Notes under the pieces: generated by a model
What the model was told of the DNA's origin: nothing
Database searches by the model: none
The model's input: only the letters and a program-made list of their open reading frames with translations
Program-made: the position numbers and the translations under genes
Origin: Candidatus Gastranaerophilales bacterium
Lineage (GTDB): Bacteria; Cyanobacteriota; Vampirovibrionia; Gastranaerophilales; Gastranaerophilaceae
Reading direction: 5' to 3'
Length of the DNA stretch: 33,536 bases
NCBI GenBank assembly: GCA_944324375.1
Contig: CALUWB010000019.1
Coordinates: 1 to 33,536, forward strand
Part shown: one piece after another, positions 1 through 33,536 of the stretch
How positions within the stretch are numbered: the stretch's first letter is position 1
Layout of the letters: each line of letters opens with the position of its first letter

Positions 1-786
1 GTTCCCTACCGTTACGGTTATAATACCGATACGTCCGTCTACAGGAGCTTTTACAAGGGTGTAGCTGAGGTTTCTGTTGCTGTCGTTATATCTTGCCTGT
101 GCTGATGCAAGCTGTGCTTTCAGGGAATCTCTTTGTGAAAGCAGGTTGTCGTACTGTGATTTTGCAATGTAATCCTTTTTTACAAGTTCTGAAGCTCTGG
201 CAAGCTGTTTTTCGGCATAAGCAAGCTGGGCTTTTGTATTTGCAACATCAGCTTTTGCACCTAAATAATTCATTTCAGATGTTTTAAAATCGTTGTATTT
301 TGAATCTATTTCTTGTTTTGAGATTGCTCCATTAATTCCTGATTTTTGGTATCTATCATAAGTTTGTTTTGCATAGTTATATTGATATTGTGTTTCCATA
401 AGATGTTTTTCTGCAGATATTAATGCAGACTTTGCACTCATAGCTTCTGCATCTAAGTCAGGTGTATCAATAGTAGCTAAAAGTTGTCCTTTTTCGACCT
501 TTTCTCCTAATTGAACATATCTTTGGTTTACTAAACCATTTATTCTTGAAAAGATTTCTGTATGTAAAAATGGTTTTAATTCTCCTGATAATTCCAATTT
601 ATTTTCACCACTTGTAATGATAGGAGTTTCTGTAATTGCAATATATTCTGCTTGTCTGGCTTCTCTTGCAGTGTTTATAAATCTTACAATTTTAGGAATT
701 AGTCCAATAATGAACAGAATTAGAACAATAGATATAATTAATTTTTTCTTATCTTTCATTAATTTGTTAGTCAAGTTTTTAATCAT
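1..786 (-). CDS. RND efflux periplasmic adaptor (HlyD/AcrA family), 3' end missing
   Basis: The frame is open from the left edge to a start near 786, giving 262 codons without the C-terminus. It should be the periplasmic adaptor that links the RND pump to the outer membrane channel. An N-terminal membrane anchor (about residues 20-36, LIISIVLILFIIGLIPK) is followed by a biotinyl-lipoyl-like half (QLGEKVEKGQLLATIDTPDL), a long alpha-helical hairpin rich in Ala, Gln, Lys and Tyr, and the return strand (VKAPVDGRIGIITVTVGN), the normal adaptor order. I chose ATG 786 because AAGGTGG lies 6 bases upstream and the start overlaps the permease stop by 8 bases; ATG 759 is in frame but has no ribosome binding site. 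Bases 1-240 are about 44% G+C while the rest of the gene is about 28%, with no break in the reading frame. Confidence 0.88.
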   Translation of the reverse strand, partial: MIKNLTNKLMKDKKKLIISIVLILFIIGLIPKIVRFINTAREARQAEYIAITETPIITSGENKLELSGELKPFLHTEIFSRINGLVNQRYVQLGEKVEKGQLLATIDTPDLDAEAMSAKSALISAEKHLMETQYQYNYAKQTYDRYQKSGINGAISKQEIDSKYNDFKTSEMNYLGAKADVANTKAQLAYAEKQLARASELVKKDYIAKSQYDNLLSQRDSLKAQLASAQARYNDSNRNLSYTLVKAPVDGRIGIITVTVGN

Positions 787-3700
787 CATCTTCCACCTTT
801 TGATATATTTTGTTTTTGTTTAAAATTCCAAATAGCATAGGAACAATAATAAGAGTTGCAAAAGTTGCAAATAATAAACCTCCGATAACAGTTCTTCCGA
901 TAGGAGCATTTTGTTCTCCACCTTCCCCAATTCCTAACGCCATAGGTAACATACCTAAAATCATTGCAGTTGCAGTCATAATAACAGGTCTAATTCTTGT
1001 ATATCCTGCTTGTATAGCTGCTTCCATTGAATTGAAGCCTTCTCTCATTTTTTCGGTTGCAAATGATACAACAAGAATTGAGTTAGCGCAAGAAACACCA
1101 ACTGCCATAATAGAGCCCATAAGAGCTTGGACTGAGAATGTTGTATCTGTTATGAATAACATCCATAAAATTCCTGATAATGCTAATGGTACAGGAGTTA
1201 TTATAATAAATGGATTTCTCCAAGATTGGAAATTAACAACAATTAATAGATAAACAAGAATCAATGCAAGCATTAACCCCGATACTAAAGATGTTACTGC
1301 GTAATTCATAGATTTAGCTTGCCCGTGAACATTTATAAATGTTCCTCTAGGTGCAATTTTTTGATATTTTTTTACTATTTTATTGATATCATTTGTAACC
1401 CCTGCCAAATCTCTATCTTGAATATTTAATAATATGTCATATACAGGTTGAATATCGTAGTGATTAACAACACTAGCTGTTTCACTAGATGTGATTGTTG
1501 CAACATTTGATAGTCTTACAGGTTTATCATTGTTGAATGATACAGGTATATCAGTAACATTTTTAACTGTATCGACATTGTATTGTGGTACTTGCAAAGC
1601 AAGTAAATAGTTAACTCCGTTTTGTGGGTCAACCCAATAGTTTCTTGCTATTTGTCCACTTGAAGTTAATGCTGTTAGTGTGTTTTGTGAAATTGTTTCT
1701 TGAGATAGATTCATCATACTAGCTCTAACTTTATCAACATCAACTTTAATTTCCGGAACATCTGTGATTTGGTGAATATGTGCATCAGCAACACCTCTAA
1801 CTTTTTTTATTTCATCAAGCATTTGTGTTGCAATTTTATAATTTTCTTTTAGTTCTCGACCTTGAATTTGAATGTCAACAGGAGATGCCAAACCAAAGTT
1901 AAGTATTCTTCCTACCATATCAGCATTTTGGAAGAAGAAAGTTGAATTAGGAAATTCTTTATTTAATTCTTTTCTGAGTTTTTTTACATAATTTTTAGTA
2001 GGTTTATGATTTTCTTTTAAAGCAATTAAGATTTCACCATCTCCCACACCAACTTGAGAGCTATCCATAAATGCAAGGTTAATCATACTTGCAGGAAGTC
2101 CTATGTTATCAAGAACAGTTTCAAGTTCACTAGGAGGAATAACTTTTCTTATAGTTTGTTCAATTTCAGAAAATTCTCTTGCCGTTTCTTCTATTCTTGT
2201 TCCGTGTGGAGCATATACGTGTAATCTAATTTGTCCAGCATCAACTTCTGGGAAGAAGTTTTCACCAATAAATGGAAGAAGTATTACGGCAGATAATACA
2301 ACAATTCCATATACAATCCCTACTTGTTTAGGTTTTGGGAAAATGTCTTTTATCAAGAATTGTTTATATTTTTCTTTAAGTTGATTGAAATTAATATTTA
2401 CCCAATTGTTAATTTTGTATAATATCGAATTGATATTTAAAATTTCTTTTCCTTTTAATAACTTATCAACCAATACAGGTACTAAAGTATTAGATAATAA
2501 ATACGAACCAATCATTGCAAATATGACAGACATTGCAAGTGGAATGAATAGATATTTAGTAGAACCCTCCATTAAAAATATAGGAGCAAATACTGTACAA
2601 ATAGATAATGTAGAAACCAATGTAGGAGAAGCAACTTCAATAGCCGATTGATAAATAACTTCTTTAATTGGTTTTCCAACCATTACTTCTTTATTTCTTA
2701 AGATGTTTTCAATAACAACCGTAGCATTATCAACCAACATCCCAATAGCAAGTCCTAATCCACTTAATGTCATCATATTTATAGTTTGACCACAAAGAGA
2801 AGTACAAATAATTGCAAAGAGTACAGATAAAGGAATTGATATAGCAATAATGAATGTTGATTTTATGCTTCCTAAGAATATCAATATCATTAAAGCAGTA
2901 AGAATTGCAGCTAAAGTCCCTGAAAATATAACATCTCTAATAGATGCTTTAACAAAAATTGATTGGTCGAATAAAACTTTCATTTTGACACTTTCAGGGA
3001 TAGTTTTTGCAATTGTTGGTAGTAGATTTTTAACCCCTGAAACAACATTTAAAGATGAAACAGTACCTGCTTTATATACAGTCATTAAAGAGCCTGGAGA
3101 ACTGTTTTCTCTTACAATATTTGTTTGAATTGCGTTTCCATCATGTATATATGCAACATCTGATAAATAAACTATTTGATTTGTTTTAGGTGATTTAATA
3201 GGGAAATTATTCATTTCTTCAACAGTTGGTGTTGCATTATTAAGAGAAATTAGATAATCTTTTCCTCCAATTTTAGTGTTTCCAGATGGAATAATGACGT
3301 TTTGACTAGCAACAGCTCTAGTAACATCAGCAGGAGTTAAACCTCTAGCTTCCATTTTTTGCATATCAAGGTCAACCATAATTTGTCTAATTTTTCCTCC
3401 CATAGGAAGTGGAACTTGTGTTCCTTCAACTTTTGTTAATTGAACTTTGATATTGTTTTGAGAAATATCTGTAACTTTTTGAAGAGGTAATTTATTAGAA
3501 GATATGATTACTTGTAATACAGGTATAGTTGTAGGAGTATATTTTAAAATATCAGGAGGCATAATTCCATTAGGCATACTTCTCATACAAACTTGTGAAG
3601 CTGCACTAATTTGTGTAATCCCTGTATTAATATTTGCTCCGGGATGAAGAAATACTCTAATAACCCCAACTCCTAAAAGTGATTGTGATTCAATATGTTC

Positions 3701-3937
3701 AATATCGTTTACACTTGAAGCGTATGATCTTTCTGCAATAGTGATAATTCTTCTTTCAATATCTTTTGCTGGCATACCTGTATATGTCCATACTGCAGTT
3801 ACAACTGGAGTATTAATTTCAGGGAATATATCAATAGGAGTTTTTACTATAGTAACAATACCCATAATTAGAATAAAAAGTGCCATTACTATAAATGTAT
3901 AATGATATTTCAAAACCATTTTTATAAAATTTTTCAT
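779..3937 (-). CDS. RND-family efflux transporter permease (AcrB/HAE-1-like)
   Basis: This 1052-residue inner membrane pump has the length and internal duplication of the HAE-1 RND family, which export drugs or hydrophobic compounds using the proton gradient. The first membrane helix is at about residues 12-30 and the periplasmic porter domain follows. The TM4 motif GLAIGMLVDNATVVIENI lies near residues 395-412 and the TM10 motif VGVSCANSILVVSFA near 946-960. Against AcrB, Asp407 is kept (D403), Asp408 is Asn (N404) and Lys940 is Ala (A951), so the usual proton-relay charges are only partly present. The start codon overlaps the stop of the outer membrane channel gene (ATGA, 3934-3937), and its own stop overlaps the adaptor start, so the three genes are translationally coupled. 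The substrate cannot be read from sequence. Confidence 0.95.
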   Translation of the reverse strand: MKNFIKMVLKYHYTFIVMALFILIMGIVTIVKTPIDIFPEINTPVVTAVWTYTGMPAKDIERRIITIAERSYASSVNDIEHIESQSLLGVGVIRVFLHPGANINTGITQISAASQVCMRSMPNGIMPPDILKYTPTTIPVLQVIISSNKLPLQKVTDISQNNIKVQLTKVEGTQVPLPMGGKIRQIMVDLDMQKMEARGLTPADVTRAVASQNVIIPSGNTKIGGKDYLISLNNATPTVEEMNNFPIKSPKTNQIVYLSDVAYIHDGNAIQTNIVRENSSPGSLMTVYKAGTVSSLNVVSGVKNLLPTIAKTIPESVKMKVLFDQSIFVKASIRDVIFSGTLAAILTALMILIFLGSIKSTFIIAISIPLSVLFAIICTSLCGQTINMMTLSGLGLAIGMLVDNATVVIENILRNKEVMVGKPIKEVIYQSAIEVASPTLVSTLSICTVFAPIFLMEGSTKYLFIPLAMSVIFAMIGSYLLSNTLVPVLVDKLLKGKEILNINSILYKINNWVNINFNQLKEKYKQFLIKDIFPKPKQVGIVYGIVVLSAVILLPFIGENFFPEVDAGQIRLHVYAPHGTRIEETAREFSEIEQTIRKVIPPSELETVLDNIGLPASMINLAFMDSSQVGVGDGEILIALKENHKPTKNYVKKLRKELNKEFPNSTFFFQNADMVGRILNFGLASPVDIQIQGRELKENYKIATQMLDEIKKVRGVADAHIHQITDVPEIKVDVDKVRASMMNLSQETISQNTLTALTSSGQIARNYWVDPQNGVNYLLALQVPQYNVDTVKNVTDIPVSFNNDKPVRLSNVATITSSETASVVNHYDIQPVYDILLNIQDRDLAGVTNDINKIVKKYQKIAPRGTFINVHGQAKSMNYAVTSLVSGLMLALILVYLLIVVNFQSWRNPFIIITPVPLALSGILWMLFITDTTFSVQALMGSIMAVGVSCANSILVVSFATEKMREGFNSMEAAIQAGYTRIRPVIMTATAMILGMLPMALGIGEGGEQNAPIGRTVIGGLLFATFATLIIVPMLFGILNKNKIYQKVEDDD

Positions 3938-5313
3938 TCTATTCTACTCCCTAATGATTTATAAATATCTATAGTGTCAACTAATGAACATATTTTTGCG
4001 TTATACATTGAATTTTGATTTATTAGTAACTGCCTTCTTGCATCTAATTCATCAATTCTATTTCCTGTACCATTTGTATATCGAGTATTTGCAACTTGAT
4101 AATAATGTTCAGATTTTTCTATAGCTGTATTAAATTCATTAAATGAATTGTAATCTGTTTTTAGACTTGATAAAGCATTTTCAATTTCACAAAATGCGTT
4201 TAATAAAACATTGTTGTATTGATGTAATTTTTCAATAGCTAATTCTTTATTATATTTAAGGTAAGACATCTTATATCCACCAGTATATAAATCTAATAAT
4301 AAACCTGCACCAAGTTGATAAACTGTACTTTCCCAATTAAAAATTCTGCCAGCTCTAATATTTTCAAATCCAATCATTTCATTAAGATTTACAGATGGTA
4401 GAAACATTTTTCTTGCAACTCTTACGTCCATTGCAGCTTTTTTTATCCCTAGTTCAGCCTGTATTACATCAGGTCTGTTATAAATCAAATCAGATTGGAT
4501 ATCTTGATTTGTATTAAATGGAAAATCAAGTTTAGAAATAGTTGTTCGTTCAATATTTGTATTATTTTCCGGTGAAACCCCTCTTAATACTGCAAATTGA
4601 TGTAATAATATTTCTCTTTGTTTTAATAATTTATTTAGTTCATTTTGTTTTTCAACAAGTTCGTATTCTGTAATGTATAAATTATCATAAGATATTATTC
4701 CTCCATCATATAATTGTCTTTTGAGATTAATTGTTTCTTTTAAGTTTGCAATTAGTTCTTTGTAATTTTCAATTAGAGCATCTTCAAGAACAATATTAAA
4801 ATAAGATGCTGTAATTTCTGATGATATTGCAAGTTTAGCAATATTCAAATCTTCTTGACTAATTTGTACCCCAATTTTAGAAGATTTAACTTTATCAGAA
4901 AGTTTTCCGAATATATCGAGTTCCCAATTTAATAAAAGAGGGAAATATAGATGGTTTCCACTCCCAAAGTTTCCAGTCCATCTTGAAATAGTTTTGAAGG
5001 GGTAAATACTTGGATTAATACTTAATTGAGGTAGTCTTTCGGATTTAACAGTTCCTAAAATAGCTTCTGATTCTTTGATTCTTGCTTGTGCAATTTTAAT
5101 ATTTAAATTATTTTCAAGACCTTCTGAAATATATCCATTAAGTAATTCATCATTATAAGATTCCCAATAAGGATTTAAAGTAAAAGATTTTTTAGGTTGC
5201 TTTTTAGATTTTCTAACCTGAATTTTAATATTTGTATTATTTTCTTGGATAGCAAATGCAGCAGAATTAAGCATAAGCCCTCCAAGAATTAATGAAATAA
5301 AAACCTTTTTCAC
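3934..5313 (-). CDS. TolC/OprM-type outer membrane efflux channel
   Basis: A 459-residue outer membrane factor forming the exit duct of the tripartite pump. The N-terminal signal peptide MKKVFISLILGGLMLNSAAFA is a classical Sec signal with an Ala-x-Ala cleavage site; there is no lipobox Cys. The body shows the repeated long helical segments of the family (NNLNIKIAQARIKESEAILG near residue 65 and LIYNRPDVIQAELGIKKA in the second half) and the end LDARRQLLINQNSMYNAK is typical. I chose GTG 5313 over an ATG 22 codons upstream because AGGGG sits 7 bases before it and the signal peptide then begins at residue 1. It is the first gene of the operon, so the order is channel, permease, adaptor rather than the common adaptor, permease, channel. 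It probably answers to the divergent LysR gene. Confidence 0.92.
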   Translation of the reverse strand: MKKVFISLILGGLMLNSAAFAIQENNTNIKIQVRKSKKQPKKSFTLNPYWESYNDELLNGYISEGLENNLNIKIAQARIKESEAILGTVKSERLPQLSINPSIYPFKTISRWTGNFGSGNHLYFPLLLNWELDIFGKLSDKVKSSKIGVQISQEDLNIAKLAISSEITASYFNIVLEDALIENYKELIANLKETINLKRQLYDGGIISYDNLYITEYELVEKQNELNKLLKQREILLHQFAVLRGVSPENNTNIERTTISKLDFPFNTNQDIQSDLIYNRPDVIQAELGIKKAAMDVRVARKMFLPSVNLNEMIGFENIRAGRIFNWESTVYQLGAGLLLDLYTGGYKMSYLKYNKELAIEKLHQYNNVLLNAFCEIENALSSLKTDYNSFNEFNTAIEKSEHYYQVANTRYTNGTGNRIDELDARRQLLINQNSMYNAKICSLVDTIDIYKSLGSRIE

Positions 5314-5386
5314 TGTATTTCCCCTGTACATAAATATTATAAAATGCTGATATTTGGATGTATAATACCAATAATTCATTATTTGT

Positions 5387-5420
5387 ATAGCTAAAAGCTA
5401 TGAGAATTTGTATAAGCTAT
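5387..5420. promoter_or_regulatory. Probable LysR operator in the divergent intergenic region
   Basis: ATAGCT (5387-5392) and AGCTAT (5396-5401) form a perfect 6-base inverted repeat with a 3-base centre of the T-N11-A type. AGCTAT recurs as a direct copy at 5415-5420, 19 bases on, close to two helical turns. LysR tetramers commonly bind a high-affinity palindrome plus a second half-site. The position between the divergent lysR and efflux genes fits. Binding itself is inferred. Confidence 0.55.
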
Positions 5421-5436
5421 ATTTTTTAGTTATGAT
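5408..5436 (+). promoter_or_regulatory. Candidate promoter of the LysR gene, leaving almost no leader
   Basis: TTGTAT (5408-5413), a 17-base spacer and TATGAT (5431-5436) resemble a sigma-70 promoter. The expected start of transcription is at or next to the A of ATG 5443, and no Shine-Dalgarno sequence precedes that ATG, so the mRNA may be leaderless. The -35 lies next to the AGCTAT half-site, which would allow autorepression. Confidence 0.45.
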
Positions 5437-5442
5437 AATTAT

Positions 5443-6321
5443 ATGAATTTAAATCAAATAAAATATGTAATAACAATAGCAGAGGAAAAAAGTTTTACAG
5501 AAGCAGCCAAAAAACTTTTTATAGCACAACCTTCATTAAGCAAAAGTATAAAGCTTTTAGAAGAAGAGTTGGGTGTGGAATTATTCGAGAGAAATCCTGT
5601 AAAGTTAACTTATGCAGGAGAATTATTTTTGCAAAAGGCTAAAAAGATTATAGAAGAAGTTGATGATATAAAAATACAAATATCAGATATTTCAGTTCAA
5701 AATAAAACTAATATAATAATAGGGATTCCTTCACATAGGTGTTATTATTTTATGCCAAAAATATTAAGTGATTTGCATAAAGAATATCCTAATTGTTATA
5801 TTAAAATAGATGAATATCCAACATTTATGTTGAAGGCTATGTTAGCCGAGGATAAAATAGATTTTTATTTAGGTACAGAAAATCCTGACAGTTTAATATA
5901 TAAAGAAGAACATATTTGTGAAGAAACATTATATTTAGTATTTCCCAAAAATTGGAATATTCCTGTAGTAAATAATGAAGTAGATATAAAAGAATTTAAA
6001 GATAAAAATTTTATAATATTTCCAGAACAATTAGCTCTTACTCATTATGTACATAAAATGTGTGATGATAATGGATTTGAGTTGAATTCAATAATTGAAT
6101 GTCATAATGCAGAAACAATATACTCAATGATAAATGAAGGTTTAGGTGTATCATTTTTACCAGATTTATTTTTAAAATTTTTTCCACACCAAGAAAATGT
6201 ATGTTGTTATAAAGTAAAAGATTATTTATATAAACGAGATTTTTCCATATTTTATAAGAAAGACAAATATTTAGTAAAACCAGCAAAACGTTTTTTAGAA
6301 TTATTCAAACAAATTATATAA
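5443..6321 (+). CDS. LysR-family transcriptional regulator
   Basis: A 292-residue LysR-type regulator of normal family length. The N-terminal winged helix-turn-helix is clear: residues 1-60 contain SFTEAAKKLFIAQPSLSKSI followed by the usual LEEELGVELFERN and the linker helix. The rest is the periplasmic-binding-protein-like effector domain (INEGLGVSFLPDLF near residue 228). It diverges from the efflux operon across about 130 bases holding AGCTAT half-sites, so the natural prediction is that it controls that operon and its own expression in response to a small ligand. The start is the canonical family start (MNLNQIKYVITIAEEKSF), although no ribosome binding site is visible. The ligand is unknown. 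Confidence 0.93.
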   Translation: MNLNQIKYVITIAEEKSFTEAAKKLFIAQPSLSKSIKLLEEELGVELFERNPVKLTYAGELFLQKAKKIIEEVDDIKIQISDISVQNKTNIIIGIPSHRCYYFMPKILSDLHKEYPNCYIKIDEYPTFMLKAMLAEDKIDFYLGTENPDSLIYKEEHICEETLYLVFPKNWNIPVVNNEVDIKEFKDKNFIIFPEQLALTHYVHKMCDDNGFELNSIIECHNAETIYSMINEGLGVSFLPDLFLKFFPHQENVCCYKVKDYLYKRDFSIFYKKDKYLVKPAKRFLELFKQII

Positions 6322-6422
6322 AGAAATGTAACGAAAAAATATTTCCTTGAAATTTCATAAGTAAATTCAAACTTAAGAATTATATAAGTTGAGATTCTGT
6401 GAAGCGAAAGGAGAGTATAAAT

Positions 6423-7559
6423 ATGTCAAATGGATTTTCTATTGATACATTACGTGGAACACCATTATATGCATTGGCACAAAATGCAAATGTAAATGGT
6501 GGTGGCACTTTAGATGCTGCAGAGATGTTTGCATTCCAACAACAGATGCAAAATATGGGTTGGACACCTGAGCAATTTGGATTAGCAATAGAAGTAACTG
6601 ATAATGCAGGAGAAACGGCTAAAGAAACACGAAAAAACATGCAACAAGCTGGAAAAGATTTAGAAAAATCTTATAAAACTCAGTTTGGTAAACAAGGAGC
6701 TGAGGCAGCCCAAACAGCAGAACAAAGAGCAGATGCAATGGTTAAAACAGCATATGATATGTTTAAATATGAACATGGAAATGTAATGTTTATTCCTAAA
6801 AGTTTAGGAGCACGTCCAAAATATACAAATGCACAATATATGGATGACGTATCACGCTATTCAGCAGATTTAATGAACTGGGCAAATGATGTAAAACAAG
6901 AATATATCAATGCCACAAAGATGACTAATGCAGAATTAGCAGCCTTAATTATAAATAATGATAATAATAATGCTCGCGATATAATGATTAACGATAATAT
7001 AAATGCAGGTCAGTTATCAGATAAGATTGATGACAGCACTAAGCAAATTAATAAAAATGTTGATTCCGAAGGTGCAGCAACTCGTGCAACTGTTAGACAA
7101 GAAGGTGCAAAAACTAGAGCAAATGATGATGCAAATGCAGTAGGTTTACATGCTCATATGGCATATGAAGGAGCATATACTCGTTCAACTGTAGAAGAAC
7201 AAGGATATAAAACAAGAGAAACTGTACGAAATGAATCGGATTATACAAGATATACTGTAAAAAAAGAATCAGAAGATATTAAAGATACAGTGAAATCAGA
7301 AACAAAAGAAACAGAAGAATTAAATGCATCATCTCAAAGAATTCAAACTAATTTAAATGCAAATGCAACATCTACACATACAATCGGAACTTTAGATAAA
7401 ATGGGTTCAATGCAAGAAAAAATTATTCAGTCGAATTTACCTCACGAAGAAAAAATGGCATTAATGAATAAATTGGAACAATTGTCGATTAAAGTAATAA
7501 TTCGAGATGGCGATATGGATGCTCTTAATAAAGAAATAGACCAAACAATCAATCAATAA
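6423..7559 (+). CDS. Unknown protein with EF-hand-like N-terminus and tandem 11-residue repeats
   Basis: A 378-residue protein that I do not recognise as a named family. ATG 6423 is preceded by AAAGGAGAG, a better start than ATG 6399. Residues 1-45 carry a calcium-loop-like stretch (NANVNGGGTLDAAEM) resembling an EF-hand with two extra glycines. The middle is helical and rich in Ala, Gln and Lys. Residues 217-304 are eight consecutive 11-residue units with the pattern [G/S]xxTRxTVxxE, weakening in units 3, 7 and 8. There is no signal peptide or membrane segment. It stands alone: the LysR gene ends about 100 bases before it and a strong terminator follows. The repeats predict an extended amphipathic helix or right-handed coiled coil, so a structural, scaffold or membrane-surface role is possible but unproven. 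Confidence 0.75.
   Translation: MSNGFSIDTLRGTPLYALAQNANVNGGGTLDAAEMFAFQQQMQNMGWTPEQFGLAIEVTDNAGETAKETRKNMQQAGKDLEKSYKTQFGKQGAEAAQTAEQRADAMVKTAYDMFKYEHGNVMFIPKSLGARPKYTNAQYMDDVSRYSADLMNWANDVKQEYINATKMTNAELAALIINNDNNNARDIMINDNINAGQLSDKIDDSTKQINKNVDSEGAATRATVRQEGAKTRANDDANAVGLHAHMAYEGAYTRSTVEEQGYKTRETVRNESDYTRYTVKKESEDIKDTVKSETKETEELNASSQRIQTNLNANATSTHTIGTLDKMGSMQEKIIQSNLPHEEKMALMNKLEQLSIKVIIRDGDMDALNKEIDQTINQ
7071..7334 (+). repeat. Eight degenerate 33-base units encoding 11-residue repeats
   Basis: Units start at 7071, 7104, 7137, 7170, 7203, 7236, 7269 and 7302 with no gaps. The best ones read GAATRATVRQE, GAYTRSTVEEQ, GYKTRETVRNE and SDYTRYTVKKE. The DNA copies are diverged, so this is an old protein-level repeat, not a recent tandem duplication. 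Confidence 0.8.
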
Positions 7560-7570
7560 AACAGTAATAA

Positions 7571-7607
7571 AGAGAGAAAGTACATTACTTTCTCTCTATT
7601 TTTTATT
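7571..7607 (+). terminator. Rho-independent terminator after the 11-residue-repeat gene
   Basis: A 12-base perfect stem (AGAGAGAAAGTA, 7571-7582, pairing with 7586-7597) with a 3-base loop is followed by ATTTTTTATT. It lies 11 bases past the stop codon. Confidence 0.88.
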
Positions 7608-7613
7608 AAAGGC

Positions 7614-7643
7614 TTGATTTTATTTTTAAGTAGCTAATATAAA
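7614..7643 (+). promoter_or_regulatory. Candidate promoter for tpiA
   Basis: TTGATT (7614-7619), an 18-base spacer and TATAAA (7638-7643) lie just after the preceding terminator, in the 187-base gap before tpiA. The leader would be about 95 bases. Other AT-rich hexamers in the gap could serve instead. Confidence 0.35.
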
Positions 7644-7746
7644 CAAATCACTTAATTATAATAAAAATACATTTACCCTCCCTCTTGATTGTGATTTTCT
7701 TTTATTTTAAACTTTGAATGTGGTTTACAAATTTAAGGAGATAATT

Positions 7747-8535
7747 ATGTCAAGAAAACCAATCATTGCAGGAAACTGGAAAATGAATTTATTACAAAAT
7801 GAAGGAAGAGAATTATTCGAAGGAATCAAATCTCTTGTTTCAGGTTTAAGTGAATCTCAATTACCTGAGATAATTGTTGCTCCAACATTTACAACAATCG
7901 GTGTTGTATCTGCAGCAAAAGCATCTTGGGGAAGTGATAAAATTAAAATTGCAGGTCAAAATTGTCACTGGGAATCATCAGGAGCTTATACCGGTGAAAT
8001 TTCAGTAGAAATGTTAAAAGATGCTGGTTGTGATTATGTAATTATAGGTCACTCAGAAAGAAGACAATATTTCTCAGAAACAGATGAAATGATTAATAAA
8101 AAAGCAAAAGCTATTTTAGCAGGTGGTTTATTACCAATTATTTGCTGCGGTGAAACATTAGAACAAAGAGAAGCTGGTGTAACAGATGAGCATATCGCAT
8201 CTCAAATCAGAGCAGCATTAAAAGGTTTAACAAATGATGAAATTGCAAAATCAGTTATTGCTTATGAACCAATTTGGGCAATCGGAACTGGAAAAACTTG
8301 TGATTCAGTAGAAGCAAACAGAGTAATTGCAATGATTAGAAGAGTTGTAAAAGAAGTTTCTTCAGAAGAAGCAGGAAATGCAATCAGAATTTTATACGGT
8401 GGATCAGTAAAACCTTCAACAATTGAAGAACAATTATCTCAATCTGATATTGATGGTGGTTTAATTGGTGGAGCAAGCTTAAAAGCTGATAGTTTCAACG
8501 AAATCATTACAAACTCAATGAAAGTAGCTGTATAA
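7747..8535 (+). CDS. tpiA: Triosephosphate isomerase
   Basis: Interconverts dihydroxyacetone phosphate and glyceraldehyde 3-phosphate in glycolysis and gluconeogenesis. The 262-residue length is slightly above the usual 250. All catalytic signatures are present: Lys12 in AGNWKMN, His102 in IIGHSERR, Glu174 in AYEPIWAIGTGKT, and the phosphate-binding LYGGSVKP near the C-terminus. ATG 7747 follows AAGGAG with a 7-base spacer and gives the canonical N-terminus MSRKPIIAGNWKMN; an ATG 33 bases upstream lacks a ribosome binding site. It is flanked by terminators on both sides, so it is probably transcribed alone, away from other glycolytic genes. Confidence 0.98.
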   Translation: MSRKPIIAGNWKMNLLQNEGRELFEGIKSLVSGLSESQLPEIIVAPTFTTIGVVSAAKASWGSDKIKIAGQNCHWESSGAYTGEISVEMLKDAGCDYVIIGHSERRQYFSETDEMINKKAKAILAGGLLPIICCGETLEQREAGVTDEHIASQIRAALKGLTNDEIAKSVIAYEPIWAIGTGKTCDSVEANRVIAMIRRVVKEVSSEEAGNAIRILYGGSVKPSTIEEQLSQSDIDGGLIGGASLKADSFNEIITNSMKVAV

Positions 8536-8553
8536 TATCAATAATTAAAGATT

Positions 8554-8592
8554 AAAAATTTGGAAGATTGAATTTCAATCTTCCAAATTTTT
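8554..8592 (+). terminator. Long terminator hairpin after tpiA
   Basis: A 19-base arm at 8554-8572 (core TTTGGAAGATTGAA) is the exact complement of 8574-8592, with the 3' arm ending in TTTTT. Its A/T ends mean it can also act on the opposite strand. Confidence 0.85.
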
Positions 8593-8608
8593 AGGTTATG
8601 TTATTATA

Positions 8609-8614
8609 TATAAT
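8609..8614 (+). promoter_or_regulatory. Likely -10 element of the DUF177-rpmF-plsX-fab operon
   Basis: A perfect TATAAT lies 26 bases before ATG 8640 and directly after the tpiA terminator, with AAGGAG at 8628-8633 between them. No good -35 is visible. Confidence 0.4.
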
Positions 8615-8639
8615 ATAAATTTTGTACAAGGAGAATAAA

Positions 8640-8885
8640 ATGTCTCAACAATATATACCACAACCAAAAACAAGAACAGCTTTAGTATTATTTTTAAAAG
8701 GTGCAGCAACACCTGTTGTATTATATTTTGATAATCCTCAGGCTGTTTATCAAGAGTTTAAACAATTAATGAAGAGTCCATCTCCAGTATTGGTAGAAAA
8801 AGAAGCAAATGGACCTGTAAAAAAAATTTGTTTTGTATCAACTCAAATTGCAAGTTTAGTATTACAGGATGAAGTATATGGATAA
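8640..8885 (+). CDS. Small conserved-looking protein of unknown function, first in the rpmF-fab operon
   Basis: An 81-residue protein that I do not recognise. ATG 8640 has AAGGAG 6 bases upstream, which decides it over an ATG 18 bases earlier. It is a compact alpha/beta sequence without signal peptide or Cys motif: ALVLFLKGAATPVVLYF predicts a beta-hairpin, followed by a helix (NPQAVYQEFKQLMK) and two further strands (KKICFVSTQIASLVL). Its last 8 bases overlap the start of the DUF177 gene, so the two are translationally coupled and probably made together. By position it may relate to ribosome assembly or lipid synthesis, but this is only context. Codon use matches its neighbours. Confidence 0.8.
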   Translation: MSQQYIPQPKTRTALVLFLKGAATPVVLYFDNPQAVYQEFKQLMKSPSPVLVEKEANGPVKKICFVSTQIASLVLQDEVYG

Positions 8886-9360
8886 GGTAAAAATATCAGA
8901 AATTGAAAATTCTAATGAAAAAACACTTCATCTTGATATAAAAGAGTATATAGATGAATTAAAAGCAAATGTAAATGCGTCTTTAGATATAACACCTTTA
9001 GGAGAATTTGTTAGTGTAAAAGGTGAAATTTCTGGAAATATTAAATTAACTTGTGATTTATGTTTAAAAGAATATGATTACGAATTTGATTTTGATATAG
9101 ATGAAATGTATGCTAAAAATTCAGTCTATGACGATGATAAACAAGAAGTAGAAATAAAAGATGGACAATTTGTTATAGATTTATATGGATCAGATGAAAT
9201 AGATATTTATGACTTATTGTATCAATCTGTAATATTAGAGTTACCAAATAAAAAAGTTTGTGGTATAAATTGTAAGGAGGATTATTTTCAAAAAGATGAC
9301 TCCTTTAAAATTCCGGATGAAAGAATGGAAATATTTAAAACAATCAAGATAGAAAAATAG
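8878..9360 (+). CDS. DUF177 (YceD) family protein
   Basis: A 160-residue member of DUF177/YceD, a family almost always encoded just before rpmF and linked to large ribosomal subunit or 23S rRNA biogenesis. The family's Cys pairs are visible: C59 and C62 in LTCDLCLKEYDY and C128 and C132 in KVCGINCKEDYF, likely a metal site. The N-terminal half is beta-rich (LGEFVSVKGEISGNIKL) and the middle is very acidic. ATG 8878 is preferred to ATG 8869 because AGGA then lies 9 bases upstream rather than touching the start, and it gives an ATGGATAA overlap with the preceding gene. rpmF follows after 37 bases. Confidence 0.88.
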   Translation: MDKVKISEIENSNEKTLHLDIKEYIDELKANVNASLDITPLGEFVSVKGEISGNIKLTCDLCLKEYDYEFDFDIDEMYAKNSVYDDDKQEVEIKDGQFVIDLYGSDEIDIYDLLYQSVILELPNKKVCGINCKEDYFQKDDSFKIPDERMEIFKTIKIEK

Positions 9361-9397
9361 TCGAAGTAATAAATATATATAGAAAGGTATAAGAAAA

Positions 9398-9736
9398 ATG
9401 GCAGTACCAAAGAAAAGAACAGGACATAGTGCACAAGGCAAAAGAAGAGCAAACTGGAAAGCAACAAAACCAGAAACTACAATTTGTTCAAATTGTGGTG
9501 AACCAGTTTTAACACACACAGTATGTACAGCTTGTGGACATTATAAAGGTGAGCCTGTAAGCTTAAAAGATAAAAAAGTAGAAGTAAAAGAAGAAAAGAA
9601 AACTGCAAAAAAATCAACTAAAAAATCAACAAAAAAAGTAGAAGAAAAAGTTGAAGAAGTAAAAGAAGAAGCAGTTGTAGAAACTTCAGAAGAAGTTAAG
9701 GAAGAAGAAAAAGAAGACAAATCTGTTGAAGAATAG
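9398..9736 (+). CDS. rpmF: Ribosomal protein L32 with long charged C-terminal extension
   Basis: Residues 1-57 are a normal L32: MAVPKKRTGHSAQGKRRANW, then a zinc ribbon with C30, C33, C43 and C46 (CSNC...CTAC). Most bacterial L32 proteins end near residue 57-60. This one continues to 112 with a tail of Lys, Glu, Val, Thr and Ser: first a Lys-rich part (KKTAKKSTKKSTKK), then an acidic part (KEEEKEDKSVEE). The tail stays in frame with the same codon preferences, and the stop is 8 bases before plsX, so it is not an obvious read-through or frameshift. GAAAGG precedes ATG 9398. The tail would be disordered and exposed on the ribosome; its role is unknown. Confidence 0.95.
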   Translation: MAVPKKRTGHSAQGKRRANWKATKPETTICSNCGEPVLTHTVCTACGHYKGEPVSLKDKKVEVKEEKKTAKKSTKKSTKKVEEKVEEVKEEAVVETSEEVKEEEKEDKSVEE

Positions 9737-9744
9737 AGGGTAAG

Positions 9745-10800
9745 ATGACAAGAATAGCTATTGATGCAATGGGTGGCGATCACGCACCTTTTGAAATCGT
9801 TGCAGGTGCAGTTTGGGCTGCTTCTGAATATGGAGTAGGTTTAGAATTAGTCGGAAAACAAGATCAGATTGAACAAGTTTTAGACCAAATTGAACAAGAA
9901 GGTATATATTCAGATTGTGGTAAAGGCGGAAGAAAACGTCGAATAAAAATTGATACTAAAAAGCTTGATATCAAAATAACTCACGCATCAGAAATTATCG
10001 AAATGGGCGAAGCACCAGGACAAGCTATTCGTAAAAAGAAAAAATCCTCTATTGTATTGGCAGTAGATGCTGTAGCAAAAGGCAGTTCAGATGCTGTAGT
10101 TGCTGCAGGTTCAACAGGTGCTGCAATGGCATCAAGTTTATTTGGTTTAGGTAGAATACCTGGAATCGAAAGACCTGCTATTGCAGTAACACTTCCAACA
10201 ATGAAAAAACCAATTGTAGTAATCGATGCAGGTGCAAATAGCAGTTGTACCCCACAGATGTTAAAACAGTTTGCTATTATGGGTATGACTTTCTCTAAGA
10301 ATGTTTTAGGAGTAGAAAATCCAAGAGTTGGAGTTCTAAATATCGGAGAAGAAGCAGGTAAAGGAAATGAACTTGCTCAAAATACATATAAGTTATTAGA
10401 ACAAGATCAAGAAAATATGAACTTTGTTGGAAATATAGAAGGAAGAGAAATCTTCTTAAATGTATGTGATGTAGTAGTATGCGACGGTTTTGTAGGTAAT
10501 GTTGCTTTAAAAATAACAGAAGGAACATCTTCAATGCTATTTAGAATGATAAAAGCTGAATTCAAATCAGATTTTGTCGGAGCAATCATCGGTATGTTGG
10601 CAAAACCATTTATGAAACGAATATACGAAAAAATTAATTATGAAGAATTTGGGGGAGCACTTCTTCTTGGAGTTAAAGGTATAACAGTTATATCTCACGG
10701 AAGAAGTAAAGCTTACGCAATTAAAAACGCTGTTCGAGTTGCAAAAGATGCAGTAGAAACAGGCGTTAATAAGAAAATTTCAGAATTTATTGAGGGCTAG
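9745..10800 (+). CDS. plsX: Phosphate acyltransferase PlsX
   Basis: Makes acyl-phosphate from acyl-ACP and inorganic phosphate, feeding PlsY and membrane phospholipid synthesis. The 351-residue sequence begins with the family signature RIAIDAMGGDHAPFEIVAGA and includes HASEIIEMGEAPGQAIRKKK, AAGSTGAAMASSLFGLGRI and the C-terminal GALLLGVKGITVISHGRSKA. A short basic insertion (residues 55-65, KGGRKRRIKID) lies before the HASE motif. It sits 8 bases after rpmF and 8 bases before fabH, the common bacterial order rpmF-plsX-fabH. The weak ribosome binding site GAGGGTAAG precedes ATG 9745. Peripheral membrane enzyme by family. Confidence 0.97.
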   Translation: MTRIAIDAMGGDHAPFEIVAGAVWAASEYGVGLELVGKQDQIEQVLDQIEQEGIYSDCGKGGRKRRIKIDTKKLDIKITHASEIIEMGEAPGQAIRKKKKSSIVLAVDAVAKGSSDAVVAAGSTGAAMASSLFGLGRIPGIERPAIAVTLPTMKKPIVVIDAGANSSCTPQMLKQFAIMGMTFSKNVLGVENPRVGVLNIGEEAGKGNELAQNTYKLLEQDQENMNFVGNIEGREIFLNVCDVVVCDGFVGNVALKITEGTSSMLFRMIKAEFKSDFVGAIIGMLAKPFMKRIYEKINYEEFGGALLLGVKGITVISHGRSKAYAIKNAVRVAKDAVETGVNKKISEFIEG

Positions 10801-10808
10801 AGGTTAAA

Positions 10809-11819
10809 ATGACAAATAAGTTGATTCCTTTAAGAATAGCAGGTGTTGGCTATTCTTTACCAGAAACGGTTATAACAAATGATGATTTAACACAATTATA
10901 TGAAACATCTGATGAATGGATATATTCAAGAACTGGTATTAAGGAACGACGAGTTGTATCAGGCGAAGAGAATGCTATTGATTTAGGATTTGAAGCTTCT
11001 AAAAATGCGATAGAAAAAGCTGGTATTGATCCTGAAGATATAGATTTAATTTTGGCAGCATCATCTGCACCACCTGATTTATATCCGGCAATTGCTTGCC
11101 ATATTCACGAAAGATTAGGAATTAAAAAACCTGTTCCAGCTTTTGATATAACAGCTGCTTGTTCTGGTTTAATTTATGGTTTAAGTATTGCAAGAGCTTA
11201 TATTGCATCAGGTATGTATAAAAATATCTTGATTGTAGCAACAGATAACAATTCAAGATTAGTAGATTGGACAGATAGAGGAACATCAATTTTATTTGGC
11301 GACGGCGCAGGTGCAATGGTTGTTACTCAAGCAGAAGATGGAATTGATGATATCATTGCAATTGATATAAAAGCAGATGGAAATTATGGCCATTTAATAG
11401 AATTAGCGTTTGATGGTAAAAACTGTCCATTAGTGGAACAGTATGAACCAAAACCTACAGGAATTAGAATGAATGGTCGTGGGGTTTACACATTTGTAGC
11501 AAAAGTTTTACCACAATATGTAGAAGAATTGGTTTCAAATGCAGGTATGAAGGCTGAAGAAATTGATTATTTAATTCCTCACCAAGCAAACTTAAGAATT
11601 ATTCAAGCAGTACAGGAAAGACTTGGATATTCAGATGATAAAGTTGTAACAAATATCAAATATTATGGAAACACATCAGCAGCATCTATTCCAATTGCAT
11701 TAGCAGAAGGAGTAGAAAAAGGTAATGTAAAACTTGGTTCTACAGCTGTATTATGTGGTTTTGGCGCTGGCATGACATGGGGTGGTGCAATTGTTAGATT
11801 AAGAGAAGGTATTTGCTAG
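10809..11819 (+). CDS. fabH: 3-oxoacyl-ACP synthase III (KAS III)
   Basis: Starts fatty acid synthesis by condensing acetyl-CoA with malonyl-ACP. The 336-residue protein has the Cys-His-Asn triad at C118 (DITAACSGLIYG), H258 (IPHQANLRII) and N288 (YYGNTSAASIPIAL), and the active-site loop DEWIYSRTGIKERRV near residue 35. It follows plsX after 8 bases with GAGG before ATG 10809. A 100-base gap separates it from fabD; the gap shows no clear terminator or promoter. Confidence 0.98.
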   Translation: MTNKLIPLRIAGVGYSLPETVITNDDLTQLYETSDEWIYSRTGIKERRVVSGEENAIDLGFEASKNAIEKAGIDPEDIDLILAASSAPPDLYPAIACHIHERLGIKKPVPAFDITAACSGLIYGLSIARAYIASGMYKNILIVATDNNSRLVDWTDRGTSILFGDGAGAMVVTQAEDGIDDIIAIDIKADGNYGHLIELAFDGKNCPLVEQYEPKPTGIRMNGRGVYTFVAKVLPQYVEELVSNAGMKAEEIDYLIPHQANLRIIQAVQERLGYSDDKVVTNIKYYGNTSAASIPIALAEGVEKGNVKLGSTAVLCGFGAGMTWGGAIVRLREGIC

Positions 11820-11919
11820 GTGGGGTAAATAAAGAGAGAAAAAATAGTTGATTTACTTCTACATGTTAATAAACATTAGTAATTTACATAAAAGCAATTG
11901 TTAAATTTAAGGAGAATAT

Positions 11920-12867
11920 ATGACAAAGAAAATCGCTTTCTTATTTCCAGGACAAGGTTCACAATCAGTGGGCATGGGAAAAGATTTGTATGATAACTAT
12001 GAGTCTGCAAAAAATGTTTTTGATACAGCAGATAGAGTTTTAGGTAAAAGTATAACAAAAATGTGTTTTGAAGGTCCAGATGAGGATTTGAAACAAACAG
12101 TAAATACTCAACCTTCAATAGTTACAATGTCAATTGCAGCATTAGAAGTATTGAAATCAGAATTAGATTTAACTCCAAGTTATACAGCAGGACATAGCTT
12201 AGGTGAATACTGTGCAATGTATGCAGCAGGTGTTATGTCTTTAGATGATGCATTAAAACTTATCCAAAAGAGAGCAGATTTAATGTCAGAAACAAAAGGT
12301 GGCTCAATGGCAGCAGTTTTAAATGCTCCGGAAGGTGCTGTTGAAAAAGCATTACAAGAAGCATCTTCTGTTGGTTATGTAGATGTTGCGAATTATAATT
12401 CACCTGTTCAAGTTGTAATAACAGGTGATAGTGATGCAGTTGCTAAAGCATCTGAATTATTAAAAGAAGCTGGAGTAAGAAAAGTTGTACCTTTAGCTGT
12501 TTCAGGAGCATTCCATTCTAAGTTTATGGAAAATGCAGGAAAAGAATTTGAAGGTTTTGTATCAGAATTTAATTTATCTGATTCAAAACTACCAGTAATA
12601 ACAAATGTAGATGCAGAGCCAACAACATTGGCAATAGATTTTAAGTCTAAAATGCCAAAACAAATATATTCATCAGTACATTGGACTCAAACAATAGAAA
12701 AAATGATTTCTGATGGTGTTGATACATTTATTGAAATTGGTCCTGGTAAAGTATTAGCAGGGTTAAATAAAAAGATTAATGCAGAAGTTAAAACATATAA
12801 TGTATTTGATAAAGAATCATTAGAAGCAACAATTGAAGCATTAAAATCAGAATTATGTTTAGCATAA
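11920..12867 (+). CDS. fabD: Malonyl-CoA:ACP transacylase
   Basis: Moves malonyl from CoA to ACP to supply elongation. The 315-residue sequence has the oxyanion motif FPGQGSQSVGMG at residues 9-20, the nucleophile Ser93 in GHSLGEY and catalytic His199 in SGAFHSKFM. AAGGAG precedes ATG 11920 with a good spacer. A further C-terminal signature FIEIGPGKVLAGLNKK is intact. The gene is followed after 37 bases by fabG in the same direction. Confidence 0.97.
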   Translation: MTKKIAFLFPGQGSQSVGMGKDLYDNYESAKNVFDTADRVLGKSITKMCFEGPDEDLKQTVNTQPSIVTMSIAALEVLKSELDLTPSYTAGHSLGEYCAMYAAGVMSLDDALKLIQKRADLMSETKGGSMAAVLNAPEGAVEKALQEASSVGYVDVANYNSPVQVVITGDSDAVAKASELLKEAGVRKVVPLAVSGAFHSKFMENAGKEFEGFVSEFNLSDSKLPVITNVDAEPTTLAIDFKSKMPKQIYSSVHWTQTIEKMISDGVDTFIEIGPGKVLAGLNKKINAEVKTYNVFDKESLEATIEALKSELCLA

Positions 12868-12904
12868 TAAAAGACTAGTATTTTATAATATAAAGGGAAA
12901 AGTT

Positions 12905-13633
12905 ATGACAGATAAAAAAGTAGCATTAGTAACAGGTGGATCAAGAGGAATTGGAAAAGCTTGTGCTTTAGAATTAGCTCGTGCCGGTTATGATGTAGTT
13001 ATTAATTACGCAGGAAATGTTGATGCCGCAAATAAGACTGTAGAAGAAATAAAAGCATTAGGCGTTGATTCAGCTGCTTATAAGTTTGACGTATCAGATA
13101 AAGAACAAGTAAATGCAAGTATTGCAGAAATTGTAGAAAAATATGGCAGAATAGATGTATTAGTAAACAACGCAGGTATTACAAGAGATGGTTTGTTTAT
13201 GCGTATGTCAGATGAAAACTGGGATGCAGTAATTAATACAAATTTATCAAGCGCATTTTATGTTTCTCAACCAGTAGTTAAAGTAATGATGAAACAAAGA
13301 AGTGGTGCAATTGTAAATATGTCAAGTGTGGTAGGTGTTTCAGGTAACGCAGGTCAGGCTAATTATTCAGCAGCAAAAGCTGGTTTAATTGGTTTGACAA
13401 AAACATTGGCAAAAGAATTAGGTTCTCGTGGTATAAGAGTTAATGCTGTAGCACCTGGCTTTATTAATACTGATATGACAAAAGATTTAGATACATCTAA
13501 ATTCTTAGATTTTATTCCACTTAAGAGATTAGGTGAAGTAGAAGATATTGCAAAAGCAGTTAAATTTTTAGCTGTAGATACTGATTATGTAACAGGTCAA
13601 GTTTTAGAAGTTGATGGTGGTTTAATAATCTAG
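12905..13633 (+). CDS. fabG: 3-oxoacyl-ACP reductase
   Basis: NADPH-dependent reduction of 3-oxoacyl-ACP, the second step of each elongation round. The 242-residue short-chain dehydrogenase has the cofactor loop GGSRGIGKA (11-19), NNAG at 88-91, and the catalytic Ser141, Tyr154 and Lys158 in VVGVSG...NYSAAKAG. The C-terminal YVTGQVLEVDGG is typical. AAAGGGAAA precedes ATG 12905. It lies between fabD and acpP; after its stop a fresh promoter begins. Confidence 0.97.
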   Translation: MTDKKVALVTGGSRGIGKACALELARAGYDVVINYAGNVDAANKTVEEIKALGVDSAAYKFDVSDKEQVNASIAEIVEKYGRIDVLVNNAGITRDGLFMRMSDENWDAVINTNLSSAFYVSQPVVKVMMKQRSGAIVNMSSVVGVSGNAGQANYSAAKAGLIGLTKTLAKELGSRGIRVNAVAPGFINTDMTKDLDTSKFLDFIPLKRLGEVEDIAKAVKFLAVDTDYVTGQVLEVDGGLII

Positions 13634-13652
13634 TAATAAATCTTAAAACATT

Positions 13653-13680
13653 TTGCAAAATTATCTTTAAATAGTATAAT
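13653..13680 (+). promoter_or_regulatory. Promoter for acpP
   Basis: TTGCAA (13653-13658), a 16-base spacer and a perfect TATAAT (13675-13680) sit between fabG and acpP. Expected transcription start is near 13687, leaving a purine-rich leader of about 44 bases with AAGAGG before the ATG. This is among the best promoter matches in the window and suits the high demand for acyl carrier protein. Confidence 0.6.
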
Positions 13681-13730
13681 TTAATTTGAATAGTGATATT
13701 ACGTTAAGAAGAAAAAGAGGAAAAAGAAAC

Positions 13731-13961
13731 ATGAGTACATTAGAAAAAGTAAAAAAAGTTGTAATCGATCAATTAAGTGTTGATGAAAATTTAGTTACTC
13801 CTGAAGCAAGTTTTACTGCTGATTTAGGAGCAGACTCTTTAGATACAGTTGAATTAGTAATGGCTTTTGAAGAAGAATTTGGTTGTGAAATTCCTGATGA
13901 AGAAGCAGAAAAAATTCAAACAGTTCAAGATGCAGTAGATTATATCGACGCTCATTCATAA
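13731..13961 (+). CDS. acpP: Acyl carrier protein
   Basis: A 76-residue acidic carrier that holds the growing acyl chain on 4'-phosphopantetheine. The attachment residue is Ser36 in the invariant [18 protein letters not shown]. Length and four-helix pattern are normal. ATG 13731 follows a purine-rich AAGAGG stretch and gives the usual N-terminus; an upstream in-frame ATG 45 bases earlier lies in the leader and would add a basic peptide not found in ACPs. It has its own promoter and is followed by a strong hairpin, so its transcript may be separate from and more abundant than the flanking fab genes. Confidence 0.98.
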
Positions 13962-13977
13962 TCAGTAAAAGGATTTA

Positions 13978-14012
13978 AAATACGAGAGAATATCAAATAT
14001 TCTCTCGTATTT
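13978..14012 (+). terminator. Hairpin between acpP and fabF (partial terminator or mRNA stabiliser)
   Basis: A 16-base perfect stem (AAATACGAGAGAATAT, 13978-13993, pairing with 13997-14012) has a 3-base loop. No clean T-tract follows on the plus strand, and fabF starts 26 bases later in the same direction. It could attenuate read-through into fabF or protect the acpP mRNA 3' end. Confidence 0.6.
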
Positions 14013-14038
14013 AAAATAAGAAGAAAAGGTTTATAAAG

Positions 14039-15286
14039 ATGTCAAAACGAAGAGTTGTAGTAACAGGTATGGGAGCAGTAACACCTTTTGGTGTAGGTGT
14101 TAAAAAGCTATGGGATAACTTAGTTGAAGGAAATAGTGGAATAAGTTTAACAGAAGGCTTAAGTGAAGGTCATACTGTTCTTATTTCTGGTCAGGTAAAA
14201 GATTTTGATCCTGAACAATATATTAATCCAAAAGATGCAAAACGTATGGATAGATATACTCAATTTGGTTTAATAGCAGCTGATGAGGCAATTGCAGATG
14301 CTAAATTAGAAGGGGCTGATATTGATCCATATAGAATAGGTGTAATAGTAAGTTCTGCTGCTGGTGGTTTTAGAACATTAGAAAAAAGCCATAAATCAAT
14401 ATTAGATAGAGGTCCAACAAAATGTTCGCCATTTACAATCCCAATGATGATTGCAGATATGGCATCAGGCAGAATTTCAATGAAATACGGTTTTAAAGGT
14501 GTAAATAAAGTTGTTTTATCAGCTTGTGCGACAGGAACTCACTCAATAGGTGATGCATTCAGAGCAATTCAATATGGCGATGCTGATGTAGTAGTTGCAG
14601 GTGGTTGTGAAGCAACAATTTGTGATATTGGTATTGGTGCATTTACAGCTGCAAAAACTTTATCAAAAAGAAATGATGAACCTCAAAAAGCAAGTAGACC
14701 TTATGATAAAGATAGAGATGGATTTATTATGTCAGAAGGTGCTGGTGTATTAGTATTAGAAGAATATGAATCAGCTAAAAAACGTGGTGCTCACATTTAT
14801 GCTGAAGTCGTTGGTTATGGTCAATCAGCTGATGCATATGATATGGTTGCTCCTTGTCCAGAAGGTAAAGGTGCTACTAAGTCTATGGAATTTGCTCTTC
14901 AAGATGCAGGCATGACTCCAGCAGACATTCAATATGTTAATACACACGGAACAAGTACAGGTTTAGGTGATATTGCTGAATCAAAAGCTGTTGAAAGATT
15001 ATTTGGTGATAAAGATACTAATAAAAACTTGTATGTTTCATCTACAAAGAGTATGCATGGTCATATGTTAGGTGCAACAGGTGCTGTTGAAAGTATTGCT
15101 TGTATTGAAACAATTAATACAGGTATTGTTCCACCAACAATTAACTTAGATAACCAAGATGAAGAAGTTGCTAATTTGAACTATGTTCCACATAAAGCTC
15201 AAAAGGCAGAAATTCATGCAGCATTAACAAATTCATTTGGTTTTGGTGGCCACAATGCTACTTTAATATTCAAAGAATGTAAGTAA
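14039..15286 (+). CDS. fabF: 3-oxoacyl-ACP synthase II (KAS II)
   Basis: Condenses malonyl-ACP with acyl-ACP in chain elongation. The 415-residue protein has the Cys-His-His triad: C163 (VLSACATGTHSI), H303 (NTHGTSTGLGD) and H340 (STKSMHGHMLGATGA), plus the C-terminal NSFGFGGHNATLIF. It is the last gene of the fab cluster before a strong terminator. fabZ and an enoyl reductase are not in this window and must be elsewhere. AGAAAAGG precedes ATG 14039. Confidence 0.98.
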   Translation: MSKRRVVVTGMGAVTPFGVGVKKLWDNLVEGNSGISLTEGLSEGHTVLISGQVKDFDPEQYINPKDAKRMDRYTQFGLIAADEAIADAKLEGADIDPYRIGVIVSSAAGGFRTLEKSHKSILDRGPTKCSPFTIPMMIADMASGRISMKYGFKGVNKVVLSACATGTHSIGDAFRAIQYGDADVVVAGGCEATICDIGIGAFTAAKTLSKRNDEPQKASRPYDKDRDGFIMSEGAGVLVLEEYESAKKRGAHIYAEVVGYGQSADAYDMVAPCPEGKGATKSMEFALQDAGMTPADIQYVNTHGTSTGLGDIAESKAVERLFGDKDTNKNLYVSSTKSMHGHMLGATGAVESIACIETINTGIVPPTINLDNQDEEVANLNYVPHKAQKAEIHAALTNSFGFGGHNATLIFKECK

Positions 15287-15308
15287 TAAACTTATATAAA
15301 GATAAATG

Positions 15309-15344
15309 AAAAAGAGTTCAGTTTTATTAATCTGAACTCTTTTT
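15309..15344. terminator. Bidirectional terminator between fabF and the DUF3326 gene
   Basis: AAAAAGAGTTCAG (15309-15321) pairs perfectly with 15332-15344, with an 11-base loop. The A-run on one side and T-run on the other give a U-tract in either direction. It serves the convergent fabF and 15347-16300 genes. Confidence 0.9.
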
Positions 15345-15346
15345 AT

Positions 15347-16300
15347 TTATTTTAGATATTCAAATAATTCTTTATAATTTTCAAAAATATTAATATTAAA
15401 ATTTATTTTATCAGGAGTAATATTTAATACTGTTTGATTTTCTTTGATTGCATAAATAGGAATATTTCTTTTATTTGCTTCCATTACAGGGATAGAGCCA
15501 AGTGCATCATAAGGCATGATTAAATAATCCAAATCATTAATAGAATATCCTTCATTTTCTGTTAATTGTGGAGCTTTAGAAAGTCCAATTAATATACAAG
15601 GAAGATATGTTGGAGTTATGTATTCAGCAGAACATCTAGCATCTACAATTCTTTGTTCTATTTCGATGTCTTCAAATGCTGGAGAATGTGCGCATGGAAT
15701 TTTTAATTCTCTTGAAACATAGTGTGAAATAATCGCTTCAACTCCACCTACAGGGTCAACACCTATACCATTAGAATAATTATCTGAGTCTGATTCATCA
15801 AATTTACAAACGATTGCAATAGCTTCTGCGCCTTTATTAATTAGTCTTTTAGCAGAATTTATTATTGTTTGGATATTGTTTACTCCTCCTGTTGAAATAT
15901 TCGATGAGTCGATTTCAAAAGATACACCAACTTCTTCATCCGTTACATCCCAGTCAATAATATCTATTCCATAAATGGTTTTAACTGCATTTATTGTATT
16001 AATATGAACATTAAGTATACCTTGAGATATACCTTTATCAAAAACTACTCCAACTTTGTTCTTCTTAACTTCTTTAAGACATAATTTACCTCTAAATAAT
16101 TCATCAAGAGAATAACCTTCAACATAAAGCATGTTATCAGTAATCCCTGAAAAACATCCTGCATTGACAACATTAGGGTTTACAATAAGTTTTGTATTAT
16201 TAATCTCAGCAAATTTTCTAGCCCAATAGCTTGCATCTCCTGCAAATCCACCTATTGAAGCTCCTATTCCAGTTGGTATTATAAATGCTCCTAATTTCAT
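15347..16300 (-). CDS. DUF3326 family protein (cyanobacterial/plastid type)
   Basis: A 317-residue protein that I recognise as DUF3326, a family of unknown function known mainly from cyanobacteria and plant plastids. The family hallmarks are present: PTGIGASIGGFAGDASYWAR (residues 9-28), NPNVVNAG and MLYVEGYSLDELFRG near 42-70, the Asp-rich VGVDPVGGVEAIISHYVSRE followed by LKIPCAHSPAF near 200-230, and LPCILIGLSKAPQL near 255. No signal peptide or membrane helix. It is a single gene, convergent with fabF and preceded on its own strand by a 9-base-arm palindrome. In photosynthetic relatives the function is also not established, so no reaction is proposed. Its presence is my best clue that this genome belongs to the cyanobacterial lineage. 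Confidence 0.85.
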   Translation of the reverse strand: MKLGAFIIPTGIGASIGGFAGDASYWARKFAEINNTKLIVNPNVVNAGCFSGITDNMLYVEGYSLDELFRGKLCLKEVKKNKVGVVFDKGISQGILNVHINTINAVKTIYGIDIIDWDVTDEEVGVSFEIDSSNISTGGVNNIQTIINSAKRLINKGAEAIAIVCKFDESDSDNYSNGIGVDPVGGVEAIISHYVSRELKIPCAHSPAFEDIEIEQRIVDARCSAEYITPTYLPCILIGLSKAPQLTENEGYSINDLDYLIMPYDALGSIPVMEANKRNIPIYAIKENQTVLNITPDKINFNINIFENYKELFEYLK

Positions 16301-16332
16301 GCCTTAATATTAATTTAAAAGAACAAAATAAG

Positions 16333-16353
16333 CAATTATTTCGAAAATAATTG
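16333..16353. promoter_or_regulatory. Palindrome upstream of the DUF3326 gene
   Basis: CAATTATTT (16333-16341) and AAATAATTG (16345-16353) are perfect arms around CGA. It lies 33-53 bases before ATG 16300 on the minus strand, a position suited to an operator or a leader hairpin. In such AT-rich DNA, part of the symmetry could be chance. Confidence 0.35.
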
Positions 16354-16604
16354 TATAGATTACACTAATTATTAAGAAACTTAATTATTTTTTACAAAAA
16401 TTTACATTAAAATCTATAAATATTTAATTTAAAAATATTAATTTAAATTGTATTAATTAAGAAAAACACATATTTTTTTCAAAAATTCAATTATATTATT
16501 CGATAAATTTAAAAAACAATCAAAAAACATCTTAATATAATTTTTACAATTAGATTTAAGATAGCAATTTTTTTTTTCTTAGACTTTTAATTAAAAAGTA
16601 AGGT

Positions 16605-16613
16605 TGTTATAAT
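16605..16613 (+). promoter_or_regulatory. Extended -10 promoter for the tandem membrane-protein genes
   Basis: TGTTATAAT is a full TGn plus TATAAT extended -10 element. The expected start is near 16620, about 27 bases before ATG 16647. No good -35 is needed for such promoters and none is visible. The same nine bases occur before the ankyrin gene at 20841-20849. Confidence 0.5.
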
Positions 16614-16646
16614 TTTTATATCACTTTATATTGTAGTAGATTGTGT

Positions 16647-18383
16647 ATGATAAGTCAGTTTAGTTTAAATCAACAAAATAATTCGAATATAAATAGTTCA
16701 TCTCTACAAAACAAAGGTTTAAAAAACAAGCCTAGTTTTGCAGGGCGTGAGAAAGCTGGTAGTGCAGTAATTGGTTTAATTCAAAAATGTGAAAAAGAGC
16801 CAATGGTAAATGTTGCGGCTATTGATTTGTTAACAGCAATATTGCCACGTTCAATATGGGAATCATTAACTAATATTTTTGCTGGTTTTGAAGCATTTAG
16901 AAGAGAGTCATCAGGTCTTATTGTAAACTGTTTAATACCAGGGTTTATAACATTAGGAATAGCTAAATTAACTAATAATATGATAATGGGTAAAGGAAAA
17001 TCAAATTTATCAAATTGTTGGGCAAGTTCAGATACAATAACAAAAGTAACAGATCATTATAAAGATGCAGAAAAAACAGATGCATTTAAAGATGGTATGA
17101 AAATATTTAATAATGAGAAACATGCCAGAGTATATGCAGTAAATTATAATTTATTAAATGAGGCATCAGGTATTGATGGATTTAAGCAAGTGAAGTTTAA
17201 TGAATCAATGTCAAAACAAGAACTTTCTGAAGCCGCAGAAAAATTAACAAGAATAAGTTTTAAATATAAAGATAAAAAATTATCAGAAGAATTAATTGAA
17301 AAAACACCTAAAAAACGTTTAAAAGCAATCTTTAGATCAATATCATCAAAAACACATGCAGCACAAGATGTAAAATTTGGAAAAGGTTTAGAAGCAGGTT
17401 TAGAAAGAACTTTAACAGATACTCACCAATTGGTTAAAGGTATGGTTAAAGAAGGAATCAAACCAGAAAATGTTGCAGATTATGTTAAACGTTCAAAACG
17501 TTTGTTAAAGATAAAGAGTTTATTAGGAATGGCAGTAATATTGCCATTAGCAGCATCAATGCAACATATAAATAGAAAAATTACAGAAAAATTATCAGGT
17601 GTAAAAGGTGCTCCAATTCATGATAATTACGGAAAAGAAGGTTCAAGAAAAACAGCAGACGAGATAAAATCAGAAAAGGCAGCTTTAATTGGTCGTAAGA
17701 TATGGGCAGTATCATCAATGCTTGGTGTTGCGATGTTATCAATGATGAAATTGCCAAATATTAAGACTTTGAAAAATATTGTTCAGTTTAAAGATCAATT
17801 CCCAACAATGGATCAAGCAAGAGCAATTTCTGCCGTAACATTTGCATCAAGAATGGCAGTAGCAGATGATGAAGCTGAATTAAAAGAAGCTCATACAAGA
17901 GATATCGTAACATTCTCAAGCATGTATTTCTTAGGAGATTATGGTGCTAAGGCAATGGCTTCTCATTTAGAAAAGAAAACAGGTGTAGAATTATTAAATA
18001 AAACATTTGATCCAGCTAAGAATAAAGGATTCTTTGCAAAAGCTAAGAATTGGGTATTACATACTCACTTAAAATCATCAGATGAGTTAAGAGGTGTTGG
18101 AAAAACATTAGAAGAAGCAACAAAATTGCGAGCAAAATGTCAAATGGCAAATTTAGGAACATCTTTAGCATTGTTAGGCGTAGTTGTTCCAATTTATACA
18201 AGGTTAAAGACAAAAAAACATGATGCTGAAAAAGCAAAATTAAGAGCCTTAAATGCTAGCAAATTTGAATCTTTACCAGTTTTAAATAAACATAATATAA
18301 TTTCATCCAATATAACTTCTAAAGGAAATAATCATCAGTTTCAATCATTAAAACAGTTTAAAGCGAAAGTCGAAGTAAAATAA
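16647..18383 (+). CDS. Membrane protein of unknown function, first of a tandem paralogous pair
   Basis: A 578-residue protein that matches no family I know. I start it at ATG 16647; a TTG 6 bases earlier is possible and neither has a clear ribosome binding site. Residues 1-28 are a polar tail rich in Asn, Ser and Gln, ending in KPSFAG (28-33). Then comes EPMVNVAAIDLLTAILPRSI (51-70) and hydrophobic segments near 91-108, 291-306, 352-367 and 503-518, separated by basic soluble stretches. Residues 401-421 (SRMAVADDEAELKEAHTRDI plus V) align without gaps with residues 372-392 of the next gene product, as do EP, D and PR near the N-terminus. The stop overlaps the next start (TAATG), so the two are coupled and probably act together. 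There is no signal peptide or enzyme motif. Confidence 0.8.
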   Translation: MISQFSLNQQNNSNINSSSLQNKGLKNKPSFAGREKAGSAVIGLIQKCEKEPMVNVAAIDLLTAILPRSIWESLTNIFAGFEAFRRESSGLIVNCLIPGFITLGIAKLTNNMIMGKGKSNLSNCWASSDTITKVTDHYKDAEKTDAFKDGMKIFNNEKHARVYAVNYNLLNEASGIDGFKQVKFNESMSKQELSEAAEKLTRISFKYKDKKLSEELIEKTPKKRLKAIFRSISSKTHAAQDVKFGKGLEAGLERTLTDTHQLVKGMVKEGIKPENVADYVKRSKRLLKIKSLLGMAVILPLAASMQHINRKITEKLSGVKGAPIHDNYGKEGSRKTADEIKSEKAALIGRKIWAVSSMLGVAMLSMMKLPNIKTLKNIVQFKDQFPTMDQARAISAVTFASRMAVADDEAELKEAHTRDIVTFSSMYFLGDYGAKAMASHLEKKTGVELLNKTFDPAKNKGFFAKAKNWVLHTHLKSSDELRGVGKTLEEATKLRAKCQMANLGTSLALLGVVVPIYTRLKTKKHDAEKAKLRALNASKFESLPVLNKHNIISSNITSKGNNHQFQSLKQFKAKVEVK

Positions 18384-20095
18384 TGCAAATTATCAACCAA
18401 GAGTTAAGTACAAATTCATATAAAGTTTCAAACAGCCATAACCATAATGGTAGTAAGCCTCAATTCAAGGGTTTTTGGAATAGCACATATAAATTTTTAG
18501 CAGATGAACCTGTATGGGGTGCAACATTAGTTGATTTAGGAGCAATGGTAATTCCAAGAACTTGGACTGATATGAAAAAACGAGGTTTTAATGCTGGATT
18601 TGAAACAGGTTTTAGAGAAGCAGAATCTTCTGCAAATGATGCATTAATAGGAATGTATGGTGTTGCAGCTGGTACAATGATAGCTGGAGCTATTAATAAT
18701 AGATATAATGTTAAAGCTCATAAGATTTTTGCATCAGATGATGCAGTAAATGTTTATTCTGCAAAATGGGCAAAACATAATGGTAATATTGATTCTTATG
18801 CAAGAGATATTGTTGATAGTTTAGAAGCATATAACCCAAATTCAGCTCAAGCAAATGCAGAAGGTTATATAAAAATAGCTAATGAACATAAGCAAGGTAT
18901 AATTGATGATTTAAAATATGTAGCTGAAGGTGATAGAAAAACAATGGGTGATAGATGGAAAGAAGTTAATAAACGTCTATCAGCAAAAATATTAGAAGCA
19001 ACAGGTACCGAACAGCAATTTAGACTTATTCATAAAGAAGGTTCAGTAGAAAAAGTAACAGTATCTAATTCAAAAACATTACTTAATAACTTCTACAATA
19101 TGACAAAAGCATTAAAATCAGATAAAGTTGTAGGTAAAGTTGGTGAATTTGTAAAAGATTATAAAGGTTTTGGAAAAACAAGAACAGGAATAGGTATTTT
19201 AATTGCAGGTATTTTTGCAGTAATTGCACAACCTTTAAATGTATATTTATCTAAGAAAAGAACCGGTTCAGATGGTTTTGTCGGAGTAGAAGGTCGTAAA
19301 AAAGATAATTCTGCAAGTTTCAAAGCATTAAAAGTTGCAAGTGGTATTGGAATGATGATGATATCATTAGCTTCAATGGGTGCATTATCAAAAAATCCTT
19401 TAAAAATACCTAAGTTATTTATTGAAAAGAACCAATATAAGGGTAAAAATCCAACAATCAATCAATTTAAAACAGTATTTGGTTTAGCTATTACATCAAG
19501 ATTATTAACAGCAAGAGATAGAGATGAACATAGAGAAGTTGTTACAAAAGATGTATTAGGATTCTTTAATTGGTTAATGTTAGGTAATGTCGTTAACCAA
19601 TTGATATTGCATAAATTTCAAGCAAAAGATGCAAACTTGTTAAAACGTGCTCCATTAAATAAAGATGCAAGTATATGGAAAAAAATGGGTAATTTCTTGA
19701 GTTCTCCAATCGCAACTCACTCTGAAGTAATAATTGATGGTTTAAAGAAGGAACGACCAGATATTAAATCTATTATAAAACCCGATGGTAAAGCAATGAA
19801 ATTTAGTGAAATGTTCAAAGCATTACCAAAAAATGGACAAGCAAGAAAGAATTTACGTTTATTAAACTTTGCTCAACTTAGTGGATATTTATATTCTGCT
19901 TTAGTTCTAGGTATAGGTATACCAAACTTAAATATTTATTTAACAAATTTAAGTGACAGACATAAAAAAGCTAAAATGGCAAAAATGATGCAACAAGAAC
20001 CTGCAACAGCTCAAGTATTTAAAGATATGAGAACAGTTGATAGACAAATAAATAAAACAGTATTTGGTAGTTTTAAAGAAACAAAAACTAATTAA
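18383..20095 (+). CDS. Membrane protein of unknown function, second of a tandem paralogous pair
   Basis: A 570-residue distant paralogue of the upstream gene product. It begins with a polar tail of about 24 residues ending in KPQFKGFW (25-32), then EPVWGATLVDLGAMVIPRTW (42-61) and RGFNAGFETGFREAESS. Hydrophobic segments lie near 86-103, 269-288, 319-335 and close to the C-terminus (LSGYLYSALVLGIGIPNLNI). Residues 356-395 (NPTINQFKTVFGLAITSRLL...) match 385-424 of its neighbour at an equivalent place, and the C-terminal end is again basic and polar. ATG 18383 overlaps the previous stop by one base and has no strong ribosome binding site, so translation is probably coupled. Its stop shares TTAA with the convergent tmk stop. 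Function unknown; a heteromeric membrane complex is a reasonable guess. Confidence 0.8.
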   Translation: MQIINQELSTNSYKVSNSHNHNGSKPQFKGFWNSTYKFLADEPVWGATLVDLGAMVIPRTWTDMKKRGFNAGFETGFREAESSANDALIGMYGVAAGTMIAGAINNRYNVKAHKIFASDDAVNVYSAKWAKHNGNIDSYARDIVDSLEAYNPNSAQANAEGYIKIANEHKQGIIDDLKYVAEGDRKTMGDRWKEVNKRLSAKILEATGTEQQFRLIHKEGSVEKVTVSNSKTLLNNFYNMTKALKSDKVVGKVGEFVKDYKGFGKTRTGIGILIAGIFAVIAQPLNVYLSKKRTGSDGFVGVEGRKKDNSASFKALKVASGIGMMMISLASMGALSKNPLKIPKLFIEKNQYKGKNPTINQFKTVFGLAITSRLLTARDRDEHREVVTKDVLGFFNWLMLGNVVNQLILHKFQAKDANLLKRAPLNKDASIWKKMGNFLSSPIATHSEVIIDGLKKERPDIKSIIKPDGKAMKFSEMFKALPKNGQARKNLRLLNFAQLSGYLYSALVLGIGIPNLNIYLTNLSDRHKKAKMAKMMQQEPATAQVFKDMRTVDRQINKTVFGSFKETKTN

Positions 20096-20703
20096 ATAAT
20101 TGTATTGATATTCTGAATTATTTCGTTGTGAATTTCTTCAATAGAGTTATTTCCTTGAATTAATTTTACTCTGTTAGGTTCTTGTTTAGAAATCTCAATA
20201 TAACCATTTCGAACCCTGTTAAAGAAATCAATTCCAGCACTTTCCATTCGATCTCTATTTTTTCCAATTCTATTTAATGATGTTTCAACATCAATATCAA
20301 GAATAAAAGTTAGATCAGGTTTTATGTTGTTAGTTGCAATATTATTTAAATAATGTATTTGTTTTAGATTAAGTTCTCTGCCATATCCTTGATATGCAAC
20401 AGTTGAATCTGTGTGTCTGTCACATAAAACAATTGTACCATTATTAATTGCAGGCTTAATTATTGTATCAATATGTTGAGCTCTGTCAGCAAGAAAAAGA
20501 AATGATTCACAATTTGAAGAAACTTCTCCATCATAATTAAGTAGAATTTCTCGGAGTTTTTCTCCAAGTCCTTTAGCACCTGGTTCTCTAGTAATAAGAA
20601 CATTAAACCCTTTTTCTTCATAATACTCTTTTAATAATTGAATTTGGGTTGTTTTTCCACAACCATCAATTCCTTCAAAAGTTATAAATAAGCCTTTTTT
20701 CAT
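20092..20703 (-). CDS. tmk: Thymidylate kinase
   Basis: Phosphorylates dTMP to dTDP, essential for dTTP supply. The 203-residue protein has the P-loop FEGIDGCGKTTQ (9-20), the dTMP-binding TREPGAKGLGEKLR near 39-52 and the DRHTDSTVAYQGYGR motif near 95-109, all normal for bacterial Tmk. GAGAGGAAATT precedes ATG 20703. It is convergent with the membrane-protein pair and the two stop codons overlap in the palindrome TTAA; no terminator hairpin separates them. On its other side it diverges from the ankyrin gene. Confidence 0.97.
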   Translation of the reverse strand: MKKGLFITFEGIDGCGKTTQIQLLKEYYEEKGFNVLITREPGAKGLGEKLREILLNYDGEVSSNCESFLFLADRAQHIDTIIKPAINNGTIVLCDRHTDSTVAYQGYGRELNLKQIHYLNNIATNNIKPDLTFILDIDVETSLNRIGKNRDRMESAGIDFFNRVRNGYIEISKQEPNRVKLIQGNNSIEEIHNEIIQNINTII

Positions 20704-20840
20704 AATTTCCTCTCTTTATTTTAATTTTGCCATATTAATAAAAATAAGCAAGAGGTAAGGGGTAAATAATTGGGTGATGTTAAAATAAAGTTTATGATAA
20801 AAATAAATTGTAAATATATTAAACAAATTATTGATTTCAG

Positions 20841-20849
20841 TGTTATAAT
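20841..20849 (+). promoter_or_regulatory. Extended -10 promoter for the ankyrin gene
   Basis: TGTTATAAT is identical to the element at 16605-16613. Transcription would begin near 20856, just before the ribosome binding site AAGGA (20858-20862 region) and ATG 20869. Confidence 0.5.
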
Positions 20850-20868
20850 ACACAAAAAGGATGGATTT

Positions 20869-21828
20869 ATGAAAAAAATATTAATTTGTTTGTTGGTTTT
20901 ATTGAATTTAAATGTTTGTTTTGCATCTGAGAATACAAGTATTAATAAAGCATATAAAGACATAAATAGTTTATGTAAATCTCAAGATGTTGATGGTTTG
21001 TCAAGTTATGTTAAAACTAACAAATATGCAAGAAAAGCGATATCACAAAATGGTGAAAAGCTTGTTAATATGTGTATAAAAAAAGATTATGATTCAAAAA
21101 TTGTAAAAATTTTATTAAAGAATGGTGTAGATATAAATTTGTTTAAAGAGAATCCAATTATTGAAGCAATAAAAAATGATGATGTAGAATTAGTAGAAGC
21201 AATATTAAGTGGAAATTATGATATTAATAAATGTTTTAAGGGTAATAGAACAGCCTTGATATTTGCTGCAGATTATAATGGAAATCCTAAAGTTATAAAA
21301 ATGTTATTAGACAAAGGTGCAGACATAAATATTCCTGATAGTTGTGGAAGCATTCCTTTATTAACGATTTGCCGTCGTGAACCAAATAGTGCAGGTATAT
21401 ATTTATTAATTGATGCAGGGTCTGATTTGTATAGATTTAATAGAAGTGATCAAACACCTTATTCAGTTCTTCCAACTGGTAGAAAAAAAGAAGTTCAAAA
21501 TTATTATAATAAATCTATGTCTAAACGATTATCTCAAAGATTTGTTGATAAAAATAAAAGTTTGGTAATTGCTGAGTTTGGAATTCCTGATAAAAAAATA
21601 ACAATTGATAATAATACAGAAGGTTGGGAATATGAAACAATTGAACAGCATTATGTAACAATGACAAGTACCACAAATTCTTATTCAACTTGCAATTCTT
21701 CCTCTCGTTATAATACAACTTATAGAGGTGGTTATACTATAAAGATTAAGAAGAAAATGATTTTTACTATAACAAAAAACTGTGTATCATCTGCAAAGTT
21801 CACATCTTCTTATAATACTTCTCGCTAG
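20869..21828 (+). CDS. Secreted ankyrin-repeat protein with BamE-like C-terminus
   Basis: A 319-residue protein. ATG 20869 follows AAGGA at a 7-base spacing and gives a Sec signal peptide MKKILICLLVLLNLNVCFAS cleaved after about residue 19, so it should act in the periplasm or outside. About residues 95-205 hold ankyrin repeats: ENPIIEAIKNDDVELVEAIL, then TALIFAADYNGNPKVIKMLL with DKGADINIPDSCGSIPLLTI, then a degenerate unit. After a basic helix, the C-terminal part reads VIAEFGIPDKKI...NTEGWEY followed by beta-rich, Ser/Thr/Tyr/Asn-rich sequence and a strand MIFTITKNC; the FGxPD...GWxY pattern recalls the SmpA/BamE fold. That last match is tentative. Its stop overlaps the convergent gene in the palindrome CTAG. 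Likely role: protein binding in the envelope. Confidence 0.83.
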   Translation: MKKILICLLVLLNLNVCFASENTSINKAYKDINSLCKSQDVDGLSSYVKTNKYARKAISQNGEKLVNMCIKKDYDSKIVKILLKNGVDINLFKENPIIEAIKNDDVELVEAILSGNYDINKCFKGNRTALIFAADYNGNPKVIKMLLDKGADINIPDSCGSIPLLTICRREPNSAGIYLLIDAGSDLYRFNRSDQTPYSVLPTGRKKEVQNYYNKSMSKRLSQRFVDKNKSLVIAEFGIPDKKITIDNNTEGWEYETIEQHYVTMTSTTNSYSTCNSSSRYNTTYRGGYTIKIKKKMIFTITKNCVSSAKFTSSYNTSR

Positions 21829-23048
21829 GTTAAGTTTTTCCAATCTTTTGCTAATTTATCAAGAATATTTTTTGTTTTATCTTGATTTAGAAGGACAGAT
21901 TGAACGGCTGTATTTACAACGGTATTAATATCTTTTTGATTATTTGATTGTCTCATAACTGGTTGAATATGTGTGATTTGTTTTGCACTGATTGAACGTG
22001 CTTTTGCCATTAAATCTTCAGATGAGTTATAAAATTTGTCAGATAGTGCTTCTTTGTTTGTTGATATTACATTAGTTTTTTTTGCTAGTTCAAGTTGATT
22101 TTCTTTATTAGTTAAAAATAATCCAAAATCAAGAGCTTCATCTTTATATTTTGCTTTTAGAGGAATTACAAAATTCATTAAAGAAAAATCATTTTGTCCT
22201 ATAGAACCAACAATTTGAGGAGCAACGTCTGTTACTTTATAAACATTTGGCGCATTGTCTTTAATCATGCTAAGGAAATTTGCTCCACCTTGGAAAAATA
22301 CTATGCTTTCGGACATATATTTTTCTAAGGCTTCTCTATGTGTTTGAGTTATGCTTTCTGCAGGTATTAAACCTTTTTGATAAAGTGATTTAAAGCTGTC
22401 AAAAACCTTTATACTCTGTAGAGAATTAATATTAGAATAAGAATTTACCCCATATTTATTTAATATTTTTAGCATTGTGTCATTTTCTGTAATTGTTGGA
22501 AGATAAATAAATTTGCCTGTACTATTTTTAACTTGTTCAGCATATTTTGCTAAATCTTCATAAGTTGCAGGTATGTTGTTGAGTTTTGCTTGATTGAATA
22601 GTTTTTTATTATAGATTGTTACTGCAGATGTTGCATACCAAGGAATTGCAAAAAGCTCTCCTTTGTATTTAAGAGAATCAACTATATCTTTGTTATATTC
22701 AGATAATTTATTTTCATCAATAGATGCTAAAGCTCCTTTTTGAGCAAGAATTGCAGAAAAATCTGGATTAAGGTTGATTAAATCAGGAGGATTGTTGCTT
22801 AATATTGCAGCAAGAGTTCTTTTATCTCCTTCTGAGAACGGAACATCAATCCATTTTATTTTGATGTTAGGATGATTAGATTCATATTTAGAAATAATGT
22901 TATTCATATAGTCTGCAAAATCACCCATTTGCAGAGTCCAAACGATAACTTCTTTTCTAGTATCAGTATTTGTTTTTTTGAAAACAGTAAAATATGTTAC
23001 GCATAGCGCTATAACCAAACTTAATATCCAGAACCATTTATTCTTCAT
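21825..23048 (-). CDS. ABC-type sugar-binding protein (extracellular solute-binding family 1), orphan
   Basis: A 407-residue solute-binding protein. ATG 23048 follows GAGG with a 6-base spacer and gives a membrane anchor or uncleaved signal, NKWFWILSLVIALCVTYFTV; the Cys is not in a proper lipobox (Leu at -1), so it may stay anchored by the helix. The mature part is family-like: VIVWTLQMGDFADYMNNIIS, YESNHPNIKIKWIDVPFSEG, NNPPDLINLNP and VDSLKYKGELFAIPWYATSA. Such proteins deliver sugars or oligosaccharides to an ABC importer, but no permease or ATPase gene is next to it here. It ends inside the stop of the convergent ankyrin gene and is divergent from rarA across only 28 bases. The substrate is not deducible. 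Confidence 0.88.
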   Translation of the reverse strand: MKNKWFWILSLVIALCVTYFTVFKKTNTDTRKEVIVWTLQMGDFADYMNNIISKYESNHPNIKIKWIDVPFSEGDKRTLAAILSNNPPDLINLNPDFSAILAQKGALASIDENKLSEYNKDIVDSLKYKGELFAIPWYATSAVTIYNKKLFNQAKLNNIPATYEDLAKYAEQVKNSTGKFIYLPTITENDTMLKILNKYGVNSYSNINSLQSIKVFDSFKSLYQKGLIPAESITQTHREALEKYMSESIVFFQGGANFLSMIKDNAPNVYKVTDVAPQIVGSIGQNDFSLMNFVIPLKAKYKDEALDFGLFLTNKENQLELAKKTNVISTNKEALSDKFYNSSEDLMAKARSISAKQITHIQPVMRQSNNQKDINTVVNTAVQSVLLNQDKTKNILDKLAKDWKNLT

Positions 23049-23061
23049 AATGCACCTCTTA

Positions 23062-23070
23062 TGGTACAAT
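23062..23070 (+). promoter_or_regulatory. Extended -10 of rarA, placed so that the mRNA would be leaderless
   Basis: TGGTACAAT (TGn plus TACAAT) ends 6 bases before ATG 23077. The predicted transcription start is the A of the ATG, and no ribosome binding site precedes rarA. On the other strand TATAAT (23074-23069) could serve the solute-binding gene, so the two promoters would overlap. Confidence 0.4.
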
Positions 23071-23076
23071 TATACT

Positions 23077-24309
23077 ATGAATAATTTATTTACAGAACTG
23101 GAAAATATTAATAAACAAGTTCCTTTAGCAGAGTTGATGCGACCAAAGACTTTGGAAGAATTTTTAGGTCAATCTAATGTTATTTCGCATAATTCACCAT
23201 TGTTAAATTTGATAAAATCTCAAAGATTATTTTCTTTAATTTTATGGGGGACTCCAGGCTGTGGAAAAACGACATTGGCAAGGTTAATTGCTTCTCAGGT
23301 TAATGCAAATTTTCTAGAATTATCAGCTGTTTCATCAGGGGTAAAGGATATCAAGGAAACTGTTGAAAAAGCTAATGAAGCTTTAAGATATGGTCAAAAA
23401 ACTATTGTGTTCATAGATGAAATTCATCGTTATACAAAAACTCAACAAGATGCTCTGTTACCTTATTTAGAGAATGGAACATTCTTTTTAATAGGATCTA
23501 CAACTGAAAATCCATCTTTTCAAGTTGTTCCTGCATTAATGTCAAGAGTTCAGATTATAAGATTGAATTCAATTGATGATGAAAGTATGGGAAAGATTAT
23601 TGATAGAGGTTTTCAATATTTAGAAAAAACTTATCAACCAATAGTTTATGATGAGGAGGTTATAAAGTTTATTGTAAATAATGCACGAGGTGATGCGAGA
23701 TGTGCATTAAATATGGTTGAGAATTCGTATTTTGCAAGCAATTTTTCTAATAATACAAGATTATTGAATATAGAAATATTAGAAAGTATTACTCAAAAAA
23801 GAAATACAAGATATTCAAAACAAGAACATTATGATTGTGCATCAGCATTTCAAAAAAGTTTGAGGGGTTCTGATGTAAACGGGGCAATATATTATTTAGC
23901 CAAGATGATAGAGGCTGGAGAAGATCCAAGATTTATTGCAAGAAGATTAATTGTATGTTCAGCAGAAGATGTCGGAATGGCTGATCCAAATGCTTTGAAT
24001 GTTGCAGTTAATGCATATAAGGCAGTTGAGTTGTTGGGAATGCCCGAAGGTCGGATTCCTTTGGCTGAGGCAGTAATATATGTAGCGAAAGCTCCAAAAT
24101 CAAATAAAGTAATTTGTGCAATAGATGAAGCATTAGCAGATATTCAATCAGGAAAAGATTATCCTCCACCGATGCATTTAAGAGATGCTCATTATAAAGA
24201 TGCTTCAAAATATGGATTTGGAGTAGATTATGTTTATACACATTCAAACCCAGATTATAAACAACAATTTTTGCCTGATGAATTAGTTGATAGAGTTTAT
24301 TTTGAGTAA
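23077..24309 (+). CDS. rarA: Replication-associated recombination protein A (RarA/MgsA), AAA+ ATPase
   Basis: A 410-residue AAA+ ATPase related to clamp loaders and to eukaryotic WRNIP1, acting at stalled replication forks. It has the N-terminal PLAELMRPKTLEEFLGQSNV (16-35), Walker A GTPGCGKT (58-65), Walker B VFIDEIHR (111-118), sensor GSTTENPSF, and the C-terminal tetramerisation part with the family signature DYPPPMHLRDAHYKDASKYG. ATG 23077 fits the family start; upstream in-frame ATGs lie inside the divergent gene. No ribosome binding site is present, consistent with leaderless translation. It converges on the XRE regulator gene with a 9-base gap. Confidence 0.96.
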   Translation: MNNLFTELENINKQVPLAELMRPKTLEEFLGQSNVISHNSPLLNLIKSQRLFSLILWGTPGCGKTTLARLIASQVNANFLELSAVSSGVKDIKETVEKANEALRYGQKTIVFIDEIHRYTKTQQDALLPYLENGTFFLIGSTTENPSFQVVPALMSRVQIIRLNSIDDESMGKIIDRGFQYLEKTYQPIVYDEEVIKFIVNNARGDARCALNMVENSYFASNFSNNTRLLNIEILESITQKRNTRYSKQEHYDCASAFQKSLRGSDVNGAIYYLAKMIEAGEDPRFIARRLIVCSAEDVGMADPNALNVAVNAYKAVELLGMPEGRIPLAEAVIYVAKAPKSNKVICAIDEALADIQSGKDYPPPMHLRDAHYKDASKYGFGVDYVYTHSNPDYKQQFLPDELVDRVYFE

Positions 24310-24318
24310 CTTTATACT

Positions 24319-24645
24319 TTATTTAAAAATAATTTTTGATATTGAATATAGTTTATTTAGTTGTTCAAGTGAACTGTTTTTTACCAATTCTATAAATTTC
24401 ATTTTTGATTCATCTAAAGTATCGATTTTTTCATCAGGGAATAAATCTGTTATTTCACATTCGAAATACTCTGCTAATTTAACAAAAGTTGATAGCATAG
24501 GGAAAGAACGACCATTTTCAATAAGGGCGACTTGTCTTTGATTAATCCCAATGGCTTCTCCTAATTTTGCTTGAGTTAATTTTAATTCTTTTCTTCTTTT
24601 TTTAATTTTTTTTCCTATTATTAATTTAATTTCTTGTTCGTTCAT
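24319..24645 (-). CDS. XRE-family transcriptional regulator
   Basis: A 108-residue DNA-binding protein. Residues 8-65 are a Cro/CI-type helix-turn-helix: KKIKKRRKELKLTQAKLGEA, then INQRQVALIENGRSFPMLST with the usual LAEYFECEITDLF. The remaining 35 residues are a short helical tail (KMKFIELVKNSSLEQLNKLY) perhaps for dimerisation. No phage or toxin gene lies beside it, so its target is unknown; such small regulators often control themselves. It is alone, followed by the rarA 3' end and preceded by a GC-rich REP-like element. The start is the first Met; only a weak purine-rich site precedes it. Confidence 0.88.
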   Translation of the reverse strand: MNEQEIKLIIGKKIKKRRKELKLTQAKLGEAIGINQRQVALIENGRSFPMLSTFVKLAEYFECEITDLFPDEKIDTLDESKMKFIELVKNSSLEQLNKLYSISKIIFK

Positions 24646-24676
24646 TTGATTTCTTTCTAGATTATTTTGTCTTGTT

Positions 24677-24708
24677 CGCTCTCCGAGGGAGAGGGCTAGG
24701 GTGAGGGT
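24677..24708. repeat. GC-rich REP-like palindromic element
   Basis: CTCTCC (24679-24684) pairs with GGAGAG (24688-24693), followed by GGCTAGGGTGAGGG (24694-24707). The 32 bases are about two thirds G+C in a surround of about 30%. The arrangement of a CTCTCC/GGAGAG hairpin followed by AGGGTGAGGG resembles dispersed REP-type intergenic repeats that I know from other bacterial genomes. Only one copy is in this window. Confidence 0.55.
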
Positions 24709-24748
24709 TGGTTATAACTAATCAGTAAGTAATCATATAATTCCCTCC

Positions 24749-26536
24749 CTATACATTTACCCCAGCTTCAGATTTGTTTTTGAATTGCATTTCGTAAAGC
24801 GCTTTGTATTGGCCGTTTTCGATTTGCATTAATTCATCGTGTGTCCCAAGTTCTACAAGATGCCCTTCATTGATTACAGCAATTCTGCTTGCGTTTTGGA
24901 TTGTAGAAAGACGGTGAGCGATTACAAATACTGTTTTGTCTTTCATTAAGTTGTCAATTGCTTTTTGTACAATAGCTTCTGATTTGTTATCAAGAGCAGA
25001 TGTTGCTTCATCTAGAATAACAATTGGAGCATCTTTGATGAATGCACGAGCAATTGCTACACGTTGTTTTTGACCACCTGATAATAAAATCCCACGCTCT
25101 CCTATTTGGGTATCAAGTCCGTCTTTTAAAGTTGAGACAAACTCATCTAAGTATGCCATTTTAAGAGTGTTTTGGATTTCTTCTTCTGTTGCGTTTTCTT
25201 TTCCTAGGAGAATGTTTTCTCTGATAGTTCCTGAGAACAAGAAATTATCTTGGAATACAACAGCTATATTTTGTCTAAGAGATTTTAATGAATAATCTCT
25301 GATATCTATTCCGTCAATTTTTATAGAACCTGATTTGATATCATAGAAACGAGGGATAAGGCTAACAATTGTAGATTTTCCACCACCTGAATTCCCAACA
25401 AGTGCGATTGTTTCACCTTTCTGCACTGATAGGCTGATATGATTTAATACAGGTTTGTTTTTTATGTATTCAAAACAAATATCTTCGAATGTGATTGATG
25501 ATTCCACAGGTTTCAATTCAATTGGGTTTGGTTTATCGGTGATTTTAGGTTTCGCATCAAGAACTTTAAAAATACGTTCTATTGCCATAAATGAGAATTG
25601 AACAGAGTTGAAATTATTACCTAAATTTTTAACAGGTTGGTAAAGCATAATCAATGCTGTGATGAAAGAAACAAAGTTTCCTGATGTGATTTTGTGAGTA
25701 AGAATAAGATGAGATCCATATCCTATTGCAATACCAATACCAATAGAAACAATAACGTGCATCATAGGTGAAAGCCAAGATGTACGTTGAATCATTTTGA
25801 TTTTTAGAGTGAAAATATTTGATAAAATATCTTTGAATTTGTTTTCTTGTTTAGGTGCAAGGTTGTAAGAAATGATTGTTTTGTTACCTGCAAAAGATTC
25901 ATTGTAAGCAGTAATAACTGCAGAACCTGCTGTAACAGATTTATCCATAACAGTTTTGATACGTTTTCTGATATTAGCAAGAGGAGCAAAAGCACAACCA
26001 AGAACAACAGTTGCGATAAGCGCTAATTGCCAAGAGTTGTAGAATAGTACACATACTAATGATATTGATGAGAAAATACGAGAAACGAATGTTTTTAGGT
26101 TTTCTAAAAGACCTGAACAAGCAACATCAGCATCATTATTGAAACGATAAACGATATCTCCTGATTTTTTCTTGTCAAAATACCCAGTTTCAAACGTAAG
26201 CATTTTTTTATAGAGTGTCATTTTAAGATCGTTTGTAATTTTACCACCTACCCAAGTATTTAGGTATGTAGCTGAATAGTTAAGGAATCCTTGAATAGAT
26301 GTAAATGCAACAATCCCAAATGGAATATACCAAGGTGATTCTATTGTTTTTTCAACCATAACTAAATCCATGTATGGTTTAAGAGATAGAGCAATAACAG
26401 CATCTAATGAACCTATTGGAATACATATGAGCATAGCTAACATAGCTCTAAACCAGTATGGTTTAACATACGGTAATATCCTTGAATAATTTATATACGC
26501 TTGTGTGTTTTTTAGTTTTTCTAGTAGAGTGTTCAT
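24749..26536 (-). CDS. msbA: MsbA-type ABC exporter (lipid or lipid-linked glycan flippase)
   Basis: A 595-residue half-transporter with fused membrane and ATPase domains that works as a homodimer. Six membrane helices fill residues 30-310, including FLNYSATYLNTWVGGKITND and the MsbA-like FETGYFDKKKSGDIVYRFNN. The nucleotide-binding domain has Walker A GNSGGGKST (381-389), the Q-loop VVFQDNFLFSGTIRENI, signature LSGGQKQRVAIARA (485-498), Walker B IVILDEATSALD and the switch His in VIAHRLSTI. MsbA proteins flip lipid A or lipid-linked sugars. It is the last gene of the nonulosonate operon, 10 bases after the KdsC-like gene, so export of the decorated glycan is likely. It is slightly richer in G+C than its upstream neighbours. 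TAGGA precedes ATG 26536. Confidence 0.9.
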   Translation of the reverse strand: MNTLLEKLKNTQAYINYSRILPYVKPYWFRAMLAMLICIPIGSLDAVIALSLKPYMDLVMVEKTIESPWYIPFGIVAFTSIQGFLNYSATYLNTWVGGKITNDLKMTLYKKMLTFETGYFDKKKSGDIVYRFNNDADVACSGLLENLKTFVSRIFSSISLVCVLFYNSWQLALIATVVLGCAFAPLANIRKRIKTVMDKSVTAGSAVITAYNESFAGNKTIISYNLAPKQENKFKDILSNIFTLKIKMIQRTSWLSPMMHVIVSIGIGIAIGYGSHLILTHKITSGNFVSFITALIMLYQPVKNLGNNFNSVQFSFMAIERIFKVLDAKPKITDKPNPIELKPVESSITFEDICFEYIKNKPVLNHISLSVQKGETIALVGNSGGGKSTIVSLIPRFYDIKSGSIKIDGIDIRDYSLKSLRQNIAVVFQDNFLFSGTIRENILLGKENATEEEIQNTLKMAYLDEFVSTLKDGLDTQIGERGILLSGGQKQRVAIARAFIKDAPIVILDEATSALDNKSEAIVQKAIDNLMKDKTVFVIAHRLSTIQNASRIAVINEGHLVELGTHDELMQIENGQYKALYEMQFKNKSEAGVNV

Positions 26537-26546
26537 AATTTCCTAT

Positions 26547-27020
26547 TTAATTTTCTGATAATAGTATTTCAATAAATTCTCTAATAGCACCTTCACCACC
26601 TTTATTCTGTAAAATTTTTATGTTTTCAAGATTTTTTACTTTTGTTACTGCATCATTTGGACAAGCTTTATATTTGACAGCATTGAGTAGTTCAATATCA
26701 TTGATATCATCTCCAATATAAGCAACTTCATCAAGCGTAATACTTAATTCATTACAAATATTTTTGACAAAATCTAATTTTGTCCAAGTCCCCATCGATA
26801 AATAGTCAACTTTAAGTTTTTCAGCTCGCTTTTTTACTATAGGTGTATTTTCAGATGTTATTATAGCTGTTTTTATTCCAGCTTCTTTTAATAATTTAAA
26901 TCCCATTCCATCCCTGAAATTAAATTTTTTTAATTCAATTCCATTTTCGGCATAATACATACAACCATCTGTCATTGTGCCATCTACATCTGTCGCAAAA
27001 AGTTTGATATTAGTCATCAT
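26547..27020 (-). CDS. KdsC/YrbI-type HAD phosphatase, probably for a nonulosonate 9-phosphate
   Basis: A 157-residue HAD-superfamily phosphatase of the C0 (YrbI/KdsC) type. The nucleophile motif is TDVDGTMTDG with D11 and D13, followed by the family-typical KKFNFRDGMGFKLLKEAG, motif II Thr/Ser in IITSEN, and motif III YIGDDINDIEL with D104 and D105. Homologues remove phosphate from KDO-8-P or from acylneuraminate/KDN-9-P. Here the neighbours are NeuA and NeuB, and no KdsA or KdsB is present, so the 9-phosphate role is the better inference. ATG 27020 follows GGAGA with 6-7 bases between and overlaps the neuA stop by 11 bases; ATG 27017 is an alternative. Confidence 0.87.
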   Translation of the reverse strand: MMTNIKLFATDVDGTMTDGCMYYAENGIELKKFNFRDGMGFKLLKEAGIKTAIITSENTPIVKKRAEKLKVDYLSMGTWTKLDFVKNICNELSITLDEVAYIGDDINDIELLNAVKYKACPNDAVTKVKNLENIKILQNKGGEGAIREFIEILLSEN

Positions 27021-27684
27021 TATATTTCTCCATTAATTTTTCAATCAATAGAAAATCATCTGGTTCATCTATTTCTACTGCCGTATATTCCGGCATTTCA
27101 TACACAGAAATCTTACCAGATAATCTATTTTTTTCTTTAAGAATGTTTTTAATAGAATTTATATAGCAAGCACCATTTTCCATGAATATCCCATCAAAAT
27201 TTTGTCTTCTTGGGCGCTTTTTATAATCATAATTTATAGATTTCCCATTGTGAGTCCAAAAAAATCTTTTTGATAAAACACAGGATAAAGCAGAGTCTGC
27301 TGAGTCTAGTATGAATTTGTTATACATTTCATTAATAAATTCTGATTTTAAAAGTGGTGAGGTAGCTTGAATTAAAAATAATAAATCATCATTATTATAT
27401 TTGTTATTTTCTAAATATTCTAGCATAACACTTTCGGTCGATGAATTATCTTGTGCATTTTCTGCTTTTCTGTCATAGATTTCAACTTTTGACAAGTTAA
27501 AATCTATGACAGTTTGTTTAATTTCCATGCTATCCGTTGCAATAATAACTTTATCAATACAAACAGCATCATTAGCAGCCTTTGCAGTCCAATATACAAG
27601 TGGCTTCCCTGCTAATAATTTTATATTTTTTAAAGGTATTGATTTACTTCCACCTCTGACTGGTATAAATGCTATATTTGTCAT
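27010..27684 (-). CDS. neuA: Acylneuraminate cytidylyltransferase (CMP-sialic acid synthetase type)
   Basis: A 224-residue enzyme that joins CMP to a nine-carbon ulosonic acid, using CTP. The nucleotide-binding signature PVRGGSKSIPLKNIKLLAGK (8-27) with following PLVYWTA is that of the NeuA/LegF/PseF group, not KdsB. Further matches are VIIATDSMEI, LLFLIQATSPLLKSEFINEM and the C-terminal YTAVEIDEPDDFLLIE. The precise sugar (Neu5Ac, legionaminate, pseudaminate or KDN) cannot be told. It starts inside the stop of the methyltransferase gene (ATGA, 27681-27684) and its end overlaps the phosphatase start, so the three are coupled. Confidence 0.92.
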   Translation of the reverse strand: MTNIAFIPVRGGSKSIPLKNIKLLAGKPLVYWTAKAANDAVCIDKVIIATDSMEIKQTVIDFNLSKVEIYDRKAENAQDNSSTESVMLEYLENNKYNNDDLLFLIQATSPLLKSEFINEMYNKFILDSADSALSCVLSKRFFWTHNGKSINYDYKKRPRRQNFDGIFMENGACYINSIKNILKEKNRLSGKISVYEMPEYTAVEIDEPDDFLLIEKLMEKYNDD

Positions 27685-28817
27685 ATATTTTTGTACTCAC
27701 TATAAAAAGTCATATCGCATTTTTTTAGTAGTGCCATTGCATAATTGTAATGTTCTATATTAATATCATCAACGGCTCTATTTTTATTTGCTTTTTTACA
27801 TATTATTGCGCCATCTGAATAAATATGAGCGTTTGGATTATATCCAGCACACTCTATGACATATGTCAAAGTTTCTTGTGAAAAATTATATACATGAGCA
27901 TTTTGCAAATAATGAAATATATTATTTCTATAATTTGTTTGAATTGTTTCTATTGTAGGAACTGCAATATATAATAATCCGTCTTCTTTCAACAAACTTT
28001 TTATACCCATTAGAAAATCTACAGGATTTACTATATGCTCTATGACATGATTTAAAATAATTAAGTCTGCTTGTCCATATTTTCCCAAGGTTTCGGTACT
28101 GCCAACTTCTATATCTAAACCTTTGCTTTTTCCAATTTCAATATATTCTTTACCTAAATCTACTCCCTTTATTGTGGCGCCTCTATCTTTAAATGCTTTT
28201 AGAATTCCTCCCATTCCAGTTCCAATTTCATATACAATTTTATTTTCAAAAGTAAAAGAAAAATTATTTATTATATTTTCAATGATTTTGTTACCAATAT
28301 TTACTTGGTTATTAAAAAATTTTTCTTTATCATTATTTACAAATGTATATAACTCTCTATATTCTATATTATAAAAATCATTTAATGTTTTTTCGTCATA
28401 ATATGGATTACTTCTAATCAATCCACAATTTTTGCATATTACTGTGTTAATCTCTATACCATAACGATCTCTTATCGCAAGCAACTTATCATTATTTGCA
28501 CCACATAAACAACTTCTATGTGTCATTTTATATTCATGATTATTAGTCTTGTTTTTTATTTGCTCTTTTAAAACTTTTTTTTCTGGATTTAAATTAAAAC
28601 CTCTATTGGCAGATAAAAAATACCCTTCTTCTCTTGCTAAATCTATAAATTCTGATATTACTTGGTTATTGACTTTAATAGATTGATTTCCAATTTCATT
28701 TCTTAAATTATGTAATTCTTTTCTTGGAGAATAAAACTTAAATTTTATCCAACAAATGGTTAAAATTTTATGATTATTTTCATTTTTAACAGAAAAAATA
28801 TTTTCAATAAATTTCAT
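27681..28817 (-). CDS. SAM-dependent methyltransferase with Cys-rich zinc-like insert
   Basis: A 378-residue protein. ATG 28817 is chosen because a perfect AGGAGGG lies 4 bases before it, itself overlapping the neuB stop; an ATG 15 bases upstream would place that site inside the gene. The N-terminus carries the locus-wide motif HKILTICWIKFKF (16-28). C103, C105, C128 and C131 (SCLCG...CKNCG) form a likely zinc knuckle of the kind seen in sugar C- or O-methyltransferases. The class I Rossmann domain has motif I VYEIGTGMGGILKAF (195-209), an acidic end of strand 2 (KGVDLG) and motif IV ADLIILNHVIEHIVNPVDFL. In this operon a surface sugar is the plausible substrate. Confidence 0.85.
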   Translation of the reverse strand: MKFIENIFSVKNENNHKILTICWIKFKFYSPRKELHNLRNEIGNQSIKVNNQVISEFIDLAREEGYFLSANRGFNLNPEKKVLKEQIKNKTNNHEYKMTHRSCLCGANNDKLLAIRDRYGIEINTVICKNCGLIRSNPYYDEKTLNDFYNIEYRELYTFVNNDKEKFFNNQVNIGNKIIENIINNFSFTFENKIVYEIGTGMGGILKAFKDRGATIKGVDLGKEYIEIGKSKGLDIEVGSTETLGKYGQADLIILNHVIEHIVNPVDFLMGIKSLLKEDGLLYIAVPTIETIQTNYRNNIFHYLQNAHVYNFSQETLTYVIECAGYNPNAHIYSDGAIICKKANKNRAVDDINIEHYNYAMALLKKCDMTFYSEYKNI

Positions 28818-28825
28818 GTTCCCTC

Positions 28826-29725
28826 CTAACATTGATTTATTAAATTAATGTTATGTTTTAATTTTTTACGTTGAACTGCCTCAATATCTAAAATTTCTTT
28901 ATTTTTGTAGTTAAGAGCTAAATAAGCTTGCCTTAAATCTCTCGCAAGTTTCATTAGTCCTTGAGGTTCTAAACTAGCGGCATGATCAGTTCCTTTCCAA
29001 GTTCTATCTAATGTAAAATGTCTTTCAAAATACGTTGCACCTAATGCAAGTGCTGCTATATCTACGGCTATGCCTAAATGATGACCTGAAAAACCAATAG
29101 CTTTAACTTCATTACCATAAGTTTCTTTAATTCTTGTAATTTCGTTTAAACAAATATCTTCAAAAGGTACAGGATATCCTGATGTACAAGCATATATCAC
29201 CATGTCTTTAGCTCTGTTTTTTTCTTTGAAGAAATTAATTATTTTTCTTTCTTCTGCGTGAGTTGTCATTCCGAATGATAAGTGTATTTCACCAGTATAA
29301 TTATCTCTAAGATATTCAAGCATTTCAAAGTTAAGATTACTTGCTGATGGGACTTTTATTAATTTAGGATTTAAACTAACGATTTCTTTTGCTGCAGTTA
29401 AATCCCAAGTTGATGTTGAGTAGATTAATCCTTCTTCGTCGCACCACTGTTTAAGTTGGCGATTTTGTTCTAAATCAAACTCTAAATATTCTCTATGTTC
29501 ACCATATGTTGAACCATAACTATTAATTGGATTTGGATGTGGAGCATTATATTCTTCAAATGTTAAAAGTTCTTTATTTGTTCTTTTTTGAAATTTTACA
29601 ATATCAATATACGCATTTTCATTCAAGAGCTTAAAAGTTCCTAAAAGTTTTATCATTTTGTGAGCTATTTGCATATCACCTTTATGATTGCACCCTATTT
29701 CAGCAATAATCACTGGTTTATTCAT
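28826..29725 (-). CDS. neuB: NeuB-type nonulosonic acid synthase lacking the SAF domain
   Basis: Condenses phosphoenolpyruvate with a six-carbon amino sugar or hexose phosphate to make a nine-carbon ulosonic acid. The 299-residue TIM barrel has IAEIGCNHKGDMQIAHKMI (7-25), VKFQKRTN, STSTWDLTAAKEIV, IKVPSASNLNF, GFSGHHLGIAVDIAALALGA and the key metal and substrate motif FERHFTLDRTWKGTDHAASL. Typical NeuB proteins are near 345-350 residues with a C-terminal antifreeze-like (SAF) domain; this one ends right after the barrel with a Lys-rich tail. AAGGAGAC precedes ATG 29725. Together with neuA and the HAD phosphatase it forms a complete short pathway. Confidence 0.92.
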   Translation of the reverse strand: MNKPVIIAEIGCNHKGDMQIAHKMIKLLGTFKLLNENAYIDIVKFQKRTNKELLTFEEYNAPHPNPINSYGSTYGEHREYLEFDLEQNRQLKQWCDEEGLIYSTSTWDLTAAKEIVSLNPKLIKVPSASNLNFEMLEYLRDNYTGEIHLSFGMTTHAEERKIINFFKEKNRAKDMVIYACTSGYPVPFEDICLNEITRIKETYGNEVKAIGFSGHHLGIAVDIAALALGATYFERHFTLDRTWKGTDHAASLEPQGLMKLARDLRQAYLALNYKNKEILDIEAVQRKKLKHNINLINQC

Positions 29726-29735
29726 TTTTGTCTCC

Positions 29736-30746
29736 TTATTTATTAATTAATTCTTTTTCTTCATTTTGTTTTAGTATTTCAATATTTTCATTTAATAATT
29801 CAGGATGTTCATCTACATAACTTTGAGTATATACATCCTTAAACATTCCTTTTAACCCTACTGGGTTGACTGAAATTATTTCTATATCTGGATAATATAT
29901 TTGTGCAAAAAATTTTAATTTTTTATATCCATTAATAACTTTATTTAATCTTAATGGTTGTTGCAAAGAAGTATTATTAAAATAACCATTATTTGTACAA
30001 TCACAACCTACTAAATATATTTTTTTAGGCATTGTATATAAAGCAAATTGAGCCGCACAAAAAGCAATTGAACCATAGTCCATTAATGGACAGGTCGAAA
30101 TATCTTGATAAAATTCCATATCAAAAGCATTGGAATAAAAACGATATGCGTTATCTCTTATTGCATCACTTTCTGGAATATTTGCACAACCACGATTATC
30201 TATTGATGTTACAAAATTAAAATGCTGCCCATAAAATTTTTTACAATTATAGTTTGAATATTTACTTAGCCATTGCCTCATATCATCTCTAGCATCTGTG
30301 CAAAAATAATAATCAAAATGAACTTTATCATATGATATAGCGCGATTGAGTGCAATGTGCTTATTTTGGCTATTTGGTTCATAATAACTTAGAGAAGGAC
30401 CACATCCTATAATAACAATTGAGTCATTCAGATGTACACCCTTAAATTGTGGAAATACTTTTGAATGAAGAAACGCTACAGATAACATTTTCTGTTGTTT
30501 TACTTTATATTCTTGAAGTTTTGTATTTATATAATTTTCTAGTTTCTTAAATTTATCAGAACGAGAATATACTTGTATTCCAAGAACATAAATTTTTTTA
30601 TTGATACTATTAATTTTAATTTTTACGAAATTTGCGAAATATTTCCTTATCGTATAACCACAACTTTGATATTTCTTATAAATGGTTATTCCCAAAATTT
30701 TTGTCTTAGAAATACCATGCTGTTTTTTATAGTAATAAATATACAT
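29736..30746 (-). CDS. Rossmann-type protein resembling DUF115/GT42, candidate nonulosonate transferase
   Basis: A 336-residue protein. The N-terminal 65 residues hold two copies of the locus motif, KTKILGITIYKKY and KKIYVLGIQVYSR. The core opens with SIVIIGCGPSLSYYEPNSQN, then KHIALNRAISYDKVHFDYYF and CTDARDD. This glycine-rich GxGPSL start followed by a lone N-R and a D-Y strand is the pattern of DUF115/MptE-like proteins, including the Maf flagellin glycosylation factors that transfer pseudaminic or legionaminic acid, and of GT42 sialyltransferases. Later KIYLVGCDCTNNGYF is a second buried strand. Lying 10 bases from neuB, it is the best candidate to use the CMP-sugar. Family assignment is by eye and moderate. 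Confidence 0.62.
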   Translation of the reverse strand: MYIYYYKKQHGISKTKILGITIYKKYQSCGYTIRKYFANFVKIKINSINKKIYVLGIQVYSRSDKFKKLENYINTKLQEYKVKQQKMLSVAFLHSKVFPQFKGVHLNDSIVIIGCGPSLSYYEPNSQNKHIALNRAISYDKVHFDYYFCTDARDDMRQWLSKYSNYNCKKFYGQHFNFVTSIDNRGCANIPESDAIRDNAYRFYSNAFDMEFYQDISTCPLMDYGSIAFCAAQFALYTMPKKIYLVGCDCTNNGYFNNTSLQQPLRLNKVINGYKKLKFFAQIYYPDIEIISVNPVGLKGMFKDVYTQSYVDEHPELLNENIEILKQNEEKELINK

Positions 30747-30761
30747 AAATAATTTCCACTC

Positions 30762-31823
30762 CTAATCTTTTTTGTCACAATTATTTAACTTTTCTAAAAT
30801 ATCAGAGATTATAAAATTACTTTCAGTTTTTTCTGTATCGTATTCAAAAATAGTTTCAGGTTTAACAAATGGATATTTTTTTAACGTATACGATGATAAA
30901 AATTTATCAACAGGAATATATGATAGTTCTTTTTGTCCATTATTTAGGTAATTTCGTAAAGGTGTATACAGAACAAACATTTTTTTTGCCACAGCTGATA
31001 ATCCCTCTGAAAAACCACTTCTTAATGCAATAATTGCCTTTGCTTTTGATGCGACATAAACAGATTCTGAAACATTTAATTCTGTTGAATTTTTATAAAT
31101 GCTAAACCCTAATTTTTTTAATGAATATTCTAAATTCTGCCAAAAATCATCTGACAATAATGGTATTGATAATGCATCTGGAGATAAAAAAATAAAATTA
31201 TTCACATCAATATTTTTTGAAGAGAGTATTTCATTACATTTATTTATACATTCGTCTTCAAATGTTATTTGTGGTTTCTTTATACTATTTAAATCTAAAC
31301 TTACAAAGTTTAACAATGTTTCAATGTGTGGTCTTGAATTTTGCTGGTAATTACACCCCATTTTATAAACAATGTTACATGGTATATGAACAAAAACTCT
31401 ATTATTACCAAGTTTATATACTGTTTTTTTTAAAATCCTCATATTTAACCAATTTACATCTACTAATTCTATTGGTATTGGGCTAAATATATGCCATGTT
31501 TTTCTTGGATGATTAGGATTTAAAAAACAAGGTTTTTTTGAATTATTTTTTTTACACCAAGCCTCTATGTAATAATTAATTAAGTATGCTTCACCTAAAC
31601 CAGTTCTAAGCAAATATATATCATCATATTTATCTTTAATATTAGCTATCATTTGTTTTATTAATTTAATTTCAAAATTTTCTTTTGGAAAAATTTTAAA
31701 ATATTTTTTAGTAGTCCCATTTTCTTCTTTTCTTCCATATTGAATAATTGGAATATTCAAAAAACGAATTTCACGTTCTTTTGTTTTACCATAATCTATT
31801 TTTATTTTTTCAAACAATTTCAT
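30762..31823 (-). CDS. Putative glycosyltransferase (GT-B-like), paralogue of the preceding gene
   Basis: A 353-residue protein that I cannot place in a named family. The N-terminus has the locus motif in the form REIRFLNIPIIQYGRK. The middle contains DKYDDIYLLRTGLGEAYLIN, and the C-terminal half has NNFIFLSPDALSIPLLSDDF plus W and AKAIIALRSGFSEGLSAVAK, the last resembling the donor-side loop of GT-B enzymes (a small ligand-binding LRSG followed by a helix). It shares these points with the gene starting at 32980: KYDDIY, an adjacent GE, NNFxxxxPxA, FWQ and LRSG. No signal peptide. GGAG precedes ATG 31823, which overlaps the upstream stop by one base (TAATG). Confidence 0.7.
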   Translation of the reverse strand: MKLFEKIKIDYGKTKEREIRFLNIPIIQYGRKEENGTTKKYFKIFPKENFEIKLIKQMIANIKDKYDDIYLLRTGLGEAYLINYYIEAWCKKNNSKKPCFLNPNHPRKTWHIFSPIPIELVDVNWLNMRILKKTVYKLGNNRVFVHIPCNIVYKMGCNYQQNSRPHIETLLNFVSLDLNSIKKPQITFEDECINKCNEILSSKNIDVNNFIFLSPDALSIPLLSDDFWQNLEYSLKKLGFSIYKNSTELNVSESVYVASKAKAIIALRSGFSEGLSAVAKKMFVLYTPLRNYLNNGQKELSYIPVDKFLSSYTLKKYPFVKPETIFEYDTEKTESNFIISDILEKLNNCDKKD

Positions 31824-32980
31824 TAAAATATCTCCAATAGTTCTTGTTTAGTAATATTATTCATATTGAATTCTTCAACATTTTTGAATTCTTTCATATT
31901 AAAGCCTTCAATTATTTCTTCTGTTGATAATGGATTAAATGAATCTCTATTTTTTGCTTTGGTATATATAATTTTCATTGGTGTGTTTGTTAATACCAAC
32001 AAATCCAATAATCCACTACGCAAGCCTATCAATTCTTTTGCTTGTTTTGTTAATTCAAATATTTCACCCAAGCTTAAATCACATTGTTTGAAATCTTTGA
32101 ATTTTTCTTTATTATCTCTTTTCATCACATTACAAAAAACATCTATTCCTTGTGATTCGTATTTTGTTTTCATATCTTGCCAAAATTCAAATTCGCAATC
32201 TTCACATGTGTTTGCCTCAGGAGTGAAAATAACAAAATTATCCAAATTTAATCCTATTTTATTAGCCTTTGATTTTAATGATTTTTTTATCTCATCTGAT
32301 ATATTTATTTCATTCATTTCAAAATCTGAATTTTTTAGTCCCATATAATTCAACACATGGTGTTTAAAATGTATTGTTGGATTTTCTTTGTCTCTAATAT
32401 TATCTTCAACATTATCGAAATGCCGTTTTGAAAACATTAATCTAAATGTTTTCTTTTGTTCTGCGATAAATTCATCCATATACAAAGAAACTTTTATTCT
32501 TTTGATTATTACAATAGGAATATCAGGGCATAATAATTCTACCAAGTCTTTATGATAATTTTGTAATCCAATCAATAAAGGTTTTTTAGAGCCATTTTTT
32601 TCAAAATAAGCTTTTGCTAATCTTAAAAAGAATACACTTTCTCCTATATTGGCATGCATTATATAGATATCATCATATTTATCAAAAAGTTTTTTATGTT
32701 GTTTATAAAAAATATTACCTAAATTATACTCATTATATTTATGGTTGAAGAAATAATACTGTCTTAAGTTTCCAATTTGTGTAAATTGTCTAGCAGGTAA
32801 ACCCAAAACTTTTATTTCTTTTGCAATACAACCCTCTGCAAAGGTTTTGTGAGCAGTTACAATTCCACCTAAAAATTTTTGCACTTTAGATGTTTTCTGT
32901 TTCTCTACTTGATAAACAGGGATTCCTAAAATAGATAAAGTTCGTATATTATTTATTTTTTGGTTTTTTATTATTTCCAA
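31823..32980 (-). CDS. Putative glycosyltransferase (GT-B-like) with TTG start
   Basis: A 385-residue protein, paralogous to the next gene. It must begin with TTG 32980, two bases after the preceding stop, with AAGGGAAG upstream, because there is no in-frame ATG for more than 150 codons and the N-terminal motif would otherwise be lost. That N-terminus has the locus motif twice: RTLSILGIPVYQVEKQ and KEIKVLGLPARQF. Then KYDDIYIMHANIGESVFFLR, DNFVIFTPEANTCEDCEFEF plus W, and KELIGLRSGLLDLLVLTNTP; the LRSGLxDLL segment is one I associate with uncharacterised proteins in capsule and LPS loci. The enzyme activity and sugar are not known. Coupled by TAATG overlap with the downstream paralogue. Confidence 0.7.
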   Translation of the reverse strand: MEIIKNQKINNIRTLSILGIPVYQVEKQKTSKVQKFLGGIVTAHKTFAEGCIAKEIKVLGLPARQFTQIGNLRQYYFFNHKYNEYNLGNIFYKQHKKLFDKYDDIYIMHANIGESVFFLRLAKAYFEKNGSKKPLLIGLQNYHKDLVELLCPDIPIVIIKRIKVSLYMDEFIAEQKKTFRLMFSKRHFDNVEDNIRDKENPTIHFKHHVLNYMGLKNSDFEMNEINISDEIKKSLKSKANKIGLNLDNFVIFTPEANTCEDCEFEFWQDMKTKYESQGIDVFCNVMKRDNKEKFKDFKQCDLSLGEIFELTKQAKELIGLRSGLLDLLVLTNTPMKIIYTKAKNRDSFNPLSTEEIIEGFNMKEFKNVEEFNMNNITKQELLEIF

Positions 32981-32981
32981 T

Positions 32982-33347
32982 TTATAAATCTTCCCTTAAT
33001 TCAAAATCTAACTTAAATTCACTATCTCTTTCTTTACATATTGCATAAGCACATTTTAGTCCTGATGGTTTATCATCATTAACTAAAATTCTTTCACCCA
33101 TTGGCATATCTGTTAGCAAATAGTCATATCTCAATTCATTTTCTGCCAAGAATTTTTTTAAATCTTCAAGATATTCTTCTTTTCTTGCAGTCATAAGAAT
33201 AACTTTATCTTCAGGAGATATTTTTGAATAAAATTCTTTTACCCCATCAAGTAAAGTGTCATAACCATCAATTTTGTAACCGTTATGTTTTACCAATGTT
33301 CCATCTACATCAAGTATCCAAGTTTTTGCAAGTGTTGATAATTCCAT
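32982..33347 (-). CDS. Small HAD-superfamily phosphatase of a surface-glycan locus
   Basis: A 121-residue HAD protein with motif I WILDVDGTLVKHNGY (D13 and D15), motif II Thr in VILMTARKEEYLEDL and motif III ERILVNDDKPSGLKC. It has no cap domain, so it probably acts on large or phosphosugar substrates. Small HADs of this type are commonly found among capsule and LPS biosynthesis genes, sometimes fused to nucleotidyltransferases. Its ATG follows the upstream stop directly (TAGATG), with GGGGAG 9 bases before it. The substrate is unknown. Confidence 0.82.
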   Translation of the reverse strand: MELSTLAKTWILDVDGTLVKHNGYKIDGYDTLLDGVKEFYSKISPEDKVILMTARKEEYLEDLKKFLAENELRYDYLLTDMPMGERILVNDDKPSGLKCAYAICKERDSEFKLDFELREDL

Positions 33348-33536
33348 CTACATTATCTCCCCTGCTTGGATTACTCCGTTATAGAATGCTCCACATATAC
33401 TGTCATAATCTTCCCAAGCATAAGTTGTTAAACTTAGCCAAATTACAGCATGCAAAGCTTTGATTTTATTCTTATTTACCCCTGGAACATTATCAAAGAA
33501 AAATTCTTCCATATCTTCCCAATTATTAGGTTTGAT
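33348..33536 (-). CDS. C-terminal end of an unknown gene in the glycan operon
   Basis: The frame is open from the right edge to TAG 33350-33348, giving the last 62 residues of a protein that starts outside the window. The visible part contains NNWEDMEEFFFDNVPGVNKN and IKALHAVIWLSLTTYAWEDY, then DSICGAFYNGVIQAGEIM. It is soluble and I do not recognise it. Its stop touches the start of the HAD gene, so it belongs to the same operon. Confidence 0.7.
   Translation of the reverse strand: MKPNNWEDMEEFFFDNVPGVNKNKIKALHAVIWLSLTTYAWEDYDSICGAFYNGVIQAGEIM

Follow-up and report, generated by a model that had tools for sequence, protein, structure and literature searches.

What does a bacterial protein do whose sequence returns to the same register every 11 residues? 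The difficulty is that 11-mers of coiled coils and 11-mers of lipid-binding helices are alike in sequence, and telling them apart is a problem on which the protein family described here bears. The window, by which we mean the whole analysed stretch of 33,536 nucleotides from a Candidatus Gastranaerophilales bacterium (contig CALUWB010000019.1 of assembly GCA_944324375.1), carries at 6423..7559 of the forward strand a gene for such a protein of 378 amino acids. A preliminary description, made from the sequence alone, had proposed an uninterrupted amphipathic helix or right-handed coiled coil of apolipoprotein- or LEA-like kind. Here, we define the family to which the protein belongs and ask which kind of helix its residues suit. 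The evidence points to an oligomeric spacer or scaffold rod with interchangeable ends, a reading to which we give about an even chance.

The gene and its surroundings

The open reading frame and four homologues from the same genus agree with the coordinates, start and frame first assigned to the gene. It lies between a LysR-type regulator gene upstream (5443-6321) and the triosephosphate isomerase gene tpiA downstream (ATG at 7747); tpiA likewise adjoins three of the four congeneric homologues. Comparison of the congeners delimits a conserved leader at 6324..6422 (forward strand), built of AAATGTAACGAAA, TTGAAAT, ATATAAGTTGAG and the ribosome-binding site AAAGGAG (6407-6413, forward strand). 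These blocks are identical or nearly identical in five congeners, and the remaining leader sequence has diverged. An intrinsic terminator with a 12-pair stem and a T-run follows at 7571-7597 on the same strand, so both of the strong expression signals described earlier are in place. A genome search for a regulon found the combined leader pattern only at this one site, and an Rfam search of the window returned no match. Nothing resembling a signal peptide was seen at the N-terminus of the window protein, where the best 12-residue Kyte-Doolittle mean is 0.42.

The gene is accessory, since in two congeners (G003 and G007) it is cleanly absent from the same site, where the conserved flanks lie about 25-33 bases apart. 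In other genera the neighbours, from a reading of their open reading frames, are unrelated (alaS, pgk, leuS and an OmpH-like gene), and this variety indicates no operon partner. The gene is under purifying selection. Whole-gene dN/dS is 0.12-0.17 against homologues with the same C-terminus and 0.39 against a variant whose C-terminal tail is non-homologous. Residues 1-175 give 0.05-0.11 across pairs, and the array gives 0.21-0.29 between the window protein and homologues of its own type.

Other genes of the window can be recorded briefly. Two adjacent genes at 16641-20095 encode proteins of 580 and 570 residues that lack a Pfam match above cut-off and that each begin with a P-x-F-x-G motif (KPSFAG and KPQFKG). 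The gene at 20857-21825 specifies a protein with ankyrin repeats and an apparent signal peptide, and a DUF3326 protein (E 5.7e-90) is encoded at 15347-16300 on the reverse strand.

Twelve units in one register

The 11-residue periodicity is real and longer than first claimed. Residues 170-316 contain 36 identities at lag 11, whereas 20,000 shuffles averaged 9.9 and never exceeded 22, and secondary peaks stand at lags 22, 33 and 44. The lag-11 count and the register together define twelve in-register units over residues 176-307 (6948..7343, forward strand), which AlphaFold2 models as helix at low confidence. The eight units originally counted at 217-304 are all in register, and their periodicity is perfect in spacing but not in sequence: T-R-x-T-V is exact in only four of them (TRATV, TRSTV, TRETV and TRYTV), partial in TRAND and IKDTV, and not matched by LHAHM and TEELN. 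The array of the window protein is free of proline, and its mean hydrophobicity is about 0.

Tandem Repeats Finder (TRF) detected no DNA tandem array in the repeat region, and DNA identity at lag 33 is 0.50, nearly equal across the three codon positions. The periodicity is therefore old and maintained at the level of the protein, and a recent DNA-level repeat expansion is rejected.

A monomer model built by AlphaFold2 from five sequences has a mean pLDDT of 51.6 and contains a single helix at 169-314, in line with the uninterrupted helix anticipated from the sequence but at low confidence (pLDDT blocks of 27-70 over the array). Fold comparison, which bore chiefly on the helical parts and barely covered the EF-hand part, returned for this model and for a second of residues 1-172 only generic helical bundles at the level expected without true relatives. 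For the C-terminal domain the best Z, to a designed bundle, was 10.6, and residues 55-168 reached at most 7.6. A sequence search of solved structures gave only chance-level or coiled matches.

An orphan family

A single-sequence search recovered the window protein and four relatives, all in its genus. A profile of those five sequences then matched 35 of the 383 genomes of the order, the weakest marginally. All but one of the 35 genomes belong to one family, and the match outside it is weak; in a phylum-wide sample, the 17 matched genomes (of 194) all fall in that same family. The protein represents an orphan family almost confined, within the genomes searched, to what would be the Gastranaerophilaceae. 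Searches of Pfam, NCBIfam and PHROGs gave no confident match and no model for this family, in keeping with the preliminary description, which knew of no family for the gene, and the period on which that description was built is retained in the homologues. No account of hendecad proteins in the Gastranaerophilales lineage was found in the open-access literature. A family unnamed in the three databases is now defined, from a little-studied gut lineage.

Phage records and viral contigs held no relatives, and a phage origin is rejected. The one plasmid candidate, a Nonomuraea match at E 0.04, is unconvincing. Two genomes each carry two members of differing N-terminal type (L013 and L047 in G060; L009 and L057 in G352), and one member, L021 (G076:C21), has two in-frame TAG codons and is probably a decayed copy.

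Register and residue preferences across the family

Arrays of congeners differ in length by steps of 11 or 22 residues. In 28 members, 134 of the 150 TR dipeptides beyond residue 140 share the single register of their protein. Both kinds of C-terminus are tied to this register: the C-terminal domain begins with a TQE/TEE anchor, which falls on the TR register in all 18 proteins having it, and in proteins that end in a hydrophobic tail the TLDP anchor sits at +3 relative to the register in four of four. Because the members are related, these counts are not made of independent trials, but array length varies among the members without any register slip having been retained. With so strict a register through many length changes, the family is a natural source of data on hendecads of Thr, Val and Gly.

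Over 166 units, apolar or small residues make up 98% of position a (mostly Thr), 90% of e (Val/Ile), 77% of i (Gly/Ala) and 67% of d (Thr/Ala); some units have Asp at e. Position b is basic in 85% (Arg). On a 3-11 wheel, a, e and i form a narrow strip that runs between h and b. The hendecad class calls for a continuous register in which a, d/e and h are apolar or small; here the register is exact and a, e, i and d conform, but h is acidic in 64% of units (Glu). Taken together with a low hydrophobic moment, the small a/d/e/i strip, Arg at b and Glu at h suit a straight hendecad coiled-coil rod more than they do a lipid-binding or LEA helix.

Head, helical domain and exchangeable C-terminus

The window protein opens with an EF-hand-like head (residues 1-55, 6423..6587, forward strand) that contains a degenerate loop from N23 to E34. 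The calcium-loop likeness noted at the outset has a sound basis in homology, since the head aligns with the canonical EF-hand loops DLDQDGKVEAGE in L029 and DQNNDGIIDQKE in L017 and is modelled as a helix-loop-helix (14-22/32-44, pLDDT 69-79 over residues 11-40). It does not extend to the ligands. Positions 1, 3, 5 and 12 read N, N, G and E, where an EF-hand has Asp or Asn at 1, 3 and 5 and Glu at 12, and position 3 varies among congeners (N, H or S). No EF-hand match is listed by Pfam for the protein, and calcium binding appears doubtful from these residues. A helical domain common to the family follows (residues 64-170, 6612..6932, forward strand), delimited by the family alignment and by low-confidence model helices at 63-88, 90-117 and 137-165; the model of residues 1-172 is likewise of low confidence outside the helix-loop-helix of 14-44. 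In more than half of the aligned members the N-terminus is quite different and has no EF-hand, although a related helical domain comes after it. Starts that resemble an EF-hand and lack a signal peptide also recur on unrelated proteins (L094, L095, L096 and L098, and L100, L101 and L102 of the same genome as the window, of which L100 adds a LysM domain).

C-termini in the family are of two kinds. The window protein has a small helical domain (residues 308-378, 7344..7556, forward strand), recognised by the family profile and modelled as three helices over 321-377 with pLDDT mostly 70-83. Other members end in a tail with a hydrophobic stretch, whose 19-residue Kyte-Doolittle mean reaches 1.59, borderline for a membrane span. 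The match of the tail in L029 to the membrane tail DUF883_C lies below cut-off (11 bits against 27, E 0.35). In G005, of the same genus, the tail type occupies the orthologous place in a protein that shares 90% identity with the window protein over its first 172 residues, and the alternation of domain and tail recurs in another genus (L013 versus L009, L010 and L012).

A proposed spacer rod and its rivals

An exact register, its conservation through length change, distinct residue preferences and a swap of C-terminal ends at one locus are the features to be accounted for. In the reading that we favour, the protein would be a cytoplasmic homo-oligomer whose array, about 132 residues long, forms a near-straight hendecad coiled-coil rod; with a rise of 0.15 nm for each residue, the rod would measure roughly 20 nm. 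One end of the rod would carry the EF-hand-like head and the helical domain. At the other end would be the small helical C-terminal domain, replaced in some members by a hydrophobic tail, probably inserted in the membrane. Helices may pair in parallel, in contact along the narrow strip made by Thr at a, Val at e, Gly/Ala at i and Thr/Ala at d; Glu at h and Arg at b, one on each flank, would be available for inter-helix salt bridges. Array length would then set the spacing between the two ends, as befits a putative scaffold or spacer. There are precedents in that hendecads with small core residues build the bacterial rods FilP and Scy, and low-order hendecad bundles require such residues (PMC9858780); hendecads also build the stalk of the ATP synthase b subunit (PMC6131620). 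The single modelled helix, the proline-free array and the lack of a signal peptide-like N-terminus likewise speak for the rod. Counting against it are an unusually polar core, with Thr at position a and Glu at position h, a mean hydrophobicity of about 0, Asp at e in some units, and the low confidence of the array in models that are of monomers only; partner, operon and localisation lend it no support, as neighbours differ between genera.

Perilipin 4 provides what may be the most serious rival model, being also T/V/G-rich, weakly hydrophobic and charge-asymmetric. By this account the array, as a 3-11 helix of weak amphipathicity, would coat lipid or another hydrophobic surface, with side-by-side charge contacts and a C-terminal domain paralleling the perilipin four-helix bundle. 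The 11-residue period, the T/V/G enrichment and a charge asymmetry that places basic residues to one side of the apolar strip, also described for Plin4 (PMC8064757, PMC5889406), all speak for it, as do the hydrophobic tails of some members and the weak matches to the Pfam apolipoprotein family that 9 of the 28 give. The quantitative comparison is less favourable. Mean 3-11 moments are 0.185 over 113 family 33-mers and 0.11 in the window protein, below the 0.257 of perilipin 4, the weakest lipid-binding helix in Table 1 of PMC5889406, and below the 0.30-0.39 of synuclein, Plin3 and ApoA-I. No 18-residue segment of the window protein passes the Heliquest discriminant. The moments of the family and of the window protein use the Fauchere-Pliska scale, and small differences in them or in the discriminant are not to be relied on. 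The charged fraction is 0.35 in the window protein, whose array has a net charge of -5, against 0.15 in Plin4. The R/K ratio is 2.3 and the E/D ratio 2.5; Plin4, by contrast, favours K and D, and in it a change of K to R nearly abolishes targeting (PMC8064757). We consider a lipid coat unlikely.

Export by a non-classical route, with the EF-hand-like module as a sorting part and the rod presenting or anchoring its ends outside the cell, is in our view also improbable. It would suit the conserved N-terminus, fast-changing rod and swapped C-termini, and the recurrence of EF-hand-like starts on large unrelated proteins, one with a LysM domain; yet the protein lacks a signal peptide, no secretion gene adjoins it, and the other N-terminus of more than half the members dispenses with the supposed sorting part. 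A largely disordered, stress-protective LEA-like protein, suggested by the 11-residue units, high charge and strong expression signals, is very improbable, given that LEA_4 is listed for none of the 28 members at E <= 0.1, that the flanking domain is conserved with a dN/dS of 0.05-0.10, and that a disordered shield needs neither strict register nor anchored ends.

Comparison with known systems

The apolipoproteins A1/A4/E (PF01442), to which the protein had been likened, share its helical 11-residue periodicity and a weak profile match, but the window protein scores 20.6 bits against a gathering cut-off of 90, has a low moment and is without prolines in its array. Perilipin 4 shares T/V/G-rich 11-mers free of register slips, asymmetric charges and a helical C-terminal domain (PMC5889406, PMC8064757); the window family differs in its lower moment, roughly twice the charge, R and E in place of K and D, and a net negative array. 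EF-hand and dockerin loops resemble only the start of the protein, whose ligand positions are lost.

Among coiled-coil systems, the b subunit of F-type ATP synthase has a right-handed stalk formed by hendecads and a membrane anchor at one end (PMC6131620), as some members may have here. It shows no sequence match, however, its anchor is at the opposite terminus, and the window gene lies outside an atp operon. The actinobacterial, DivIVA-related FilP and Scy are long hendecad rods with small core residues (PMC9858780). Their N-terminal motif is DivIVA-like and their core is rich in Ala; DivIVA is absent from the Pfam matches of the window protein (E <= 10) and of the 28 members (E <= 0.1). The window family instead combines a Thr/Val/Gly strip and Arg at b with an EF-hand-like or other head, in a different lineage. 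Tentatively, and with more doubt than attaches to the rod itself, it could be an 'adjustable spacer' specific to this bacterial lineage, a rod that changes length in evolution only by whole units of 11 residues, whose heads are interchangeable and whose tips alternate between soluble domain and membrane anchor at the same locus.

Follow-up and report, generated by a model that had tools for sequence, protein, structure and literature searches.

Sialyltransferases of GT42 such as Cst-I and CstII (PF06002) use a CMP-ulosonate as the donor and are inverting, metal-independent enzymes. In the available part of one paper, the inverting sialyltransferase families are given as GT29, 38, 42, 52, 80, 97, and 100 (PMC9587256). 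According to the available part of another, reports up to 2020 included no bacterial enzyme that moves legionaminic acid onto cell surfaces (PMC7439481). A route from mannose-6-phosphate through Kdn-9-P and Kdn to CMP-Kdn is described with Bacteroides thetaiotaomicron homologues, and the available text on this pathway in B. thetaiotaomicron and Prymnesium parvum names no KDN transferase (PMC6200933). Two further groups should be noted for their folds, namely the Maf flagellin O-glycosyltransferases (DUF115; PF01973) and the archaeal HPPK/MptE proteins; in the available part of one paper, another MptE-like protein is taken as belonging to folate metabolism (PMC12102941).

The window, that is, the whole analyzed stretch of 33,536 nucleotides from Candidatus Gastranaerophilales bacterium, contains a gene for a candidate transferase at 29736..30746 on the minus strand, the product of which is called T hereafter. 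The open reading frame is real, starting with ATG at exactly these coordinates and encoding 336 amino acids, and AGGAG-type ribosome-binding sites precede both T and the next gene. T is predicted, with good probability, to be a cytoplasmic glycosyltransferase that would transfer a 3-deoxy-2-ulosonic acid, here likely KDN, from its CMP form onto a growing surface glycan. The grounds are the identified genes and the families they belong to, a predicted fold like that of Maf and GT42, and a pairing with CMP-sugar synthetases that recurs among relatives; from these we infer KDN as the sugar, the acceptor, the inverting and metal-independent chemistry, and the roles of the neighbors. The sequence-only reading had proposed a nonulosonate transferase of unusual type. 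The fold match and the gene context support that proposal as a predicted activity, widened to CMP-ulosonates in general.

T lies within a run of minus-strand genes in which neighbors are separated or overlap by no more than 15 bp, in the order from a small HAD-like protein to an MsbA-like exporter. The HAD-like protein (32982..33347), which scores 19.2 bits (E 0.001) with PF03031, where the cut-off is 21.8, is the first gene of the visible operon. It is followed by two proteins of unknown family that are weak paralogues of each other, at 31823..32980 (Pfam matches only far under cut-off) and 30762..31823 (no Pfam or NCBIfam match at E ≤ 1). Profile searching gave chance matches only in the PDB (E 0.15 and 0.63), and a gene 58% identical to that at 31823..32980 is present in the related genome L025. 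Both are probably further glycan-building enzymes. Beside T, as the earlier reading had it, and 10 bp downstream stands a neuB-like gene (28826..29725) for a NeuB-family ulosonate(-phosphate) synthase of 299 amino acids (PF03102, E 8e-66; NeuB/SiaC/PseI-type relatives in the PDB). A SAM methyltransferase of 383 amino acids (27681..28832; PF13489, 6.5e-15), a NeuA-like cytidylyltransferase acting as the putative CMP-sugar synthetase (27010..27684; PF02348, 3.3e-22; NeuA-type chains in the PDB), a KDN-9-phosphate phosphatase-like HAD protein (26547..27020), and an MsbA-type ABC exporter (24749..26536; TIGR02203, 530 bits against a cut-off of 602; PF00664/PF00005) follow. Elsewhere in the window, a pair of neighboring ORFs on the plus strand (16641..20095; 580 and 570 amino acids) have no Pfam match at E ≤ 0.001.

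The synthase and cytidylyltransferase families in the operon suggest how a donor for T may be supplied. The NeuB-like enzyme would condense PEP with mannose-6-phosphate to KDN-9-phosphate, the HAD enzyme would dephosphorylate this product, and the cytidylyltransferase would give CMP-KDN. T would then move KDN to an acceptor, probably lipid-linked, and the MsbA-like transporter may export the KDN-bearing acceptor. The window phosphatase scores 179.3 bits with the KDN-9-phosphatase model NF058599, 0.7 under the cut-off of 180. Its closest solved chains are PDB 3e81/3e8m/4hgo, named acylneuraminate cytidylyltransferase by the depositors; 3e81/3e8m are presumably the KDN-9-P phosphatase of B. thetaiotaomicron. 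The synthase, HAD phosphatase, and cytidylyltransferase belong to the same families as those of the described CMP-KDN pathway (PMC6200933). The window operon additionally has a putative transferase, for which KDN would be the substrate. In two genomes of the same family (L021 and L022), the T gene is accompanied by a synthase, a synthetase, and a phosphatase with 75-89% identity to those of the window, and no homologue of the window methyltransferase was found in the fetched stretches of these two. As to mannose-6-phosphate or ManNAc as the starting sugar, one gene of the UDP-GlcNAc 2-epimerase family is located elsewhere in the genome. KDN is our best guess for the sugar from these gene families, and a related nonulosonate that is methylated afterwards is possible. 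A second strong NeuB-family match (G000:C10:36050-36754, 257 bits) is found on a contig that also carries a flagellin, and this protein possibly belongs to a separate nonulosonate pathway for flagellin.

Matches to T were found at 14 places in 13 of the 98 genomes searched (its own and relatives). Eleven of the 14 matches, the window's own included, cover most of the catalytic domain; L012 and L014 match in the N-terminal module only, and L013 matches weakly. Scanning species genomes turned up 152 relatives, the best 80 of which were retained. These 80 are labeled Gastranaerophilales, Alphaproteobacteria, Akkermansia, Gilliamella, Saezia, Campylobacteraceae, Oscillospiraceae, Muribaculaceae, Fusobacterium, Planctomycetales, Elusimicrobiota, and others, though many are metagenome bins and their species labels may be wrong.

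The N-terminal part of T (aa 2-65; 30552..30743, minus strand) is an all-β module with a repeated K-x-LGI-x-IY-like motif, as delimited from the secondary structure of the model. This module is common to otherwise different proteins, since the L012 and L014 frames (458 and 433 amino acids) match only T aa 13-85 and 2-82, respectively. It weakly matches the TarM fold (Z 4.9 over 64 residues). By eye, a short β-rich N-terminal module with LGI-x-I-x-like motifs seems to open unrelated enzymes of the operon (T, 27681..28832, 30762..31823, and 31823..32980).

The catalytic domain of the Maf/GT42/MptE fold occupies aa 93-310 (29817..30470, minus strand), a range taken from the VIA-align superpositions with 5mu5 (93..310) and 2p2v (95..306). 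The letters that had drawn attention to T are all present (IGCGPSL at aa 113-119, ALNRA at 132-136, and DYYFCTDARD at 145-154), and the pattern is conserved rather than accidental, as ten positions are invariant in the alignment of 80 sequences: N134, G247, D249, S292, N294, P295, G297, L298, G300, and F302. The GCGPSL segment (aa 114-119; 30390..30407, minus strand) forms a nucleotide-binding-type loop with G116 in 79 and P117 in 75 of the 80 sequences. N134 (30345..30347, minus strand) ends strand 2, and G247 and D249 are in the GCDC segment (aa 247-250; 29997..30008, minus strand). The hallmark of the family is the SVNPVGLKG segment (aa 292-300; 29847..29873, minus strand), where six of the invariant residues are located, and the C-terminal signature of the alignment reads SxNPxGLKGxF.

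Existing models give the family no clear label. T scores 19 bits with PF01973 (MptE-like), under the curated cut-off of 34.6 bits, and has no match in NCBIfam at E ≤ 1. PF01973 is the sole Pfam family that matches more than one relative (63/80 at E ≤ 0.01). The CST-I model PF06002 is absent at E ≤ 1 for T and absent from the five families matched by the 80 relatives at E ≤ 0.01; PF06002 searches of 10 relatives and of the genomes of seven loci also gave no match, with control genomes equally silent. Single-sequence searches with T against the PDB, plasmids, phages, and viral contigs (one scan) found no match, and the family profile gave only a chance match in the PDB (E 0.53). Literature searched by title and abstract, mostly open papers without preprints, yielded no description of the family. 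Most likely, T, which passes no Pfam or NCBIfam cut-off, belongs to a distinct and so far unlabeled family within the Maf/GT42 fold group.

The gene neighborhood across relatives was examined with 86 clusters at 90% identity (75 from the best 80 of 152, 10 from the relatives' genomes, and the window). In 26 of the 86, the gene directly after T encodes a cytidylyltransferase, and in none does the gene directly before it. For unfused GT2 genes in the same stretches, the corresponding counts are 0/43 downstream and 1/43 upstream, and other genes of at least 200 amino acids outside the pathway have a cytidylyltransferase next to them in 13/555 each way (Fisher p = 9.6e-6 for T against GT2 and 1.1e-15 against the other genes, with shared ancestry ignored). 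Mere clustering within polysaccharide loci was rejected as the cause of the pairing on the basis of these rates. The synthetase HMM had been partly seeded with genes near T, and the Pfam count is independent of that HMM: PF02348 is the commonest family among 74 same-strand downstream neighbors (26), followed by RraA-like proteins (5) and NeuB (4), while GT2 is the commonest (12) among 69 upstream neighbors. The synthetase start lies between −41 and +41 bp of the T stop in 22 of 25 same-strand pairs within 300 bp. In the window, the immediate neighbor is neuB and not the synthetase. Since T genes are paired most often with a CMP-sugar synthetase and not with neuB, the family as a whole is better called CMP-ulosonate transferase. 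The expectation that T uses a CMP-sugar is thus strengthened, the family being tied to CMP-sugar activation far beyond the window locus.

Counted per stretch, the 86 clusters divide into those with NeuB (11), an aldolase (20), a synthetase-RraA fusion (6), a synthetase alone (13), or none of these (36), and all 50 in the first four classes have a synthetase in the stretch. Of the 50 clusters flanked by 4.5 kb or more on each side, 33 have a synthetase and 17 have none. The T domain is fused behind a GT2 domain in 18/86 according to a home-made HMM, with which Pfam agrees in both proteins scanned (L100 and L039). The synthetase is the next gene in 11/18 of these fused proteins versus 15/68 of those not so fused. 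Nine further relatives carry another N-terminal extension of at least 150 amino acids; two of them were scanned with Pfam, giving a PF03407 nucleotide-sugar transferase (L044) and PF08484 (L080). On an IQ-TREE phylogeny, in which 21 of 83 inner branches are open and the row of the window falls in no well-supported set, the NeuB label changes 11 times for 11 rows, RraA 6 for 6, and aldolase 12 for 20; if only well-supported branches are counted, 8, 6, and 8 changes, respectively, are still required. Shuffling leaves the NeuB and RraA labels just as clustered as observed, and the aldolase label is only partly clustered (12 changes versus a shuffled mean of 18.1). This scatter over the tree suggests that the pairings recur rather than descend from a single inheritance, as would be expected if T needs a CMP-activated acid and is tolerant as to which.

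A transferase of the same fold with a donor other than an ulosonate should also be considered, in which some or all members would use CDP-glycerol or another cytidine-linked group and neuB and neuA would serve other transferases. A gene for a TagD-like, CDP-glycerol-type cytidylyltransferase (PF01467) lies directly upstream of T in two sister relatives (L022:8282-8677 and L024:1885-2301), which hints at a different cytidine-linked donor there, and a PF02348-type cytidylyltransferase was not found in the fetched stretch of 36/86 relatives. TagD-like genes, however, occur in only 2 of 92 stretches searched. This donor is rather unlikely for T, considering also that PF02348 leads the downstream neighbors, that NeuB is among them, and that the synthetase pairing recurs across the tree.

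The AlphaFold model of T (pLDDT 93.2, pTM 0.83) was compared with known structures by a VIA-align run on the top chains of Foldseek. The best match by Z is Maf 5mu5 (Z 13.2, 186 residues, 4.1 Å), followed by Cst-I 2p2v (12.3), CstII 2x62 (11.9), the archaeal HPPK/MptE protein MjHPPK (PDB 8sd5, 11.9), the cell-division regulator SteA (11.4), a Pasteurella sialyltransferase 9c08 (10.8), thiamine pyrophosphokinase (10.4), and a mammalian GT29 enzyme (8.8); the next match below these groups has Z 5.0. In the Foldseek ranking, HPPK is first and alone under E 0.001 (1.6e-4), CstII is third (1.5e-3), and Maf is not among the top 50 matches listed. The comparison with Maf and CstII that the earlier reading had called for therefore places Maf and the GT42 sialyltransferases at the top by Z, and the structural match to transferases holds in this respect, but it is not exclusive to them, since HPPK/MptE, SteA, and thiamine pyrophosphokinase match too. 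The modeled fold of T is that of the Maf/GT42/MptE group. As this fold is shared by transferases and pyrophosphokinases, it does not decide the chemistry of T by itself; the gene context does.

Profile comparison with hhalign agrees with the suggested position of T between DUF115 and GT42. T is linked to Maf/DUF115 with 96% over 142 columns and to GT42 with 87% over 68 columns, whereas GT42 and Maf are linked directly with 36.6% over 40 columns. Control profiles from the same loci (NeuA, NeuB, GT2, and phosphatase) gave 0.2-4.1%. The fifth control, an aldolase, reached 45%, which is explained by a domain similar to T in the C-terminal half of that protein.

The Foldseek ranking and the PF01973 matches of the relatives would also be consistent with T being a pyrophosphokinase or another protein that binds nucleotides as MptE/HPPK does, MptE-like being the closest name in Pfam. 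The fold is alike, but T stays under the Pfam cut-off, and Maf and GT42 match its fold at least equally well. The neighbors are of polysaccharide type, with no pterin or folate gene seen among the 9 operon proteins or among the families listed (25 of 57 downstream and 25 of 61 upstream), and relatives of T are fused to GT2 domains or stand beside glycosyltransferases. We consider such a function very unlikely.

That T is a short Maf acting as a flagellin O-glycosyltransferase on the flagellins of its genome, which has 10 flagellin N-domain matches on other contigs, is very unlikely, even with Maf as the best structural match by Z. T aligns only to the central domain of Maf (5mu5 261..509 of 632), with which it shares the Rossmann-like fold, the GPSL loop, and the GxD motif, and its relatives stand among GT2, GT8, and flippase-type genes. 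A Pfam scan of 19 window proteins, a set outside which the ORFs between 5443 and 13961 fall, found no flagellar family, in line with the remark that flagellar genes are missing near T. The genome has two DUF115 proteins of its own above the Pfam cut-off, with 549 and 643 amino acids, on contig C11 (L118:7410-9059 on the minus strand, and L106); T is much shorter and has its own C-terminal motif. These two proteins probably serve flagellar glycosylation, so that the missing flagellar matches near T are no puzzle, and the assignment of T as a flagellin-glycosylating Maf was dropped on locating them.

T as a CMP-ulosonate transferase can be compared with GT42 at the residue level. Examples of GT42 were taken from a single order, in which 15 of 199 genomes matched PF06002 (11 over the cut-off), and nine of its proteins were aligned. 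In the global profile alignment, the GCGPSL loop of T is opposite GNGPSL of GT42, N134 is opposite the invariant Asn of the FRCN motif, and D249 is opposite the Asp of GIDF; by hhalign, GCDC corresponds to the GIDF segment of GT42 and to the GxDL of Maf. In contrast, the conserved His of GT42 (invariant H190 in the first row of the GT42 alignment, which we take to be H188 in CstII numbering) falls, according to the profile alignment, on T position 274, which is Trp, Tyr, or Phe in 80/80. The only His kept in at least 70% of the 80 members is H94. A (K/R)xHP motif is ascribed to sialyltransferase families in the available part of one paper (PMC12887879). It is present in 1/80 T members, and the nine aligned GT42 proteins also lack it in literal form at their conserved His. 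Lacking the GT42 His, and with a different C-terminal motif, T is filed neither as GT42 nor as Maf. On conservation, H94 (78/80), D151 (76/80), N294 (80/80), and K299 (74/80) are candidates for participation in catalysis.

NeuB, aldolase, and RraA family enzymes have a chemistry that gives a 2-keto-3-deoxy acid from PEP or pyruvate, and we infer that all three partner routes give such an acid here. The aldolase partner is represented by L045:7523-9100 (plus strand) and 14 other rows of the aldolase alignment, aldolase-like proteins of approximately 530 amino acids with a Maf-like C-terminal domain at loci with a CMP-sugar synthetase. Its N-terminal half resembles structures of the 4-hydroxy-2-oxovalerate-aldolase type (3dxi, Z 30.1, the best; 1nvm, Z 28.0), and it scores 81.7 bits with NF006049, under the cut-off of 229. 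The structural matches listed cover the N-terminal part only, so the C-terminal domain is assigned from profile similarity (80.9% to Maf, 53.7% to T, and 6.9% to GT42). The synthetase of L045 is of KdsB type (NF009905, 234.5 bits, under 255; NF003952, 215.9 bits, over 193). In other loci, an RraA-like aldolase domain fused to a cytidylyltransferase comes next after T, as found by Pfam in L015:7664-9001 (minus strand) and by phmmer in L030, L031, L054, L057, and L082; with this fusion, a single protein may both form an ulosonic acid and activate it. The sugar acid appears to be made in three ways across the T family, by NeuB, by a pyruvate aldolase, and by the synthetase-fused RraA-like domain.

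We tentatively propose, as a possibility somewhat short of even, that the T family constitutes a class of CMP-ulosonate transferases so far unrecognized but widespread among bacteria associated with the gut and with animals, from many phyla. Its members would serve interchangeably with at least three routes to 2-keto-3-deoxy sugar acids, namely PEP condensation by NeuB, the aldolase with a Maf-like C-terminus, and the RraA-synthetase fusion, and the last two may yield undescribed ulosonic acids. If this is true, the label MptE-like need not mean folate metabolism. The SxNPxGLKGxF motif, often beside a CMP-sugar synthetase, would flag gut bacteria with sialic-acid-like surface sugars, and the T family would point to operons possibly making new ulosonic acids.
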